From contig OX638292.1 of NCBI GenBank assembly GCA_951812285.1, positions 907,008 to 971,007 of the forward strand: DNA of 64,000 nt, given 5' to 3'. Under the pieces are notes generated by a model, which ran no database searches, was not told the origin of the DNA, and was given only the letters and a program-made list of their open reading frames with translations. This stretch comes from an uncultured Dehalococcoidia bacterium (GTDB taxonomy: Bacteria; Chloroflexota; Dehalococcoidia; Lucifugimonadales; UBA1127). Of the stretch, positions 1 through 64,000 are shown piece by piece; position 1 is the stretch's first letter, and each line of letters begins with the position of its first letter. The position numbers and the translations under genes are program-made.

Positions 1-3000
1 TTCTACTCCTTCGGGGAGGGGGCATCCCACGCCCACGAGCTCCTGGCGCAGGCCCGCGAGTACGGCTACCCGGCCCTCGCGCTGACCGACGCCAACCTCT
101 GCGGCGCGCTGGAGTTCGCGCGGCTGGCCCGCAGCCTCGGCGTGCAGCCCGTCACCGGCGGCGAGCTCACCCTGCGCGACGGCTCGCGCATCGTGCTGCT
201 GGCCGCGACCCGGCAGGGCTACGCCAACCTCTCGCGCCTCTTCACCCTCGCCAACGCCGTCGACCGCCGCGAGCCGCGCCTCGACCCCGCCTGCCTCGCC
301 GACCACGCCGAGGGGCTCGTCCTCCTCACCGGCGGCCGCGGCGGCCCCCTCGACGCCCTGCTCGCGCAGGGCCGCCACGCCGAGGCCCGCGGCCTCCTCC
401 ACGACTGCCTTGAGTGGTTCGGCCCCGGCGCCGTCTACGTCGAGCTCCAGCAGAACTTCCTGCAGGGCGACACCCGCCGCTGCCGTGAGCTCGCCGGCCT
501 CGCCGCCGCCGTGGACGCACCCGTCGTCGCCACCAACGACGTCCACTACCACGCGCCCGAGCGCTACCGGCTGCAGCACGCCCTCGTCGCCGCCAGGCGC
601 AACACCACCATCGACCGCGCGCTGCCCTTCATCCGCCCCAACCACCACCTGCACCTGAAGACGTCGTCGCAGATGCAGCGCCTCTTCCGCGAGCGCCCGG
701 ACGCCCTCGCGAACACCCTCTGCATCGCCGAGCGGTGCGCATTCGACCTCAGCGCCGACCTTGGCTACACGCTGCCCGCGCCCCAGTTCCCGGAGGGCTA
801 CTCCGCCGAGAGCTTCCTGCGCCGCCTCTGCCTGGAGGCCGCCGAGCGCCGCTTCGGGGCCGTTACTCCCCGCGTCCGCGAGCGGCTGGAGGAGGAGTTT
901 CGCCTCATCAACCGGCACGGCCTCGCCGGCTTCCTGCTCCTCTACCGGGAGATCGTCCTCCTGGCCCAGCGGATCATGGAGGAGAAGGGCCTGGTCCACC
1001 CGGAGACCCCGCTGGAGGAGCGCCCGCCCGGCCGCGGCCGCGGCTCATCCGTCGCCCTGCTGGTGGGCTACCTCATCGGCATCAGCCACGTCGATCCCCT
1101 GCGCTGGGACCTGACGCTGGAGCGCTTCATCTCAGAGGACATGAGCATGCTCCCGGACATTGACCTCGACTTCCCCCGCGCCCTCCGCGACGACCTCATC
1201 GGCCGCGTGCACCGCCACTTCGGACCCGAGTACGCCGTGCTCGCGGGCGCCGTCGCCACGTACTCGGTCAAGGGCATCGTGCAGGATCTCGGCAAGGCGC
1301 TCGGGCTCCCGCGCGAGGACCTGAGGCTCCTCTCGAAGCAGCTCTACTCGCAGGACGCCGAGGACCTCCGCGCCGAGATGCTCGAGATGCCCGCCTTCCG
1401 CGACCGCGTCGACGCCCCCGGCTGGCGTGAGTTCGTCGAGCTGGCGCCGCAGCTCATGGACGCACCGCGCAGCCTCGGCCAGCACGTCGGCGGCATGATC
1501 CTCAGCGACGCCCCCATCCCGGAGATGGTGCCCATCCGCGCCGGCGCCATGGACGGCCGCTACATCATGGACTGGAACAAGGACAGCGTCGCGGACGCCA
1601 ACTTCGCCAAGATCGACATCCTCTCCCTGCCCGTGCTCGACCAGATCGAGGAGGCGCTCGACATGATCGATGCACGCGAGGGCGCCCGCCCCGACATCAG
1701 CAAGCTCGACCCGCAGGACGCCGCCGTCTACGACATGATCAATGCCGGCAACTCCCGGGGCGTCTTCCTGCTGCAGTCCCCCGCGCAGCTCAAGATGGGC
1801 CAGCGCCTCAAGTCGCGAAACCTCCTCGACCTCGCCTACCAGGTCGCTCTCATCCGCCCGGGCGTCGGCGTGCAGGGCAGCGCCGTCAGCCAGTTCGTCG
1901 AGCGCTATCGCCACGGCGTGCCCTGGGACTATGACCACCCCCTCGAGCGGCGCGCCCTGGAGCGCGGCTACGGCATCATCGTCTGGCAGGAGCAGGTCGT
2001 GCAGCTCGTCGTCGATGTCGCCGGCATGACCGCCGCGGAGGCGGACGAGCTCCGCCGCGCCTTCGCCCGCCCCAACAACGCCCACCTCATCGCCATGCAC
2101 TGGGAGCGGTTCCGGGAGGGAGCGCGGCGCAACGGCGTGCCGGAGGAGGCCGCCCGAAAAATCTTCGCCAAGATCAACGGCCACTACATGTTCCCGGAGT
2201 CCCACTCCCACGCCTTCGCCGTCACCGCGTTCCAGGCGGCGTGGCTCAAGCGCTATCACCCCGTCGAGTTCTTTGCCGCGCTGCTGAATAACCAGCCCAT
2301 GGGCTTCTACCCGCTGGAGACGCTGAAGGAGGACGCCCGACGCTTCGGCGTGCCCGTGCTCAACCCGTGCGTCAACCGCAGCCAGGCGCGCTGCACCCCT
2401 GCGAACGGCTCCGTGCTGGCAGGGCTGCAGTTCATCAAGGACGTCGGCGAGGAGTCGGCGAAGGCCATCGTCCGCGAGCGCGATCTGCACGGGCCGTACA
2501 CCGACGCGGGCGACCTCGTCCGCCGCACGGGCCTGAAGCCGCAGGCCGCGCTGTCCCTCACGATGGCCGGCGCCTTCGACGCCGTGACCCCCAACCGGCG
2601 ACGCGCCCTCTGGGACGCCGGCCTCTCCATCCGTCCGACCCGCGGCGGCCAGCGCGCCTTCCCCATGCCCGACGACGGCAACGCGCCCCCGCTCGCCGAC
2701 TTCTCTGACGAGGAGAAGATGATGGGCGAGTACCGCGCGATGGGCATGTACCCGCGCGGCCACGTCATGCAGTTCGTGCGCCCCAGCCTGCCGCGCCACG
2801 TGCTCCCGACGGCCGAGGTCGAGTGGGCCGCTGACGACGCGCCCGTGCAGGTGGCCGGGTGGCCCGTCGCCCGCCAGCACCCCCGCGGCAAGTCCGGCAC
2901 CGTCTTCGTCACCGTCGAGGACGAGACCGGCGACGTCCAGCTCATCGTCTGGCCCCACGTCTTCGCCAAGTACCGCCGAGAGATCGCCGGCAACCTCATC

Positions 3001-3111
3001 CTCGCCCACGGCACCGTCTCCCGCCACGACGGCACCACCAACATCATGGTCACCCGCGTAGACCCCATCCGCACCCGAGCCCCCCTCCCCACCTCCCACA
3101 ACTGGCGCTAG
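1..3111 (+). CDS. dnaE2: Error-prone DNA polymerase DnaE2 (5' end cut off by window edge)
   Basis: The reading frame is open from base 1, so the gene starts left of the window; 1036 codons are visible before TAG. It is a C-family polymerase used in damage-tolerant (translesion) synthesis. From the visible start there is a PHP domain (first ~200 residues), then the palm with PDIDLDF near residues 385-391 (two metal-binding Asp) and a third catalytic Asp in KIDILSL near 539. A helix-hairpin-helix region lies near 820-860 and an OB fold near 940-1010. The phrase NNQPMGFY and the short C-terminus favour DnaE2 over replicative DnaE1. No imuA/imuB partner can be seen because they would lie to the left. 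Confidence 0.9.
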   Translation, partial: FYSFGEGASHAHELLAQAREYGYPALALTDANLCGALEFARLARSLGVQPVTGGELTLRDGSRIVLLAATRQGYANLSRLFTLANAVDRREPRLDPACLADHAEGLVLLTGGRGGPLDALLAQGRHAEARGLLHDCLEWFGPGAVYVELQQNFLQGDTRRCRELAGLAAAVDAPVVATNDVHYHAPERYRLQHALVAARRNTTIDRALPFIRPNHHLHLKTSSQMQRLFRERPDALANTLCIAERCAFDLSADLGYTLPAPQFPEGYSAESFLRRLCLEAAERRFGAVTPRVRERLEEEFRLINRHGLAGFLLLYREIVLLAQRIMEEKGLVHPETPLEERPPGRGRGSSVALLVGYLIGISHVDPLRWDLTLERFISEDMSMLPDIDLDFPRALRDDLIGRVHRHFGPEYAVLAGAVATYSVKGIVQDLGKALGLPREDLRLLSKQLYSQDAEDLRAEMLEMPAFRDRVDAPGWREFVELAPQLMDAPRSLGQHVGGMILSDAPIPEMVPIRAGAMDGRYIMDWNKDSVADANFAKIDILSLPVLDQIEEALDMIDAREGARPDISKLDPQDAAVYDMINAGNSRGVFLLQSPAQLKMGQRLKSRNLLDLAYQVALIRPGVGVQGSAVSQFVERYRHGVPWDYDHPLERRALERGYGIIVWQEQVVQLVVDVAGMTAAEADELRRAFARPNNAHLIAMHWERFREGARRNGVPEEAARKIFAKINGHYMFPESHSHAFAVTAFQAAWLKRYHPVEFFAALLNNQPMGFYPLETLKEDARRFGVPVLNPCVNRSQARCTPANGSVLAGLQFIKDVGEESAKAIVRERDLHGPYTDAGDLVRRTGLKPQAALSLTMAGAFDAVTPNRRRALWDAGLSIRPTRGGQRAFPMPDDGNAPPLADFSDEEKMMGEYRAMGMYPRGHVMQFVRPSLPRHVLPTAEVEWAADDAPVQVAGWPVARQHPRGKSGTVFVTVEDETGDVQLIVWPHVFAKYRREIAGNLILAHGTVSRHDGTTNIMVTRVDPIRTRAPLPTSHNWR

Positions 3112-4287
3112 CCCCCCGTCGTTCCCGTGAAGCTTGCCCCGTACCCCGATACGGGGACGGGAACCCAGGGCACGGGCGGACGCGTGGGGCCGTCCCCACT
3201 CCACGCGCCCCCACCGCCGACCGCGCCTCCCAACCGTCGTTCCCACCCACCCGTCGTTCCCGTGAAAACGGGAACCCAGGGCAGGGGTGTAGCGGGGCGG
3301 CGTCCCCCCTCCACGCGCCCCCACCCCCGACCGCGCCTCCCAACCGTCGTTCCCACCCCCCCGTCGTTCCCGCGAAAGCGGGAACCCAGGGCAGGGGTGT
3401 AGCGGGGCGGCGTCCCCCCACCCTGACACGCACCCCCCGCGCGAAAGCCGCAGCCCCCGTTACCCTATCCCCATGCAAGCGCTCACCGCCACCCCCACCC
3501 TCGTTCCCACCCACCGTCGTTCCCGCGAAAGCGGGAACCCAGGGCAGGGGTGTAGCGGGGTGGCGTCCCACCTATGACACGGGCCCCTCGCGCAAACACC
3601 CCAGCCTCCGTTACCCTCCTCCCATGACATGCATACCCATCCACCACCAGAACGGCGTGCCACGACTATGTGAGAGGGTGCCCCTTTTGCAAAAAATTCC
3701 GACTCATAGCTGTTTTGCGACACCTTCCCTTCAAAACGAAGGGCAAACAACCTCCCCGTCAGCTACGGACATAACGCAACGAATGTCAAAACAATGGAAT
3801 GGAGAGGGGCCGATGCGGCAGCCAACCCCACAACCAACCTCCGTCGCAATCCCCCAACCCCTCCGCCTCTATCCCGGCGGAGGCCGGGATCCAGCGGAGG
3901 AGCGCCCCCGCATGGACCACCCCATCACCCCCAACCCTGCCACAACCACGTTGCCCGAAAGCCCAACCCACGGCTACCCTCACCTCATGGAACACATCGA
4001 GGGACGCAACCACACCAACCGGCGCCTCAGCATTACCAGGAACATCGTTGCCTGCATATTCGCGCACAGCTACGAAGAGTACAGAATCAGGCGGTTGCCC
4101 CCCATGAAAAAAATTTTCGGCTTGTAGCCAAGATGTGCCGCATCCGCTACAAGCCTGACAACAAAATAACCTCCCCCGCCACTAGGGATGTAAATGAATA
4201 AATTGGTGAGTGTCGCACCCCCGGCGCCCGTGACATCACCCGTCCAGCCGTAGGAAAATACGCACACCCAAGGGAAGGAGCGCGACC
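3112..4287. repeat. 1.2-kb intergenic cluster of hairpin repeats, no gene seen
   Basis: No convincing coding region lies between dnaE2 and yedK. The first half holds several copies of a hairpin of the form GTTCCCGCGAAAGCGGGAAC followed by CCAGGGCAGGGGTGTAGCGG. Copies are at 3256-3275, 3366-3385 and 3519-3538, plus a variant at 3121-3164 whose loop carries an extra inner hairpin. A different palindrome, ATCCCGGCGGAGGCCGGGAT, lies at 3871-3890. The second half (3640-4270) is more AT-rich, with a weak CCCTTC/GAAGGG hairpin at 3727-3743. The copies look like dispersed REP- or dRS3-like elements. Confidence 0.75.
3199..3418. repeat. Tandem direct duplication of a 110-bp unit
   Basis: Bases 3199-3308 and 3309-3418 are near-identical 110-bp units arranged head to tail, each ending in one hairpin copy and the GGCGTCCCCC tail. 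They differ at a few positions, for example GTGAAAAC against GCGAAAGC in the hairpin loop. These changes keep the stem paired, so the hairpin appears to be maintained. Confidence 0.8.
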
Positions 4288-4959
4288 ATGTGCGGACGCT
4301 ACAGCCTAGTCGCGGGGGCGGACCAGCTTGCCCTCCGCTTTGACTTCGACGCGGGCGGCCTCGACCTCGCGCCCAACTTCAACGTCGCGCCCACCCAGTC
4401 GGTGCTCACCGTCCGCGCCGCCGAGGGCCCCCACCGCGAGGCCGCCCTCATGCGCTGGGGCCTCATCCCCTCGTGGGCCAAGGACAAGTCCATCGGCTAC
4501 CGCATGATCAACGCCCGCGCAGAGACCGTCGCCGAGCGCCCCAGCTACCGCACCGCCCTCCAGCGCCGCCGCTGCCTCGTCATTGCCGACGGCTTCTACG
4601 AGTGGCAGCGCGAGGGCAAGGCGCGCCGTCCCATGCGCATCACCCTCCGCTCCGGCGAGCCCTTCGCCTTCGCCGGCCTCTGGGAGACCTGGCGCGACCC
4701 CGAGGGCGAGCGCATCCAGTCCTGCACCATCATCACCACCGCGCCCAACGGCCTCGTCAGCTCGATCCACGACCGCATGCCCGTCATCCTCCCGCCGGAC
4801 CTGGAGGACCTCTGGCTGGACCCGGAAGTGAAGGACTCCGCCATCCTCGCGGACATCCTCGCCCCCTACCCGGCGGAGCACATGCAGGCCTACGAGGTCT
4901 CCGCCCTGGTGAACTCCGTCAAGAACAACACCCCGGACGTCATCCGCCGCGTGGAGTAG
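4288..4959 (+). CDS. yedK: SRAP/YedK family abasic-site DNA-protein crosslinker
   Basis: The protein has 223 residues, the usual length for the family that includes HMCES. The family covalently caps abasic sites in single-stranded DNA through Cys2. Here the start is MCGRYSL, so Cys2 is present once the initiator Met is removed. Other conserved segments are PNFNVAPTQ, MRWGLIPSWAKD, NARAET, DGFYEWQ and the late SIHDRMPVIL segment, whose His belongs to the active site. AAGGGAAGGAG lies just before the ATG. Its place near dnaE2 fits a DNA-damage tolerance neighbourhood, although 1.2 kb of repeats separates them. Confidence 0.93.
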   Translation: MCGRYSLVAGADQLALRFDFDAGGLDLAPNFNVAPTQSVLTVRAAEGPHREAALMRWGLIPSWAKDKSIGYRMINARAETVAERPSYRTALQRRRCLVIADGFYEWQREGKARRPMRITLRSGEPFAFAGLWETWRDPEGERIQSCTIITTAPNGLVSSIHDRMPVILPPDLEDLWLDPEVKDSAILADILAPYPAEHMQAYEVSALVNSVKNNTPDVIRRVE

Positions 4960-5007
4960 TGCGGTAAGTCTGTACATAACCAGCAAATGCGATTGAGGAA
5001 GGCCACC

Positions 5008-5337
5008 ATGCCCTACAACCAGGACCTCGCCAACCGCGTCCTTGGAATGCTCTGGCCCGAGCCCACGCTCGAGCAGAAGCGCATGTTCGGCGGGATGGCG
5101 TTCATGCTGCAGGGCAACCTCGCGTGCTGCGTCCTCAACGACGACCTCATCGTCCGCGTGCCCAGGGACGAGTACGCCGCCACGCTGGATATTCCCCACG
5201 TCCGCGAGATGGACTACTCCGGCCGCCCCATGCGCGGCTGGGTCCTCGTCGGCTCCGACGCCACGGACGCCGACGAGCACCTCGCCGAGTGGGTGCGCTA
5301 CGGCGCGACGACGGCCCTCGCGCTGCCGCCCAAGTAA
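5008..5337 (+). CDS. TfoX N-terminal domain protein
   Basis: The protein has 109 residues from ATG 5008, which has GAGGAAGG just upstream; an in-frame ATG at 4987 has no such site. The pattern KRMFGGMAFMLQGNLACCVLNDDLIVRV followed by a Trp-Val-Arg tail is that of the TfoX_N domain. The domain occurs alone in many bacteria, unlike full-length TfoX/Sxy competence regulators, which also have a C-terminal domain. Function is unknown here. It starts 48 bases after the yedK stop, so the two could be co-transcribed. Confidence 0.8.
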   Translation: MPYNQDLANRVLGMLWPEPTLEQKRMFGGMAFMLQGNLACCVLNDDLIVRVPRDEYAATLDIPHVREMDYSGRPMRGWVLVGSDATDADEHLAEWVRYGATTALALPPK

Positions 5338-5410
5338 CGCAATACGGCCCGACTGACATTGGCACGTTGCGCGAGGCTGTTGTGACCGACTAGCGTGGAC
5401 TATGAAGACA

Positions 5411-5965
5411 TCAAGCCGTCGCCGGCGGCGACCCCGGCTCGCCCTTGAACTGCAGCGGCAGCCCGGCGGCCATGAAGTAGACCTCGTCCGCCTGCGATGC
5501 AAAGAGCTGGTTCACGCGCCCGAGCGCGTCCTCGTAGGCGCGCCCCAGCTCCGTCGGCGGAATGACGCCGAGGCCCACCTCGTTGCTGACGACGATCCAC
5601 GCCGCCGCGCTGCGACGCTGCAACGCCAGCAGTTCCTCGGCGCCAGAGGCGATGACCTCCGCTGCGGCCGGGTCGGGCGTCCGCAGCAGCAGGTTGCTGA
5701 CCCAGATCGTCAGGCAGTCCAGCAATACGGTGTCGTAGCCGTCCACCACCGGCGCGAGCGCACTCACGAGGTTGACCGGCTCCTCCAGTGTCGTCCACTC
5801 CGGCGGGCGGCTCGCCTGGTGCGCTGCGATGCGAGCGGCCATCTCGGCGTCCCCGGCCTCCGCCGTTGCGACGAAGAGCACGCGTCGTCCGCTGGACGCG
5901 AGCCGCTGCGCGAAGGCGCTCTTGCCCGCCCGCACGCCGCCGAGCACCAGTGTCAGGCTACTCAC
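5411..5965 (-). CDS. cobU: Adenosylcobinamide kinase / adenosylcobinamide-phosphate guanylyltransferase
   Basis: The 184-residue bifunctional enzyme phosphorylates adenosylcobinamide and transfers GMP to it, making adenosyl-GDP-cobinamide. The N-terminal P-loop GGVRAGKSAFA, the segment RIAAHQASRPPEW (the His is the GMP attachment site in the family), DCLTIWVSNLL and NEVGLGVIP are all present. The start is GTG, overlapping the cobC stop by four bases (GTGA), which implies translational coupling. It is the last gene of the cobT-cobS-cobC-cobU operon. Confidence 0.95.
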   Translation of the reverse strand: MSSLTLVLGGVRAGKSAFAQRLASSGRRVLFVATAEAGDAEMAARIAAHQASRPPEWTTLEEPVNLVSALAPVVDGYDTVLLDCLTIWVSNLLLRTPDPAAAEVIASGAEELLALQRRSAAAWIVVSNEVGLGVIPPTELGRAYEDALGRVNQLFASQADEVYFMAAGLPLQFKGEPGSPPATA

Positions 5966-6594
5966 GGGATCGTCCTCGACTGGGTGTCCACGAGGTGGCT
6001 GGTGTCATTCCAGAGCTCCAGCACGCAAGCGTCCGGCTGCACGGTCACGACGGAGAGGCTGCCATGAGAGAGCCGCAGCCGCCAGAAGTGCTCGGCGTCC
6101 AGCCCCAGCAGGCACACCGCAACGGCCCGGATGGAGCCGCCATGCGCCACTATAGTGACGTCGTCGGCCGGGTGCCGCTTGCGGGCGGCGTCGGCGAAGC
6201 GCCTGGTGCGCTCCAGCAGTTCGATGGTGGTCTCGCCGCCGGGGGCGGCGTAGTCGGTGTTCCGGCCGGTGATGCGGATGGCGTACACCTCCGGGTCATT
6301 GGCTTTGGCCTGCTCCATCGTCAGACCCTCCCACTCGCCGTAGGAGAACTCGCGGAGGAGGGCGTCGGGGCGCACGTCGGCAGCAGAACCCGCCGCAATC
6401 GCCTGCGCCGTAGCGAGGGCGTGGGCCAGGTCGCTGCTGTACACCGGCCCGGCGACCTGCCCGTCGAGTCGCTCGGCGAGCTGTCGCGCCTGCGCTCTGC
6501 CGCGCTCCGTGAGCGGGATGTGCCGGTGTCCCTGGATGCGGCCCTCCAGGTTCCACACCGTCTCGCCGTGCCGCACCAGCCGCCATGTGGCCAA
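5962..6594 (-). CDS. cobC: Histidine phosphatase, probable alpha-ribazole phosphatase
   Basis: The 210-residue protein belongs to the phosphoglycerate-mutase-like branch. LVRHGETVWN near the N-terminus supplies the phospho-accepting His, and IVAHGGSIRAV the second catalytic His. Sequence alone cannot separate alpha-ribazole phosphatase from other members. Lying between cobS and cobU makes removal of the 5'-phosphate from alpha-ribazole phosphate (or adenosylcobalamin phosphate) the best guess. It starts 33 bases after the cobS stop. Confidence 0.85.
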   Translation of the reverse strand: MATWRLVRHGETVWNLEGRIQGHRHIPLTERGRAQARQLAERLDGQVAGPVYSSDLAHALATAQAIAAGSAADVRPDALLREFSYGEWEGLTMEQAKANDPEVYAIRITGRNTDYAAPGGETTIELLERTRRFADAARKRHPADDVTIVAHGGSIRAVAVCLLGLDAEHFWRLRLSHGSLSVVTVQPDACVLELWNDTSHLVDTQSRTIP

Positions 6595-6627
6595 GCCCGC
6601 CTCCTTGGTGGTGGGTCCGCGTCCACT

Positions 6628-7392
6628 CTAGACCCAGAGAGGAGCAAAGAACAGCGTCGGCCAGAAGTACACTGCCAGGATGCCCATGAGCAGCGCGGCG
6701 ACTTCCGCCAGCTCGTTGACCGCGCCGTACGTGTCGCCCGTCATGCCGCCCAGCATCCTCGACATCCACCAGCCCAGCGCCAGCGACACGACGACCACCG
6801 CCCCCGCCAGCGCGAGCCCGCCGCTCCCGAGCAACACCCACCCCGCGAAGAGCGCAATGGCAAGCCCGACAACGACCTGCCACCACCCCTTGCCTTCGAG
6901 GAAGGCGGTACCCAACCCTTCGGCGCGGGCATAGGGGAAGGCGGCCATCGTGGCCAGCATCCCCAGCCGCGACAGGCACGGGAACAGCACGAGCAGCTCC
7001 CATCGCACGTCCAGCGGCAGGCTGACCAGCAGCGACCACTTGAGCAGCAGCAGCGCGACGCCCCCAGCAACGGCGAAGGCGCCGACGTGGGTGTCCCGCA
7101 GGATGCGCAGCCGGTCCTCCCGCGAGTGCCCGCCAAACAGGCCGTCGCAGGCGTCGAGGAACCCTTCGGTGTGGATGGCCCGCGTGAGCACGAGCAGCAC
7201 CGCCACCAGGATCGCGTCGACGACCAGCGGCGGCACCGCGGTGTCCATCAGCCAGTCGAGGCCTGCCAGCACGCCGCCGAGGGCCAGCCCAACCAGCGGG
7301 AAGAACGCTCGCGACGGCCCCATAGCCTGCTCCCGTCCGCCGCCGACGGGCAGTATGGTCAGAAAGCCGAAAGACTGTAGCAGGCTCCTCAT
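6628..7392 (-). CDS. cobS: Adenosylcobinamide-GDP ribazoletransferase (cobalamin synthase)
   Basis: The 254-residue integral membrane protein joins adenosyl-GDP-cobinamide to alpha-ribazole (phosphate). The N-terminus SFGFLTILPV, the acidic signature EGFLDACDGLFGG (metal-binding site) and the following RILRDTHVGAFAV are family hallmarks. Several hydrophobic helices fill the C-terminal half. Its ATG overlaps the cobT TGA by four bases (ATGA). Confidence 0.95.
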   Translation of the reverse strand: MRSLLQSFGFLTILPVGGGREQAMGPSRAFFPLVGLALGGVLAGLDWLMDTAVPPLVVDAILVAVLLVLTRAIHTEGFLDACDGLFGGHSREDRLRILRDTHVGAFAVAGGVALLLLKWSLLVSLPLDVRWELLVLFPCLSRLGMLATMAAFPYARAEGLGTAFLEGKGWWQVVVGLAIALFAGWVLLGSGGLALAGAVVVVSLALGWWMSRMLGGMTGDTYGAVNELAEVAALLMGILAVYFWPTLFFAPLWV

Positions 7393-8465
7393 GCTGCTCC
7401 TCCCGCCTCATCTGAGGGCCGGTCTGACACGCCGGCCTCCTCAAAGGTGGCCATGTCCGACAGCGTCGCCGCGGCGGCCTCCAGGAGGCCCATCGCGAGG
7501 GCCGCGCCCGTGCCCTCGCCGAGCCGCATTTCGAGCTCCAGCAGCGGTCGCAACCCCAGCGCCTCGAGCACTATGCGGTGGCCCGCCTCCGCCGAGAGGT
7601 GTCCAGCCACAAGGTAGTCCCGCACGTTCGGGCAAAGGTGGTGCGCGATGAGCGCTGCCGTGCCTGAGATGAAACCGTCAATGACCACGGCGCGCCGCGC
7701 GCACGCCCCGCCCAGCACGACGCCTGCCAGCACGCCAATCTCGAAGCCACCCACCTTTGCCAGCACGTCTAGCGGGTCACTGGCATCGGGCTGGTTGACC
7801 GCCAGCGCTCGCTCGACGACCGCCGCCTTGTCGGCGAGCTCGGCATCTGAGCGGCCAGTGCCGCGTCCCGTGGTCTCGCCCGGCGGCCGCCCCGTCAGCG
7901 CCGCCACGATCGCGCTCGACGACGTGGTGTTGCCGATGCCCATGTCGCCCGTGCCGATGGCGTCGGCCCCTCGCTCGGCCGCTTCCAGCGTCAGCTCGAT
8001 GCCCGCAGTGACGCACGCCTCGGCCTGCGACCGCGACATTGCTGGCCCCGCGGTGATGTCGGCCGTGCCACGGCCAATGCCGAGGACGCGCAGGTCAGGG
8101 TGTGCGGGCAGCGCCGTCGCGACCCCGGCGTCCACGATGATTAGGTCGATGCCCGCTTGGCGCGCCAGCACGCTGATTGCCGCACCTCCGGCAAGGAAGT
8201 TCAGCACCATCTGTGCCGTGACCTCCTGCGGATAGGCTGTCACGCCCTGATCCACGACGCCGTGGTCGGCGGCCGCCACGATGATGGCCTTTCCACGGAT
8301 GATGGGCCGGTCGGTGCTCTGGATGCCGGCGAGCCGGACAGACAAGTCCTCCAACCGGCCCAGGCTGCCCGGCGGCTTTGTCAACGCCGCTTGCCGAGCT
8401 TGGGCTGCGCCCATTGCCGTGGCGTCGGCGGGCGTGATGCCCGCGATGAGATCGCGTAGGTCCAT
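7389..8465 (-). CDS. cobT: Nicotinate-nucleotide--dimethylbenzimidazole phosphoribosyltransferase
   Basis: The enzyme makes alpha-ribazole phosphate from dimethylbenzimidazole and nicotinate mononucleotide. From ATG 8465 it has 358 residues, matching the usual ~355; GGAGGAT lies about 12 bases upstream. The frame is open to 8531, but the extra residues are not family-like. Conserved parts include KPPGSLGRLEDL at the N-terminus, VVAAADHGV, GDMGIGNTT and LRLGEGTGAAL-like MRLGEGTGAAL, which holds the catalytic Glu. It is the first gene of the operon. No cobalamin riboswitch was found upstream. Confidence 0.95.
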   Translation of the reverse strand: MDLRDLIAGITPADATAMGAAQARQAALTKPPGSLGRLEDLSVRLAGIQSTDRPIIRGKAIIVAAADHGVVDQGVTAYPQEVTAQMVLNFLAGGAAISVLARQAGIDLIIVDAGVATALPAHPDLRVLGIGRGTADITAGPAMSRSQAEACVTAGIELTLEAAERGADAIGTGDMGIGNTTSSSAIVAALTGRPPGETTGRGTGRSDAELADKAAVVERALAVNQPDASDPLDVLAKVGGFEIGVLAGVVLGGACARRAVVIDGFISGTAALIAHHLCPNVRDYLVAGHLSAEAGHRIVLEALGLRPLLELEMRLGEGTGAALAMGLLEAAAATLSDMATFEEAGVSDRPSDEAGGAA

Positions 8466-8610
8466 GGCGGTGGCTGGATCCTCCGACGCAGGATGGCCGG
8501 GATAGCTGGTTTGCCCAGTGTAGCCGCTCATGCGAGGGATGTCGTTACAGAGGGCGACCGCTTGCAGGTGGAGGCGATTGATAACCTAGTGGGGTACTGA
8601 CACGTGTAAA

Positions 8611-8639
8611 TTGCAGGGTGGGAGGCAGGTTGCTATACA
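8611..8639 (+). promoter_or_regulatory. Sigma-70-type promoter for the cache-domain gene
   Basis: TTGCAG (8611-8616), a 17-base spacer and TATACA (8634-8639) lie about 90 bases before the ATG at 8731. No other start is near on this strand. Confidence 0.5.
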
Positions 8640-8730
8640 ATGATGGAGAGCGGGGCGCCTAACGCGCCCAGAGCGCCAGAATAATCGCTGGAAGATTGCG
8701 CCCGTACTTGGGGCGCATTGGAGGAATCGG

Positions 8731-9222
8731 ATGTCGGAACGCTTGTCGCTGGGCATTGCGGGTGGCTCGGTCTTGATCGCAGTAGCGGCGCTCGTGGTTG
8801 CCTTCCTTGCGCTTACGAAGGAACCGCCCGCACTGCCACCGCCGACTGAGAGCGTGCCCAGCCTGTACACGAGGGCCCTCGTTGACGAAGCGATCCAACG
8901 CTATGAGCGCATTGGGCGCGAGGAGTCGGTCGAGTACTACAGTGACCCCGCCAATGTCGACGGCGAGTGGTACGTGTTCATCATCAATGAAGAGGGGCGG
9001 ACAATCGCTCATCACAACCCTATCTTCATTGATCGCGACCCCGAAGAGCGCGTGGATTCGACAGGGTATTACTATGGCGAACCTCTGCTTGCAGCAACCG
9101 AGGAAGGGGTCTGGGTCAACTACACGCTGCTGAACCCGTTGACCGGGGACGAGTCGAAGAAGCACACGTGGGCCAGGCAGCATGACGGACTGATATTCGG
9201 GTCCGGTTGGTACGAGCGATAG
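8731..9222 (+). CDS. Membrane-anchored single cache-domain protein
   Basis: The protein has 163 residues. One N-terminal membrane segment (about residues 8-29, GIAGGSVLIAVAALVVAFLA) is followed by a proline-rich linker and an extracytoplasmic domain. The pattern YTRALVDEAIQRYERIG, then WYVFIINEEGRTIAHHNP, GYYYGE, VWVNYTLLNPLTG, HTWARQHDGLIFGSGWYE is that of a PAS-like small-ligand-binding cache domain. There is no kinase or methyl-accepting output domain, so it would act through a partner or as a binding protein. The ligand is unknown. Confidence 0.75.
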   Translation: MSERLSLGIAGGSVLIAVAALVVAFLALTKEPPALPPPTESVPSLYTRALVDEAIQRYERIGREESVEYYSDPANVDGEWYVFIINEEGRTIAHHNPIFIDRDPEERVDSTGYYYGEPLLAATEEGVWVNYTLLNPLTGDESKKHTWARQHDGLIFGSGWYER

Positions 9223-9234
9223 CCGAGATCTTCG

Positions 9235-10011
9235 CTACCGGCGGGGCTCCCACCGGAAGAATCGTATCGTGAACAGCGCCCCGGCGACGAGCCACGCCGC
9301 CATCACCAGCAGGTGCGCCCACTCGAACCCTGCCCCAGCCTCGAATGGGTTGAAGGCCGAGTGCATGGCAAGCGCCATGTGCCGCACGGGGAACACGTCG
9401 GCCAGCGTGGTGAGCCACACCGGCGCGTCGTCCAGCGGGATGAACACGTCCGATATGAACAGAAGCGGCAGGATGGACGCGTTTACGATTGCGGGCGCCG
9501 CGTCGGCGTTTGGGATGATCGAGGTGACCGCCAACCCCAGCGTGCAGAACGTCGCCGCCGCGATGGCGAGCGTGAGCAGAACGGACGGTAGCTTGGTCGT
9601 CGGCAGGTCGACGTCGAAGGCCAACCAGCCGGCGCCCGCGACGATGATGACCAGCAGCACCGTCAGCAGTACCGAGTGAACGATCTTCCCGGCCAGGTAC
9701 GACCAGCTCGGCAGCGGGGTGCCGCGCATCCGCTTCAGCAGCCCGCCGTCCCGCGCGAATGAGATGCCCATCGCGACGTTGGTGTACGTGGCTCCCACGA
9801 CGGCAAACACCATGATGCCGGGCACATAAAAGGTGGACAGGTTGTAGGTGTTCCCGCTCTCGTCCGTGACCTCCTGGCTGCCAAAGATGAGGTTGAAGAT
9901 CACCATGAACATGAGCGGGAACACAATAGTGAAGAAGGCTGCGGCCGGGTTGCGCCAGAATGCGCTGTTCTCATAGCGGACCTGCCTCAGCGCGAGCATG
10001 ATGGAGTTCAT
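9235..10011 (-). CDS. ABC-2 type exporter permease (DrrB-like)
   Basis: The 258 residues start at ATG 10011, two bases after the stop of the ATPase gene; the frame is open further upstream, but that part overlaps the ATPase gene. There is an N-terminal amphipathic stretch, a first membrane helix (AAFFTIVFPLMFMVIFNLIFG) and five further hydrophobic segments. The typical LKRMRGTPLPSWSYLAGK loop precedes helix 3. This matches the DrrB/NodJ class of ABC-2 permeases used for drug or lipid export. The substrate cannot be read from sequence. Confidence 0.88.
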   Translation of the reverse strand: MNSIMLALRQVRYENSAFWRNPAAAFFTIVFPLMFMVIFNLIFGSQEVTDESGNTYNLSTFYVPGIMVFAVVGATYTNVAMGISFARDGGLLKRMRGTPLPSWSYLAGKIVHSVLLTVLLVIIVAGAGWLAFDVDLPTTKLPSVLLTLAIAAATFCTLGLAVTSIIPNADAAPAIVNASILPLLFISDVFIPLDDAPVWLTTLADVFPVRHMALAMHSAFNPFEAGAGFEWAHLLVMAAWLVAGALFTIRFFRWEPRR

Positions 10012-10013
10012 GG

Positions 10014-10949
10014 CTACTCCTCGCTCCCGCCGGTCTCGCCGACCAGCTCGATGAAGAGGTCCTCCAGCGTGGGGTGGGTGACGGTGAGCTCTTCCAACTC
10101 GATGCCGTTCTCCACAGCCCACGCCGTCAGGGAGTGAAGAGTGCGTGTAGGGTTGTCGGCTGCGAGCAAGTACGCGCCGCTCCCGTCCGGTGTTGCCGGC
10201 AGCTCGTTGGGCAAGGACGGCGCGTCGTCGGGGAGTCGGAAGCGAACGGTGGTCGTACGGTCGCGAAGGGCGAGATCGCCGGGCGCGCCCTCGGCGACGA
10301 TCTGCCCCTGCACCAGGATGGCCACGCGGTCTGCCAGGTACTCAGCCTCCTCCATGTAATGCGTGGTGAGGAGCACGGTCTTGCCCAGCGACTTCAGCCC
10401 TCGCACCATCTCCCAAGCCCCGCGCCGGGCGGCCGGGTCGAAGCCCGTCGTAGGCTCGTCGAGGAAGAGCAGCTCCGGGTTGCCCGCCAGGCCGATGGCG
10501 ACGTCTAGGCGCCGTTGTTGTCCTCCGGAGAGTTTCTTCACGCGCTCCCGGCGCTGGTCCCGCAATCCAACGAGGTCGAGCAGGTCCTCCAGCGGGAGGG
10601 GTTGAGGGTAGTAGCCGCGGAACTGGTTGATGGTCTCTTCCACGGAGAGGTACTGGTCGACGCTGGTTGACTGCAGGACAATGCCGACTCGCTGCTTGTG
10701 AGCCCGGTCGTTCAGGCCCGGGTCGTGGCCCAGCACGGACACCTGCCCACTGGACCTGGTGCGGTGACCCTCGAGGATCTCGACGGTCGTCGTCTTGCCC
10801 GCGCCGTTGGGCCCCAGCAGCGCAAAGACCTCGCCGGACGCCACCTGCAGGTCGATCCCGCGGACGGCGTCGTGGCTGCCGTAAGTCTTTCGCAGACCGT
10901 GCACCTCAATGGCCAATTCAGCGTTCGCGTGGTGCTGGGAGGTAGTCAA
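10014..10949 (-). CDS. ABC exporter ATP-binding protein (DrrA-like)
   Basis: The 311-residue ATPase has Walker A GPNGAGKTT, signature LSGGQQRRLD, Walker B LLFLDEPTTGFD and switch His in LLTTHYMEEAEYLADR. The C-terminal tail of about 80 residues after the nucleotide domain is typical of DrrA-type drug exporters. The start codon is TTG with AAGGAG eight bases upstream. It pairs with the permease gene directly downstream. An inverted repeat about 80 bases upstream may be a repressor site. Confidence 0.92.
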   Translation of the reverse strand: MTTSQHHANAELAIEVHGLRKTYGSHDAVRGIDLQVASGEVFALLGPNGAGKTTTVEILEGHRTRSSGQVSVLGHDPGLNDRAHKQRVGIVLQSTSVDQYLSVEETINQFRGYYPQPLPLEDLLDLVGLRDQRRERVKKLSGGQQRRLDVAIGLAGNPELLFLDEPTTGFDPAARRGAWEMVRGLKSLGKTVLLTTHYMEEAEYLADRVAILVQGQIVAEGAPGDLALRDRTTTVRFRLPDDAPSLPNELPATPDGSGAYLLAADNPTRTLHSLTAWAVENGIELEELTVTHPTLEDLFIELVGETGGSEE

Positions 10950-10992
10950 CTATGGTTCTCCTTGTTGGGAAGCCGGATAGAGTGCGTTAAAG

Positions 10993-11047
10993 AGTATACA
11001 TACGTAGCGGGGTTCCACTGCAGATCTTAGTTTGTATCGCAAACTAA
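10993..11047 (-). promoter_or_regulatory. Promoter region with operator-like inverted repeat for the ABC exporter
   Basis: On the minus strand a TATACT -10 box lies at 10993-10998 with a poor -35. Just upstream, 11027-11047 holds the perfect inverted repeat TTAGTTTG-tatcg-CAAACTAA. Repeats of this shape upstream of exporters are commonly TetR-family operators, but no TetR gene is present in the window. The call is inferred from position. Confidence 0.4.
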
Positions 11048-11226
11048 CACAAGACCTCAAGGATGCCGCACAGAGGCACTGGCCTTGTGGAGCAAAGGGT
11101 GTGCTCCCGATCCGCAACCCGGAAATGCCCTAAACCCGCCCGCCAATTGGCTGGCCGGGGGTTGACCGCCGAGGGTACAATACCGCATCACCGAACGACA
11201 GGCCTTGCCATACATGGAGGTATGCT

Positions 11227-11370
11227 ATGGCCTTCAGTGAGATTGCGGAATTCATCAGCGCCTCCACAGGGATCGCTTTAGCCGTCGTGGCGATTGTGGT
11301 CACCGTAGGCGTCTTTGCCGCAATTGCACGAATGGGCAACAGCGTGCGCCCATCCGCTGACAAGAAGTAA
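11227..11370 (+). CDS. Small single-pass membrane protein, 47 residues
   Basis: ATG 11227 is preceded by GGAGG at 11215-11219, and the frame runs to TAA at 11370. The product is short: MAFSEIAEFISASTG, then about 22 hydrophobic residues (IALAVVAIVVTVGVFAAIA), then RMGNSVRPSADKK. One membrane helix with a positively charged C-terminal tail is the whole protein. No family recognised. The good ribosome site and clean helix support it as real. Confidence 0.6.
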   Translation: MAFSEIAEFISASTGIALAVVAIVVTVGVFAAIARMGNSVRPSADKK

Positions 11371-11525
11371 CGTACCCTTACTCCTCCAAGTCCTCTAGGT
11401 GCGAGGCAATTGCGCGCCCCTACTTCGTTCGCTCAGCTTCGAAAATGCTGTCCCCGCGCACTCATCTCGAACTCGCGACATCGCAGCACCACGGATCGTT
11501 TATGACCTGAAAACCGCCAGCGCGG

Positions 11526-12086
11526 TCACATTGGCGCCAATGTGACGTAGTAGGCGATGGTCTGTAGAGCCTCCCAGTCGCCCGTCGTGAGTTCGAAGTT
11601 CTTGCCGGTCCGAAGGGTCCACCCCTGGAAGATGGTCGTGCGGTTCTGCAGTTCCATGTCCTTCACCCGCTTGACCATCTCGTCGATGGTGGCATCTTCC
11701 GAGAGTACGTTGATGAGTCCTGTGCCCATATCCTTGCCGCGCCACGTGACGTCCAGCACCTGACCGAACAGAGGGAAGGACTTCTTGCGAAGGGTTGTCA
11801 GTTTGATGGTGCCCTCCTTTGGCATCTTCCGGTTGTCCGGAATGCCGAAGACGAACCACCATTGTGGCGGGCTCTTGTTTGAGCCGTCCTGCTTGATGAC
11901 ATTTACCCAGGAAATGGGCCCGTTGGCGATGTCTATGATGCCGAGCGAGCGGGTGAACAGCCGCTTGCCGAGCGACTCTTCCGGCCGGTCGCGTTCGGCA
12001 ATCTCGGCGGCCACGCCGAGTTCGGACAACGCCTCGGCGAGAGTGTCCCGGGTCTTGTCGCGAAAGCGCTCGTGCCAGCTTGTCAT
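11526..12086 (-). CDS. Hypothetical protein, 186 residues
   Basis: I chose ATG 12086 because the residues before it (frame open to 12167) look like untranslated sequence. The N-terminus MTSWHERFRDKTRDTLAEALSELGV is helical and charged. The rest is a mixed alpha/beta soluble protein with WWFVFGIPDNRKMPKEGTIKL and a late WTLRTGKNFELTTGDW. There is no signal peptide, membrane segment or known motif. Family unknown to me. Confidence 0.55.
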   Translation of the reverse strand: MTSWHERFRDKTRDTLAEALSELGVAAEIAERDRPEESLGKRLFTRSLGIIDIANGPISWVNVIKQDGSNKSPPQWWFVFGIPDNRKMPKEGTIKLTTLRKKSFPLFGQVLDVTWRGKDMGTGLINVLSEDATIDEMVKRVKDMELQNRTTIFQGWTLRTGKNFELTTGDWEALQTIAYYVTLAPM

Positions 12087-12197
12087 GGATAAGGGATACA
12101 TGGTCAACCGGAGGACATACAGGGATTGCGTCGGTGGGCTGGAAATTGAGGTGCTGACGGGCCACACTGACTGGACACCTGTGGGGGAGGGAAAACC

Positions 12198-12620
12198 ATG
12201 GAGCCTCGGATAAGCATCATCACGCTCGGCGTGACTGACCTGGACCGGTCAACCCGATTCTATCGCGATGGTCTCGGATTTCCCGTCCATGAGGCGGGCA
12301 GTGCGTCCATCACATTCTTCTTGCTTACCAACATGATGCTGTCCCTCTACCCGAGAGACGCTCTGGCGGACGATGCCGTGCCAAGCCAGGCTGGGGGAGG
12401 GGATTTTGGCAGGCACGCTTTCACCATCGCGCATAACGTGGCGTCGCGGGCGGAGGTGGATGCTGTCCTCGAGGAGGCTGTGGCGGCCGGTGCGCGCATC
12501 ATCAAGCCGGCTGAGGCGACGTTCTGGGGCGGCTATTCGGGCTACTTCGCTGACCCTGATGGATTTCAGTGGGAGATTGCGACCGGTTCGGGCCTGCCTA
12601 TTGAACCCTCTGGGAGTTAG
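12198..12620 (+). CDS. VOC family (glyoxalase/bleomycin-resistance fold) protein
   Basis: The 140-residue protein has the paired beta-alpha-beta-beta-beta layout of the vicinal oxygen chelate fold: ISIITLGVTDLDRSTRFYRDGLGF at the N-terminus, then GGYSGYFADPDGFQWEIA at the C-terminus, where the final Glu is a usual metal ligand. GGGGGAGGG precedes the ATG. Substrate unknown; members range from glyoxalase-like enzymes to antibiotic-binding proteins. Confidence 0.85.
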   Translation: MEPRISIITLGVTDLDRSTRFYRDGLGFPVHEAGSASITFFLLTNMMLSLYPRDALADDAVPSQAGGGDFGRHAFTIAHNVASRAEVDAVLEEAVAAGARIIKPAEATFWGGYSGYFADPDGFQWEIATGSGLPIEPSGS

Positions 12621-12685
12621 AGGATTGGTGGGGATACTATCCGGCAAGTCGCGACGGGTCCGCGGACGCCGTCGAACGTGGTTCG

Positions 12686-12780
12686 CTGGCGCCGCCGGGG
12701 TCTCCACACTCCATCCTTGCCTGCGGACAAGCTCCGCACTTGAGGAGAGGAGCGGGGGGCGCAGCCCCCGACGGCGCCAG
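12686..12780. terminator. Nested hairpins between convergent genes, possible two-way terminator
   Basis: Arms CTGGCGCCGCCGGGG (12686-12700) and CCCCCGACGGCGCCAG (12765-12780) are nearly complementary. A shorter competing hairpin GGGGGC-gca-GCCCCC sits at 12755-12769. It lies in the 178-bp gap between the VOC gene and the convergent siderophore-interacting protein. No T-tract follows, so rho-independent action is uncertain. Confidence 0.4.
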
Positions 12781-12798
12781 TTCCAGCCGAAAGGGGCG

Positions 12799-13629
12799 CT
12801 AGACGTCATCCCCCATGTCATGGTCAGGGTGGTTGATGTCCCCCATCTTCCAGTAGCCTTGTGTCCGTAGCATGGAGCGATCCACGCCGCGTTCCTCCAG
12901 GTAGTAACGGCGAATCTCCCGCATTACGTCAGCCTCACAGCTCACCCAAATGCGTCCGTTGCCCTCCGGCAGCGGAGCCGCCTTCATTGCGTTGGCAAGC
13001 CTTCGGCCCGGAGTGCTGCCTCCCTCGCGGTGGAGCCACGTTACTTCGAAGGTCGCAGGCGAGGTCAGTTCTTGATGTTCTTGCGCGTCGTGCACTTCGG
13101 CAAACACAAGGGCGCGCACGTTCTTTGGCATAGCCTCCAGCACGGTGCCAATTGCCGGCAACGCAGCCTCGTCACCGCCGATGAGGTACCAGTCAACCTC
13201 AGCTTCCGGGAAATACGTGCCGCCTGCCTGCCCAGAGATCACGGCGGAATCACCCGCCTTAATGGTGGACGCCCACGCGGCGCCTGGGCCGTGTTCATGC
13301 AGGGCGATGTCGACGACCAACTCACCTGCATCGGCGTCCCAACGCCGCGGGGTGTAGGCGCGACTCATCGGGCGCGGCTGGTCTTCCGGGAAGGTTAGCC
13401 CGTCGGGCCCATCGACGGGGAGCGGAAGATCTCCGGTCTCCGCATCGGGAAGGTAGATGCGGAAATGCTCGGCGGGGCCCTTGGACTGGAACTCCTTCAT
13501 TTGCTCGCCACCGAGGGTTATGCGCACCATGCGGGGAGTAATCCGCTCCACTTCGAGCACGTCGACGACACGGGGCGGCGGGCGCCTTCGTCGGGCGGGT
13601 TGGCTGTCGGTCGGGTTAGTTGAGACCAT
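12799..13629 (-). CDS. Siderophore-interacting protein (FAD-binding ferric reductase family)
   Basis: The 276 residues run from ATG 13629 (GAGGTGC just upstream). The family reduces ferric siderophores in the cytoplasm with FAD and NAD(P)H. The FAD-binding core RAYTPRRWD, followed by ELVVDIALHEHGPGAAWA, and the C-terminal NAD-like domain starting DWYLIGGDEAALPAIGTVLE are typical. The C-terminal GYWKMGDINHPDHD matches the usual GYWR.G.t tail. No siderophore transporter gene is adjacent. Confidence 0.92.
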   Translation of the reverse strand: MVSTNPTDSQPARRRRPPPRVVDVLEVERITPRMVRITLGGEQMKEFQSKGPAEHFRIYLPDAETGDLPLPVDGPDGLTFPEDQPRPMSRAYTPRRWDADAGELVVDIALHEHGPGAAWASTIKAGDSAVISGQAGGTYFPEAEVDWYLIGGDEAALPAIGTVLEAMPKNVRALVFAEVHDAQEHQELTSPATFEVTWLHREGGSTPGRRLANAMKAAPLPEGNGRIWVSCEADVMREIRRYYLEERGVDRSMLRTQGYWKMGDINHPDHDMGDDV

Positions 13630-13654
13630 TTGTAGCACCTCATGAGTTGTTGTT

Positions 13655-13705
13655 ATTAGGGATTCTCTAATCTTGTAAGTATATACGAAGTGCACACTGT
13701 GTCAA
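13655..13705 (-). promoter_or_regulatory. Strong promoter with overlapping palindrome for the siderophore-interacting protein
   Basis: On the minus strand TTGACA (13700-13705), a 16-base spacer and TATACT (13678-13683) form a near-consensus promoter. The near-perfect palindrome ATTAGGGATTCTCTAAT (13655-13671) covers the expected transcription start, an ideal position for a repressor. The regulator is not known; iron control is a guess from the product. Confidence 0.6.
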
Positions 13706-13781
13706 CACTATAAGTCCAATTTCATCATGATTCTGTCATAGAAATCCAAGAGCATGAGGACCGCGGGATGGAGTTGGAGCG

Positions 13782-15047
13782 TTAGTGGACGGGGCCGTCG
13801 AGGGCGTCCTTTCCCCTGTACTTCTCCACCATGTCACGCGCCACGGGCGAGTGCTTGTACGGGCCGGTGACGCGGCGCATAAGGTGTTCGTCCGGACCGT
13901 TCCACTCGATTGTCGACCCATCCCGCGGAGGAACGGTTATGCAGACGTTCCTGGCGGGGTCACGGATGACATTCATCGGCTCTCCGCCGTCCTCGACGAT
14001 GCGAAGCTGCTGTCGCAGGAGCTCCCGGTACAGGAGCACGCCCCTGTCGGACTCGCCGAGGCGCTCCTTCGTGCGGTCGACTATAGGCCCCTGCGCGAGC
14101 CAGATCATTGCGTCCTGCCCGCCATTGTTGTCGAGCTCGTCCCAGATTGGGTTACCGTGGACGTCGATTGACGGTGGGACGGTGTAGTATGGCACGCTCT
14201 CTTGCGGCGGCTCCCCCGGGTCCTGGGCGTAGGAAGTGAAGAAGACGTGGAGGGTGTGGGTGTCATCCATGGGCACTCGGTACATGAAATCTGTGGTGAA
14301 GCTGTTGACGTTGGGGAAGATGGAGGGCCGCACCTCGCGGAGGCCATTTGGCGTCTTGGCGTAGTTCATGATCCCTTGGTCGTACACCGCCCAATCGCGG
14401 CGCTCGCCAACCGGAGTTCGCGTTCCTTCGGGATTGCGAGGCGGTCGCTGCAGGTCCTTCCGGCCGATGCGCTCGAGGGCGTAGTTGGAGAAATGGCCGT
14501 GCAACCACTCAAGGTGCGCGGGGTCCATGTCATTCTCCTGAACCTGCAGCCAGTTGCAGTTGAGCACCTGGAAGCCCACGTCCCGTGCCACGTCCTCCAT
14601 GACGAATAGGTCCCAGTTCGGGAGCAGCGGCGCTGGCTCCGGCCCGAGGTACGCAAAGACTACTCCCGCCAAAGCCCGCACCGAGTATGACTGGAGCTTG
14701 ACGCGACCGGGGAAGGTGGTGTCGGCGGCCTCGTCCGGCATTTGCAGGCACTGCCCCTGGGGACTGTACAGCCAGCCATGGTACGGGCAGCGGAGCCCCT
14801 GGGGCTCTGGGATGCCGAAGCGCAGGTCGACGCGCCGGTGGGCGCAACGTCCATCGATGAGGCCCAAATTGCCTGACCGGTCTCGGAAGAGCACCAGGTC
14901 CTCACCCAGGAGACGGACCGCACGCACGGGATTCTCGTCCAGTTGGGACACGGCCGCGATGGGATGCCAATACCAGCGCATCAGCCTGCCCATCGGCGTG
15001 CCGGGCCCCACTCGGGTAAAGAGTTCGTTCTCCTCTGCGGTCAGCAT
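13782..15047 (-). CDS. Rieske non-haem iron oxygenase, large (alpha) subunit type
   Basis: The 421-residue protein has a Rieske [2Fe-2S] site at about residues 67-90 (CAHRRVDL followed by CPYHGW; C-x-H and C-x2-H). The mononuclear iron site is the DMDPAHLEWLHGH segment near 175. It resembles phthalate 4,5-dioxygenase/vanillate demethylase type oxygenases acting on aromatic substrates. No reductase or ferredoxin gene is adjacent; the siderophore-interacting flavoprotein next door is not an obvious partner. GGAGGG precedes the ATG. Substrate unknown. Confidence 0.9.
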   Translation of the reverse strand: MLTAEENELFTRVGPGTPMGRLMRWYWHPIAAVSQLDENPVRAVRLLGEDLVLFRDRSGNLGLIDGRCAHRRVDLRFGIPEPQGLRCPYHGWLYSPQGQCLQMPDEAADTTFPGRVKLQSYSVRALAGVVFAYLGPEPAPLLPNWDLFVMEDVARDVGFQVLNCNWLQVQENDMDPAHLEWLHGHFSNYALERIGRKDLQRPPRNPEGTRTPVGERRDWAVYDQGIMNYAKTPNGLREVRPSIFPNVNSFTTDFMYRVPMDDTHTLHVFFTSYAQDPGEPPQESVPYYTVPPSIDVHGNPIWDELDNNGGQDAMIWLAQGPIVDRTKERLGESDRGVLLYRELLRQQLRIVEDGGEPMNVIRDPARNVCITVPPRDGSTIEWNGPDEHLMRRVTGPYKHSPVARDMVEKYRGKDALDGPVH

Positions 15048-15206
15048 TGGCGTCTCCCTCCCGTGCCTCTGGCCACTGACCGTCCTCGCCGGCGCCGTTT
15101 CGCTGGCGCGATGTGTTCCAGGTGAATGTCAAAGTGACACGCATTGTAGCAGACCAAGTGGAGCTACATAACGTAGACCTAAGTGATTCGAAGGTCGACG
15201 TGCAGG

Positions 15207-16685
15207 CTATCCCAGGTACCGCCTGAGCTTTGCGGCCTGTTCGACGTAGTGCCGAACCTCGACTGGCGCGTCATCCTTGATAGCAGCCCAGATGGCGCTC
15301 GTCAGTCCCTCGTGAATGCGGTCCACCTCGTCCGTGAACTTCCCGACCACACCCAGCGACTCCTCGCCGAGGAGCTCGCGCACGTGCCGCTCGTTGGTGT
15401 AGCGCAGCGCGGCCCGGAGATCCTCGTCGACGCTTGGGTAGCTCTCGCGCACGAAGGCCCAGTCTTCCTCGTCGAGTGCGCTCAGGCCGAGGAGATCGGG
15501 TGGAACGCCTATGGAGTAGAGGGATGCCGCGAAGCCGATGGCGCGCGGAAGTGTCGCTTCGCCGACGCCGTCGAGAGTGCGCCCGTAGCCGAACAGACCC
15601 ACGTGCATCTTCCGCTCGCGGCGACGTGGAACATGGGCGGATGCCGCGGCGATGACGCCAGTAAGCTGCACAACTCGCTCCTGGTACGCGGCGGTCGTTT
15701 TGCGAATGAGCGCCAGAGCCCGCTCCTCGTCGACCGGGTGGGGCTCTCTGCGGGTGTGCGCACGCAGCAGGGCAATGGAGTCACGGACGGTCTCCCTGTC
15801 ATAGTCGTACTTGAACGCGGACTGGACGGTGACTGTCTGCGCGCTGGGATACTCAAGGAATGTGCGATCGATGTTGAGCGGCGTGAGGTGGCCCCGGAAG
15901 GGTGCGGAGCCCGCGCCGATGATGGGGTAGAGCGGGATGCCGAGCTGTCCCTCGAGCTTATGCAGCCGCTGCAGCGCCACCTTGAGGATGAGCTCTGCGC
16001 CCACGATGCCGTAGTTCAGGGCAGGATCGCTCCTGGCGAGAAACACGCGCTGGTAGGGGAGGTCGCGGCCACGCAGGTACTCGTCGACGATACTGTCTAT
16101 GCGGAGCAGGTTGTCGCGGTCTTCGACGAGCGGGATGAGGCGGATGCGCTTCGGGGAAAACTCGCCGATCCAGTCGCGTATGGTGCTGCCATCCGGCAAC
16201 GCGTGGGCTTCCTGCCCCACGATGACCTGGCGGTAATAGGCCTCCACCAGCGTGAGCTCCCGGGCGCTAGTGGTGAACGGGAGGATAACCTCCTGTATGG
16301 GAGCGTTTTCTTCCTCCATGCCGGCATAGAAGCCGCTGGCGACGTCCCACGCCGATGGCACGCTCTGGAGCGCCTCCACCATGGACTTGCGCATGTCGCG
16401 CTCGACCGAGGGGTTGGGTACGCGCAGGGTCAGGATGACATCGTGACCGAGGCGGCGGTCGTGCTGGAAGAAGTCGGGGTAGCCGGTCAGCAGCTTCTGG
16501 ACGACGTGATTGTCCGCCTCTTTGCCCTCCGAGTCCCACATCTGCTCGTTGCAGCCAAGGGCGAAGATGTCATGAGCCTCGTCGACTTCGCCTTCGCCCT
16601 TCAGGACGCCTTCTGCGTCGGCGAAGGGCGCCGGCGTGGCATTGTCCGGATGCTGGGTGCTCATAACCTTGGGGACGAACCGCAC
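15207..16685 (-). CDS. ppcA: Archaeal-type phosphoenolpyruvate carboxylase
   Basis: The enzyme carboxylates PEP to oxaloacetate. Its 492 residues match the short archaeal/PpcA class, not the ~900-residue bacterial enzyme. The N-terminus VMSTQHPDNATPAPFA and ALGCNEQMWDSEGKEADNHV are diagnostic of that class. A conserved block near GSAPFRGHLTP matches the substrate-binding region. The start is GTG with GAGAGGT upstream. The class is known in archaea and scattered bacteria, so transfer is likely in its history, although base use here looks like its neighbours. Confidence 0.93.
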   Translation of the reverse strand: MRFVPKVMSTQHPDNATPAPFADAEGVLKGEGEVDEAHDIFALGCNEQMWDSEGKEADNHVVQKLLTGYPDFFQHDRRLGHDVILTLRVPNPSVERDMRKSMVEALQSVPSAWDVASGFYAGMEEENAPIQEVILPFTTSARELTLVEAYYRQVIVGQEAHALPDGSTIRDWIGEFSPKRIRLIPLVEDRDNLLRIDSIVDEYLRGRDLPYQRVFLARSDPALNYGIVGAELILKVALQRLHKLEGQLGIPLYPIIGAGSAPFRGHLTPLNIDRTFLEYPSAQTVTVQSAFKYDYDRETVRDSIALLRAHTRREPHPVDEERALALIRKTTAAYQERVVQLTGVIAAASAHVPRRRERKMHVGLFGYGRTLDGVGEATLPRAIGFAASLYSIGVPPDLLGLSALDEEDWAFVRESYPSVDEDLRAALRYTNERHVRELLGEESLGVVGKFTDEVDRIHEGLTSAIWAAIKDDAPVEVRHYVEQAAKLRRYLG

Positions 16686-16732
16686 TATGCACCTCTCTGT
16701 CCTGTCCGCGCTAAGCCAGGCCGGGTGTCGAC

Positions 16733-18442
16733 CTAGACTTGCTGCGCAGGGGGATTCACTCGAACGGTTACGATGTCCGTGCCGTGAAACTGCTGGTGGC
16801 GGACCGAGCTGGCATACGCCCTTAGCAGCACCAACGAGGTCTCGTCTTCCACGACCGAATCAGCGTCGTGCTGCTGCAACTGCCGAATGCGGTCTTCTAT
16901 GTTCAGGTCACCGCTGGGGCCCGCAATGAACTCAAGGTCGGCCGAGAGTCCCTCGCTGGATGCCACCACGACGAGACTTCGCTCGTCCTCGGATCCCTTC
17001 TCGTTCTCCTGCTCACTCGGGTCGCGCTCCCCTTGCAGATCGAGCGGAGCCAGGGTGAGGAGCGTTTCTTCGGCCACGGCGCTGAGCCGGTTCTTCATGG
17101 CTGCGTTCCATTTGCGTCTAGTCGCAAACTTGTCGATGAACTCGTTGAGTTCGGGCAGCGATTCCACGTTCAACCGGGACTGGAAACGCATCCGGCGGGG
17201 GTTTGTCAGCTCCAAGTACAGGATCATCAGGATGGCCGCAAAGCCGCCGGTGGTTATGCCGCTCTTGAACAACCCGCCCAGCACCGGCCCGACGTCCGGC
17301 AGGGTTATCAGCCCGAACTGGAAGGCGGCGCCGATCCAGAAACAGATGCCGCCCGCCACCACCTTCTCCCGGTTGGGCTCGTTCAGGATGATCGTGCGCG
17401 CACCGTCGATGAAGAGGGTGCCGCACACCAACATGAGATAGCCAGCCATCACCGGGCCGGGGATGGTGCTGAATATGGAGGAGAGCTTTGGCGTGAAGGC
17501 GAGAGCCAGCAGGATGATTCCGATGCTGTAGCCGACGCTCCGTGAGGCCACGCCTGTGGTCCGTGCAAAGGAGATGATGCCTGAGTTGATGATGTTGGGA
17601 ACTGTTGCGCCAAAGCCTGCCATGACGTTGCTCACACCGCTTCCTGCGAGTGCTCCCTGAACCTCCTTGAAGTCAATGGCGCGGTCCTCTCGCCAGGCAA
17701 CGCGCTGCATCGAGATGGACTCGCCGTTGGAGTGAATGGAGAAGATGACACCAAGAAACAGGAAGGACGGCAGCAGCGTCCAGAAGGTGATGCCGAAGTC
17801 GAAGGCCAGGCCGGGCGCCGACGCTGGAACGCCGATCCAGGCAGCATCGAGCACCCGAGTGGCGTCGTAGCCGCCCATTATCGCAGCAACGGCCGTGCCG
17901 GCGACGATGCCGACAACGGGCCCCCAGAGCCGCAACAGCGCCGCTCCCCGGAGGGTGACCGCAGCTACCACGGCAAGCGTCACCAACGCAGGCACGAGCG
18001 CCGCAACGGGGTCTTCCTGCGCCGCGTCGTCCAAGAGCTTGAACACCACCGACGCGAGGGTGATTGAGAGGATGAGAATTACAATCCCACCCACTGTGGG
18101 AGTGACCACGCGCCGCAGGATGACAAGCCAACGAGAGATGATGATCTGCACCACTGCCGTCGCCAAGACCAGCGTGGTGAGGGCGGCAGGTCCACCCTCG
18201 AAGGCGGCAGTGATGCAGAAGGGTATGGAGACGGCGGCGGTGAACATGGGGAGCACCGCCCCCGCGCCGATGGGGCCAAGGCGGCGGACCTGCACCAACG
18301 TGGACAACCCGACGACCACGAGAGAGGCGAAGACCATCCAGATCAGATAGTCCTCGCCGTGGCCAGACTCATTTGCCACGATGACCGGGGTGACCAGCAG
18401 CGTGGCCGTGGCCATGAGGCTGAACTGCGCGCCGAGGCCCAA
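16733..18442 (-). CDS. NCS2 nucleobase/xanthine-type permease with C-terminal ATPase-like extension
   Basis: About 400 residues hold the many hydrophobic helices of the NCS2 (xanthine/uracil permease) fold, including the central FDFGITFWTLLPSFLFLGVIFSIHSNGESISM stretch in separated pieces. About 170 extra residues follow. They contain SAVAEETLLTLAPL and end in HGTDIVTVRVN, faintly like an anti-sigma/GHKL ATPase N-box and final strand. TTG 18442 is the first usual start codon, but the conserved N-terminal segment RPPVLTSLGLG begins upstream of it. There the only start candidate is ACG 18505, with GGAGGT seven bases before it. The start is therefore open. Confidence 0.85.
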   Translation of the reverse strand: MGLGAQFSLMATATLLVTPVIVANESGHGEDYLIWMVFASLVVVGLSTLVQVRRLGPIGAGAVLPMFTAAVSIPFCITAAFEGGPAALTTLVLATAVVQIIISRWLVILRRVVTPTVGGIVILILSITLASVVFKLLDDAAQEDPVAALVPALVTLAVVAAVTLRGAALLRLWGPVVGIVAGTAVAAIMGGYDATRVLDAAWIGVPASAPGLAFDFGITFWTLLPSFLFLGVIFSIHSNGESISMQRVAWREDRAIDFKEVQGALAGSGVSNVMAGFGATVPNIINSGIISFARTTGVASRSVGYSIGIILLALAFTPKLSSIFSTIPGPVMAGYLMLVCGTLFIDGARTIILNEPNREKVVAGGICFWIGAAFQFGLITLPDVGPVLGGLFKSGITTGGFAAILMILYLELTNPRRMRFQSRLNVESLPELNEFIDKFATRRKWNAAMKNRLSAVAEETLLTLAPLDLQGERDPSEQENEKGSEDERSLVVVASSEGLSADLEFIAGPSGDLNIEDRIRQLQQHDADSVVEDETSLVLLRAYASSVRHQQFHGTDIVTVRVNPPAQQV

Positions 18443-18621
18443 AGAGGTGAGGACTGGTGGCCTCTCGTGCGCCTCAAACTTCGGGTTGCGGGACGCCGTA
18501 GCCGTGACAGATACCTCCGCCGCTTACCTTGTCGTTACGGGTAAGGCACTTCACACATTAGCACAAACCGGCGTAGACAACGAACCCGTGCACAGCCTCG
18601 GCGTCACGTACCGCATCCAGC

Positions 18622-18918
18622 CTAGGTCTTGGCGTCGGCTCTCCGCCCTCGCCGTCGACCGTTGCCGGTAGCGATCCAAAAATACACGGCGTTCTCGACT
18701 CGGCGAATCGTCAGCGACTTGCCGAGGGCGGCGGCCGCGGCCCCGATCCTGCGCCGCACGGCATTGGTAGTCTCGCCCTCGGCGGGTTCAAGTTTCCCTG
18801 CGTGGCCGTGTGGCACTTGCTCAATAAAGTCCATGTATTCTCTCAGGAGCTTTGCGCGCTTGCCAGATATACTATTTGCCTTGGCCTGTTTCACTGGGAG
18901 TGTTTCAAACGTTGGCAT
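18622..18918 (-). CDS. Conserved-looking small basic protein, 98 residues
   Basis: The ATG is preceded by GAGGAG. The protein starts MPTFETLPVKQAK, has a basic helix-rich middle (SGKRAKLLREYMDFIEQ, RRRIGAAAAALGKSLTIRR) and ends in an arginine-rich tail. TNAVRRRIGAAAAALGKSLTIRRVENAVYFWIA could be a small nucleic-acid-binding module, but no family is recognised. Confidence 0.6.
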   Translation of the reverse strand: MPTFETLPVKQAKANSISGKRAKLLREYMDFIEQVPHGHAGKLEPAEGETTNAVRRRIGAAAAALGKSLTIRRVENAVYFWIATGNGRRRGRRADAKT

Positions 18919-19435
18919 GAATAGCTCCTCTTGTAAGTGTATGTAACTCCTTAAACACCGCTAATCCCAAGCAAATAACGCTCATCACTTCCCCATTTAT
19001 ATGATACACCAAACTCTAATGACGTCAAATCGATATTAATTGGAGGCGCCTCAATAGAACATAGCACAAATCAATTGGTACAGTTCGATGAACATGTATA
19101 CCCAATCGCAATGTGCCAAAGGCACTACTCTACATACATTTTGATTGGACACGCCAAGAGCCGGACACGAGGGGATTGCCAAGAGGGAGTCGGGAATGGG
19201 GCCCCACTGATTAGCGAGGAAGAGGGCAGAGGCTACCTAAGGTCAGGCATGACAACGTGGGAGTGGCAAAGGGGATTGAACCCGTTGCGCTGGGCTCGCA
19301 TGAACAAAGTCGCTTGCGGACGAGTCACACTGTCTTCCTCGGTAAGCAGGCGGGAAGGTCATGCGAGAGCGTACAGCCGTAGCCCGTCACCTGGTCGAAA
19401 CCTGGAGATTTAGGTGCAGGGGAAATGTGTGACTT
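18919..19435. other. 517-bp gene-poor, AT-richer gap with promoter and tRNA-like remnant
   Basis: No convincing gene is seen. The left part carries the promoter of the small basic protein and a palindrome GAGGCGCCTC (19043-19052). On the minus strand, 19258-19283 reads as a tRNA 3' end: T-loop box GGGTTCAATCCCC, then TGCCACT, C and CCA. A full cloverleaf cannot be drawn, so it looks like a degraded tRNA. A 112-codon plus-strand frame at 19075-19413 has no protein-like features. Confidence 0.45.
19001..19028 (-). promoter_or_regulatory. Promoter for the small basic protein gene
   Basis: On the minus strand TTGACG (19023-19028), a 16-base spacer and TATCAT (19001-19006) lie about 85 bases before the ATG at 18918. 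Confidence 0.5.
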
Positions 19436-19681
19436 CTATTCCGCCCCAGCTGCTGCGAGCGCCTCATCTATCTTGTCGGTGCTGTAACCGGCGATCCACT
19501 CACTGCCAATGACCGTGACCGGCGTGGTCCGAAAACCGTTCTCAATGAGGGTATCCCTCGCTTCACGGTCCTCAGAGACGTTGCGCTCCGTAAAGGAAAT
19601 GCCCTTTTGTGAAAGGTACACTTTCACCATGTGGCATGGGCCTCAGCCTGCTGATGTAAACACCTGGATGTTTGTCTCCAT
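19436..19681 (-). CDS. Selenocysteine-containing glutaredoxin-like protein (UGPC active site)
   Basis: The protein has 81 residues, starting at ATG 19681 with AGGAGG eight bases upstream. Codon 13 is an in-frame TGA (19643-19645) exactly where the first active-site Cys of a glutaredoxin belongs: METNIQVFTSAG-U-GPCHMVKVYL. The rest is a clean glutaredoxin/NrdH fold with cis-Pro in RTTPVTVIG and the GYSTDKIDEAL C-terminal helix. A SECIS-like hairpin follows the TGA. A standard gene caller would truncate it to a 64-residue fragment starting at the Met after GPCH, losing the active site. It lies 15 bases after the FTR-like gene, so one transcript is likely. Role inferred: thiol/selenol electron carrier fed by the FTR-like protein. 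Confidence 0.9.
19609..19627 (-). promoter_or_regulatory. bSECIS-like hairpin after Sec13 of the glutaredoxin
   Basis: Counting T of TGA as 1, a perfect 7-bp stem GTGAAAG/CTTTCAC spans 19-37 with loop TGTAC, including a G-U pair in the loop. Distance and loop content fit the bacterial SECIS rule for SelB recognition. Confidence 0.8.
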
Positions 19682-19696
19682 GGACGTTTCCTCCTG

Positions 19697-20131
19697 CTAA
19701 CCTTCCCGGCCTCTTTCTTGCCGTCGCTTCTCGTTGAACTCGCGCTTGCCTCCGGTCTCTTCGAAGAGCTCCTGACCCTGGGGCACGGCCTCGTCTATGG
19801 TTTGAACGGCCTTTTCACCTTCCAGATACTTGCGAAGAAACTCTTCGCTTACGAAGAACATTCATATACAGAAACCGTCGCGCTCGATGTCCTCATGATG
19901 TCGTTCGCAGGGGCAGATTTTCTTGCGATCCTCTACGGGATCGCCACTGAGGGGCATTCAGGGGCAGTAGCGATAACCGTGAACGCGCTCGTTTTCCGCC
20001 AAGCCCTGCTGTACGAGCTCAACTACCTCTCGCTCGGGGAAAAGCTCATAGGGCCCTCGCGCGACGTAGCGTTCCGAGAACTTGACGGCGCGCTCCATCG
20101 CCTCCTCAGGAGTCATTTCCCTCTTCGCCAT
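19697..20131 (-). CDS. FTR-like iron-sulfur disulfide reductase with two selenocysteines
   Basis: From ATG 20131 the frame gives 144 residues if two TGA codons are read as Sec: codon 58 (19958-19960) and codon 90 (19862-19864). It then matches the catalytic (beta) subunit of ferredoxin-thioredoxin reductase: GYRYCP-U, then GDPVEDRKKICPC, then HEDIERDGFCI-U-MFFV. In that family the two CxC motifs at the ends each give one [4Fe-4S] ligand (first Cys) and one redox-active Cys (last); the middle CPC gives two ligands. Here the ligands C56, C73, C75 and C88 are kept, and exactly the two redox-active positions are Sec. A charged C-terminal tail of about 45 residues follows. A SECIS-like hairpin follows each TGA. 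Gene callers would break it at codon 58. Confidence 0.9.
19832..19848 (-). promoter_or_regulatory. bSECIS-like hairpin after Sec90 of the FTR-like protein
   Basis: A perfect 6-bp stem GCGAAG/CTTCGC spans positions 17-33 after the TGA, with loop AGTTT containing G-U. Confidence 0.75.
19925..19944 (-). promoter_or_regulatory. bSECIS-like hairpin after Sec58 of the FTR-like protein
   Basis: A perfect 7-bp stem GCGATCC/GGATCGC spans positions 17-36 after the TGA, with loop CGTAGA containing G-U. Confidence 0.8.
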
Positions 20132-20139
20132 GTTAGCCC

Positions 20140-20484
20140 CTATACCCGGCTCGAAGCAGGCCCCAAGCGCATCTGCAGGTGCAGATCGCACGGCATGCTT
20201 TCGAATTGTCGTTGTTGCTGCACAAGGCGGTCAACCAGTGAAGGCAGCGCCTCCCGGATTTCGGGTATAGTCTTTTCTTTCGAGACCTCAACGCTGAGGA
20301 GGGCGCTGGTGCCGCAAGAGCACCGGTCGGCGAAGAAGACCTTCCTGAAGCCTGGATTGGCGGAGAGATTCAGCTTGAAGCCCGGCAAAGGCGTGAGGTT
20401 CGTGTCCAGTGGCAACGCGTCGCAGATGAGAGCCCTGATGCGCTGCGTCACCTCGGCCTCTTCCGCATCCTTGGACATAGGCAT
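20140..20484 (-). CDS. Unknown 114-residue protein, first gene of the selenoprotein operon
   Basis: ATG 20484 follows GGAGCAGAGAA; an in-frame Met two codons later is also possible. The frame is open further upstream only because it reads through the tRNA-Glu gene. The protein is soluble, with an alpha-helical N-terminus, a central beta section FRKVFFADRCSCGTSALLSVEV carrying a C-S-C pair, and a C-terminal helix with one more Cys (ESMPCDLHL). It ends eight bases before the FTR-like gene. Family unknown. Position and Cys content suggest a redox or metal role in the same pathway. Confidence 0.7.
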   Translation of the reverse strand: MPMSKDAEEAEVTQRIRALICDALPLDTNLTPLPGFKLNLSANPGFRKVFFADRCSCGTSALLSVEVSKEKTIPEIREALPSLVDRLVQQQRQFESMPCDLHLQMRLGPASSRV

Positions 20485-20508
20485 TTCTCTGCTCCGCCCG
20501 TTGAAAGG

Positions 20509-20586
20509 TGGTGGCGCATACGGGATTCGAACCCGTGGTCTCCGCCTTGAGAGGGCGGTGTCCTTGGCCGCTAGACGAATGCGCCA
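20509..20586 (-). tRNA. tRNA-Glu(CTC)
   Basis: Acceptor arms TGGCGCA and TGCGCCA pair, with the CCA encoded. The anticodon stem CCGCC/GGCGG encloses loop CTCTCAA with anticodon CTC. The T-arm contains GGTTCGAATCC. It lies directly before the selenoprotein operon on the same strand. Confidence 0.95.
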
Positions 20587-20618
20587 CGCGGATACGGCCA
20601 ATGAGGTCTGCCAATTGA

Positions 20619-20648
20619 AGTATAGCGCACTGCGTCAGAGCATGTCAG
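20619..20648 (-). promoter_or_regulatory. Promoter for tRNA-Glu
   Basis: On the minus strand CTGACA (20643-20648), an 18-base spacer and TATACT (20619-20624) lie about 33 bases before the tRNA 5' end. It may also serve the selenoprotein operon downstream, since no separate promoter was recognised for it. Confidence 0.6.
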
Positions 20649-20664
20649 CACCCGATACGCTCGG

Positions 20665-20693
20665 TTGAGGGGCAGTGCCGGTTCCCGTACAAT
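20665..20693 (+). promoter_or_regulatory. Promoter for tRNA-Leu
   Basis: TTGAGG (20665-20670), a 17-base spacer and TACAAT (20688-20693) sit 14 bases before the tRNA. It is back to back with the tRNA-Glu promoter. Confidence 0.6.
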
Positions 20694-20707
20694 TGAATGA
20701 CACCCTA

Positions 20708-20793
20708 GCCGAAGTGGCGGAATGGTAGACGCGGCGGACTCAAAATCCGCTGCCCGCGAGGGCGTGTGGGTTCGACTCCCTCCTTCGGCACCA
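20708..20793 (+). tRNA. tRNA-Leu(CAA)
   Basis: Acceptor GCCGAAG/CTTCGGC, discriminator A and encoded CCA. Anticodon stem GCGGA/TCCGC with loop CTCAAAA gives CAA. The long variable arm TGCCCGCGAGGGCG is that of a class II tRNA. The T-loop box is GGTTCGACTCC. Confidence 0.95.
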
Positions 20794-20818
20794 TCCTTGC
20801 AATTAGGCGAGAAGCGCC

Positions 20819-21073
20819 ATGGCCGACATGCACGACGCCTACGACCTTGCCCGCGCGATCGACGGTCGCTTGGAGCTCGTGGGCGCGGATGCCGCCAATG
20901 GGGCCGTCGACGCTTTCCGCGAGGCTCTTTACGACTACCGCGGCGATGGCGACCTCGATGCTTTCCTTGAACGGTGCGCGGAATTGCTGGCACAGGTTGG
21001 CGGCGACGGTGGTGGTACGCCGGCCGAGGGACGGTGCTTCCGCGCGCTAGACTCCGTATTCAGCAGTGGGTAG
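20819..21073 (+). CDS. Hypothetical small acidic protein, 84 residues
   Basis: It starts 25 bases after tRNA-Leu. The sequence MADMHDAYDLARAIDGRLELVG, VDAFREALYDY, DLDAFLERCAELLAQVGG suggests two or three helices with a flexible glycine-rich end. Ribosome site is weak. No family recognised; it could be spurious. Confidence 0.45.
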   Translation: MADMHDAYDLARAIDGRLELVGADAANGAVDAFREALYDYRGDGDLDAFLERCAELLAQVGGDGGGTPAEGRCFRALDSVFSSG

Positions 21074-21136
21074 CCTGACTCTCAATGCCCCAGTTATCCC
21101 GCGCGTTGTCACCAATTCGTGCGGTACACTGTAGCC

Positions 21137-22264
21137 ATGACGACTCAACCATCCGCATCAGACTCCACGCCGACCAGCCCCACTTCCCAGAAGTCGGTCG
21201 TCGCGGTGGTGCGGACGACGCCTCAGACCGTGCTGGACGACACCGGCGCGGCCATGCGCATGGCCGGGTACCAGGATGTTCTGCCCATCGCGGACCCTGT
21301 CCTGCTCAAGATCAACATCTCTTGGCAGCACTGGTACCCCGCCTGCTCGACCTCGCCGTGGCAGCTGGAGGGAGTGATCAAGACGCTGCGGGAGGACGGC
21401 TACAAGGATCTCATCGGCGCGCACAACGGCACCGTTGTTGTCGACTCGTATGAGGGTGAGGTTGCCAACAAGCACAAGCCGGTTACCGACCGGCTCGGGG
21501 TGCCGACGGTGCACCTCGACGTGCCGCCCAACGAGTGGGTGCGCTACGAGCCCAAGGGCGAGATGCTGGTATTGGACAAGATTTTCCCCGAGGGAATCAC
21601 CGTGCCCGCGAGCTTTGCGGGCAAGAGCATCATCCAGTTACCCACAATGAAGACCCACGTCTTCACGACCATGACGGGCGCGATGAAAAACGCTTTTGGC
21701 GGGCTGCTCAACCGCAAGCGCCACTGGACCCACTCGGTCATCCACGAGACTCTGGTGGATCTGCTGACTATCCAGAAGGAGCTCCATTCGGGACTCTTCG
21801 CGGTCATGGACGGCACCTTTGCGGGCGACGGGCCGGGGCCGCGAGCGATGCGTTGGCACACGCCGGGCGTGATGCTGGCGTCGGCGGACCAGGTGGCGAT
21901 TGACGCCATCGCCGCAAAGATGATGGGCCTCGACCCGATGAGCATCGACTTCATCCGCATCGCCCACGAGCGTGGCCTCGGCTGCGGCGACCCGGACGAG
22001 ATCGAGGTCGTAGGCGAGGACATCTCCGGCGTGAACTACCACTTCGAGGCGGTCCAGAACACCTTCGCGAGCCGCGGGCAGAAGCTCATCTACTGGGGGC
22101 CGCTCAAGTTTCTGGAAATGGTGTGGTTGCGCTCGCCGCTGGTGCCGCTGGCGTACCTCGCGTCGAACATCTACCACAATGGCTACTGGCGTAACCTCAA
22201 GGGCAAGCGCCGCATCCGTGAGGCGCTGAAGACACCGTGGGGTCAGCTGTTCCAGGAATACTAA
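21137..22264 (+). CDS. DUF362 domain protein
   Basis: The product has 375 residues from ATG 21137 (a GTG six codons earlier is possible). KINISWQHWYPACSTSPWQLEGVI, IIQLPTMKTHVFTTMTGAMKNAFG and the DQVAIDAIAAKMMGLDP block are typical of DUF362. Some DUF362 proteins also carry ferredoxin-like cysteines; this one does not. The Lys-Asn-rich middle and a basic C-terminal tail with a possible membrane-associated stretch (PLVPLAYLASNIYHNGYW) can be seen. Function unknown. Confidence 0.8.
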   Translation: MTTQPSASDSTPTSPTSQKSVVAVVRTTPQTVLDDTGAAMRMAGYQDVLPIADPVLLKINISWQHWYPACSTSPWQLEGVIKTLREDGYKDLIGAHNGTVVVDSYEGEVANKHKPVTDRLGVPTVHLDVPPNEWVRYEPKGEMLVLDKIFPEGITVPASFAGKSIIQLPTMKTHVFTTMTGAMKNAFGGLLNRKRHWTHSVIHETLVDLLTIQKELHSGLFAVMDGTFAGDGPGPRAMRWHTPGVMLASADQVAIDAIAAKMMGLDPMSIDFIRIAHERGLGCGDPDEIEVVGEDISGVNYHFEAVQNTFASRGQKLIYWGPLKFLEMVWLRSPLVPLAYLASNIYHNGYWRNLKGKRRIREALKTPWGQLFQEY

Positions 22265-22339
22265 TCGCCTGCATCCATTGCTACGCCGTTGTGCTTCGAG
22301 AATCCCACACGTGAGCCTTTCTAGTTGCCCTCTATCCCA

Positions 22340-23032
22340 TCAGCCGGCCACGCCCCAGTGAATGGCAATGCTTCCCAGCATGAGACTACGATAGCTGACT
22401 TTCGCGAAGCCTGCTTGTGTCATGGCCTCGGCCAGCTCGTCTGGGTCCAGGTGGCGCTCTACGGAGTCCGGGAGGTACTGGTAGGCGCTGCGGTCGCCGG
22501 AGAGGGCCCAGCCTACGAGGGGCATTAGGCGGCGGAAGCCCACGCCGTAGGCCGCTCGCCCCACGGCGTTTCGGGGGCGCACGATGTCCAGCACGGCGAG
22601 GCGTCCGCCGGGCTTCAGGGTTCGGCGGAACTCACGGAGCCCAAGGGGGATGTCGGCGAGGTTGCGGAGGCCGAAACCGATGGTTGCGCAGTCGAAAGTC
22701 TCGTCGGGGAAGGGTAGGGCGAGGACGTCTCCCTGAACCCGGTGGATGCGTTCGGACAGGCCGCGTGCGGCGAGATCCGGCCCACCACGAACGAGCATGG
22801 GGGCGGAGAAGTCCAGGGCGACGACGTGCTCGGCTCGCGCTGCGAGGGCAGCTGAGAGCTTGCCGGTGCCCGCCGCCGCGTCGAGCCCGCACACCACGCG
22901 CTGCGGCGCCGCGATGCTAGCCGTGAGCCGCCGCCACGACTCGTCCCGGCCGAGGGAGGCGACGGTGTTGAAGGCGTCGTAGCGGCGAGCGATGCCGTCG
23001 AACATGCGCTGTACGCGCCGGGGGTCGCTCAT
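22340..23032 (-). CDS. menG: MenG/UbiE-type quinone methyltransferase
   Basis: The 230 residues fit a class I SAM-dependent methyltransferase of the MenG/UbiE family, which C-methylates demethylmenaquinone. The N-terminal RRYDAFNTVASLGRDESWRR, SAM motif LDAAAGTGKLSAAL, GFGLRNLADIPLGLREF and LKPGGRLAVLDIVRP are all characteristic. Its start overlaps the upstream epimerase stop by four bases. No other menaquinone genes are in the window, so the exact quinone is inferred. Confidence 0.85.
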   Translation of the reverse strand: MSDPRRVQRMFDGIARRYDAFNTVASLGRDESWRRLTASIAAPQRVVCGLDAAAGTGKLSAALAARAEHVVALDFSAPMLVRGGPDLAARGLSERIHRVQGDVLALPFPDETFDCATIGFGLRNLADIPLGLREFRRTLKPGGRLAVLDIVRPRNAVGRAAYGVGFRRLMPLVGWALSGDRSAYQYLPDSVERHLDPDELAEAMTQAGFAKVSYRSLMLGSIAIHWGVAG

Positions 23033-23988
23033 GCGGCGCTCCGCGTCCGACGTGCGAGGGTCGACGCCTCAAGCGCCTCCCGCGAGGTGTAGCGGGGACG
23101 GAAGCCAGTCTCACGCGTGAATTTCTCGTTGCTAGCGAACCATGGGTACCGCACCATGGTCAGGCCGCTGGCCTGCGAGTCGCTCTGCAGCTGCAAGGCC
23201 CAACTCGCCTGTGTAAGGACGGTGAGCATCGGCGCCGGTACGGCGACGGAGCGGCGTCCCGCGACTCGCGCGATCTCGCTGTAGGCGACGGTATCCTGGC
23301 CAGTGATGTTGTAGACGCCGGGAACGCATTCGAGCAGGCAGAGCTCCAGCGCCTCCTGTACGTCATCCTCGTGCATGAACTGCATGTGCGGGTCGGCACC
23401 GGCAATGCTGACGAGTACGGGCTTGCGGAAGGCCTGAGCGATGAAGTTGTCCGAGCGGGGGCCCATGATCACGCACCCCCGCAGCACCGTTACGCACATG
23501 TCCGGGTTGTCCGCTCTGAATGCCTCCAACATGAGCTCCGTTGCCGCCTTGTCCTCGGCGTACTGAAAGCCGCGCACGGGCTGCACCGCTGACTGCTCCG
23601 TGTAAGGCAGCGGGTCGCCAGGATGCGGGCCATAGACGGTGGTGCTGCTGAAGTACAGGAGCTGCCGCACGCCCGCCTCTTTGCATGCTCGAAGGGTCTG
23701 GGCCGTGCCGCCGACGTTGACGCGGCGCACAAGCTCGCGGTTGCGGCCGGGGCGCAGCAGAAAGGCCAGGTGGACGAGGGCGTCGACGCCGTACTCGCGG
23801 AGGATGTCGGCATATGGCTGGCGGACGTCCTGATGGAAGCGAGCGACCTTGGGATGCTCGACGGTCAGAGGGCGGTTGTCGAATGCGACAATGCTGTCAA
23901 CGTCGTCCGAGGCCGCGAGCCGCTCGACCAGCATGGCGCCAACTGAGCCCGCAGCGCCGGTGACTGCGACTCGAAGGCCGCTAGCCAT
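23029..23988 (-). CDS. NAD-dependent epimerase/dehydratase (extended SDR)
   Basis: The 319-residue protein has the Rossmann motif VTGAAGSVGAMLVERL at the N-terminus, YFSSTTVYG (catalytic Ser/Thr region) and YAEDKAATE (Tyr-x3-Lys). Acting on a nucleotide-sugar or other hydroxy substrate is the family norm; the substrate is not clear. It overlaps the genes on both sides, which points to an operon with menG. Confidence 0.88.
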   Translation of the reverse strand: MASGLRVAVTGAAGSVGAMLVERLAASDDVDSIVAFDNRPLTVEHPKVARFHQDVRQPYADILREYGVDALVHLAFLLRPGRNRELVRRVNVGGTAQTLRACKEAGVRQLLYFSSTTVYGPHPGDPLPYTEQSAVQPVRGFQYAEDKAATELMLEAFRADNPDMCVTVLRGCVIMGPRSDNFIAQAFRKPVLVSIAGADPHMQFMHEDDVQEALELCLLECVPGVYNITGQDTVAYSEIARVAGRRSVAVPAPMLTVLTQASWALQLQSDSQASGLTMVRYPWFASNEKFTRETGFRPRYTSREALEASTLARRTRSAA

Positions 23989-24352
23989 CGCTCACCGCGT
24001 CTGTGAAGTCGAACCGCAAGACGCCGAGCCCCTGCACCTCGAAGGCCATGCCGATCTTGTGGGCGCCCGTCGCCAGGGTGAGGCCGGACGCCGCAATGGT
24101 CGTCGTCCGGTTCATCGCGAGCGTAAAGGGCACGTTTGCGTTGACCTCCGAGAAGGCCACGGTCCTATCGTCCACGGTGAACGTAGTGTTCTCCATGGGC
24201 ACCTCCTCTCCGTCGATGATGAGCGGGTGCATTCCCTTGGCGTATCCGGACCCCAGGGTGTTTTTCAGCTCAAAGGTCAGCCCGTCTTCCGTGGCGCAGA
24301 GGCTTCCCTTGACGTAGAGCCGGCGGAGCAAGAATCCGGGAACGGAGACCAT
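23981..24352 (-). CDS. Hypothetical beta-rich protein, 123 residues
   Basis: It begins MVSVPGFLLRRLYVKGSL and continues with alternating strands (LTFELKNTLGSGYAKGMHPLIIDG, TTFTVDDRTVAFSEVN, GLTLATGAHKIGMAFEV). There is no signal peptide or cysteine cluster. It looks like a small lipid- or ligand-binding beta sandwich, but I do not recognise the family. It overlaps the epimerase start by eight bases. Confidence 0.65.
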   Translation of the reverse strand: MVSVPGFLLRRLYVKGSLCATEDGLTFELKNTLGSGYAKGMHPLIIDGEEVPMENTTFTVDDRTVAFSEVNANVPFTLAMNRTTTIAASGLTLATGAHKIGMAFEVQGLGVLRFDFTDAVSDG

Positions 24353-24369
24353 GGTCCCTCCTGGCGCGG

Positions 24370-25038
24370 CTACAGGCTGCCCTCGACGGAGAGCCGCATG
24401 CGGAAGAGCTCCTCTTCCACGGCGAGCATCTCCGGAGGCAGGGGCCGCTGCAGCCCCAGCAACCGCGTGATGATGCAGATATGCGCAGCGCGTTCCACGA
24501 GAACCGCGATGTCCATTGCCGTCTCGAGGTCCCTGCCCAGCGTCACCAGCCCGTGGTTGCTGATGAGCGCGGCGCTCCGGCCTTCCAGCGCCTCTACGGC
24601 CTTGTCGGCGAGCTCCTCTGTGCCCGGCGGTGCGTAGTCGGTGACGCGGACGGCGCCGCCGACGATGACGGCAACCTCGTCGATGACGGCAGGGACCTCG
24701 ATGCCGGCGACGGCGCAGACGGTCGCGTAGACCGAGTGCGTGTGGACGACGGCCTTCGCGTCCGGGCGAGCGCGGTAGACGGCGAGGTGGAGCGCGGCCT
24801 CGGACGAGGGCGGGAGGTCGCCGTAGACCGGCTCGTATTCAAAGTCGACGACCGGGACGTCGTCGGCCGTCATGTTGCGATAGTTCACCCGGCTGGGCGT
24901 GATGGCCACGAGCGGCGGGTCGCCGGGAATGAGCCGGCTGACGTTGCCGCTGGCCCCGGCCACGAGGCCCAACCGGTCGAGCTCTTGCGCGGTCTCACAG
25001 ACGGCTGCCCGCTCGGCGCTCCAGGGCTCTGACGACAT
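24370..25038 (-). CDS. Class II aldolase/adducin family protein
   Basis: The product has 222 residues from ATG 25038, with GAGGAGC upstream. The zinc enzyme core is visible: GLVAGASGNVSRL, SSEAALHLAVYRARPDAKAVVHTHS (Glu plus HxH zinc ligands) and a later NHGLVTLGRDLETAMD with the third His. Members include L-fuculose- and L-ribulose-phosphate aldolase/epimerase. The nearby FGGY kinase and hydroxyacid dehydrogenase suggest sugar or sugar-acid breakdown. Confidence 0.9.
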   Translation of the reverse strand: MSSEPWSAERAAVCETAQELDRLGLVAGASGNVSRLIPGDPPLVAITPSRVNYRNMTADDVPVVDFEYEPVYGDLPPSSEAALHLAVYRARPDAKAVVHTHSVYATVCAVAGIEVPAVIDEVAVIVGGAVRVTDYAPPGTEELADKAVEALEGRSAALISNHGLVTLGRDLETAMDIAVLVERAAHICIITRLLGLQRPLPPEMLAVEEELFRMRLSVEGSL

Positions 25039-25101
25039 CGCTCGCTCCTCGGTGGTCTGCGGTCTATTGTACCGCATACGCCAGTGGCGCCGGGGCGAAC
25101 C

Positions 25102-25395
25102 CTATGCCGACTTGTGCCGCCTGAGACGGTGGGCGACGGTGAGGACAGTCGTGCGGTCCATATCCATGACCAAGTAGAAGTCCAGCTTTTCTGCCAAGGT
25201 CCGGTAAACGGCGTCGCCAAAGTCAGCCCTCACCTTGTCCCTCGCATGCTTGTTCATAAAGCAGCTAAAGCCCCTGGACGTGTGCCGCCAAATGCCGTAG
25301 GAGTGCATGATGCGCACGTGCTCCGGACTAATCCCACGCTGCTGGCACCGTTCTTCAGCGTGCATACTCAGAACAAACTCATTCTGCGTTGCCAT
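25102..25395 (-). CDS. DUF4258-like small protein
   Basis: The 97 residues start at ATG 25395, which shares one base with the FGGY kinase stop (TGATG). MHAEERCQQRGISPEHVRIM, then a basic middle, then YLVMDMDRTTVLTVAHRLRRHK resembles DUF4258, a fold related to RelE/BrnT-type toxins. No antitoxin gene is next to it, so a toxin role is not supported. Confidence 0.6.
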   Translation of the reverse strand: MATQNEFVLSMHAEERCQQRGISPEHVRIMHSYGIWRHTSRGFSCFMNKHARDKVRADFGDAVYRTLAEKLDFYLVMDMDRTTVLTVAHRLRRHKSA

Positions 25396-26906
25396 CACAG
25401 GAACCCCTTCAGACGGGATTGCGCGTCCAGCCACCGAGCGTAGTGGTCCTGGTACTCGGATTGGGAGATTGGGTCCGGCGTCACTTCACGCAAGCCGTCG
25501 CGGGCGGCGTGCGCGAGCTGCGCCAGGGCGCCTTCGCCTTCCAGGGAGGCCTCGGCTGCCAGCGCGGCGCCTTGCAGGCTCACCTCGGGCGTCGGCGCGA
25601 TGTGGACCGGCCGCGACATTACGGCGGCGAGGATGCGCGTGAAGAGCGCCGTTCGCGTCATGCCTCCGCCGATGGCGAGGGCGTCAGGCTGTGCGCCGGT
25701 CACGTCGACCAGCAGGTCAGCAGCGCCGCGTACTGCGAACACCACGTTCTCAAGGGCGGCACGCGCCAGCCGAGCTCGATCGAGGCCGCTGAAGGTTACG
25801 GGCACCGGGAACAGTAGGCCGCCCGGCTGCAGGCCCGGACGGGATAGGTCCAGCGGCGCCGGGCCGATGAGGGCGACGGCGCCCTCCGCGCCCGCAGGGG
25901 ACTCGGCGGCCAGCGATTCCATGCGTTCGAAGCCGTCGTCCGTGGCGCCGAGGAGCAGCTCCATCAGCCAGCGGTATGCGTTGCCGCCGTCGCCGGCGTT
26001 GGCCTCGGCCAGCCAGCGCTGGGGCACGACGTGGCGGCCGACCCACGTGCGGCGCATGGGGTCGGGTTGCGGAGCCGCCGTGACCGATTGCGCCGTCACG
26101 CTCCAGCCGGCAACGACGCCGGTGTTGCCGGGCGAGATCGCACCCATTGCTAGCAGACCGCATTGCGTGTCCGGTCCGGCAACGACAACCGGAATGCCAG
26201 GCGCCACGCCCAGTTGGTTGGCAGCATCAATTGAGAGTTTTCCGAGGGCGTCTCCTGTTCCAGTTATTTGCGGGAAGCAGTCAGCACGCAGACCGAGGCT
26301 GTCCAGGAGCGGTGCTGCTAGCCCTCCACTCGTGATGTCGAGCAGCCCGGACTCGCCTGCCAGCGTTTCCTGCAGGCCGAGCTCGCCGGTGAGCCGGTAG
26401 CCGACCCAGTCGCCAATAGTGAGCACGGAGGCGATGCGCTCAAATGTATCGGGGTCGTTCTGTTGCCGCCATCGGAGCTTGACCGGAGCGAGCATGTAGG
26501 AGGGAAGGTGGCCGGTAAGGCGGTAGACCGTATCAGCGTGTTCCTCGTCAAAGGCTAGGCCCTCAAAGAGGGCGCGAAGGTCCATGTTTGGACCGAGGAA
26601 GAGATCCTGACCTTTAGCGTCCAGAGCGCCGATACTCTGCCGCTGGCTCGTGATGCCTATCGCTGCCACGCTACCGTTACGCACACCGGCCTCGTGCAAC
26701 GCACGGCGGGTTGTGACAGTGATCGCAGGCCACAGCGCCTCCGTGTCGAAGGAACTGCTGAAAGGCGCGTCAGAGTCTTTAGGCTCGTAGGGTACGGGCG
26801 CCGATGCCCTAGACAAGAGGTGGCCACCGGGGGCCGAAACAGCGGCTTTTAATGTGCCCGTGCCGACGTCAATGGCGAGGAACACGATACCGTTCACGCC
26901 ACTCAT
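25395..26906 (-). CDS. FGGY-family carbohydrate kinase (xylulokinase-like)
   Basis: The 503-residue sugar kinase has the actin-like ATPase N-terminus FLAIDVGTGTLKAAV, a middle GVVAGWSVTAQSV and the C-terminal domain with ALAIGGGMTRTALFTRILA. It is closest in layout to xylulokinase/gluconokinase-type members. Its start overlaps the dehydrogenase stop by four bases. Confidence 0.9.
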   Translation of the reverse strand: MSGVNGIVFLAIDVGTGTLKAAVSAPGGHLLSRASAPVPYEPKDSDAPFSSSFDTEALWPAITVTTRRALHEAGVRNGSVAAIGITSQRQSIGALDAKGQDLFLGPNMDLRALFEGLAFDEEHADTVYRLTGHLPSYMLAPVKLRWRQQNDPDTFERIASVLTIGDWVGYRLTGELGLQETLAGESGLLDITSGGLAAPLLDSLGLRADCFPQITGTGDALGKLSIDAANQLGVAPGIPVVVAGPDTQCGLLAMGAISPGNTGVVAGWSVTAQSVTAAPQPDPMRRTWVGRHVVPQRWLAEANAGDGGNAYRWLMELLLGATDDGFERMESLAAESPAGAEGAVALIGPAPLDLSRPGLQPGGLLFPVPVTFSGLDRARLARAALENVVFAVRGAADLLVDVTGAQPDALAIGGGMTRTALFTRILAAVMSRPVHIAPTPEVSLQGAALAAEASLEGEGALAQLAHAARDGLREVTPDPISQSEYQDHYARWLDAQSRLKGFL

Positions 26907-27880
26907 GACAGCCTCGCCGCCGCCGCTGCACGCTGGTCTTGGCGGGCTGTCCGCTCGAACTTCAGGAGGGCTTGGGTTATGGTGCGCGAGTAGCGTTCGA
27001 CCGTCTCGGCTGTCGCTCCGCCGACGTGGGGCGTCAGGACGATGTTGTCCAGTGCGAGGAGCGGGCTGTTGGGCATGACGGGATGCGTCTCAAAGACGTC
27101 CAGGCCCGCGCCGGCCAGGTGTCCAGAGCGCAGCGCGTCCACGAGGGCAGCATCGTCCACCAGCACCGCAGAGGCGGTGTTGATGAGGTAGCTGCCTTGC
27201 GGCATAAGCGCAAGGCGGTTTGCATCGAGCATTCCGGCGGTCTCTGGTGTTTCAGGCACATGCAGGGTCACAACGTCGCTGCTCGACAAGAGTGTCTCCA
27301 GCGTGGTCATAGTCATGAAGCGGGGTCCAGTTACGTAGGGGTCGTGGCCAAGCACCCGCATGCCGAGGGCGCGAGCCAGCCTCGCAACGCGGCGGCCTAT
27401 GACGCCCATGCCGACGATGCCCATCGTCCGCCCGGCCAGTTCGACTCCCCGCATGTCCGTATAGCCCGCCATCGGGTGGTCCCAGAAGCCACTTTGCACG
27501 TATACGTTCGCGGTTGGAATGTGCCGCGCAAGGGACAGCGTCAGGCCGATGACCAACTCGGCGACGGCGTTGGCGTTGCGGCCAGGCGTGTTGGCGACGG
27601 TCACGCCGCGCCCGGCTGCGGCCTCCATGTCGATTTGGTTGGTGGCCTGCCTGCACAGGCCAATGAAACGCAGAGGGGACGGGTCCTCGAATACCTCGTC
27701 GAAGAAGAAGTCCACCTCGGCCACGACTGCCTCAATGGCCTCCTCCTCGAGACGGACTGCAAGCTCGGCGGGGTCCCATAGCGCGCGGGTCTCCGTCCAC
27801 GGCTCGTAGATGACGGTCATGCGTCGCTGGAGTCGTTCCAGAGCGGTGGGTGCAAAGGGCGCGAGTATGAGGGCCTTCAC
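26903..27880 (-). CDS. D-isomer-specific 2-hydroxyacid dehydrogenase
   Basis: The product has 325 residues from GTG 27880 (AAAGGGGGTCC upstream); the frame runs further, but the extra part has no family features and would overlap the NUDIX gene. The NAD-binding GIVGMGVIGRRVARLARALGMRVLGHDPY, the substrate Arg in LINTASAVLVDD region, and the catalytic His in LTPHVGGAT are present. Likely oxidises or reduces a hydroxy acid in the same pathway as the adjacent kinase and aldolase. Confidence 0.9.
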   Translation of the reverse strand: MKALILAPFAPTALERLQRRMTVIYEPWTETRALWDPAELAVRLEEEAIEAVVAEVDFFFDEVFEDPSPLRFIGLCRQATNQIDMEAAAGRGVTVANTPGRNANAVAELVIGLTLSLARHIPTANVYVQSGFWDHPMAGYTDMRGVELAGRTMGIVGMGVIGRRVARLARALGMRVLGHDPYVTGPRFMTMTTLETLLSSSDVVTLHVPETPETAGMLDANRLALMPQGSYLINTASAVLVDDAALVDALRSGHLAGAGLDVFETHPVMPNSPLLALDNIVLTPHVGGATAETVERYSRTITQALLKFERTARQDQRAAAAARLS

Positions 27881-27896
27881 CGTTGATGGACCCCCT

Positions 27897-28409
27897 TTAG
27901 GAAGTGTGGGACTTGACCACCTCAAATGCCTTGGCCCCCAGCAACCGAACGTCGTCAGGCGGGGGTGCACCCTTGTCGCCGTTTCGTGCAATCGTGGACC
28001 CGGCGGCGAGCTCTGCGCGCGTCACCCAACGCCAGCCGTCGGGGGCGGACTCGACGCGCGCCGTAGGACGGCACACGTAGATGAAGTCGATATGCTGGTG
28101 AAAGCCCTGCACCGGGTCGTTGATGTCCTCGACCATGATCGTGAGCGGGGGAGTCACCTCTTTAGGATACTCGAGATCGCTTTCGACTCCACCGGTGGGG
28201 ACAACTTCCGCTTCAAGGCCCGTCTCCTCAGCGACCTCGCGTAAGACAGCCTGCACGGGGTCTTCATTGGGCTCGATGTGGCCGCCGGGGGGAAGCCAGC
28301 ATTGCAGCTTTGCGTGCCAGTGCAGCAGCGTCGCGTCATCCTGCACGACGAAGCCGGTGGCGGTGAAGTGTCTCTCCAATATCGTGCACACTCCCTGGGA
28401 ATTGGACAC
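27897..28409 (-). CDS. NUDIX hydrolase
   Basis: The 170-residue protein starts at GTG 28409. The Nudix box is complete: GGHIEPNEDPVQAVLREVAE with EETGL following. Members hydrolyse nucleoside diphosphates linked to another group. It lies 30 bases after hpnE, where an isoprenoid diphosphate-cleaning role is conceivable but unproven. Confidence 0.9.
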   Translation of the reverse strand: MSNSQGVCTILERHFTATGFVVQDDATLLHWHAKLQCWLPPGGHIEPNEDPVQAVLREVAEETGLEAEVVPTGGVESDLEYPKEVTPPLTIMVEDINDPVQGFHQHIDFIYVCRPTARVESAPDGWRWVTRAELAAGSTIARNGDKGAPPPDDVRLLGAKAFEVVKSHTS

Positions 28410-28439
28410 GGGAAGCGTGTCATGGCGGCGATTGGCGTG

Positions 28440-29840
28440 TCAAGGCGCGATTCGCCAGGTTCCGGAGCGTTCGAGATCCGCGTTTAGGGCCTCGACGGCG
28501 AGGACGCCGCTGCGGACGGCGGACTCCATCGTGGCGGGCCAGCCGGTCTGCGTCCAGTCACCGGCCAGCGTCAGGCCTGTGATGGGGGTGACCTGCGCGG
28601 GCCGCTGTGATTGCGCTCCGGGCGTGCAGCGGAAGGTGGCGTTTGGCTGCCTCACGACCATGAACCGCTCGACAACGGCATCGGCAGCGGCGGGAAAGAC
28701 GCTCGCCATCTCGCTGAGGAAGAGTTCGCGCAGAATGTCGCGACCCACGCCGGCGTGTTCCCACGCGCCGCTGACCGAGATGCAGAGGTGCTGTCCGGGG
28801 CCGGGCAGGCCCTCAATGTGCGACCTGTTGAACACCCACTGAAGTGGGCTGTCCAACACTGCGAGGAAGGGCTCGTCTATGATGGGGCGGTCGTACCAGA
28901 CGTGGACGTTGATTATAGGCGCCCACTTGAGTGCGTTGGATGCGTTGATGTGGTCGTCCCCTGCGATGTCGGGTGGCAGCAGGCGTGCAAGTACGTCCCA
29001 GGGCACTGCTGCGATTACGACGTCCACCGGCGTGAACTCGCCGTCCACGATGAGGCCCGTAACTGCGCCGTCCTCAGCGACGATGCGCGTCACGCTGCGG
29101 CCTGTGAGAACCTCGCCGCCGCGTGCTTGGACGTAGGCGGATGCGGCGTCCTCGACGAGCTGCGTGAGGCCGACGGTGGAGACGCCGATGTCGGCGCTGT
29201 GGCGGCTTGCGAGCATCCCGTCCTGGAAGAACATCAGGCCCATGTAGGCGCTGACGGCGTCCACGGTGTCGTTGAAGACTGGGAGGGTCAGCAGGTCCCA
29301 CAGGGCGGTGATGGCTCGTTCAGATTGACCATGGCGCTCGAGCCAGTTTCGGAAGGTCTCCGATTCCAGCGCCTCGCGGTGTTTGGCGCGGTCTGTGCGC
29401 TTGATGGCGAGCATCGCTGTGGCGGCGCGGAGTTTGTCGCCGATGCTGACGTGCGGGTAGACGAGGAAGGACGGCAGCAGGTGCAGGGGCGAGGGCAGCA
29501 AGGGCCCGGCTTTGAGTGCTCCTCGTCGGCCGGCTCTGTCGACGATGACGGCGCGGAGGCGGCGTTGGAGCGTCGTGCGCTCGAAGACGCCAAGTTTGCG
29601 CAGGAAGCCGGTGTACGCCGTGCAACAGGCCAGGTAGATATGCTGGCCGTTGTCGATGTGGCGGCCGGACTCGGCGTCGGGGAAGGAGAAGGCGCGGCCG
29701 CCTAGGTAGGGCCGCTTCTCGAGCAGGGTGACTGGGACGCCGCGGTCTGCGAGGGCGCAGGCGGCGGAAAGGCCCGCCAGCCCGCCGCCGATCACCACGC
29801 AGCGCCGGCCCCCCTCCGGGGCAGGTAACTCTGCAGCCAA
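28440..29840 (-). CDS. hpnE: HpnE-like FAD-dependent squalene-associated desaturase
   Basis: The family converts hydroxysqualene to squalene. A dinucleotide site CVVIGGGLAGLSAACALADRG begins near the N-terminus, followed by the GGRAFSF/DNGQHIY blocks. The C-terminal FAD end PITGLTLAGDWTQTGWPATMES-like region is broken here only by spacing. The start is uncertain: TTG 29840 gives a full first beta strand but overlaps hpnD by 49 bases; GTG 29795 gives a GTGA overlap but clips the strand; TTG 29966 is also open. Confidence 0.85.
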   Translation of the reverse strand: MAAELPAPEGGRRCVVIGGGLAGLSAACALADRGVPVTLLEKRPYLGGRAFSFPDAESGRHIDNGQHIYLACCTAYTGFLRKLGVFERTTLQRRLRAVIVDRAGRRGALKAGPLLPSPLHLLPSFLVYPHVSIGDKLRAATAMLAIKRTDRAKHREALESETFRNWLERHGQSERAITALWDLLTLPVFNDTVDAVSAYMGLMFFQDGMLASRHSADIGVSTVGLTQLVEDAASAYVQARGGEVLTGRSVTRIVAEDGAVTGLIVDGEFTPVDVVIAAVPWDVLARLLPPDIAGDDHINASNALKWAPIINVHVWYDRPIIDEPFLAVLDSPLQWVFNRSHIEGLPGPGQHLCISVSGAWEHAGVGRDILRELFLSEMASVFPAAADAVVERFMVVRQPNATFRCTPGAQSQRPAQVTPITGLTLAGDWTQTGWPATMESAVRSGVLAVEALNADLERSGTWRIAP

Positions 29841-30679
29841 ATACGCACCGCCAAGAAAATCTTCTCTCGAGTCGGGAGGGATATGCGGCGCTCGTAGACG
29901 TCGTACCCCTGCTGTTCTATTCGGTCCAGGACGCGGCTGTACAGGCCGCCGAGCACTGCCGGACAAGCCCGCGAGCGCACCGGCAGCAGGGGCAGCAATC
30001 GTTTACCGCTGTCGAAGAAGCCGCGGGCCCGGGCCACCTGGAACCGCATCAGCCGGACGAAGTCGTCGTTGATCTCCTCGGCCATGAGCGCCTCTTCAGG
30101 ATAGCCGAACCGACGCAGTTCTTCCTGCGGCAGGTAGACGCGCCCCATCTCGGCGTCCTCCTTGATGTCGCGGAGGATGTTGGTGAGCTGCATGCCGAGG
30201 CCGAGATCGATGGCGTAGTCGCGGGCGACGGGGTCCGAAAAGCCGAAGATGTGGATGCAGACGATGCCAACGACGGAGGCGACGCGGTAGCAGTAGGTGG
30301 CGAGGTCTTCGAAGGTCTCGTAGCGATTCAGGGTGAGGTCCATCTCGACGCCGCGGGCGATCTCCGAGAGGTCCTCCCACGGGATGCCGTACTCGTGGAC
30401 TGCGTGGGCGAGGGCGCTGTAGACGGGGCCGTCGGGGTTGCCGTCACGCGCGCGTTGCAGCGCGGCGTCGACATCACGGAGCTTGCGGCGCTTCTCGTCG
30501 AGGGGGAGCGGCTCGTCGGCGATGTCGTCGCAGAGGCGGCAGAAGGCGTAGGCGGCGAAAATGGCTTGACGTTTGGGCTTCGGGAGCGTCACGAAGGCGT
30601 AGTAGAAGTTCTTGGCCTCAGTCTTGGTGACGCGCTGGCAGTGGGCGTAGGCCTCCTGGAGTGCCGTCGTCCGCGCCAT
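29792..30679 (-). CDS. hpnD: HpnD-like presqualene diphosphate synthase
   Basis: The product has 295 residues from ATG 30679; a long open frame upstream overlaps hpnC and is not real. It is a squalene/phytoene synthase fold enzyme with both Asp-rich motifs, FCRLCDDIADEP and LTNILRDIKEDAEMGRVYLP. It condenses two farnesyl diphosphates to presqualene diphosphate. It is followed directly by hpnE and preceded by hpnC. Confidence 0.9.
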   Translation of the reverse strand: MARTTALQEAYAHCQRVTKTEAKNFYYAFVTLPKPKRQAIFAAYAFCRLCDDIADEPLPLDEKRRKLRDVDAALQRARDGNPDGPVYSALAHAVHEYGIPWEDLSEIARGVEMDLTLNRYETFEDLATYCYRVASVVGIVCIHIFGFSDPVARDYAIDLGLGMQLTNILRDIKEDAEMGRVYLPQEELRRFGYPEEALMAEEINDDFVRLMRFQVARARGFFDSGKRLLPLLPVRSRACPAVLGGLYSRVLDRIEQQGYDVYERRISLPTREKIFLAVRIWLQSYLPRRGAGAAW

Positions 30680-30705
30680 TCCCCGCTCCGTGTTGCGATG
30701 ACCGC

Positions 30706-31590
30706 TCAAATCTGCCGGGTCAGCTTCATGCCTAGGTACGTCTTGGCCAGCAGCCACGCCTTTCGTCGGCCCGTGACCACCGGGCGCTTCGAGAGGACAT
30801 CGTAGCCCTGCGCCCGGATGGCGTCCAGCACGCGCATGCCGCCGAGGCTGAAGAGCTTGACGTGCAGCCTCGCCACGCCCTCCAGCATCTCGACGAGGGG
30901 CAGGCCCTGCTCGAAGAGTCCCTGGGCACGGTCCACCTCGAAGGCCATGAGGTCTCGGAAGGCCTGATTGCAGACACCTGCCGCCAGCTCTTCCTCCGTG
31001 TAGCCGAAGCGTTCCATGTCTTCCATCGGCAGGTAGACGCGGCCTTTGTCCCAGTCTCGGCGGACGTCCTGCCAGAAGTTGGCGAGTTGCAGAGCCGTGC
31101 AGGTGAAGTCGGAGAGGCGGCGGCGCTCCTCGTCGTCGTAGCCAAAGAGGAGGAGATAGAGGAAGCCGACGGGATTGGCGGAGTGCTCGCAGTAGTGGAG
31201 GACGTTGGCGAAGGTGGGGTACCTGCGCTGCGTCTGGTCTATGCGGTTGGCGGTGACGAGCTTGCGGAAGGGTTCCGGCGGGATGGAGAAGGCGTGGATG
31301 GTGTGCTGAAGCGCTTTCAAGTGGGGCGCCGTCGGGGTGCCGGTGTAGCACTGCTCCAAGTCGGCTTCCCACGCGTCCAGCCGGGCTAGGCGGTCGCCGG
31401 CGGCCTCGTCACCGAGGTCATCGACGCCGCGGCAGTAGGCATAGATTGCCGCGACGTGGGGGAGCAGGCGCTTGGGAAGGAATCGGCCCACGACAGTGAA
31501 GTTCTCGTAGTGGGACCTGGCGAGCGTGATGCACGCTTCGTAGGCTGGGGCGAGTTCCGGGGGGATGTCGTATGCGGCTGCTGTCGCCAT
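30706..31590 (-). CDS. hpnC: HpnC-like hydroxysqualene synthase
   Basis: The 294-residue product starts at ATG 31590, two bases after the YjbQ stop. The synthase fold motifs are YCRGVDDLGDE and LANFWQDVRRDWDKGRVYLP. In the HpnCDE route this enzyme turns presqualene diphosphate into hydroxysqualene. The order HpnC-HpnD-HpnE is the classic arrangement. No squalene-hopene cyclase is in the window. Confidence 0.9.
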   Translation of the reverse strand: MATAAAYDIPPELAPAYEACITLARSHYENFTVVGRFLPKRLLPHVAAIYAYCRGVDDLGDEAAGDRLARLDAWEADLEQCYTGTPTAPHLKALQHTIHAFSIPPEPFRKLVTANRIDQTQRRYPTFANVLHYCEHSANPVGFLYLLLFGYDDEERRRLSDFTCTALQLANFWQDVRRDWDKGRVYLPMEDMERFGYTEEELAAGVCNQAFRDLMAFEVDRAQGLFEQGLPLVEMLEGVARLHVKLFSLGGMRVLDAIRAQGYDVLSKRPVVTGRRKAWLLAKTYLGMKLTRQI

Positions 31591-31592
31591 CA

Positions 31593-32066
31593 CTACGCCG
31601 TGACCCCGGTGATCTGCACGATTATTTCGCGTGGGCGGGGGCCATCCAACTCGGCAAGTAAGATGCGCTGCCAGGTGCCGAGGTACAGACAGCCTTCGAG
31701 GACGGGGACTGTCTCCGACGCACCGAGCAGGAGGTGGTGCAGGTGGGCGTGGCCGTTTTCGGGCTCGTCCGGAATGGTGCGGGCCATCGCGTTGTGCTCG
31801 TAGTCGGCGTCCTCGGGTGCGAGACGCTCCAGCATGCATTCCATGTCGCGCAGGAGCCCGGGCTCGGCCTCGCTGATGACAATGGCGGCAGTGGTATGGC
31901 GGGAGAAGATGAGAGCTGTGCCGGACGAAATTCCTGATTTCCCGACGGCCTCTTCCACGGTATCCGTGATGTCAACGAACTCGCACGGCTTTGTAGTCTC
32001 CACGGTCAGGAAACCCGTGCAGACCCCAGCATTCTTCACGACGCGCGTCGAATGACGAGTGCTCAT
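31593..32066 (-). CDS. yjbQ: YjbQ/UPF0047 family protein
   Basis: The product has 157 residues from ATG 32066. FVDITDTVEEAV, ALIFSRHTTAAIVISEAEPGL, the HNAMARTIPDEPENGHAHLHHLLLG block with clustered His, and GTWQRILLAELDGPRPREIIVQ are the family signature. Some members show thiamine phosphate synthase activity; the real role is unsettled. It leads the HpnCDE run. Confidence 0.88.
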   Translation of the reverse strand: MSTRHSTRVVKNAGVCTGFLTVETTKPCEFVDITDTVEEAVGKSGISSGTALIFSRHTTAAIVISEAEPGLLRDMECMLERLAPEDADYEHNAMARTIPDEPENGHAHLHHLLLGASETVPVLEGCLYLGTWQRILLAELDGPRPREIIVQITGVTA

Positions 32067-32287
32067 GGCACCAGTGTGGCCCAAGGGGGCGGCACGTGCA
32101 ACCAGAGCGCCAAGGCAGGCAATTGCTTTCGCCACTTGCCCCACCAAAGTTGTAGCTGCGGGATCCGTTTTCAGCTAGAGGGTGGTGGAACGAAGGGCGC
32201 TCACCCGCAAAGGCAATTCCAGGGGGCGCCTTAGCTTGGTAGCTTCCGGGCAACGACGCTATGTCGGGGTGCGTGGCGAACCCGTGG
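32067..32287. other. Intergenic region, nothing identified
   Basis: The 221-bp gap separates yjbQ from the polyprenyl synthase gene. No gene, riboswitch or clear promoter was recognised. A GGCGCC-containing stretch near 32224 could pair weakly but has no T-tract. Confidence 0.4.
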
Positions 32288-33358
32288 TTAGTGGTCGCGG
32301 TGGGCGAAGAAGTGAGCGAGGTCGTGGAGGTCCTGGAGGGCCTCCTCGGTGATGCCGGCGTCTCGGGCCTCGTCGAGGGCCAAGGCGCCCTTCTCCTCGG
32401 CAACTGACTGCGCGTAGGACTCGGCGCCGACGCGTTCGAGGATCCCCATGACGTCAGCGACTGCGGACTCGTCCATCTCGTCATCGGAGCTGTAGAGCTG
32501 GTCGAGGCGCTGGCGTTCGGCGCCGGTCGCACCGGTGAAGCCGAAAACGACGGGGAGCGACTTCTTGCGTCGGCGGATATCGGCGCCGGTGGCCTTGCCC
32601 ATGAGGACGGGGTCGCCCCAGATGCCGAGGACGTCGTCGCGGGCCTGGAACGTCAGCCCGAGGAGGCGTCCGCATCGGGCGAGGCGCGCTGCCTGTGCGG
32701 GCGAGGCGCTGCCGAGGAGTGCGCCCATGTGCATGGCAGCCTCGACGAGGGCGCCCGTCTTGCGCGAGACCATGTCGAGGTACTCGTCCGGGCCGACGTC
32801 CCGGCGGGACTCGAAGTTGAGGTCCATCCGCTGGCCCTCAACGAGCTCCAGGCAGCGGCCTGTAAGCGTCTGCACGACCTCGAGGGAGGCGGCGGTCGAT
32901 GCGCCTGAGCCTAAGAGTTGGTAGAGGGTGGCGTCGGCGACGGTGCGGAGGGCGTTTCCGGCAACGACGCCGCTGGCCTTGCCCCAGATGGACCAGACGG
33001 TGCCGCGGCCGTGGCGCTCCAGGTCCAGGTCCTGGATGTCGTCATGGATGAGGGAGAAATTGTGGATGAGCTCGAGCGCGACGGCTGCCGGGATGGCGTC
33101 ATCGATGCCGCCGCCGACGGCCTCGCAGGTGAACAAGCAAAGGGCGGGACGGAGTCGTTTGCCGGCGGCGAACTCCTGTGCCTCACCCTCGGGCGACTCC
33201 CAGCCCATGTGGTAGCGGAGCATGGTGCCGATGGGTGCGGGCGAGCCGGCGAGGCGGTCGCGCAGGGCGTCCTGTACGGGCGCCTGGTACTTGCCCAGGA
33301 AGTCCGGCGACGATGCGGGGCCAGGTTGACTCTCTGGGGGAGACACGGGTGAATTCAC
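32288..33358 (-). CDS. Polyprenyl diphosphate synthase (GGPP/FPP synthase type)
   Basis: About 356 residues. The first Asp-rich motif is in LIHDDIQDLDLERHGRGTVW, preceded by GKRLRPAL, and the second is RDDVLGIWGD. The spacing DDxxD is the short type seen in prenyl synthases making C15-C20 chains. Likely supplies farnesyl or geranylgeranyl diphosphate to the HpnCDE enzymes and quinone tails. GTG 33358 and TTG 33397 are both possible starts; neither has a strong ribosome site. Confidence 0.9.
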   Translation of the reverse strand: MNSPVSPPESQPGPASSPDFLGKYQAPVQDALRDRLAGSPAPIGTMLRYHMGWESPEGEAQEFAAGKRLRPALCLFTCEAVGGGIDDAIPAAVALELIHNFSLIHDDIQDLDLERHGRGTVWSIWGKASGVVAGNALRTVADATLYQLLGSGASTAASLEVVQTLTGRCLELVEGQRMDLNFESRRDVGPDEYLDMVSRKTGALVEAAMHMGALLGSASPAQAARLARCGRLLGLTFQARDDVLGIWGDPVLMGKATGADIRRRKKSLPVVFGFTGATGAERQRLDQLYSSDDEMDESAVADVMGILERVGAESYAQSVAEEKGALALDEARDAGITEEALQDLHDLAHFFAHRDH

Positions 33359-33469
33359 CTCAATGGAGGCTTGACGGAGTCTGGAAGCGGATGCCAAGTG
33401 TCGTAACGAATGCTATCGGCGGCACCTGGTAGTGTCAATGCGAGCGCGCTCAAGGGGGAACCGGCGGAA

Positions 33470-33499
33470 TTGACGGTGAATCTCCCTGAAAGCTATACT
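33470..33499 (+). promoter_or_regulatory. Promoter for tRNA-Ile
   Basis: TTGACG (33470-33475), an 18-base spacer and TATACT (33494-33499) lie 47 bases before the tRNA 5' end. Confidence 0.65.
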
Positions 33500-33546
33500 G
33501 ATAGATACGGCATCACCTTACGCGCCCCTGATGTGCCGTCCTCCTT

Positions 33547-35223
<1,677 letters not shown>

Positions 35224-35227
<4 letters not shown>

Positions 35228-35421
35228 TCCTGGTCGTCAGTGCGGGCCTCGGCCCGTTGGTGGCGCCCTCGCTGCTGTCTCTCTCGGGCGTCCATGTATT
35301 GGCGAAGGGCCTCGCGGATCAACTCGCTCATGGTGCGGCCCTCGTCCTCCATTACCTGCCGAACCTGCTCTGCCATCTTTGGCGGCATGGAAATCGTGAT
35401 GGCCTTTCGGGTTGTAGGCAT
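35224..35421 (-). CDS. Ribbon-helix-helix (CopG/Arc-type) DNA-binding protein
   Basis: The 65 residues start at ATG 35421, with AAGGAGG 12 bases upstream; the open frame to 35976 is not real. KAITISMPPKMAEQVRQVMEDEGRTMSELIREALRQYM is a clean ribbon-helix-helix: a short strand followed by two helices. A basic Gln/Arg-rich tail follows. It is translationally coupled to recombinase 1 and sits right behind a palindrome covering its own transcription start, so it probably represses its own operon. Confidence 0.85.
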
Positions 35422-35442
35422 TCTCTCTTTTTGCCTCCTTAC

Positions 35443-35493
35443 GTATGACAAAGTCATACCCTCATCATGAACGTTTCTGGTCGCCGTTGTCAA
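35443..35493 (-). promoter_or_regulatory. Promoter and operator of the RHH-recombinase operon
   Basis: On the minus strand TTGACA (35488-35493), an 18-base spacer and CATGAT (35464-35469) precede a perfect palindrome GTATGAC-AAA-GTCATAC at 35443-35459. The palindrome falls on the expected +1, where a dimeric RHH repressor would block transcription. Confidence 0.7.
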
Positions 35494-35741
35494 GGCCCGG
35501 GCGTGTGAGAGGTGCACCAAATCGGGTAAAATGGGTCGGCAGAGACTGCGACAGCGAGGCCCCTCCGCTGCTGGCGTCCTACACCCTGGGAGGGTCTGGC
35601 ACTCGCAGAGGACCCGGAGGCCAAACGGATGGTTCCCGCCCGCATGATCCTGTACTTGGATCGGCGTAGTGTCTCCGACCTCAGAGCCGCCCCACATCCC
35701 GTTCACTCCAGACCGTTGGCACGTGGAGGTGATGCAAACGT
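35460..35741. other. Intergenic region between divergent RHH and HTH genes
   Basis: Apart from the minus-strand promoter at its left edge and the near-perfect ribosome site GGAGGTGAT (35725-35733) at its right edge, I saw no gene or repeat. No clear plus-strand promoter for the HTH gene was found. Confidence 0.4.
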
Positions 35742-36025
35742 ATGCACACGAATGACCCGATAGACGCCGCTTACCCGGAGCTGTTCCCGAAGGACTTCGA
35801 CGTGCGGCTGGCGCGGCTCGTGGAGCTGGCCGACCTTTCGTGGGAGGAGTTCGCCGAGCGCCTCGGCGTGGGGTGTGACCGCGTAACCGGGTGGCGAGGA
35901 GGCGACGTGCCCACGGGGGGGAAGTGTGGCACATCATGGGCCTGGCGTCGTCGATTCCCGGAGGGACGGAGGTCATGCTTCCTCAGCAGGCCGGGCCAAA
36001 CAATAGCGAGGGCCAAGCGCTATGA
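35742..36025 (+). pseudogene. Helix-turn-helix protein gene with a frameshift in a G7 run
   Basis: ATG 35742 follows GGAGGTGAT. The first ~58 residues (FPKDFDVRLARLVELADLSWEEFAERLGVGCDRVTGW) match the HTH protein encoded at 51682-52005. At a run of seven G (35915-35921) the frame is lost. One extra G would continue as EVWHIMGLASSIPGGTEVML up to TGA 36023-36025, which matches the paralog's SLILFASRVPGGLDILM. So it is either a recent pseudogene, a homopolymer sequencing error, or a slippage site. Confidence 0.75.
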
Positions 36026-36048
36026 CTCGCGCCCGAATAAGGCGCGAG
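36026..36048 (+). terminator. Hairpin right after the HTH gene
   Basis: CTCGCGCC-cgaataa-GGCGCGAG forms a perfect 8-bp stem one base after the restored stop codon. No T-tract follows, so it may be a terminator of weak type or an RNA-stabilising hairpin. Confidence 0.45.
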
Positions 36049-36070
36049 GTACGTAAACGGAGGGAGTCGC

Positions 36071-36169
36071 GTGAGGTCCAAGGAGCTCAAGCACAGGCGC
36101 GTGTCGGCGCTCACCGAGTTGCCCCCGCCTGCCGAATTGCGCGAGGGCCCGGAGGCATTCACGCAGTGA
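36071..36169 (+). CDS. Possible 32-residue leader-like ORF
   Basis: GTG 36071 has GGAGGG about seven bases upstream and runs to TGA 36169: a charged N-terminus RSKELKHRRVSALTELPPPAELREG. A second tiny frame starts at the overlapping GTGA. No family; it may not be translated. Confidence 0.3.
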   Translation: MRSKELKHRRVSALTELPPPAELREGPEAFTQ

Positions 36170-36398
36170 AGAAAGGTCAGAAGGACGGATTTGGGAACGA
36201 CTGCGACGATTACTGTGGAGTATGAGGCCGCCGGAGGGATTACGAGATTGCGCCCTGCATCACTCCGCTGATTCGGATCCGCAAGGAATCATGTTTGGTC
36301 AGCACACTTACGCATTGCCTTGCTCATGAAAGAAACAATAGAATGTCGTTAGAAAGTGGATTCGATGCGTCATAGGTTCAAATGACGGAGGTGCCGGA
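36170..36398. promoter_or_regulatory. Promoter region of the defence-like operon
   Basis: A promoter TTGCCT (36315-36320), 18-base spacer, TAGAAT (36339-36344) lies about 55 bases before the TTG start of the phosphoribosyltransferase gene. Base composition becomes markedly AT-richer from here, marking the start of the cargo island. Nothing else was identified. Confidence 0.5.
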
Positions 36399-37076
36399 TT
36401 GGCGGAGGCGAGCTTGCTTGGAGGTTGTTTAGCCTTCGACTCACTAGATTATGGCTCCAGCCTTGACCGGACTTTTGCCATTGGCTACAGGTTTCTGGAT
36501 GATAAGGATGAACTGTGGTCTAGGCGATTCTTCAGGTTCAAGGTAGGTCCACTTGCTTCCCTGAGAGCAGGTGCTAGTGTCTTGGGTGTTGCCACGCCGA
36601 TCATCTTATCTGAACTTGGTCTGAATGGCGCTAGCGTGACCTTTGTGCCTGCGCTGGCGTCCCGCGAGACTGTCGCTTCGGAAAAAGGACGTTTGTCAAA
36701 AGCCGCGAATTGGTGTTCCCGCCAATGCGGTAGTGAGTTTTCACTTCACTTGTTAAGGAAAAAGCCTCACGTCAGTCTACATGGGCGATATAGGTCTGTA
36801 CATGAGAGGTCAGAAATCCTTTCCTCCGCAGAATACACCGCTGGTGCAGTATCCACTTCTAATGTGTTTGTTCTGGATGACTTGATCACTAGCGGACTCA
36901 CACTTTCGACAATAGCTACAGCGATTAAGGATAGGAACCCCGGCATTAGAGTCTACGGGTTGGCTTTAGCGAAGAACGCCAATCGGCAATATCTTGCGAG
37001 TACCAGCCAAGATTCTACTAACGGTCATATCCCATCCGAGTGGGAACAACTTTGGGCGAGGTACGACAAGAAATGA
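36399..37076 (+). CDS. Phosphoribosyltransferase-fold protein
   Basis: The 225-residue product starts at TTG 36399; GGAGGT seven bases upstream fixes the start. The PRPP-binding loop is NVFVLDDLITSGLTLSTIA near residues 155-172, the classic two acidic residues followed by the T-S-G turn. The N-terminal part (SRRFFRFKVG, VTFVPALASRE) would form the rest of a type I phosphoribosyltransferase core. It resembles ComF-like proteins without their zinc finger. Its stop overlaps the DprA-like start (ATGA), so the two are coupled. Substrate unknown. Confidence 0.8.
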   Translation: MAEASLLGGCLAFDSLDYGSSLDRTFAIGYRFLDDKDELWSRRFFRFKVGPLASLRAGASVLGVATPIILSELGLNGASVTFVPALASRETVASEKGRLSKAANWCSRQCGSEFSLHLLRKKPHVSLHGRYRSVHERSEILSSAEYTAGAVSTSNVFVLDDLITSGLTLSTIATAIKDRNPGIRVYGLALAKNANRQYLASTSQDSTNGHIPSEWEQLWARYDKK

Positions 37077-38053
37077 ACTCAGTGCCTTACGACGCAGCGT
37101 CTCAATCGGTCGCGCAGGTCCTTATGTCTCTCGTAAGGCTACGAGGAATGCGGAACCGAAAGGCACTGGAGCTGTTCAGTCCCGTTGCTGACCAGCTAGG
37201 TTACATAGATTCCCATGACCTCTTTCTGTCTTTGGCCAGGGAGTCCCAAGATTCCGTGGATGGACATGAGGGGATATGGTCAAAATCCGGCGTCGGGCTA
37301 GCACAGTGCTATGACGCAGGCGTTCACGCTGTTCCTTACTTTGACGAACGGTACCCTGAACGGTTGCGGAACATTGACGATCCACCCGTGGTGCTATTTG
37401 TGAAAGGGCAAATCGAGGCAATGCATGGAGGTCAGAGCGTCGCAATAGTCGGTACTCGCAACCCCACCAGTTTCGGAGAACGGGCGGCACACAGCGCTGG
37501 CAAGCTGGCTGCGGAGTCTGGAATCGTTGTGGTTAGTGGGCTGGCATTAGGCTGCGATACCAAAGCGCACGAGGGCTGTGTTGAGAGTGCTGGTGTAGGT
37601 GTAGCAGTCCTAGCGCATGGATTAGACCGCGTGTATCCAGCAGCGAATCGCGACCTGGCGGAACGGATACTTGAGTGTGGTGGATGTTTGGTAAGCGAGG
37701 TTCCTGTCGGTGTGAAACCGACGCGCTGGGCCTTCGCATATCGGGATCGGATACAGAGCGGCCTTTCAGATCGCGTTCTAGTCATCGAAACCGATGTGAA
37801 GGGCGGCACAATGCACACCGTTGAGTTCTCTCGGAAGCAGTTGCGCCCCTTGGCATGCATAGAACACCCAGAGAGCATTTCCTCATCGAGTCAATCCAGG
37901 GGTAACCGAATGTTGATTGAGAACGGTGCGGCAGCCGGGATTACTGACCCAGCTGCGCTCGGCCGTTTCATACAAGGCCTCGAAGTGCCTTCCGTGGAGA
38001 AATCAAAGCCAGAACCACAGCCACGAGAGGGACAGTTGAGTATGAGGATTTAG
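37073..38053 (+). CDS. DprA/SMF (SLOG-superfamily) protein
   Basis: The 326-residue product starts at ATG 37073. The Rossmann core is clear: VAIVGTRNPTSFGERAA, VSGLALGCDTKAHEGC, VAVLAHGLDRVYPAANRDLAERI, then RDRIQSGLSDRVLVIET and KGGTMHTVEFSRKQLRPL. These follow DprA motif by motif, with an N-terminal helical segment of about 90 residues. Chromosomal DprA loads RecA on incoming DNA. This copy sits between a phosphoribosyltransferase and a HAD phosphatase in a mobile island, so a role in a nucleotide-sensing conflict system is as likely as transformation. Confidence 0.88.
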   Translation: MNSVPYDAASQSVAQVLMSLVRLRGMRNRKALELFSPVADQLGYIDSHDLFLSLARESQDSVDGHEGIWSKSGVGLAQCYDAGVHAVPYFDERYPERLRNIDDPPVVLFVKGQIEAMHGGQSVAIVGTRNPTSFGERAAHSAGKLAAESGIVVVSGLALGCDTKAHEGCVESAGVGVAVLAHGLDRVYPAANRDLAERILECGGCLVSEVPVGVKPTRWAFAYRDRIQSGLSDRVLVIETDVKGGTMHTVEFSRKQLRPLACIEHPESISSSSQSRGNRMLIENGAAAGITDPAALGRFIQGLEVPSVEKSKPEPQPREGQLSMRI

Positions 38054-38060
38054 GCGACTG

Positions 38061-38633
38061 ATGGTGATTTTCGATTTCGACCAGACTCTGGTTGACACGA
38101 GCTCGTTGGCTCACCTTAGAAGGGCCCGCAGGTGGCCGGAGGTTAATAGGCGCGCACGAGGCCTGACTCCATACCCGGGCATCACGGAGTTCCTTGGCAA
38201 ACTGCAGGATTGGCACCAGAGCATGGCCATAGCCACAACCAGCCCTAGCATGATCGCTGAAGGATTTGTGTCTAGGCACGACTGGCCAATTAACACGGTG
38301 ATTGGATACCACGATGTATCCAAGTCTCGCCTAAAGCCACATCCGGACGCATTACTGCTTGCGATGAGGCGTTGCGACGCCGATCCAGCGGCCACTTTTC
38401 ATGTGGGCGACAGACCAAACGATACCGAAGCGTCCCGTCGAGCGGGAGTTGTAGCTATAGGAGCGGGCTGGGGCAGCGAGGACATTGCCGGTCTGAGAGA
38501 GTCCAATCCGCATCACTTCTTTATGTCGGTCGCCGAATTGCTCTCGTTCTTCAAGGAGCGCTTTTCTCGTAAGACCCTGGACGGGTCTCAGCCTCGGCCA
38601 AATGCCAGTGGGAGGTTCGGACATGGACACTGA
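38061..38633 (+). CDS. HAD-superfamily phosphatase
   Basis: The 190-residue hydrolase has motif I MVIFDFDQTLVDTSS (nucleophile Asp5 and Asp7), motif II IATTSPS, a conserved Lys in SKSRLKPHPDA and motif IV FHVGDRPNDTEASRRAG. It is a phosphoglycolate-phosphatase-like fold with a small helical cap. It starts seven bases after the DprA-like stop and overlaps the next gene by 11 bases. It may cleave a product of the upstream phosphoribosyltransferase. Confidence 0.85.
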   Translation: MVIFDFDQTLVDTSSLAHLRRARRWPEVNRRARGLTPYPGITEFLGKLQDWHQSMAIATTSPSMIAEGFVSRHDWPINTVIGYHDVSKSRLKPHPDALLLAMRRCDADPAATFHVGDRPNDTEASRRAGVVAIGAGWGSEDIAGLRESNPHHFFMSVAELLSFFKERFSRKTLDGSQPRPNASGRFGHGH

Positions 38634-39993
38634 AATGGTCGACCGCACTGTTAGTCAGCTGGTAGAGAACAGAGACAGGGGCCGCATGTTCCCGAATCCA
38701 GAGTATCAGCGCGGCGAAGTTTGGACGCCTGGGCAACAGAAGAAGCTGATTGACTCAATTTTCCGAGGTTATCAACTGCCCATCTTTTATTTGCATAACA
38801 TTAGGGAAACATTTAGCGACGGTGGGATCGTGGACCGGTTGGAGATAATCGACGGCCAACAGCGCGTCAATGCCCTCTACCGCTTCGTTAAAGGCGATTT
38901 TCGACTCTACGAAGTGGACGACAGTGATGCTAAGTTCCCCACCTTCTTACTAGACACCGAGAAGTACCCTTGTCCTTGGGGCGGCAAAGACTTCCACGGT
39001 ATTCCCGAAGAGTTGCAGACTAAGTTGCTCAATACACAACTCTCAGTTGCGTTGATAACGAACGCTACCGATAACGAAATCCGCGACCTGTTCGTTCGTC
39101 TGCAATCTGGGTTCCCTCTCAACCCACAAGAGAAACGCGACTCTCTTCCGGGCCAATTCACTGACTTTATTCTGAACCTAGGCGGGAAGCCGCAATTGGT
39201 AGGCAATCCTGGGCACGAGTTCTTCACCGACATACTTGGGATGAACCCTCAGACAGACCGAGGGAGAAGCCGTCAGTTGGCAGCACAGATTGCCGTTCTG
39301 TACCTTGAGCGGCACAAGAAGGGCTTCGGCTACTTCAGTGACACGAATAGCCGCGCTATTGATGAGTATTACTACACGCAGTTGGACTTTGATGCCTCAT
39401 CTCAGGACTGCAAGCGACTGCGCAACATATTGGACAAGCTTGCGACGATGTTCAAAGACTGGAAGGGTCCCAAACTGGTGGCCCACAATGCCATCCATCT
39501 CGTTCTATTCGTGGACTCCCTGTTAGACGACTACACAAAAACCTGGGAAAACTACTTGGTGAACGCACAGGAGAATTTCGCGAAGCTCCATGCTGAGGCA
39601 ACACTTGCCAACAAAAACGGAGAGGAGAACGAGACGTGGAATATGTACAGCATGCGCACCAGATACGGCGCAGACAGCGCGGATAATATCAGGCGCCGCC
39701 ACGAGTACTACTCCTCTCGAATGGTAGAGTTTCTCGGCACTAACCTAACGCCCTTGGACCCAAAGCGAGCATTCAACGACTTGGAGAGACAGGTCATCTA
39801 CTGGCGGGATCGAGGGAAGTGTCAAGTGTGCAGCTGCAATGTAAAGTGGGTGGAGGCCCACATCCACCACGTAATCGAGCACCAAGCCGGAGGCGAGACC
39901 ATCATTGGTAACGGAGTGCTGGTACACAATAAGTGCCATCCACGGGGACAAGCTGCCGAAGACTTTGCCAAGCACTTCGTCACGGGCTACTAG
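38623..39993 (+). CDS. DUF262 (ParB/GmrSD-like) protein with C-terminal HNH nuclease
   Basis: The 456-residue product starts at ATG 38623 (GGGAGG upstream). The N-terminal DUF262 domain has NPEYQRGEVWTPGQQKKLIDSIFRG and LEIIDGQQRVNAL; the DGQQR motif is the nucleotide-hydrolysing signature. The C-terminus holds an HNH nuclease: CQVCSCNVKWVEAHIHHVIEH, then HNKCHPRG, with a zinc-binding C-x2-C. The pairing is typical of modification-dependent restriction proteins such as GmrSD and SspE-like effectors. It is probably the DNA-cleaving effector of this cluster. Confidence 0.9.
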   Translation: MDTEMVDRTVSQLVENRDRGRMFPNPEYQRGEVWTPGQQKKLIDSIFRGYQLPIFYLHNIRETFSDGGIVDRLEIIDGQQRVNALYRFVKGDFRLYEVDDSDAKFPTFLLDTEKYPCPWGGKDFHGIPEELQTKLLNTQLSVALITNATDNEIRDLFVRLQSGFPLNPQEKRDSLPGQFTDFILNLGGKPQLVGNPGHEFFTDILGMNPQTDRGRSRQLAAQIAVLYLERHKKGFGYFSDTNSRAIDEYYYTQLDFDASSQDCKRLRNILDKLATMFKDWKGPKLVAHNAIHLVLFVDSLLDDYTKTWENYLVNAQENFAKLHAEATLANKNGEENETWNMYSMRTRYGADSADNIRRRHEYYSSRMVEFLGTNLTPLDPKRAFNDLERQVIYWRDRGKCQVCSCNVKWVEAHIHHVIEHQAGGETIIGNGVLVHNKCHPRGQAAEDFAKHFVTGY

Positions 39994-40038
39994 CGATAGG
40001 GAACACGCGTAGCACCTCAATGCGATATGAGGAGCGGA

Positions 40039-40347
40039 ATGAACTTGGAAGACCGATTTAATCAGGAGATGCTGAGCATTTACGAGGACGCGAAAGAGTT
40101 CGGCTACAATCCCATGTACTTTCTGAGGATGGTGGTAGACAGGGGAGGTCTCTCGGCGGCCAAGCAGTTGCTCGACGGCAACGAACTTTCGGATGGGTTC
40201 GTGCGGTTATGGCATGAACAACGTCTCGACCTCTCCGTGGAGGCACTCGCCCTACAGGAACCGTGGAGGACCTTGTTTACTCAAGAAGAGCTTGCTGAAG
40301 CACAACGGCGCCTTGATGGAGCGGATTATGACTGGAGAGGGTCTTGA
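40039..40347 (+). CDS. Small protein coupled to the PLD-helicase gene
   Basis: The 102 residues start at ATG 40039 with GAGGAG upstream. MNLEDRFNQEMLSIYEDAKEFGYNPMYFLRMVVDRGGLSAAKQLL and a helix-rich C-terminus end four bases into the helicase gene (TTGA overlap). Proteins of this look are common in bacteria near restriction genes, but I cannot name the family. No membrane segment or catalytic motif. Confidence 0.75.
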   Translation: MNLEDRFNQEMLSIYEDAKEFGYNPMYFLRMVVDRGGLSAAKQLLDGNELSDGFVRLWHEQRLDLSVEALALQEPWRTLFTQEELAEAQRRLDGADYDWRGS

Positions 40348-43300
40348 CCGTGCCTGATTCACCATCGGGGCCGCGACGCTCCAAAGTCGGTGGAGATGGA
40401 GGCGCACAGAAGGAATTGGTAGTGCGCAACTACGTCTTGGACAACCGTGACTTCAAAGTTGTCGACTACTTGCGAGAGCGCCTTGATGACGCTGATGAGT
40501 TCAGCATCGTATCAGCCTACTTCAGCATCTACGGCTATGACCTCTTGGCCTCCCAGCTGGCCCGCGTCCCGAGGACTCGCTTTCTCTTCGGCGACCCCTC
40601 CTCCGTGGACGACCTCACGCCGGGAGAGCAAGACGTGAAGGCCTTCAGCCTCACGGAGCGGGGCCTTGTCCCCCAGCAGGCGCTCAAACAGAAGCCCTTG
40701 GCGAGGAAGTGCGCAGAGTGGGTGAAGAGCAGCGCGGTTGATGTCCGATCCGTCAGGCAGTCTAACTTCCTCCACGGCAAGATGTACCTCACCTCCGGCG
40801 GCGGTGTAGTTGGCAGTTCCAACTTCACCAAGAACGGGCTTGGCGGGAGCGCTAGGCCCAATCTCGAAATCAACCTCGCCGTATCCAGCGCCGAGCTGCT
40901 TGCGCAACTCCACGGGTGGTTCGACGACCTGTGGACAGACGAAGCGCTGACATATGACGTCAAGCAGCGGGTGCTAGACGCGCTGAACCGCCTTGGCAGG
41001 GATTATGCTCCCGATTTTATGTACTTCAAGACGCTCTATGAGTTGTTCAAGGACAGGCTGGAAGCTCAACTCGACAGCGACCGGCAACTCAGAGACCACC
41101 ACCTAACCGAGACCGCGATCTGGAACAAGCTGTACGAGTTTCAGAGGGATGGAGTCAAGAGCGTCATCACGAAGTTGCAGCAGCATAACGGCTGCATCCT
41201 TGCCGATAGTGTTGGCCTGGGAAAGACCTACACCGCCCTCGCGGTCATCAAGTACTATGAGCTCCGCAACGAGAACGTCCTGGTGCTCTGCCCCAACAAG
41301 CTGCGCCAGAACTGGTCGCTCTACCCGGTTCATCAGATGCAGATGGGCAATCCTTTCGTGGAGGACCGATTCCGCTACTCCCTCATTGCACACACCGACC
41401 TGTCCCGCGACAGAGGCATATCGGGCGGCATCGACCTGGCCAAATTCAACTGGGGAGCCTTCGACCTCATCGTCATTGACGAGTCCCACAACTTCCGCAA
41501 CGACGATGGGAAGCGGTACGAGAGGCTGTTGAACGATATCATCAAGAGCGGCGGCAGGACCAAGGTGCTCATGCTTTCAGCCACTCCGGTAAACACATCA
41601 CTCATCGACCTGCGCAACCAGGTCCACTTGATGACTGAGAAGAACGAGGTTCATTTCCGAGAGAGCCTTGGAGTCGGCCACATCGGAAATCTGATGGCCG
41701 TGGCCCAGCGGGAATTCAAACAGTGGGAGCAGGAGAAGGTGAAGCAAGGGAGCGGTGACAAAGTCAGGCTCCTAGCCCGCCTGGGTGCGGATTTCCTACG
41801 ACTCCTAGACGGTGTTTCCATAGCACGGTCCCGACGTCAGATTACCCAATTCTATGAAGCGGAGATGTCCCGCATCGGCCAGTTTCCAAAGCACGCCCCT
41901 CCCTTGAACTTCTATCCCGCAACCGATTTAGGAGGGGAACTGTCCTACGAACAGCTCTCTCAGCAGATCAAGCAGTTCTCTCTCTCCATCTACCGTCCAT
42001 CCGACTATCTGGTGAACAAGGAGCGCCAGCTGGCGCTGGAGATGGAGAAGAAGGAGCACAACTTCAACCAGCGTGACAGGGAGTACTACCTTGTGGGTAT
42101 GCTCCGGACCAACTTTCTCAAGCGCCTAGAGAGTTCGCCGCATTCTCTGGACCTGACGTTGGAACGCACAATCGGCAAGATGGACGCCATCCTGGAGCGC
42201 ATCGAAGCCTACGAGGGCCGTGGTCACGAGGACGGAGACCTGGGTGACAACTTACCCGAACAAGATGAGGATGACGAGGAGTTCCTCGTCAACCGCTCCC
42301 GGCGCCCATATCGCCTGAGCGAACTTGACCTGCCTCAGTGGAAGGCGGACATTGAGTGGGACCGGCATACTCTAACGACTGTGAGGGAGCGAGTTAGCGC
42401 CATTACCCCACAGCGGGACGGCAAGCTTCAAGAGTTGCGACAGATCCTAAGCGAGAGGGCCAAGACCCCGACGAAGGATCTGGACGGCAGGCTCAACCGC
42501 AAGCTGCTGGTGTTCACCACCTTCAAAGATACAGCCATGTACCTGTACGAACAGTTGAAGGATGACGCAGAGAAGGGCGGGATGCGTATGGCGATGGTAT
42601 CTGGAGATGAGGTGCTGGATGGCTCCAAAACTGGAGATTTCAATACCGTTCTTTCCGACTTTGCCCCTATCGCCCGCGACCGGGGCGAGAACGGCAGTGT
42701 CCCAGACATTGACCTGCTCATTGCCACCGATTGCATCTCTGAGGGTCAGAACCTTCAGGACTGTGACACCGTCATCAACTACGACATCCACTGGAATCCC
42801 GTCCGCCTCATCCAACGCTTCGGGCGCATAGACCGTATCGGCAGCCGGAACCCGGCTGTGCATATGGTTAACTACTGGCCTACCAGGGATATGGATGCTT
42901 ACCTGAAGCTGGAGAACCGCGTCATGGCACGCATGGCCTTAGTGGACGCCACCGCCAGCGGCAGCGACGACCCCTTCACCGAGGAGGAATTGATCGAGGG
43001 AGTGCAGTTGGAACTGAACTTCCGCGACCAGCAGCTACTGCGGATTCAGGAAGAGATACTTGACCTAGATGATCTCTCGGATAACGTGGTGATGAGCGAC
43101 CTCTCTATGGACTACTTCCTCGCTCAACTGCGTCAGTATCTGGAGTCGCACAAGGAAGAACTGGAGGCAACCCCTCTGGGGGCGTATGCCATCGCACCGG
43201 CTCCTCAAGAGGGATCAGGACCAGGCGTCCTGTTCCTACTCCGCCAGCACAACGCCGCGCCGGCCGGCCCACGCCAGCGTCCAGTCAGCCCGGTCCATCC

Positions 43301-43640
43301 CTTCTACTTGGTCTACATCAAGAGCGACGGCACAATCCGATTCGGGTGTTCCAACGCGCGACAGGCCCTCCAGATCTTCGAGAATGCTGCCGTCGGAAAG
43401 ACCCGGCCGATACAGCATCTGTGTGACCGATTCGACCGTGATACCAACCAAGGCCAGGCGATGTTGCACTACGATTCCTTGCTGGATAGTGTCATCGCTC
43501 ATATTCGACAGACCCTGTCATCCAACGCAGCGCGCGGCCTCGGCCGGGGCGGCTCCCGCGACTTCGTGCTGCCCAAGACGTCGGAAACGCCCAAGGACTC
43601 CACTGATTTCGAGTTGGTCACATGGTTAATACTTACGTAG
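40344..43640 (+). CDS. PLD nuclease fused to SNF2-family helicase
   Basis: The product has 1098 residues from TTG 40344. The N-terminal phospholipase D-type domain has the HxK motif LHGKMYLTSGGGVVGSSNFT near 140-165. The SNF2 motor follows: DSVGLGKTYT (Walker A, near 288), VIDESHNFRN (near 378), MLSATPVN, then the second lobe with ATDCISEGQNLQDCDTVINY and QRFGRIDRIGS (arginine finger, near 830). A long charged insert lies around 600-680. This fusion, next to an adenine methyltransferase, combines parts found separately in DISARM (DrmC, DrmD) and resembles type I/ISP restriction motors. It overlaps the methyltransferase by 19 bases. Confidence 0.92.
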   Translation: MTVPDSPSGPRRSKVGGDGGAQKELVVRNYVLDNRDFKVVDYLRERLDDADEFSIVSAYFSIYGYDLLASQLARVPRTRFLFGDPSSVDDLTPGEQDVKAFSLTERGLVPQQALKQKPLARKCAEWVKSSAVDVRSVRQSNFLHGKMYLTSGGGVVGSSNFTKNGLGGSARPNLEINLAVSSAELLAQLHGWFDDLWTDEALTYDVKQRVLDALNRLGRDYAPDFMYFKTLYELFKDRLEAQLDSDRQLRDHHLTETAIWNKLYEFQRDGVKSVITKLQQHNGCILADSVGLGKTYTALAVIKYYELRNENVLVLCPNKLRQNWSLYPVHQMQMGNPFVEDRFRYSLIAHTDLSRDRGISGGIDLAKFNWGAFDLIVIDESHNFRNDDGKRYERLLNDIIKSGGRTKVLMLSATPVNTSLIDLRNQVHLMTEKNEVHFRESLGVGHIGNLMAVAQREFKQWEQEKVKQGSGDKVRLLARLGADFLRLLDGVSIARSRRQITQFYEAEMSRIGQFPKHAPPLNFYPATDLGGELSYEQLSQQIKQFSLSIYRPSDYLVNKERQLALEMEKKEHNFNQRDREYYLVGMLRTNFLKRLESSPHSLDLTLERTIGKMDAILERIEAYEGRGHEDGDLGDNLPEQDEDDEEFLVNRSRRPYRLSELDLPQWKADIEWDRHTLTTVRERVSAITPQRDGKLQELRQILSERAKTPTKDLDGRLNRKLLVFTTFKDTAMYLYEQLKDDAEKGGMRMAMVSGDEVLDGSKTGDFNTVLSDFAPIARDRGENGSVPDIDLLIATDCISEGQNLQDCDTVINYDIHWNPVRLIQRFGRIDRIGSRNPAVHMVNYWPTRDMDAYLKLENRVMARMALVDATASGSDDPFTEEELIEGVQLELNFRDQQLLRIQEEILDLDDLSDNVVMSDLSMDYFLAQLRQYLESHKEELEATPLGAYAIAPAPQEGSGPGVLFLLRQHNAAPAGPRQRPVSPVHPFYLVYIKSDGTIRFGCSNARQALQIFENAAVGKTRPIQHLCDRFDRDTNQGQAMLHYDSLLDSVIAHIRQTLSSNAARGLGRGGSRDFVLPKTSETPKDSTDFELVTWLILT

Positions 43641-46600
43641 ACCTCAGGCAGGCCATACGAACCGCATTGCCTTTGATGGAGAAAGGCGACTTCACCGAGC
43701 AAGCGGCCGCACTGCTCTCCGTACTCGGCTACCGCAGCGAGCGCACAGTTCCCGACCAGTCCGGTGCTGTGGCCGAGTTCCTAGAACGGCACCCACCAAG
43801 GAGCCCCGACACCAAGTCCGAACAGGAGTTTCGGGAGGCCGCCGGATCTGTCCGTGTACTGTTCCAAATGACAGATGAGGAGATCGCTGAAGGGAGTGAC
43901 AGGCCAAGGCTGCTCAAGGACGACACATTCGACACGGGCAACGTCAAGAGCTTCCTCTTTACCGCCGTGGAACTCAATGGCGACGGGTACGCAAGGGGCC
44001 GGTACGCCGCCTTTACCCGTGAGATCAACAAGCGGTTTCCGGGTATCCCGTCTGTCGTCCTCTTCCGCACCGTCTCTGGGCTCATCACCCTTGCCTTCGT
44101 CCACGTACGCCCTAATAAACGCCACCCGGAGCGCAACGTCATCGGCAGCGTCTCGCTCATTAGGGAGATATACCCCGAGAACCCTCATCGCGCTCACGTG
44201 GATATCCTTGCGGAGCTCAGCCTGAGAGAGCGACTGCGGTGGATGGGCGCCCACGGCGAGGCCCAGAACTTCGACGGCCTTCTGGCCGCCTGGCTCGATG
44301 CCCTGAATACAGAAGAACTGAACCGCCGGTTCTACCGGGAACTGGAAGAGTGGTTCGACAGAGCTGTCGACGAGGCCAGTTTCCCTGCTACCGGTGCCCG
44401 AGTCTTGAAACCCGAAGAGCACGTCATCCGCCTAATAACGCGCATGTTGTTCGTTTGGTTCATAAAGGAGAAGGGACTGGTGGCGGAAGACCTATTTGTT
44501 GAGGCGCAGGTCCGGTCCTTTCTCAAGGACTACGACTCCGCCACTGGCGACTCCTACTACCGCGCAATCCTACAGAACCTCTTCTTCGCCACCCTGAATA
44601 CCGAGATTGGACAGCGCGGATTTGGTGACAGCGCGAGCGTCACAGGCAGGGACTTCTCGCTCTATCGTTATAGCGAAGAGATCAGCCACCCTAAGGCCCT
44701 CATTGCCCTGTTCGAACGGTCCCCCTTCATCAACGGCGGCCTATTCGACTGCCTCGACAGTGAGGAGGCGGGTAGTGACGGCTATCGCATCGACTACTTT
44801 AGCGACTACGTCATCCGCCCAGGCACGACTGAGTATGGACAGGTGTCCATTCCCAATCGCCTGTTCTTCGACAACGACGGCCTGTTCACGCTGTTCAACC
44901 ACTACAAGTTCACTGTGGAGGAGAACACCCCGGTAGAGACTGAGGTCGCCTTAGACCCGGAGCTGCTGGGCAAGGTCTTCGAACACCTACTGGCTGCTTA
45001 CAATCCGGAGACTCGGGAGACTGCCCGTAAGCAGACGGGCTCCTACTACACACCACGCGCCGTTGTGGACTACATGGTGGACGAGGCTCTGGCCGCCTCT
45101 ATCGTACAGAGAGTTGCTCCAGGCGACGATGACCGTACCTGGTGGGAGGAACGCATTCACTATCTCCTAGACTACAACGATGCTGGCGAACTCTTTCTAT
45201 CCGATGAAGCCGACCGCGTTGTCCGCATCATAGCCGAGCTCAAAGTTCTTGATCCCGCTGTGGGGTCCGGCGCATTTCCCATGGGCATCCTCCACAAACT
45301 TACCCTCGCGCTTCGGCGATTGGACCCTGACAACCGAATGTGGCGGAAGCTGCAAGAGGATATGCACGTCGGTCAAGCGGATCGTGCCATTCGCACGCCG
45401 CAGAGTGAACGCGACCGGGCACAGCAGTTGCAGGCAATAAGCGAGTCTTTTGAGCGTTACCGCGGCTCCGACTTTGGACGAAAGCTATACCTCATCCAGA
45501 ACTCTATCTACGGCGTCGACATCCAGCCCGTTGCCACCCAAATCGCCAAGCTCCGCTTCTTCATATCTTTGGCCATCGAGCAAGAGCCCACAGATGACCC
45601 TGGCGACAATTACGGCATCCAACCGCTACCCAACCTGGAGACCCGTTTCGTAGCCGCTGATACCTTGTTGGGGCTAACGAGGCCGGTCCAGATGACTCTA
45701 GGGCAGACTGAAGAGGTGGGGCGGCTGGAGGGAGAGCTCAACTCAAACCGCGAGCGTCACTTCCATGCCACCACCCGCGCGTTGAAACTGGAGTACCGAA
45801 ATAGGGACGGTGAATTGCGCAGCCAACTGGCCTCCGCTCTGCAGCAAGCCGAGTTCTCGGCAATCGAAGCCGCCAGAGTAGCCACGTGGGACCCTTACGA
45901 CCAGAACGCCACCGCTGGCTGGTTCGATCCTGAGTATATGTTCGGAGTGAGCGACGGCTTCGACATCGTAATCGGCAATCCGCCATACGTCCAGCTTCAG
46001 AAGGACGGAGGTCGCTTAGGAAAGCGGTACAGAGACGCCGGATATGCAACCTTTGCTAGCACCGGAGATGTCTATCAACTGTTTTACGAACAAGGTTTGA
46101 GGCTGCTGTCACAGAGCGGCCATCTCGCCTTCATCACCTCCAACAGTTGGCTGAAAGCCGAGTACGGTAAGGCCACACGCAAGCACATGACCGAAACCTT
46201 TACGGTCCGGCGGTTGCTAGAGATGGGCAAGGACGTATTCGACAACGTCATTGTGGACACCAGCGTGCTGCTGGGGCGAAGCGGGAATACAGACGAGACC
46301 GGCAAGGCAGTAGATATGGACCGTCTCTCGCAGAAGAGCTTTCCGCCCGATGAGGAGCTCTGGAGCGACTTCAGCCCACAGGGTCCGGATCCATGGAGCG
46401 TGCTGTCGTCGATTGAGCAGGGCATCATGGGAAAGATGGTAACTGTAGGAACACCACTTAAAGACTGGGATATTGCGATTAACTACGGGATAAAAACCGG
46501 ATTCAACGATGCCTTCATCATCGATAATCAGACTAAGGAAGCACTGGTCGACCAGGACCAACGCTCCGAGGAGATCATCAAGCCTGTACTGCGGGGAAAA

Positions 46601-47206
46601 GACATCCAGCGCTTTCGGGCGAAGTGGGCCGACATGTGGATCATCGACACGCACAACGGGTACGATGATGTTCCGGCCATAAATGTCGACGACTACCCTG
46701 CCGTCAAGGCTTACCTCGACGGCCATTTTGAGCAGTTGGAGAAACGGTACGATAAGGGACGGACTCCGTATAACCTCCGTAACTGCGCTTACCACGCAGA
46801 ATTCGTCAAGGAGAAGCTTTTCTGGATTGATTTGACGGAGGAAGGCAGGTTCGCGTATGACGATGGCGAGATGTTCTGCGTGAATTCTGCGTATATGCTG
46901 ACGGGAAGTTCCCTCAAGTACCTATGTGCTGTCCTCAACTCCGCTCCTGTAACGTGGTTCATGCAGAACAGTGCGCTCAACTCAGGAATGGGCACCACCA
47001 GATGGGTGAGATTCACTGTTGAACGTATTCCCATTCCCATTATCGATACCGCAGGCCAGCAACCATTCGTCCGAGCTGTGGATGCAATTCAAGATGCCTT
47101 GCGCACGGGGGCAGATACCATGATCTTGGAATCCGACTTAGATAACCTTGTGTATGAACTGTACGGTTTAACCGCAGATGAGATCAGGGCTGCGAATCGG
47201 CAATGA
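43622..47206 (+). CDS. Eco57I-type class I DNA adenine methyltransferase with exchangeable C-terminus
   Basis: The 1194-residue product resembles PglX/DrmMI and type IIG-type methyltransferases. An N-terminal ~450-residue region precedes RKQTGSYYTPRAVVDYM (near 468), the SAM motif LDPAVGSGAFPMGIL (near 543) and the catalytic VIGNPPYVQL (near 785). There is no PD-(D/E)xK nuclease motif I can see. The C-terminal ~235 residues form the target-recognition half, beginning IKTGFNDAFIIDNQTKEAL. That segment sits on one arm of a 44-bp inverted repeat; the other arm heads an alternative C-terminus on the opposite strand. Cleavage would come from the helicase-PLD or the HNH protein. Confidence 0.93.
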   Translation: MVNTYVDLRQAIRTALPLMEKGDFTEQAAALLSVLGYRSERTVPDQSGAVAEFLERHPPRSPDTKSEQEFREAAGSVRVLFQMTDEEIAEGSDRPRLLKDDTFDTGNVKSFLFTAVELNGDGYARGRYAAFTREINKRFPGIPSVVLFRTVSGLITLAFVHVRPNKRHPERNVIGSVSLIREIYPENPHRAHVDILAELSLRERLRWMGAHGEAQNFDGLLAAWLDALNTEELNRRFYRELEEWFDRAVDEASFPATGARVLKPEEHVIRLITRMLFVWFIKEKGLVAEDLFVEAQVRSFLKDYDSATGDSYYRAILQNLFFATLNTEIGQRGFGDSASVTGRDFSLYRYSEEISHPKALIALFERSPFINGGLFDCLDSEEAGSDGYRIDYFSDYVIRPGTTEYGQVSIPNRLFFDNDGLFTLFNHYKFTVEENTPVETEVALDPELLGKVFEHLLAAYNPETRETARKQTGSYYTPRAVVDYMVDEALAASIVQRVAPGDDDRTWWEERIHYLLDYNDAGELFLSDEADRVVRIIAELKVLDPAVGSGAFPMGILHKLTLALRRLDPDNRMWRKLQEDMHVGQADRAIRTPQSERDRAQQLQAISESFERYRGSDFGRKLYLIQNSIYGVDIQPVATQIAKLRFFISLAIEQEPTDDPGDNYGIQPLPNLETRFVAADTLLGLTRPVQMTLGQTEEVGRLEGELNSNRERHFHATTRALKLEYRNRDGELRSQLASALQQAEFSAIEAARVATWDPYDQNATAGWFDPEYMFGVSDGFDIVIGNPPYVQLQKDGGRLGKRYRDAGYATFASTGDVYQLFYEQGLRLLSQSGHLAFITSNSWLKAEYGKATRKHMTETFTVRRLLEMGKDVFDNVIVDTSVLLGRSGNTDETGKAVDMDRLSQKSFPPDEELWSDFSPQGPDPWSVLSSIEQGIMGKMVTVGTPLKDWDIAINYGIKTGFNDAFIIDNQTKEALVDQDQRSEEIIKPVLRGKDIQRFRAKWADMWIIDTHNGYDDVPAINVDDYPAVKAYLDGHFEQLEKRYDKGRTPYNLRNCAYHAEFVKEKLFWIDLTEEGRFAYDDGEMFCVNSAYMLTGSSLKYLCAVLNSAPVTWFMQNSALNSGMGTTRWVRFTVERIPIPIIDTAGQQPFVRAVDAIQDALRTGADTMILESDLDNLVYELYGLTADEIRAANRQ
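46496..46545 (+). repeat. Inverted repeat arm inside the methyltransferase gene (left)
   Basis: Bases 46502-46545 (44 bp) are a perfect inverted copy of 47953-47996; with one mismatch the match extends to 46496. The repeat encodes FNDAFIIDNQTKEAL in the same frame in both cassettes, so inversion keeps the reading frame. Confidence 0.92.
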
Positions 47207-47267
47207 ATCCGAGGTCTCGCCAACCCAACAACGTTGCCATTTCTGAGTCGCAAGTCCAGCCGCCGGA

Positions 47268-48086
47268 CTAGATACGTTGCTCCACTGCCGTGATCTCTGA
47301 GGGAGTCAATCCGTATAACTGGTACACTCTAGCGTCAATGTCCGCTTCGATTTCCTCTCGGTCGCCAGGCTTTGCCATCAATGCTCTGTCGACCAGCCGG
47401 CTAAAGTGCTGCTGGCTCGGACCAGTGATCCTCGGTATGGGCAAGCGTTCGACATAGACCTTCTTCCAGCGCAGTGTCCCCATACCGGAGGTGGGAGCCA
47501 CGTTTTCCAAGAACCATCGAATTAGCTTTGCATTCAGAACTGCGCATAGGTACTTAATGGATTCCCCCGTGAGCAGGAAAGTCGTAGCTTCACCGTAGAA
47601 TCCGCTGTTGTCGTAGGCGAAGCGGCCGTTGTTGACAAGTTCAATCCAGAGTAGTTTCTCCTTGGTGAAATCTTCGTGGTAAGCGCAGGTATCCTGCATT
47701 TCGAACCAAGCGTTGCTGGTCTTCTTTCTAGATCGCCCTCCGTTGGGAAGACGTTTACCCGATTGCTCCAATCTTCTTTTGCCAAAAGTAAGCAGGTATC
47801 TCTTCACGGCCGGATAGGTGTCGATGTTGAGGTCGAGAGCAGGAAACGTAGCTATAAGCCACAAACCCTTCCATTGGGCTTGGTAGCGCTGGATGTCTTT
47901 GCCTCGTAGTACTGGCTTGATGATCTCGGCAGACTTGGGGTCCTCCGTGATTAGTGCTTCCTTAGTCTGATTATCGATGATGAAGGCATCGTTGAAGCCG
48001 GTAGTTATTCCTCGATAAATCGCATTTCCACATCCTACTGCTGTAGCTAGGCAACCTGACCGGCGGCGGTGCCCGGTCCGGTTCAC
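47268..48086 (-). pseudogene. Silent alternative C-terminal (target-recognition) cassette of the methyltransferase
   Basis: The minus-strand frame carries ITTGFNDAFIIDNQTKEALITEDPK, IIKPVLRGKDIQRYQAQW, a lysine/arginine-rich segment, YHEDFTKEKLLWIELV and TSGMGTLRWKKVYVERLPIPRI, ending VYQLYGLTPSEITAVEQR. It follows the active gene's C-terminus end to end with a diverged middle. Homology stops just before the repeat (about 48025), and no methyltransferase catalytic motifs precede it. It is therefore a storage copy that is expressed only after inversion. The frame's nominal start at 48086 is not a real N-terminus. Confidence 0.88.
47953..48002 (-). repeat. Inverted repeat arm heading the silent cassette (right)
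   Basis: This is the partner of 46496-46545: 44 bp identical (47953-47996), extending to 48002 with one mismatch. The diverged sequence on each side shows the identity is local, as kept up by recombination. Confidence 0.92.
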
Positions 48087-48328
48087 CCCGCGCGGAGTAG
48101 GCGCAACGGATGCCTAACCGCGCCGCACTCCCAACTACTGCCGAAGGGCCATCCCATAGGACTGCCAGCATATGCTCCTCGGCCTCTTGCCGGAAGCCCG
48201 TCGAGATCGTGATTCACCTCATCCAACCTGCCAGAGGCTCCACTCGCCAGTCTCAGTTTGCCCTCTGAATTCGACGCCACATGGCGCAACCTAGGGGCAA
48301 CAATATCTACTGAGACACGGAGGATGAC
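48087..48328. other. Intergenic region before the tyrosine recombinase, little identified
   Basis: The 242 bases contain no recognised gene. A good ribosome site (CGGAGGATGAC) precedes the recombinase ATG. No promoter was clear. Confidence 0.4.
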
Positions 48329-49297
48329 ATGGAGACCTTAGCGCTGACGGATAGGGACCTACAGATAGAAGCAATCTCTTCAGAGCTGTCGGAGAACACT
48401 CGTACCGCGTATCACAAGGGATGGCGCAGATTCGCCGACTACTGTGTTGTGGAGCGAATCGCTGATCCATTAGCTGCGTCTCCTGATGAGGTCGCACGGT
48501 TCTTCGTTCGCCTGGCAACTCGACCCAGTCCACAAAGTGGAGTGATACTCTCGATGGGCACGGTGATGCTCTACAAGAGTGCCGTGAATAAGAAATACCT
48601 TGAGGCAGGGAAGCCGTCACCCACAAGCCATCCAGTTGTTCGTTCGACGCTCAAGGGATTGGCTCGGCTCAGAGGGTCCTCTAGCCGCAGAGTGGAGGCC
48701 TTGCGCGAGTACCACATCGAAGCCATGTTGCAGGCGTGTCCCAACACGTTGATAGGTAAAAGAGACGCCGCAATCATTGCCATCGGCTTCGCCGGAGCCT
48801 TGCGCCGGTCAGAGATATGCAACCTGGCCGTCGACGACCTTGAATTCCTGGACTCCAAGGAGAACGATGGGCACGGCATGTGGATCACGATCCGCCAGTC
48901 CAAGACCGACCAGCAGGGCAAGGGGCAACGGGTAGCAATCCTGGATGGAATGACCATCCGTCCGATAAAGCGCATTCGGTTGTGGTTGGAGAGCTCAGGC
49001 ATAACGAGGGGGCCGCTGTTTCAAACCTTGAAGAGGGGAGGCCACTTGCGGGGGAGGCCGATGCATCATAGCGATATTCCTCGCATCCTGAAGTGTTATG
49101 CAGCACACATCGGACTGGACCCGAAGCACATCGCTGGACATTCGCTAAGAGCTGGCTTCGTAACCAGCGCAGCAGTCCATCATGCGCGCTTGGACAAGAT
49201 CATGGCCGTTAGCCGCCATACAAATCCGGCGACAGTCATGGCCTACATACGTGATGCCGACGCCTTCGCAGATCATGCGGGGCAGAGGTTTTTGTAG
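48329..49297 (+). CDS. Tyrosine recombinase, probable invertase of the methyltransferase segment
   Basis: The 322-residue protein has a SAM-like N-terminal DNA-binding domain (SENTRTAYHKGWRRFADYC) and a catalytic domain. The catalytic residues are visible: Arg in FAGALRRSEICNL, Lys in RQSKTDQQGKG, HxxR in HSLRAGFVTSA and the late His/Tyr in SRHTNPATVMAYIRD. It resembles XerD-like or phage-type integrases. Being next to a perfect inverted repeat inside a gene makes inversion its likely job, as for recombinases that flip hsdS or pglX cassettes. Element integration is the alternative, but two serine integrases are already present. Confidence 0.9.
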   Translation: METLALTDRDLQIEAISSELSENTRTAYHKGWRRFADYCVVERIADPLAASPDEVARFFVRLATRPSPQSGVILSMGTVMLYKSAVNKKYLEAGKPSPTSHPVVRSTLKGLARLRGSSSRRVEALREYHIEAMLQACPNTLIGKRDAAIIAIGFAGALRRSEICNLAVDDLEFLDSKENDGHGMWITIRQSKTDQQGKGQRVAILDGMTIRPIKRIRLWLESSGITRGPLFQTLKRGGHLRGRPMHHSDIPRILKCYAAHIGLDPKHIAGHSLRAGFVTSAAVHHARLDKIMAVSRHTNPATVMAYIRDADAFADHAGQRFL

Positions 49298-49767
49298 AAG
49301 CAGACTCGTCACAAGCGATTTGGAGCGAACATTCTCAGGAGCTGCGGCGGTCGCAAGCCGTGGCCCCGTTTGGCCCCTCTCTTGGCGGCAAATCCCAGTG
49401 CAAGGGGTGTACAGGAAAATCCACCTGGGGAGAAAGGGACATTCTGGGCCACTTTAGCTTTGCAGAAATGCAGATTTCGGGGGTATTGGCCCCTTTCAGT
49501 GAACACTTGGTTGAAAGGGCCCAGTCCGGTGAAAACGAGGCCCCATGTGCAAAAAGGGGCCACCCCCTACAGGACCGTACAGGCGAGGAGAGAGTCGGGG
49601 GAGAGGGACGTCGGCCGGGAGACTGGGGCACACTTCAACAGGCACCATGTCCTGGGGCTGCTGCCGTGGGTCGGGCTTCGGGTCGCCCTCGATGACTGCC
49701 GTCAGACGCCCGGATTCTTGAGAGCGCTCCGTCTTCACGGCCAATGGCGCAGGCACGCCCATTCTCA
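49298..49767. other. 470-bp noncoding region with hairpin and motifs shared with 63.2 kb
   Basis: No gene is seen. GGCCCC/GGGGCC arms (49539-49544, 49556-49561) form a hairpin. CAGTGAACACTTGG (49497-49510) and CACCCCCTACAGGAC (49561-49575) recur exactly at 63185-63198 and 63165-63179, in the control region at the other end of the transfer module. The repeats thus flank that module and could be recombination, regulatory or transfer-origin sites. Confidence 0.55.
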
Positions 49768-51342
49768 TCAACGAGCAGACAGGACCGAGCTGTCCATCGC
49801 CATCTCCTCAGCGTTCATGCCTTCGACGGGGCTACCTTCCGGCATGGGGATGGTGTAGCGCACCAGGGCGCTGCCGGGCCTGACGGCGATCTCCTTCACG
49901 AAGGTCGTGACGAAGGTCCTGCGCTCGCTCATCTCACTTTCTTTCAGGAACTCGCCCATGTCCCGGGCGCTGGCTGCGACGGCCTCGACGTCGTCCCGGA
50001 CCGTCCTGCGCTGGGCGATGATGGCCCTGGCATCGGCCGCGGCATCCTCCAGGCGCTCCCTGCGTTCCCGGTGCTCCCTGATGCGGTCGGCGGCGTCGGC
50101 CACGTCCCGGTCGGTCGTCTCGATGACGTGCCAGACGCGGGCCAGCTTCCGCTTTACCTCCTCGATCTCGTACTCGATGGTCTGAAGCCTCTTTCGCTGC
50201 TCCCGTCCCACGCCATCCATCTCCTCTTCCACGACCTGCGCCAGGACGGGGCCGATGGCCTCGGTGAGGACGTTGGCCCGAATGCTCTCCAGCACCATCT
50301 CCTCGAACCGCCGGGCGTTGATCCTGGGGGCCTCGCAGGCGTCTTTGCCGCGCTTCATGATGGACTGGCAGACGTAGTAGGCGTATCTGCCGCTCTGGGC
50401 CTCCTGTCCGCTGAACGCTCTGCGGCACAGCCTGCACTTGACCAGCCCGCTAAGCAGGTAGGTGCTGGCGACCCTCCTGGGGTGGATCGTCTTGGGCGCG
50501 CGGGAGCGCATGAGGGCGTTGACGCGGTTGAACTTGGCTTTGGAGACGATGGCGGGGAACGCCTTCTCGACGCGCACCGGCTCGGCCTTGGTCCTGGCGT
50601 TGGCGCCCCAGACCAGCGTGCCGGTGTAGACCTCATTCCTGAGGATGAAGTGGACGCCGTTCTTGGACCAGAGCTTGGCCGCCGGGCTGGCGATGCCCTC
50701 GTCGTTGAGGGTGCGGGCGATGTCCAGCATCCCTGTGCCGGCCTCGGCCAGGTCGAAGATGCGCCGGACGACGCGGGCGGCGTCGGGGTCGGGTTCCAGC
50801 ACGGGGCGTTCCTTGGGGCCGTCCAGCACCTTGACCCTGTTGAAGCCGTAGGGCGTCCTACTGCCGACCCAGAAGCCCCTGGATGCGGCCTCCCGCATCC
50901 CCCGGGAGACCTCCTGGGCGAGATTCTCCGAATAGAATTCGTCCACCGTCTCGATGATGCCCTCCAGCAGCTTGCCCGTTGGGGTGTCGTCGGCGTGCTC
51001 GGTGATGGAGACGACGCGGACGCCCTTGCGCCGGAGCATGGACTTGTAGACGACGGCGTGCTCGCGCTTTCGGGTAAACCTCGAAAACTTCCAGACCAGG
51101 ATCTCTCTGAAGGGAGCGTTGGGCTTTGAGGCCGTGTCGATCATTTCCTTGAACTGGGGCCGGTCGGCGACGCGCCCGCTCTCGGCCTCATCCACGTATT
51201 CCAGTGCGACGACGTAGCCGTTCTCGCGGGCGTAGTCCCTGAGGGCGCGGAGCTGGGCGGCCACGGACAGGTCCACGTCCTGCCGGTCGCTGGATACCCT
51301 GGCGTAGAGGGCCGCGGGCGTGGGTTCCTGTCGCTCACTCAC
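49768..51342 (-). CDS. Large serine recombinase 2
   Basis: The 524-residue protein is closely similar along its length to recombinase 1: Ser17 in ALYARVSSDRQ, GFWVGSRTPYGFNRV, zinc ribbon LVKCRLCRRAFSG and YYVCQSIMKRGKDAC, coiled coil, and the end VLSAR. It is followed by no tRNA. Being part of the transfer module, it is probably the integrase of the conjugative element proper. Its start overlaps the small gene upstream by eight bases. Confidence 0.92.
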   Translation of the reverse strand: MSERQEPTPAALYARVSSDRQDVDLSVAAQLRALRDYARENGYVVALEYVDEAESGRVADRPQFKEMIDTASKPNAPFREILVWKFSRFTRKREHAVVYKSMLRRKGVRVVSITEHADDTPTGKLLEGIIETVDEFYSENLAQEVSRGMREAASRGFWVGSRTPYGFNRVKVLDGPKERPVLEPDPDAARVVRRIFDLAEAGTGMLDIARTLNDEGIASPAAKLWSKNGVHFILRNEVYTGTLVWGANARTKAEPVRVEKAFPAIVSKAKFNRVNALMRSRAPKTIHPRRVASTYLLSGLVKCRLCRRAFSGQEAQSGRYAYYVCQSIMKRGKDACEAPRINARRFEEMVLESIRANVLTEAIGPVLAQVVEEEMDGVGREQRKRLQTIEYEIEEVKRKLARVWHVIETTDRDVADAADRIREHRERRERLEDAAADARAIIAQRRTVRDDVEAVAASARDMGEFLKESEMSERRTFVTTFVKEIAVRPGSALVRYTIPMPEGSPVEGMNAEEMAMDSSVLSAR

Positions 51343-51568
51343 CGGTCTGTCCGTCCTCTAAGCCGCCCTCGCCGTCCGGCGGGGTCGTCGACCCCGGCCA
51401 GCGCCTCTCCATGTGGGCACGGAGGGCAACCCTGGCCAGGATGCGCAGCCCCTTCAGGATGGTCTTGCGCTGCCGGGGTGTATAGGAAGACAACAGCGCG
51501 TCCAACGAGCGGTCGGGAGCGTCCTCGTTGGGCCTCTTTCGTCTTCTCTTTTCCTTGCTGTCTTTCAT
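51335..51568 (-). CDS. Small basic protein upstream of recombinase 2
   Basis: The 77 residues include a charged N-terminus (KDSKEKRRRKRPNED) and a helical core LDALLSSYTPRQRKTILKGLRILARVALRAHMERRW. It holds the same position that the ribbon-helix-helix gene holds before recombinase 1, but is not similar to it. Possibly a DNA-binding accessory (directionality) factor. A rival frame at 51339-51575 overlaps it but looks less protein-like. Confidence 0.6.
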   Translation of the reverse strand: MKDSKEKRRRKRPNEDAPDRSLDALLSSYTPRQRKTILKGLRILARVALRAHMERRWPGSTTPPDGEGGLEDGQTGE

Positions 51569-51681
51569 GGTTCACAGTCGCAGCGGCGGTGGTTGTGGCC
51601 GCTGGCCTCTCGTTACGGGAGTGGAATGGGCCGCCCAGCGCGGACGTGAGGGGCGAGCGCCGGGCGGCGGCTACTTGGGCT

Positions 51682-52005
51682 TCAGTCCCTGAAGAAGGTC
51701 ATCTGGAACCCGTCGCCCATGAGGATGTCGAGTCCTCCGGGCACCCTGCTTGCGAACAGGATGAGTGAGTGCATGGCTCCGCCGGAGGGCTCGGTTCCGT
51801 CCTGCTTCCACCGGTACATCTGCTTGTAGTCGACGCCTATGGCCTTGGCGAGACCGGCCCAGGTGAGGCCGGCGGCCTGTCTGAGGCGTTCCAGGCGGTC
51901 GGTGAAGTCGTCGGGCAGCAGGTTTCCGTAGGGCAGGTGCTCCACGTCTTGCTGGGTCAGTTCCGGTCTCCCGTCGAAACGGGAAGGGTAGTTAGTGTTG
52001 GTCAT
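51682..52005 (-). CDS. Helix-turn-helix (XRE-like) regulator
   Basis: The 107 residues start at ATG 52005, with GGAGG seven bases upstream. DDFTDRLERLRQAAGLTWAGLAKAIGVDYKQMYRWKQDG is a helix-turn-helix of the lambda-repressor type. A C-terminal SLILFASRVPGGLDILMGDGFQM follows. It is the intact paralog of the frameshifted gene at 35742. Overlaps the preceding HTH gene by 14 bases. Confidence 0.82.
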   Translation of the reverse strand: MTNTNYPSRFDGRPELTQQDVEHLPYGNLLPDDFTDRLERLRQAAGLTWAGLAKAIGVDYKQMYRWKQDGTEPSGGAMHSLILFASRVPGGLDILMGDGFQMTFFRD

Positions 52006-52273
52006 CTCTATCCTCCAGTCTGAACAGGTCGTGAAAGTTCTCCATTCCGAGGGTCTTCTGCATCCGACGTCGGATGCGGCCCGAGGGCGCTCGCCCCTCG
52101 TTGACCAGCATGGAGAGGTAGCCGGGACTGATCCCGACCTCCCTGGCGAGCCAGTTCTGAGAGCGGTTGAGCACGGCCAACCGCTTCCAGAGCGCCGCCG
52201 TGTCGAGCCGGACAACGGTCCGTCCTCCACGCCTCGGGCGTCCCTTGGCTTCGTTGGCATCTCTTGAACGCAT
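51992..52273 (-). CDS. Helix-turn-helix regulator
   Basis: The 93-residue protein has a basic N-terminus and the HTH core LAVLNRSQNWLAREVGISPGYLSMLVNEGRAP, then RRRMQKTLGMENFHDLF. This is a Cro/C1-type DNA-binding domain. It lies at the downstream end of the transfer operon and probably controls it together with the overlapping second HTH gene. Confidence 0.82.
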   Translation of the reverse strand: MRSRDANEAKGRPRRGGRTVVRLDTAALWKRLAVLNRSQNWLAREVGISPGYLSMLVNEGRAPSGRIRRRMQKTLGMENFHDLFRLEDRDDQH

Positions 52274-52338
52274 GGCTTCGTCGATCTCCTATTCATGTAT
52301 GTCGGGAGCGGCTCACGCCCCCGCCGTCGTGTTCATAT

Positions 52339-53991
52339 TCATAGGTGGGGCAGGGCCCGGGGCAACTCCCACTCGGCGGGGGTGCGCCAGGCGCGTCCCA
52401 GCGGCCCCAGGGCGTCCACGGCCTCCTTGTGGGAGACCCAGAGGGGCACGGCGACCCCCTCGGCCCGCATCTCCTCCCGCGCCACGCGCAGGAAGTGGGT
52501 GGCGGCGATCTCGTCGTCGAAGACGACCAGGACGGCGGGCCTTGCGCCGTGGTCGTCGGTGGGCCTGTGGGATGAGTAGTAGCGAAGATAGGGGGCGAGT
52601 CGCGCCGACATGGTTGAGGGTCTCACGGCCCTCCGCTCCCACTCCAAGAAGAATGGCCAGGTCGTCTCGCCGCGTTTGAGGACGCCGAAGGCGTCGGGGT
52701 TGACGGAGCGCATCCGGTCGTCGTGGCGGAAGTGGCGGGACGCCCTCCTGGGCGGGTCGAGCTGGACGATCTCCCAGCCGAGCAGAGGGGCCTGCGCCGT
52801 GAGCGCGGCCAGGAAACCGTGGACGGCGGCGGTGTGCTCGGCGTTCCTGAGCAGCTGGCGGCCGCGCCTGCCCGTGATGTTGCTCCACTCGAAGGAAGCT
52901 TCGGGGTCTTCGGGCGCGGCGCTCCACCGCTTCCTCGCCAAACCGACCGACGTTCGGTCCCTGCGGGCAAGGAGGGCCAGCCCCCGGTCGGTGAGGGCCA
53001 GGCGCATCCCGGCGCTGCTTGAGCGGGTGACGAGGCGGAATCCTTCGAGGGGGTTGACCAGCTGGGATGCCCTTGGTACGGAGACCCCCAGGAGACCGGC
53101 CAGGTCGGTGACGGTGATCCAGGGCCAGTCGGACACCAGGTCGAGGGCGCGCTTCTCGGCGGGCTTCAGGTAGACGGGCAGCAGGTGGTCGGCCATGTCC
53201 GACGCCGCGCCCCTCTCTGGCAGGTCCGTGGGAACCGAGACGAGGCGCGGCCCGTTCTCTGTTGGAATCTCCCCACCGGCGTCGGTGCGTTCCAGGACGT
53301 AGGGCAGGTTGACGGCGGCGGCGACCCTGGTGGGGCGCCATATCCGGTCGCCCGCTCCCGCCCGGAGCGCGTCCTGTTCCAGGGCGAAGAGGGCGGGCAC
53401 GTCGGTTGTGTCGAGCACCCTGCGGGCGTGCCTGAGACGCACGTCGTCGGCCATGAGGACCAGCACTGCCCCGGGCATGGGCTCGTCGCGCATCTTCCAG
53501 AGGCGCTTGGCGAAGCCCGACCGGTCGGCCGTGAGTCCCTGCCGGACGATGCCGATGGTCTTGCCATCGGGCAGGGTCGCGGCGGCGTCCAACCGCACGG
53601 ACCTGTACCAGCGGAACCGTATGGGGAAGGCGAGACCGGAGAGGATGGAGGCCAGGCGGTAGACGGCGGGCAGGGCGTCGAGGCGCTCCATCAGGCTTCG
53701 CCGCCACTGGGCCGAGAGGGGACGGGAGCGCAGAAGCAGGTCGAGGGAGACGTCCTCCTCCTCGGCGAGCCTTCGCAGCCCCGCAGTGGTGAGGTGGAAC
53801 CTCCGGGCCGGTTGCAGTGGGTCGATGGCGTGGATCACGGAAGCGCAGAAGCCGCTGTCTTCAAGCCTCTGCACCGCCTCGTAGACCGCGCCGGTGGACC
53901 TGCCGGTGACTGCGACCATCTCCTGCCGGTCAAGGAAGGGCATGGAAGCGAGGGCGCGGATCAGCTGCGGCTCACATCCTTCGGGTCTCAT
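52339..53991 (-). CDS. Replication-relaxation family protein
   Basis: The 550-residue protein starts at ATG 53991, overlapping the coupling-protein stop (ATGA). Winged-helix segments occur at both ends of its first half: LIRALASMPFLDRQEMVAVTG with RSTGAVYEAVQRLEDSGF, and later WPWITVTDLAGLLGV with VPRASQLVNPLEGF. NAEHTAAVHGFLAAL and FRHDDRMRSVNPDAFGVL resemble the relaxase/nuclease-like core of the Replic_Relax family of conjugative elements and plasmids. It probably nicks or recruits DNA at the transfer origin. Confidence 0.75.
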   Translation of the reverse strand: MRPEGCEPQLIRALASMPFLDRQEMVAVTGRSTGAVYEAVQRLEDSGFCASVIHAIDPLQPARRFHLTTAGLRRLAEEEDVSLDLLLRSRPLSAQWRRSLMERLDALPAVYRLASILSGLAFPIRFRWYRSVRLDAAATLPDGKTIGIVRQGLTADRSGFAKRLWKMRDEPMPGAVLVLMADDVRLRHARRVLDTTDVPALFALEQDALRAGAGDRIWRPTRVAAAVNLPYVLERTDAGGEIPTENGPRLVSVPTDLPERGAASDMADHLLPVYLKPAEKRALDLVSDWPWITVTDLAGLLGVSVPRASQLVNPLEGFRLVTRSSSAGMRLALTDRGLALLARRDRTSVGLARKRWSAAPEDPEASFEWSNITGRRGRQLLRNAEHTAAVHGFLAALTAQAPLLGWEIVQLDPPRRASRHFRHDDRMRSVNPDAFGVLKRGETTWPFFLEWERRAVRPSTMSARLAPYLRYYSSHRPTDDHGARPAVLVVFDDEIAATHFLRVAREEMRAEGVAVPLWVSHKEAVDALGPLGRAWRTPAEWELPRALPHL

Positions 53992-56501
53992 TCCTCGGCC
54001 TCCTTCTCCGCTGTCTGCTTCTTCTCCTGTCCTTCGTTCCGTTCGATCTCCTCCACGCCCTTGCGGTAATCGCCCACCTTCCTGTGGCCTTCGGCGTCGG
54101 CGTAGTCCGCCTGCCTGCCGGAGACGGTGTAGGCGGTCGCGGCCTCCCGGATGCGGTCGGCCGTCTCCGGGTTGCCCTCCTCCGGCTTGCGCACCATCAT
54201 CGAGAAGGCGGGCATCCGCTCCTTGCCCACGGTGGCGCGGACGTAGCAGTGGTGCACGGGGAGGGACGTGATGTCGTCCTCGGTGACGCGCTCCTTGCCC
54301 AGCTCCCACACCAGGGTCCGGGCGTCGGCCCCGGCCACCTGGAAGACGGCGAGGCAGCCGACGTTGGCGAGGAGGGTGTCCCGCATGGTGCGGGAGAGGT
54401 CGTCGAGCTTGGCGAGGCTCTGGGTGGCGAGGATGAAGGACGCGCCGAACTTGCCCAGCTCGGAGAGCATCGACTCGTAGTCCACGCCGGGCATGGACTG
54501 CATTTCGTCCACGACGACCAGCGCGCCCCGGCGCTGGTCCAGCCGCAGGCTTCCCTGCTCCCGTATCACCGCGTCCACCAGGTTGAGGAGGGACGCGCCC
54601 ACCAGGGCGGCGACGTCCCTGCCCACGGTTCCCTGGGAGGTGGAGACGAGCAGGATCCCGCCTTCGTGGATGGTGCGGCGCAGGTCGATGGTGGAGCGGC
54701 GCTGTCCAAGGATGGCCCGCGCCCGCTTGGACGACGCGTAGTAGGAGAGGCGGGTCTGGACGGGGGCCAGCGCCTCGGCCTTGTACTGCCGGTGCCAGGA
54801 CGAAAAATCCCTGGCCCACCATTCGAGGAGGTAGGGGTCGGAGACCTTCTTGAGCACGTCCTTGCGGAACGGGTCGTTGGAGAGGAGCTTGAGGCCGTCG
54901 AGGATGGTGTGCTGGGCCTCCGCCTCCATCTGCTCGTTGGCCTCGTGGAGCGTCTTGACGGTCTGTTCGAGGATGGACTGCATCCTCGGTCCCCACTGCT
55001 CCCACAACCCCTTGGCGACGCGCACCACCGAGTCGGCGGTGCGGTCGCGGTCGGCGAAGATGCGGGTGTCCAGGAGGTTGATGCCGGGGGCGCGGGACTC
55101 GTCGGACAGGTCGATGAGCCGCACCCTGTCCGCAAGGGAGTCGGGGACGTGTTCGAGGATGCCGGCCACCAGGTCGGTGTGGGGGTCGATGACGACGATG
55201 GCGTCGGGGTCTCTGCCCGCTGCCTTCTCCCTCAGCTTGTGGGTGACGACGTGGTGCATGAGGGTGCTCTTGCCCATGCGGGTTCTCGCCACGTAGAGGT
55301 GGTGACGCCGGAGCAGGTCTTCGGGGAAGCGGATCTCCCTACCGGTTCCCGCCGTGGTGTCGCCCACCAGCGCGCCGCCCCTGACTCCCTTCGCCGATGG
55401 GCTGAGCGCCCTCGCGCCGGACCGCTCCACAAGGGGCGTCTCGTCGCCCGCTCCGGGCGGGTGCCAGAGGCAGGCCACCTCGCGAACGCCGAGGACGCTG
55501 CGCCTTCCGAACAGGCCGGGGCTCGTCGGGTGGAGCGCGGACGGGTCTGGCGTAACGGGCCGGGGTGCGCCGACCTTGAACCGGGCCCCGGCGGGGTTGT
55601 CGAAGTGGCGGTAGGCGGCGGCGAGGGCGTCCAGAAGCTCTCCGGCCCGTCGCCGCCCCGTGTCGGCGGGCAGCACGGCGACGACCTGAAGCTCGGCGTC
55701 GAAGGCGATTCGGGAGACCTTCTCGCCTATCAGGACGGGGTCCTCGACGCGGCTTCTGGCCTTCTTCCACCGCCACCAGCCCCAGCCGCCAACGGCCATC
55801 CCCAGGGCCGTGACGAAGCCCAGGAGGGCCGCCTTCCATATCTCGCCGTCCTGCACCCACAGGTAGCCCTTGAGGGCGGCGAACGCGCCGATGCCGAGGA
55901 CGGCCATCGTGATCCCGTCCATCTGCAGGGGTTTGGTCTGAAAGGTGTAGGCGGGCTCCCTCGGCTCCATGCCGGGACGCTTGTGGGCCTTGTCGAGATG
56001 GGGCTGCGACCAGTCGGGTCCCAGGGAGCGCAGCATCAGCCGGGCCACCACCCGCTCCCCCTCGTAGAGGGCCGACAAGGCCCCCATGAGGGCAATGAGG
56101 GGGTCCGAACCGGGGTCGAGCAGGTCGTCGTCGCGGAAGGTCCTCAGCGGGACGTACTCGGGACCGTCGGCCCGAAGCGTGATCGACCACGCCTGCTCCC
56201 CGTCGCGGAGGCGCAGGGGGTCGTCGTCGGGGTCCACCCTGCTGATGCGTGCCTGTGGGTAGTGGGCGGAAAGCTGTCCCCGCACCACCCGGTCGTCCAG
56301 GCAGCGGGCCATGAGGGTCACGCCGTCCATATCCCCGGCAAGCTCCAGGGAGAAGGGTTCCGGCACCGCGATGGACTGGAGCAGGTTCTCGACGCCCAGA
56401 AGGGTGCGCTCCCCGGCCCTGGGCGGCGTCACCGCCAGCAGGACGGGGCTGTTTTCGTTGCTATGGTCTCCGAACAGGATTTCCTTCGGGTTCAGCTTCA
56501 T
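53988..56501 (-). CDS. Type IV secretion coupling ATPase (TraD/TraG/HerA-like)
   Basis: The 837-residue protein has two membrane helices near 200-250 (MAVLGIGAFAALKGYLWV and a following AALLGFVTALGMAVGGWGWW) and a RecA-like motor. Walker A is ARTRMGKSTLMHH near 410, and Walker B LVVVDEMQSMPG near 664. DPHTDLVAGILEHVPD and TQSLAKLDDL are typical of TraG-like coupling proteins. It would feed the DNA-relaxase complex into the channel. An N-terminal ~200-residue domain of unknown type precedes the helices. Confidence 0.88.
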   Translation of the reverse strand: MKLNPKEILFGDHSNENSPVLLAVTPPRAGERTLLGVENLLQSIAVPEPFSLELAGDMDGVTLMARCLDDRVVRGQLSAHYPQARISRVDPDDDPLRLRDGEQAWSITLRADGPEYVPLRTFRDDDLLDPGSDPLIALMGALSALYEGERVVARLMLRSLGPDWSQPHLDKAHKRPGMEPREPAYTFQTKPLQMDGITMAVLGIGAFAALKGYLWVQDGEIWKAALLGFVTALGMAVGGWGWWRWKKARSRVEDPVLIGEKVSRIAFDAELQVVAVLPADTGRRRAGELLDALAAAYRHFDNPAGARFKVGAPRPVTPDPSALHPTSPGLFGRRSVLGVREVACLWHPPGAGDETPLVERSGARALSPSAKGVRGGALVGDTTAGTGREIRFPEDLLRRHHLYVARTRMGKSTLMHHVVTHKLREKAAGRDPDAIVVIDPHTDLVAGILEHVPDSLADRVRLIDLSDESRAPGINLLDTRIFADRDRTADSVVRVAKGLWEQWGPRMQSILEQTVKTLHEANEQMEAEAQHTILDGLKLLSNDPFRKDVLKKVSDPYLLEWWARDFSSWHRQYKAEALAPVQTRLSYYASSKRARAILGQRRSTIDLRRTIHEGGILLVSTSQGTVGRDVAALVGASLLNLVDAVIREQGSLRLDQRRGALVVVDEMQSMPGVDYESMLSELGKFGASFILATQSLAKLDDLSRTMRDTLLANVGCLAVFQVAGADARTLVWELGKERVTEDDITSLPVHHCYVRATVGKERMPAFSMMVRKPEEGNPETADRIREAATAYTVSGRQADYADAEGHRKVGDYRKGVEEIERNEGQEKKQTAEKEAEE

Positions 56502-56519
56502 TGATGAAAAGTCCTTTCT

Positions 56520-58850
56520 CTAGTGGCGTCCGGGTCTCCACTCGATGACCTCCGCCTCCTCCGGCGTGGCCTCAATGCGGACTGGGAAGCGGTTTCCCCG
56601 TGCGAGGAGCAGCCCGTCGCCTCGTGGGCACGAAAGCAGCCAGCGTTGGAGGTCTTCGGGCAGGTCGAAGGCGTCGCCGACGGTGCTGATGGCCGCCGCG
56701 TCCTGCTGGAGCAGGAGCTTGAAGGCGGCGTTCTGCAATAGCGCCCTTCCTGAATGGCCGGTGATGGTGCGGGAGGAGTCCTCAGAGAGAAGGTCCTGGA
56801 CGTCCTGGGTGATGAACTGCAACCCCAGCCGGTGCTTGCGGGCGCGCTTAGCCATGCTGACCATGAAGGCCGCGCCCTCGGGGTGCTGCATGATGCTCCA
56901 CACCTCGTCCACGACGAGGAGGCGGGGCTTGGGGTCCTGGGCGGCCGCCGCCCAAACGGTCTCGGTGCACACCATCGCGGCGGCGGGGCGGAGCTCGGGC
57001 TCCAGCAGCCGCAGGTCGAAGACGGTGATCAGGGCCTCGTTGCCCAGAAGGTCGTCTCCCTCGTCGGAGAAAAGATGTCTGAGGCTGCCGGTGGCGAAGG
57101 GCCGGAGCAGTCGGGCGAGGTCGGGGTCCCCCGCCTCGCTCTCCTGCAGGTACTTGTAGAAATCGCGGAAGCCGGTGCGCTCCCTGGGTTTCGCGTAGTA
57201 GCCCGCCAGGGCATGGTCGAGGGAGGCCCTGCGCTCCGCGCCGAGGCTCTCCCCGACCATGACTTCGATCAAGCGCCGGAGACTGCCGATGCGCTGGAGC
57301 ATCTCCTCGGAGTCGCCCTTGTCGATGACAAAGGGGTTCATGCCTTCGCCGGGAACGCCGGGAGACAGCACACGGCCCCCGGCTGCGCGTGCCATGTCCG
57401 CGTACTCGCCCTCCGGGTCTATGACGTAGGCGGTGATGCCTCTGGTCAGTCCCCTGAGCATTCCGAGCTTGGTCGAGAAGCTCTTGCCGCTTCCCGAACG
57501 TGCGAGGACGGCGGTGTTGGCGTTGAGGTGCGTTCCGTCCCACGGGTCGTAGACCACGGGGGAGCAGGCCCGCATGTCGATGCCGTAGAGGGTTCCGCTG
57601 CGGGTGTCCAGGTCGGGCGGCGAGAAGGGGAACAGACGGGCGATGCTGGACGTGTCGAGGCTGCGCCACTCGGCCACGGCGTTGAGAGCCAGGGGCAGGG
57701 TCGACAGCAGCCCCTCGCGCTGTCTGAAGGCGAGGTTGTCCAGCTTCCCCAGCGTGGCGCCGAAGTGGGCCTTGGCCCGCTGGGTCATCTCCTTCAGCGA
57801 CGCCTCGTCCTTCGCGTGAAGGGTTACGGATAAAGATGAATGGAACAGGCGCTCGCGCCCGCGTTGCACCTCGTCCCGGAGCCGGGTCACGTCCTCCAGG
57901 GCGATCTCCGCCTCCGGCGACATGGTGCGGCCCTTCTTGAAGGACAGGGACTGGGCCGACTCGAAGCGCACCTTCTGCCACTCCAGGGTCCTGGCCGCCT
58001 GCTCAGCGGGTATCGGGCCGATGTGGACGGACAGGTCCATGGGCGCTCCCGCCGCCATCAGCCCCTGGATGAAGCCGGGGGCAAGGGACCGGGGCCACTT
58101 GCCCAGGTGAAGAGAGCGGACGAGGCGGTCTCCAACGCGCATCTCGCGTCGGCCCATCTCGATCTCGACGGGGGCGTCGCCGTCGAACTCTCCGGGGGAG
58201 CCGCCGAGGAGCGCCGACACGAGGAACATCCGAAGCTGGCGGCCTCTGAGCGGGTGGACCGACAACCCTGCCCTCGCAAGAAGACCCCGCAGGTCGTCGA
58301 CGCGAGAGAACTCGCAGACGGCGTAGAAGCGCCGGTCGAGGATGCCGTCGCGGGTCTCAAGGTCGGTGAGGAGACGCCGGAGCGACTCGGCCGCCGCCTT
58401 CGTCTGGGGTGGCAGGTCCTCGGGCTGGGCCTGTTGCAGGTTGTCTCTGAGGGTTCCCAGGCGCGGAGGGTGCTGCCTGACGAGAAGCTGGACGGGAAAG
58501 TCGAGGGCGTTGAGCGCCCCGGCGAAGGCTCCCAGCTTCGGCTCGTCTATTTCGAGGCCCATCGCCTCGCAGACGCCGAGCTTCGTTCCGTCCAGGCGCA
58601 CCGGGCCGTCGTCGTCCAGGTGAGACAGCATGAAGAACAGCGGCAGGTCGGGTGGGGGCTTGGGGGCCGTCTCCCCGCCTGCCCCCGGATGGGCGGCGAG
58701 TTCGCCAAGGTCCTCGGGCGATGCGGCCTCGTCCGGCTCCACCGTTTCGGGCGGAGCGGAAGGCTCGGCGTCTCTCCCGGACCTGAGACCCGCCAGCCTG
58801 CGCCGGAGGGTCTCCGCTGCAGTCTTGATGCGTTCGACTAACTCTTTCAA
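56520..58850 (-). CDS. VirB4-type secretion ATPase
   Basis: About 776 residues; TTG 58850 with AAAAGGA upstream is the best start, since the frame further up overlaps the pilin-like gene. Walker A ARSGSGKSFSTK near 453, GITAYVIDPEGEYADMA, Walker B LLVVDEVWSIMQHPEGAAF near 650 and FITQDVQDLLSED are VirB4/TraC features. A Pro- and acid-rich N-terminal linker comes first. It powers assembly of the transfer channel. Confidence 0.92.
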   Translation of the reverse strand: MKELVERIKTAAETLRRRLAGLRSGRDAEPSAPPETVEPDEAASPEDLGELAAHPGAGGETAPKPPPDLPLFFMLSHLDDDGPVRLDGTKLGVCEAMGLEIDEPKLGAFAGALNALDFPVQLLVRQHPPRLGTLRDNLQQAQPEDLPPQTKAAAESLRRLLTDLETRDGILDRRFYAVCEFSRVDDLRGLLARAGLSVHPLRGRQLRMFLVSALLGGSPGEFDGDAPVEIEMGRREMRVGDRLVRSLHLGKWPRSLAPGFIQGLMAAGAPMDLSVHIGPIPAEQAARTLEWQKVRFESAQSLSFKKGRTMSPEAEIALEDVTRLRDEVQRGRERLFHSSLSVTLHAKDEASLKEMTQRAKAHFGATLGKLDNLAFRQREGLLSTLPLALNAVAEWRSLDTSSIARLFPFSPPDLDTRSGTLYGIDMRACSPVVYDPWDGTHLNANTAVLARSGSGKSFSTKLGMLRGLTRGITAYVIDPEGEYADMARAAGGRVLSPGVPGEGMNPFVIDKGDSEEMLQRIGSLRRLIEVMVGESLGAERRASLDHALAGYYAKPRERTGFRDFYKYLQESEAGDPDLARLLRPFATGSLRHLFSDEGDDLLGNEALITVFDLRLLEPELRPAAAMVCTETVWAAAAQDPKPRLLVVDEVWSIMQHPEGAAFMVSMAKRARKHRLGLQFITQDVQDLLSEDSSRTITGHSGRALLQNAAFKLLLQQDAAAISTVGDAFDLPEDLQRWLLSCPRGDGLLLARGNRFPVRIEATPEEAEVIEWRPGRH

Positions 58851-58869
58851 TTCGGTGGATTCCTTTTCT

Positions 58870-59205
58870 CTAGGGGGTTGGGATGGACGGGATGAGGCCG
58901 TGCCTGAGCAGGGTTGCGACGCCCTTGGCCGACAGCACAAGGACGAGGCCGACCACCGCCAGGAAGACGGCGGACTTGGCTCTGCCGCCGCCGCGCTCCT
59001 CGCTCCCCTCGGCCATCAGGACGAATCCCGCCCAGGCGATGGCGAAGACGGCGAGACCTGCGGCGGCGTAGGACATGGCGGTGAGGACGCGGTCGAAGGC
59101 TTCCAGCATCGCCCGCTCTTCGGCCGGGGCCGCGCCGGTGGAAACCAGCGCAGCCCCGGACATGAGTACTGCCGTCAGCGCCCGCCTCACCAGGGCCACT
59201 CCCAT
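58870..59205 (-). CDS. VirB2/TrbC-like small membrane protein
   Basis: The 111 residues have a signal-peptide-like N-terminus (VRRALTAVLMSGAALVSTGAAPA), then two membrane helices (YAAAGLAVFAIAWAGFVLMAEG and SAVFLAVVGLVLVLSAKGVATLL) separated by a short charged loop. That is the VirB2 pilin plan. It overlaps the PrgI-domain gene by 19 bases. Confidence 0.75.
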   Translation of the reverse strand: MGVALVRRALTAVLMSGAALVSTGAAPAEERAMLEAFDRVLTAMSYAAAGLAVFAIAWAGFVLMAEGSEERGGGRAKSAVFLAVVGLVLVLSAKGVATLLRHGLIPSIPTP

Positions 59206-60926
59206 CCCAGCCCCTCGAACCAGTCGCGCAGCCCGCCCGCGGGAGACTGCTCGGCGGGCGGGTCCTCGGGTTCGGGTTCCGGCACGACCAGCGCCGCGTA
59301 GGGGTCGTCGGACCCCACGTGGGAGGTCAACGCCAGGGACTCCTCGCGGCTCCCGGTGACGGGCGCCCGCTCCACCACCTCGGCCTTCACGTGTTCGGGA
59401 TGCAGAATCGTGATCGTGACGTCCTTGTCGATCGTCCTGCCGGGCACATAGGCGTAGGCATAGGCGGAGACGGTGTGCTCCGTCGTGGTGCCGTCGTCGT
59501 GGGTGACGGTGATGGTGTCGCTGTCGCTGTCGGAGTCGCTGGCCCCCGGGCGGTACAGGCTCACCGTCTCGGTGCGCTCCTCCGTCCGCTCCGGGTGGTG
59601 GGTGAGCACGGTCAGCGGGGGGATGGGAATGTTGAGGCTCGCCGTGAAGCTCGCGTCCACGCTCACGTCGTGGACAGCCTCGCCGGTGGGAACGGACAGC
59701 CGGAAGGTCGTCTCCCCGTTGGGGACGAAGGGGACGCCGGCGCTAGACGCGCCGGTTACGGCGTCGACCGTGCCCGTTATCGCCGTCACCCCGGCGTCCA
59801 GGAGCGCCGTCTCGGTGACGCTCTCGTGCCCGGCCACCGTCTGAAGCTCGACCGAGTGCTCGACGGACGCGGCGCAATCCGACTCGACGACGCCGCTGAC
59901 GGCGCCGGGCGTCCAGCCCAGGGTGGTCAGCCTGACGGTGCACAGCTCCCCCTCGGCCTCGGGGAGCGGGTACGGTATCCGGTCGTGCTCGACGGTGAGC
60001 GCCCCGGCCTGGCCGATGGTGTCCTCCCAGGACACGGTGAAGGACGGGACGGGGCCGTTGAGGGGGAGGGAGTAGTCGATGCGCTCCCCCTGGGCCAGGG
60101 TCGCCGAGCCCCAGAAGCGGAGGGAGCGCCCCTCGCTTCCCCCGAAGGCACGGACCCGGATGTCCAGGTCCGCCGCCGCCTTCAGGGTCACGGAGGCGCG
60201 GTCGCCGGAGACGTACAGCCCCTCGACGAATAACCGCCGTCCCTCCACCGGCTCGTTCAGCTCGAAGTCGATCTCGTCACGCCAGCGCTCATCGTCCGGG
60301 CTCTGGGCCAGGACGACGGCCTGGGGGACGGTCGCGGCCATCGCCACCAGGACGGCGGCCACGACCGCAATCCCGCCCCTGCCGGGTCCGCGGCGTCGGC
60401 TCTCCAGCGTCTCGGCCATGTGGCCGGGACGCTGCCCGCGTCCGCCCCGCTTGCGCCGCTTGCCGAACCAGGTGTGGGGACGGAAGGGCATCCGCCCGTC
60501 GCGCCGGTCTCCGTTCTTGCGGTTCTTCTTGCGCATCCTTCGAAGGACGCGCTTCGACCGCTTGGCCATCAGGCGCAGGGGGCCGGGGCCGGACTTGACC
60601 GGCTGGACCGGCGCGGGCGGCTCGCTGCGCACCAGCTGGGAGACCGGCCCGGCGTAGAGCCGCGCCCCCAGCCGGTACTTGAGCAGGTCGGCGGCCACCA
60701 GCGGCAGCCGCCTCCCGCCTATCTTGCCTACGACCATCGCGATGCCCGCCAGGCCGAACAGGACGGCAATCGCCATCCTCACCTCGGACGGGCCGACCGG
60801 GGCGTAGCGGTATGCGCCGTAGGACAGGGCGCACACCGCCGTGATCGCCACGATCTGGGGGAAGGTGAACCACAGCAGCACCTTGTCCTCGGCCTGCACG
60901 TGGGTTGGAACCTCGTGTTCTCTCAT
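59187..60926 (-). CDS. PrgI-domain protein fused to a large extracellular region
   Basis: The 579-residue protein opens with a PrgI-like module (VPTHVQAEDKVLLWFTFPQIVAITAVCALSYG, two membrane helices, then LLKYRLGARLYAG), the VirB3-like partner of VirB4 in Gram-positive-type systems. A strongly basic linker of about 70 residues follows, then a third membrane segment (IAVVAAVLVAMAATVPQAVVLAQ). About 360 residues of beta-rich, Thr/Ser/Val-rich sequence follow, with a DSDSDSD stretch and an acidic tail. PrgI proteins are usually ~100-150 residues, so this looks like a fusion of two genes: channel protein plus surface protein. Confidence 0.8.
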   Translation of the reverse strand: MREHEVPTHVQAEDKVLLWFTFPQIVAITAVCALSYGAYRYAPVGPSEVRMAIAVLFGLAGIAMVVGKIGGRRLPLVAADLLKYRLGARLYAGPVSQLVRSEPPAPVQPVKSGPGPLRLMAKRSKRVLRRMRKKNRKNGDRRDGRMPFRPHTWFGKRRKRGGRGQRPGHMAETLESRRRGPGRGGIAVVAAVLVAMAATVPQAVVLAQSPDDERWRDEIDFELNEPVEGRRLFVEGLYVSGDRASVTLKAAADLDIRVRAFGGSEGRSLRFWGSATLAQGERIDYSLPLNGPVPSFTVSWEDTIGQAGALTVEHDRIPYPLPEAEGELCTVRLTTLGWTPGAVSGVVESDCAASVEHSVELQTVAGHESVTETALLDAGVTAITGTVDAVTGASSAGVPFVPNGETTFRLSVPTGEAVHDVSVDASFTASLNIPIPPLTVLTHHPERTEERTETVSLYRPGASDSDSDSDTITVTHDDGTTTEHTVSAYAYAYVPGRTIDKDVTITILHPEHVKAEVVERAPVTGSREESLALTSHVGSDDPYAALVVPEPEPEDPPAEQSPAGGLRDWFEGLGWEWPW

Positions 60927-60952
60927 GCTCTCGCTCTCCTTCCTGTCTCGGT

Positions 60953-61240
60953 CTAACCGCTGGTGGGGGTGGGGGTGGCCGGGTTGGGCACGTCGATCTC
61001 CACCGGCGATCCGACGACGGCGTTCATGACCAGCTCGACGACGCCATAGGCCACCATCGCCAGCACGACGCCCGCGAGGGCGGTCATCATTGCGCTCTTG
61101 CCGCGCTCCATCTGGTGTGGGGCTCCGCTGGCGGTCAGGTACAGGTACGCGCCGTAGATGAAGAATCCGACGCCCACCGCGCCCACGATCCCCAGCCCGA
61201 TTCCCACAAGGTTCGATATGGTCTGTGTAAGGTCTTCCAT
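60953..61240 (-). CDS. TrbC/VirB2-like pilin subunit
   Basis: The 95 residues contain two hydrophobic helices (LVGIGLGIVGAVGVGFFIYGAYLYL and AMMTALAGVVLAMVAYGVVELVM) separated by a charged loop GAPHQMERGKSA, and a Pro/Thr-rich tail. This is the pilin layout of Gram-positive-type conjugation systems. It sits between VirB6 and the PrgI gene. Confidence 0.8.
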   Translation of the reverse strand: MEDLTQTISNLVGIGLGIVGAVGVGFFIYGAYLYLTASGAPHQMERGKSAMMTALAGVVLAMVAYGVVELVMNAVVGSPVEIDVPNPATPTPTSG

Positions 61241-61351
61241 TTCGTTTCTCTCCTCTTTTGCTTTTCGAGCGCTTCCGCTCGTCTCTACCGGTCGGGGCTT
61301 GCAGAAAACTCCGTCAACTGCACATCGCTGCTCCTCCTCGTCGTGCTGCGG

Positions 61352-62329
61352 CTACTCGCCGCTGCTCCTGGGCGCTCCGCCGCCGCCGCCCCCTGCGGAG
61401 GGGGTCGCCAACGAAGCCGCCGAGCTGACGCCGCCCGCAGCGGCCGAAAGCCCCGCGCTCGCGGCCATCGCTCCCACGGCCGCGCCCCCCGGACCTCCCG
61501 CCGCGCCGCCCGCCATCAGGCCGATGACCCTGGCCGAGCGCACCATCGACGCGGGCAGGTTCATGCCGAAATAGAGCATCGAGAGCCAGCTATCGAAGGT
61601 CCCGGCGTTGCCCAATAGAGAGGGCACGCGGGTCGCCATGTAGACGAAGGCCAGTGACATGAGCAGCTTCCAGATGAGGTCCTGCACCGGCTCGAAGGCG
61701 GCTATCTGCGCCACCTCGTTGAGGAACCCGATCCCCAGGGCCAGGGCGATGAGCTGGATGGCCTGCTGGAAGGTGGTCGTCATGAAGAGCCGGAGCCAGT
61801 GGCGGCCCCAGCCCGCCGTGTGGGGCAATATCCACAGCCCCAACGCAATTGGCGCGAGGGCGAGCAGGATGTCGATGAGGGCGAGCCTCAAGACCATCTG
61901 CACGATGACGTAGAGGACGAAAAAGCCGTAGACCAAGTAGAGGACGGCGAGGAGCAGGGCCATGCCCACGCTCCCGGCGTTGACGGCGGTCAAGAGAGTG
62001 CGGAGGGTCGAGCGGAGCATGTCGCCCGCGGTCACGTCCAGGGAGGCGGCGACGAAGCCGGATACGGCGTCGGCCACGTCGAGGACCAGGGCGCACCACC
62101 AGAGGGACGAGGCGGCGGCAACGAGGCCCAGGACCAGCCGGGGCACCATCTCCCGCCACCCCGTCTGCTGCCGTCCAAGATGCTCGGACATGACGAGGGT
62201 CAGCCCCATCCAGCCGAGGATGACGATCAACGCGCCGGAGGTGACGGCCCAGACGACCATCCACGCCTGGCGCACCAGGTCGTGGGCGTAGGTGAGGTCG
62301 GGAGGGGTGCCGGTGAGGATGTCGCTCAT
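61352..62329 (-). CDS. VirB6/TrbL-like channel membrane protein
   Basis: The 325-residue protein has about six hydrophobic helices between residues 30 and 240 (VVWAVTSGALIVILGWMGL, MALLLAVLYLVYGFFVLYVIV, LIDILLALAPIALGLWI and more) and a low-complexity Gly/Ala/Ser-rich C-terminus. That is the pattern of VirB6/TrbL inner-membrane proteins. It lies four bases after the secreted-protein gene. Confidence 0.8.
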   Translation of the reverse strand: MSDILTGTPPDLTYAHDLVRQAWMVVWAVTSGALIVILGWMGLTLVMSEHLGRQQTGWREMVPRLVLGLVAAASSLWWCALVLDVADAVSGFVAASLDVTAGDMLRSTLRTLLTAVNAGSVGMALLLAVLYLVYGFFVLYVIVQMVLRLALIDILLALAPIALGLWILPHTAGWGRHWLRLFMTTTFQQAIQLIALALGIGFLNEVAQIAAFEPVQDLIWKLLMSLAFVYMATRVPSLLGNAGTFDSWLSMLYFGMNLPASMVRSARVIGLMAGGAAGGPGGAAVGAMAASAGLSAAAGGVSSAASLATPSAGGGGGGAPRSSGE

Positions 62330-62332
62330 CGG

Positions 62333-62944
62333 CTATCCGTCCCTGCAATTGTCGGCGTCTTCGCCCGACGCTCTTTCAACGACACCGCAGAGGGTCCCGT
62401 GGACCCCCTCGACCATCCAGCCGGCGAAGGCCCTGGCCCAGCGTCCGGGGTTGAGGGCGGCGAGCACCTTGTCCCAGATGCGCCCCGGCTGGTGGATGGG
62501 GATGACGGCGTAGAAGTCTCCCCTCAGCCCGTCCTCGGACTGGGCCAGCATCACCAGCAGGTACGCCTTGTCGCGGTCGAGGTCGGGCTGCTCGTCCAGG
62601 GCCGGGTACTCCCACGAATACTCCCAGCCGTCGCTGCGCCCCTTCTCCCCGCCGCTCACCAGGTAGACGGCGCTGATCCAGTCGCCGGTGTCGGCGTCGC
62701 GCACGGCGTAGTGGAGGACGGCGATCTTCCGGTCGAAGACGGGACGGGCGACGAACTGGCCGTCGCCCTTGCGCTCCACGAAGTCCCGGTCGGCGTTGAC
62801 CAGGGTGAGCTCGTCACCGGGGGTCTGGGCGAGGGCGGTCCCGGAGGACGGGATCGCCAGGAGCGCCGCCAGAAGCAGCGCGGTTGCCAGCGGAAACAGC
62901 CGCCTTACCGACCGGAGTTTCGATTTCAGCGCCAAGATGTTCAC
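62333..62944 (-). CDS. Secreted protein of the transfer operon
   Basis: The 203-residue protein starts with a signal peptide (basic region, then FPLATALLLAALLAIPSSGTALAQ, cleavage likely after ALA). The mature part is hydrophilic and Trp/Asp-rich, with IAVLHYAVRDADTGDWISAVYLVSGGEKG. No known domain. It is the first gene of the transfer operon. A surface or periplasm-like accessory role is likely. Confidence 0.65.
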   Translation of the reverse strand: MNILALKSKLRSVRRLFPLATALLLAALLAIPSSGTALAQTPGDELTLVNADRDFVERKGDGQFVARPVFDRKIAVLHYAVRDADTGDWISAVYLVSGGEKGRSDGWEYSWEYPALDEQPDLDRDKAYLLVMLAQSEDGLRGDFYAVIPIHQPGRIWDKVLAALNPGRWARAFAGWMVEGVHGTLCGVVERASGEDADNCRDG

Positions 62945-63393
62945 CTCTCTGCGATTCGCCGCGCCTCATCGGGTCGCGGCCCTCGCCGGAGAGTGTGAAC
63001 AGGCGAAATCCGGTTGGAAACCGCCTGAAAGGTACATCAAATGATGCACCTTATAAGGGCATTGGCATCCGGCCTCGTTCGTGCTGTCATTGGGGCGTAC
63101 ACGAGATTGGGTTTTGTCGGTGGGTAACAAGCCGGGTCGGAGGCAAGCTAAATCGGGGGTAAATCACCCCCTACAGGACGTAAACAGTGAACACTTGGAG
63201 TTAAGTCCCGGTTCCGGTCGAGAGCGCTGAAACCCCGGCGATGTGGGGGTGCAAGACGGGCGGTAAATCGGCCACTGAGTTGGAGAAAGGTGTTTCAAAA
63301 GTCGGTGGATGCTGGGGTGCGTTACGTCCGCAGGAAACGGGATGCAATGTCGGGCCAAAGCTGAGGCGAGTTTTCGGGAAGGAGGAAATTGCC
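62945..63393. promoter_or_regulatory. Divergent control region of the transfer operon with palindromes
   Basis: The 449 bases separate the transfer operon (minus) from the plus-strand gene at 63394. A 20-bp near-palindrome GGTACATCAAATGATGCACC (63031-63050) lies near a TTATAA box (63051-63056) and may be an operator for one of the HTH proteins. GGGGGT/ACCCCC (63155-63171), CACCCCCTACAGGAC (63165-63179) and CAGTGAACACTTGG (63185-63198) recur from 49.5 kb. It could include the transfer origin; no relaxase nick site can be pinpointed. Confidence 0.5.
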
Positions 63394-64000
63394 ATGAAAA
63401 CCACGGAACACGGCATCGAGGACAGCAGGGATGTGGAGAACGTCCACCACATGCGGCTCATGGCGCTGCTGCAAGAGCTGGTGCGGGAGAAGGGCTACAA
63501 GGGCGCGGCGCGGGTGCTGGAGATCGACCCGCAGACGGTGACGGACAGCGCCAAGACGGGGAGGCTGTCTCGCCGGGTGCGGGACTCGCTGGAGCGGGCG
63601 TTGCAGGAGGGCGTCGGGTCGGCGGCGGAGCGGCAGCGCAGGCGCAACGAGGAGCTGGAAGGGCGCATCGAGGCGCTGGAGCAGGGACACGAGGAGCTGG
63701 GCAAGGAGGTGCGCAGGCGTCTGTCGTCCATCGAGGGCGAGGTGTCCTCCCTGCGGAGGGACGGACCCCAGGGGACCGGGGCCGGTCATGCCGGCGCCGG
63801 TCCCTCCCAGGCGGACGAGGAACGGGCCGGGCCGGAGAAGCGGGGCGCTGGACGGAAGCCTCCGTCGAAGCCGTCGATGCGGCGGGAGTACCCAGACCTG
63901 GTGACGCGGGAGGCTGCCGAGGACGACGAGGAGGTTTTCGGCGCCGCCTACACTCTGGTCGTCGAGTGGCGGGGGCTGAAGGACACCCATCCCAACGAGG
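63394..64000 (+). CDS. DNA-binding-like coiled-coil protein, 3' end outside window
   Basis: ATG 63394 has GGAAGGAGG upstream; the frame is open to the window end (202 residues). The N-terminus holds a helix-turn-helix-like stretch (LVREKGYKGAARVLEIDPQTVTDSAKTGRLSRRVRDSLERAL). A charged coiled coil follows (about residues 75-125), then a Gly/Pro/Ala linker. The visible sequence ends inside a new domain. It is not in the transfer operon but is divergent from it. Family unknown; a transfer or replication regulator is a guess. Confidence 0.75.
   Translation, partial: MKTTEHGIEDSRDVENVHHMRLMALLQELVREKGYKGAARVLEIDPQTVTDSAKTGRLSRRVRDSLERALQEGVGSAAERQRRRNEELEGRIEALEQGHEELGKEVRRRLSSIEGEVSSLRRDGPQGTGAGHAGAGPSQADEERAGPEKRGAGRKPPSKPSMRREYPDLVTREAAEDDEEVFGAAYTLVVEWRGLKDTHPNE

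Follow-up and report, generated by a model that had tools for sequence, protein, structure and literature searches.

A predicted double-selenocysteine FTR-type reductase and a predicted selenocysteine glutaredoxin in a conserved Chloroflexota operon

Background

Reductases of the ferredoxin-thioredoxin reductase (FTR) type that carry selenocysteine (Sec) at both redox positions are an already known family. An ocean-metagenome read, JCVI_READ_1093012271142, was reported in 2008 with two predicted Sec residues matching both redox-active cysteines (PMC2398784), a 2026 review lists the FTR family with two Sec (PMC13188914), and NCBIfam keeps the family as the equivalog NF041072, 'FtrB_double_U' (FtrB family double-selenoprotein). 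These sources, as far as their accessible text goes, refute the statement of the first-pass annotation of the present locus that no described protein was known to carry Sec in place of both FTR redox cysteines. The reductase considered here belongs to the same family, with Sec predicted at both redox positions. The 2008 report, however, describes its FTR as a single gene, and its accessible portion mentions no Sec glutaredoxin neighbour.

Several structurally characterized proteins are related to this system. The Desulfotalea psychrophila glutaredoxin/ferredoxin disulfide reductase fusion (PDB 7PWE) holds the same two partners in one chain and is a precedent for the pairing of an FTR with a glutaredoxin. 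It differs in being of the Cys type, the motifs of its FTR part being CPC and CYC with no Sec seen there, and its glutaredoxin domain is not among the 60 listed of 82 PDB matches to the profile of the glutaredoxin described below. Methanosarcina acetivorans has a ferredoxin-dependent disulfide reductase (PDB 4TPU), whose PDB sequence of 173 aa bears the name rubredoxin; it is a single-chain FTR relative by both sequence and fold but has Cys at both redox sites. The plant and cyanobacterial FTRs (1DJ7, 2PU9, 7BZK) are alike in catalytic-chain fold and cysteine pattern, whereas they contain Cys only, need an FtrA chain and reduce thioredoxins.

Sec genes are likewise clustered in known selenoprotein operons (grdA-grdB, prdB-prdC, frhA-frhD-hdrA, Prx/SelW-like, SAO and Tso), and such clustering is taken as a sign of a shared pathway (PMC13188914); the FTR/glutaredoxin pair is not among the operons named in the accessible part of that review. 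A conserved operon of a double-Sec FTR, a Sec glutaredoxin and the third gene described here (OrfX) was not reported in the literature searched, which took in a portion of the relevant selenoprotein papers. The accessible text of the deep-Sep paper (PMC12013277) likewise gave no match for FTR, glutaredoxin or Chloroflexota terms.

Organization of the gene cluster

The cluster lies in a window of 64,000 nucleotides (the whole stretch of DNA analysed) taken from a one-contig genome of 2.86 Mb that is 94% complete. Three genes follow one another on the minus strand. The first, OrfX (20140..20484), encodes 114 aa of an unnamed family; it falls inside the span 19436-20484 delimited by the first-pass annotation but is absent from its text. 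After 8 bases comes the FTR/FDR-type reductase of the FtrB_double_U family (19697..20131; 144 aa with TGA read as Sec, U), for which Sec58 and Sec90 are predicted. After a further 15 bases, and preceded by a purine-rich AGGAGG stretch, comes the glutaredoxin-family protein, Grx (19436..19681; 81 aa with TGA read as U), with the active site U13-G-P-C16. A tRNA-Glu gene (20509-20585) lies on the same strand just upstream of the cluster.

Translation and the corresponding columns of homologues place the three predicted Sec codons at 19958..19960 (Sec58, motif CPU), 19862..19864 (Sec90, motif CIU) and 19643..19645 (Sec13, motif UGPC), all on the minus strand. The first-pass annotation had described in-frame TGA codons only at redox-active Cys positions, with CP-U, CPC and CI-U in the FTR and U-GPC in the Grx; this description held, and its coordinates for the three TGA codons were exact.

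Evidence for selenocysteine insertion

Conservation of the UGA codons was evaluated in 58 Chloroflexota loci of other genomes, collected with two scan patterns that contain no Sec codon. All 58 carry TGA at both FTR sites. Of 393 genomes sampled from the class, 26 have a match above the FTR family cut-off, and all 26 show exactly two TGA codons. Given 58/58 loci and 26/26 sampled genomes, the FTR TGAs are neither chance nor read error. Two short database copies deviate, with Cys (P0012) or Ser (P0013) at the first FTR site and termination at the second in each case. The genes were also thought to be missed or truncated by standard gene callers, which proved partly correct: two of 11 database FTR relatives are cut at the second site, but the other nine are called through with W printed.

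The printed W at both FTR sites is what speaks for a competing explanation, in which UGA at these sites means Trp or stop and the genes are otherwise recoded or decayed. This explanation is scarcely credible. It is opposed by the retention of both TGAs in all 58 loci and by relatives that have Cys at these sites. Moreover, TGA is the stop of 14 of the 31 ATG-started frames of at least 300 aa in the window (both strands counted, so that shadow frames are possible); as an ordinary stop of long frames, it is not generally reassigned. Two further findings, described below, also stand against it: the genome's complete Sec gene set and the hairpins, whose synonymous sites are nearly fixed.

A genomic search for the Sec machinery recovered selA, selB, selD and tRNA-Sec, as Sec decoding of these codons calls for. 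Profile matches lie above the cut-off for selA (541 bits), for selB (345 bits, counting its neighbouring stretch) and for selD (380 bits), the last gene containing one TGA itself. The tRNA-Sec match scores 72.9 bits against a gathering score of 47. Since the specificity of this model is low (5 of 14 controls exceed its cut-off), the anticodon matters, and ARAGORN calls the match tRNA-SeC with anticodon TCA. A second tRNA-Sec-like match (G000:C1:1882742-1882827, L005) is named tRNA-Pyl by ARAGORN, with anticodon CTA, yet TAG ends many frames of the window.

Each of the three UGAs is followed after 13-15 nt by a SECIS-like hairpin with a 7-bp stem and G at loop positions 1-2. These hairpins lie at 19925..19944 behind the Sec58 codon (6-nt loop), at 19832..19848 behind the Sec90 codon (3-nt loop starting with G) and at 19609..19627 behind the Sec13 codon (5-nt loop), all on the minus strand. 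An Rfam scan matched no SECIS family in the window, and the hairpins were therefore tested by codon-level controls. With the window included, all seven pairs are kept in 45/59 (Sec58), 55/59 (Sec90) and 42/44 (Sec13) sequences. Synonymous sites within the hairpins are nearly fixed, even for rare codons (Leu CTT 100% against 16% expected, Ser TCA 100% against 12% expected), and return to about background several codons past them. Comparable stems were found in 46/59, 56/59 and 42/44 sequences at the three sites of the double-Sec family and in 1/1 and 2/6 single-Sec FTRs, whereas FTR controls with Cys codons had none at the first (0/32) or second site (0/27), their best stem being 5 bp. The folding energy of the 45 nt that follow each UGA, a weak line of evidence on which the conclusion does not rest, is only mildly low: in the window, 17%, 23.5% and 3.5% of the synonymous variants reach an equally stable fold, and 14/59, 14/59 and 11/44 sequences lie at or below the 5% level at the three sites. 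Overall, these sequence comparisons make the predicted insertion of Sec at U58, U90 and U13 well supported.

The FTR-type reductase

With C put for U, the FTR matches PF02943 (FeThRed_B) at 75.2 bits (cut-off 22), and it scores 222.3 bits against NF041072 (cut-off 160), a family defined by UGA at both redox-Cys positions, as is found here. In an alignment with 4TPU, U58 and U90 stand opposite the final Cys of motifs one and three, respectively. Cys56, Cys73, Cys75 and Cys88 are invariant among the aligned FTR relatives and are the presumed [4Fe-4S] ligands, so far as the alignment can indicate; the alignment bears out the initial assignment of two positions to redox chemistry and of four cysteines to the cluster. 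The predicted model (pLDDT 82.5, weak past residue 110) matched the FTR-type folds of 7PWE, 4TPU, 7BZK and 1DJ7 in Foldseek, 7PWE being the best (E 6.7e-7, 30% identity). The genome has one PF02943 gene and, at 94% completeness, no match to PF02941 (FtrA). The absence of an FtrA gene points to the single-chain ferredoxin:disulfide reductase type and not to the plant/cyanobacterial heterodimer.

Among 93 FTR rows, gathered with a pattern that required Cys at the other motif places, the two redox sites read UU in 60 (one being the window and one the phage copy described below), CU in six, UC in one and CC in 26. The six CU rows are Chloroflexota FTRs with a single TGA at the second redox position (L047, L048 and L050-L053), the UC row is a Chloroflexota FTR with a single TGA at the first (L026), and the class sample holds further single-TGA FTR matches. 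A tree of 54 of the 93 rows, with open forks at many deep positions and a long branch for L026, unites the 21 double-Sec rows in one group (99/98).

A phage-borne copy of the reductase

An intact double-Sec FTR (L119:5004-5465) was also found on three IMG/VR contigs of one phage genotype (L118-L120, L136-L138), contigs that are identical over the 2001 bp compared and may not be independent samples. The phage FTR is 77% identical to that of the window, has both hairpins and groups in the tree with the window and L057 (94/86). Only the reductase is whole in this copy: upstream, an OrfX-like frame is reduced to its final residues (SCESHERMRLGPALRR), and the downstream frame, read by eye, begins Grx-like and diverges before the UGPC site. 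The contigs carry a major head protein (PHROG 544, 5e-9), an exonuclease (PHROG 298, 7e-28) and a primase/helicase-like gene; most other scanned frames matched no family, and a tRNA gene search on the phage pieces examined found none.

The FTR is present in three of 55 viral loci that have the neighbouring 642-aa gene. In 37 of these loci there is no FTR, and at most 40 nt separates the two phage genes that flank it elsewhere; one further locus lacks a match for one of the flanking genes, and 11 stop short of the site. In L157-L159 another gene, roughly 0.5 kb long (L157:3111-3629, 172 aa), takes up the same gap; no Pfam family lay above its cut-off for this gene. The presence of a different gene at the same phage site makes the site look like a cargo slot. 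Within the accessible text of the literature searched, no report of a selenoprotein gene in a phage genome was found.

Glutaredoxin, OrfX and a proposed relay

The Grx, with C put for U, reaches 56.7 bits against PF00462 (Glutaredoxin; cut-off 22.9). It reached no cut-off of the NCBIfam subfamilies YruB, NrdH, GRX_bact and UXX-star, the best models being YruB (70.1 of 88.55) and NrdH (58.5 of 85.75). All 43 Grx copies adjacent to an FTR have the UGPC active site; the Grx alignment comprises 13 of these 43 and the window. Other glutaredoxin-like sequences were also observed. The genome has a second glutaredoxin-like stretch with a TGA (G000:C1:2560596-2560751, L289; 25.9 bits, cut-off 22.9), and three loci (L083, L089 and L098) carry, on the opposite strand and about 2.6-5 kb from the FTR, another kind of glutaredoxin-like frame, marked by a PGUFSC motif.

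Considered together, the FTR with its two UGAs and the Grx with its one, all predicted to encode Sec, likely constitute a ferredoxin-driven relay running from cluster to diselenide to Grx, a reading that we favour with modest confidence. Its steps are drawn by analogy from ordinary FTR chemistry. Ferredoxin, the presumptive donor, would reduce a [4Fe-4S] cluster one electron at a time, and this cluster would be held by C56, C73, C75 and C88. The cluster would open a putative Sec58-Sec90 diselenide, and the exposed Sec58 would then attack the bond between Sec13 and Cys16 of the Grx and so reduce the Grx, the probable acceptor in species that have it. The placement of Sec, the gene linkage and the natural Grx/FDR fusion all speak for the relay.

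OrfX would enter this scheme as a metal-binding helper or client, which at present is a guess. Cys55 and Cys57 (CxC) and Cys99 and His102 (CxxH) are invariant in 22 aligned rows (of 42 loci, 14 were skipped at start/stop picking, and 21 of the remaining 28 were used with the window). OrfX has no Pfam or NCBIfam match and no sequence relative in the PDB (best E 0.21), and its confident predicted model (pLDDT 90) has no fold match at E 0.001. The family has 174 relatives, and the 120 listed of these are without Pfam domain or functional name. The invariant CxC and CxxH could also be taken to indicate a metal or metalloid system, in which the Sec and Cys residues of all three proteins would act as ligands or metal reducers instead of protein-disulfide reducers; a metal-ligand role of Sec is proposed for other selenoproteins, e.g. 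the UXX-star family, in the accessible part of a review (PMC13188914). We consider this improbable, as Sec is confined to the redox pair of the FTR, the Grx site is of the dithiol type (UGPC), and no metal-handling gene was recognised within the operon.

Conservation and distribution of the operon

The linkage of a Sec glutaredoxin to the double-Sec FTR, proposed from the window alone, was confirmed by a UGPC Grx in 43 of the 58 loci. In 42 of these the Grx lies downstream on the FTR strand, and in one (L077) it is divergent. OrfX occurs in 42 of the 58 loci, and in 41 it occurs together with the Grx (41 of the 43 Grx loci). The remaining 15 loci, which span 0.9 to 5 kb downstream of the FTR, have no Grx; there the Grx is not adjacent to the FTR, though it could sit elsewhere in the genome.

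A close Grx, defined by a threshold chosen in this analysis (E at most 1e-20 and at least 54% identity), was found in 11 of the 393 sampled genomes. All 11 have the FTR adjacent, ten on the same strand and one divergent (G644). Another 155 sampled genomes gave weaker, more general Grx matches, some with TGA. OrfX (E at most 1e-9) was found in 12 of 386 genomes, all with a double-Sec FTR; it lies near the FTR on the same contig in nine, and two of the other three are partial matches with a stop in frame. Five genomes of the genus were in the sample; of these, G585 (96% complete) gave no FTR, Grx or OrfX match and G622 is without OrfX only.

The close Grx is absent from 15 of the 26 sampled FTR genomes, and the FTR must have another client there; likewise, the 15 of 58 loci without a Grx indicate that the Grx cannot be the partner everywhere. 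The genome also encodes an NADPH thioredoxin reductase (353 bits, cut-off 343), which could be an alternative reductant of the Grx. FTRs without a Grx and the presence of this enzyme speak against a strict FTR-Grx pairing, and the relay must further be weighed against a phage copy that lacks a whole Grx and a Grx that resembles the YruB and NrdH types. The same observations (Grx-less loci and genomes, the thioredoxin reductase, a phage copy whole only in its FTR, and YruB and NrdH as the best named models, albeit below cut-off) would fit an arrangement in which the FTR serves a general client elsewhere (e.g. thioredoxin or peroxiredoxin), while an NrdH-like Grx is fed by thioredoxin reductase and merely shares the operon. 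We regard such an arrangement as unlikely, though deserving of consideration. A close Grx was never seen without the FTR, the two being side by side in 11 of 11 genomes, and a glutaredoxin/reductase fusion has, by the title of 7PWE, been solved as a structure. The neighbours of 18 Grx-less FTR loci (15 bacterial and three phage), listed as unannotated frames in which any with an inner TGA would be cut and ranked by conservation, included none that stood out as common to most.

Discussion

Returning to the ferredoxin-driven relay, its consequences would reach beyond the operon. More tentatively than the relay itself, we suggest that an all-selenium relay with its own CxC/CxxH partner might have become fixed in a SAR202-type branch of the Chloroflexota, and that its reductase might be valuable enough to serve as phage cargo. 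The copy found on the phage contigs would be a case of a phage genome that contains a selenoprotein gene.

If the proposed relay is true, the FTR would offer an example from nature of a diselenide next to an iron-sulfur cluster. During catalysis by ordinary FTR, one of the redox cysteines binds the cluster, and a cluster-selenolate intermediate would consequently be testable here. Diselenides are harder to reduce than disulfides; a low-potential donor fits this property, which would suggest why selenium suits a ferredoxin-driven reductase. The linked Grx offers a concrete acceptor with which such a reductase may be assayed.
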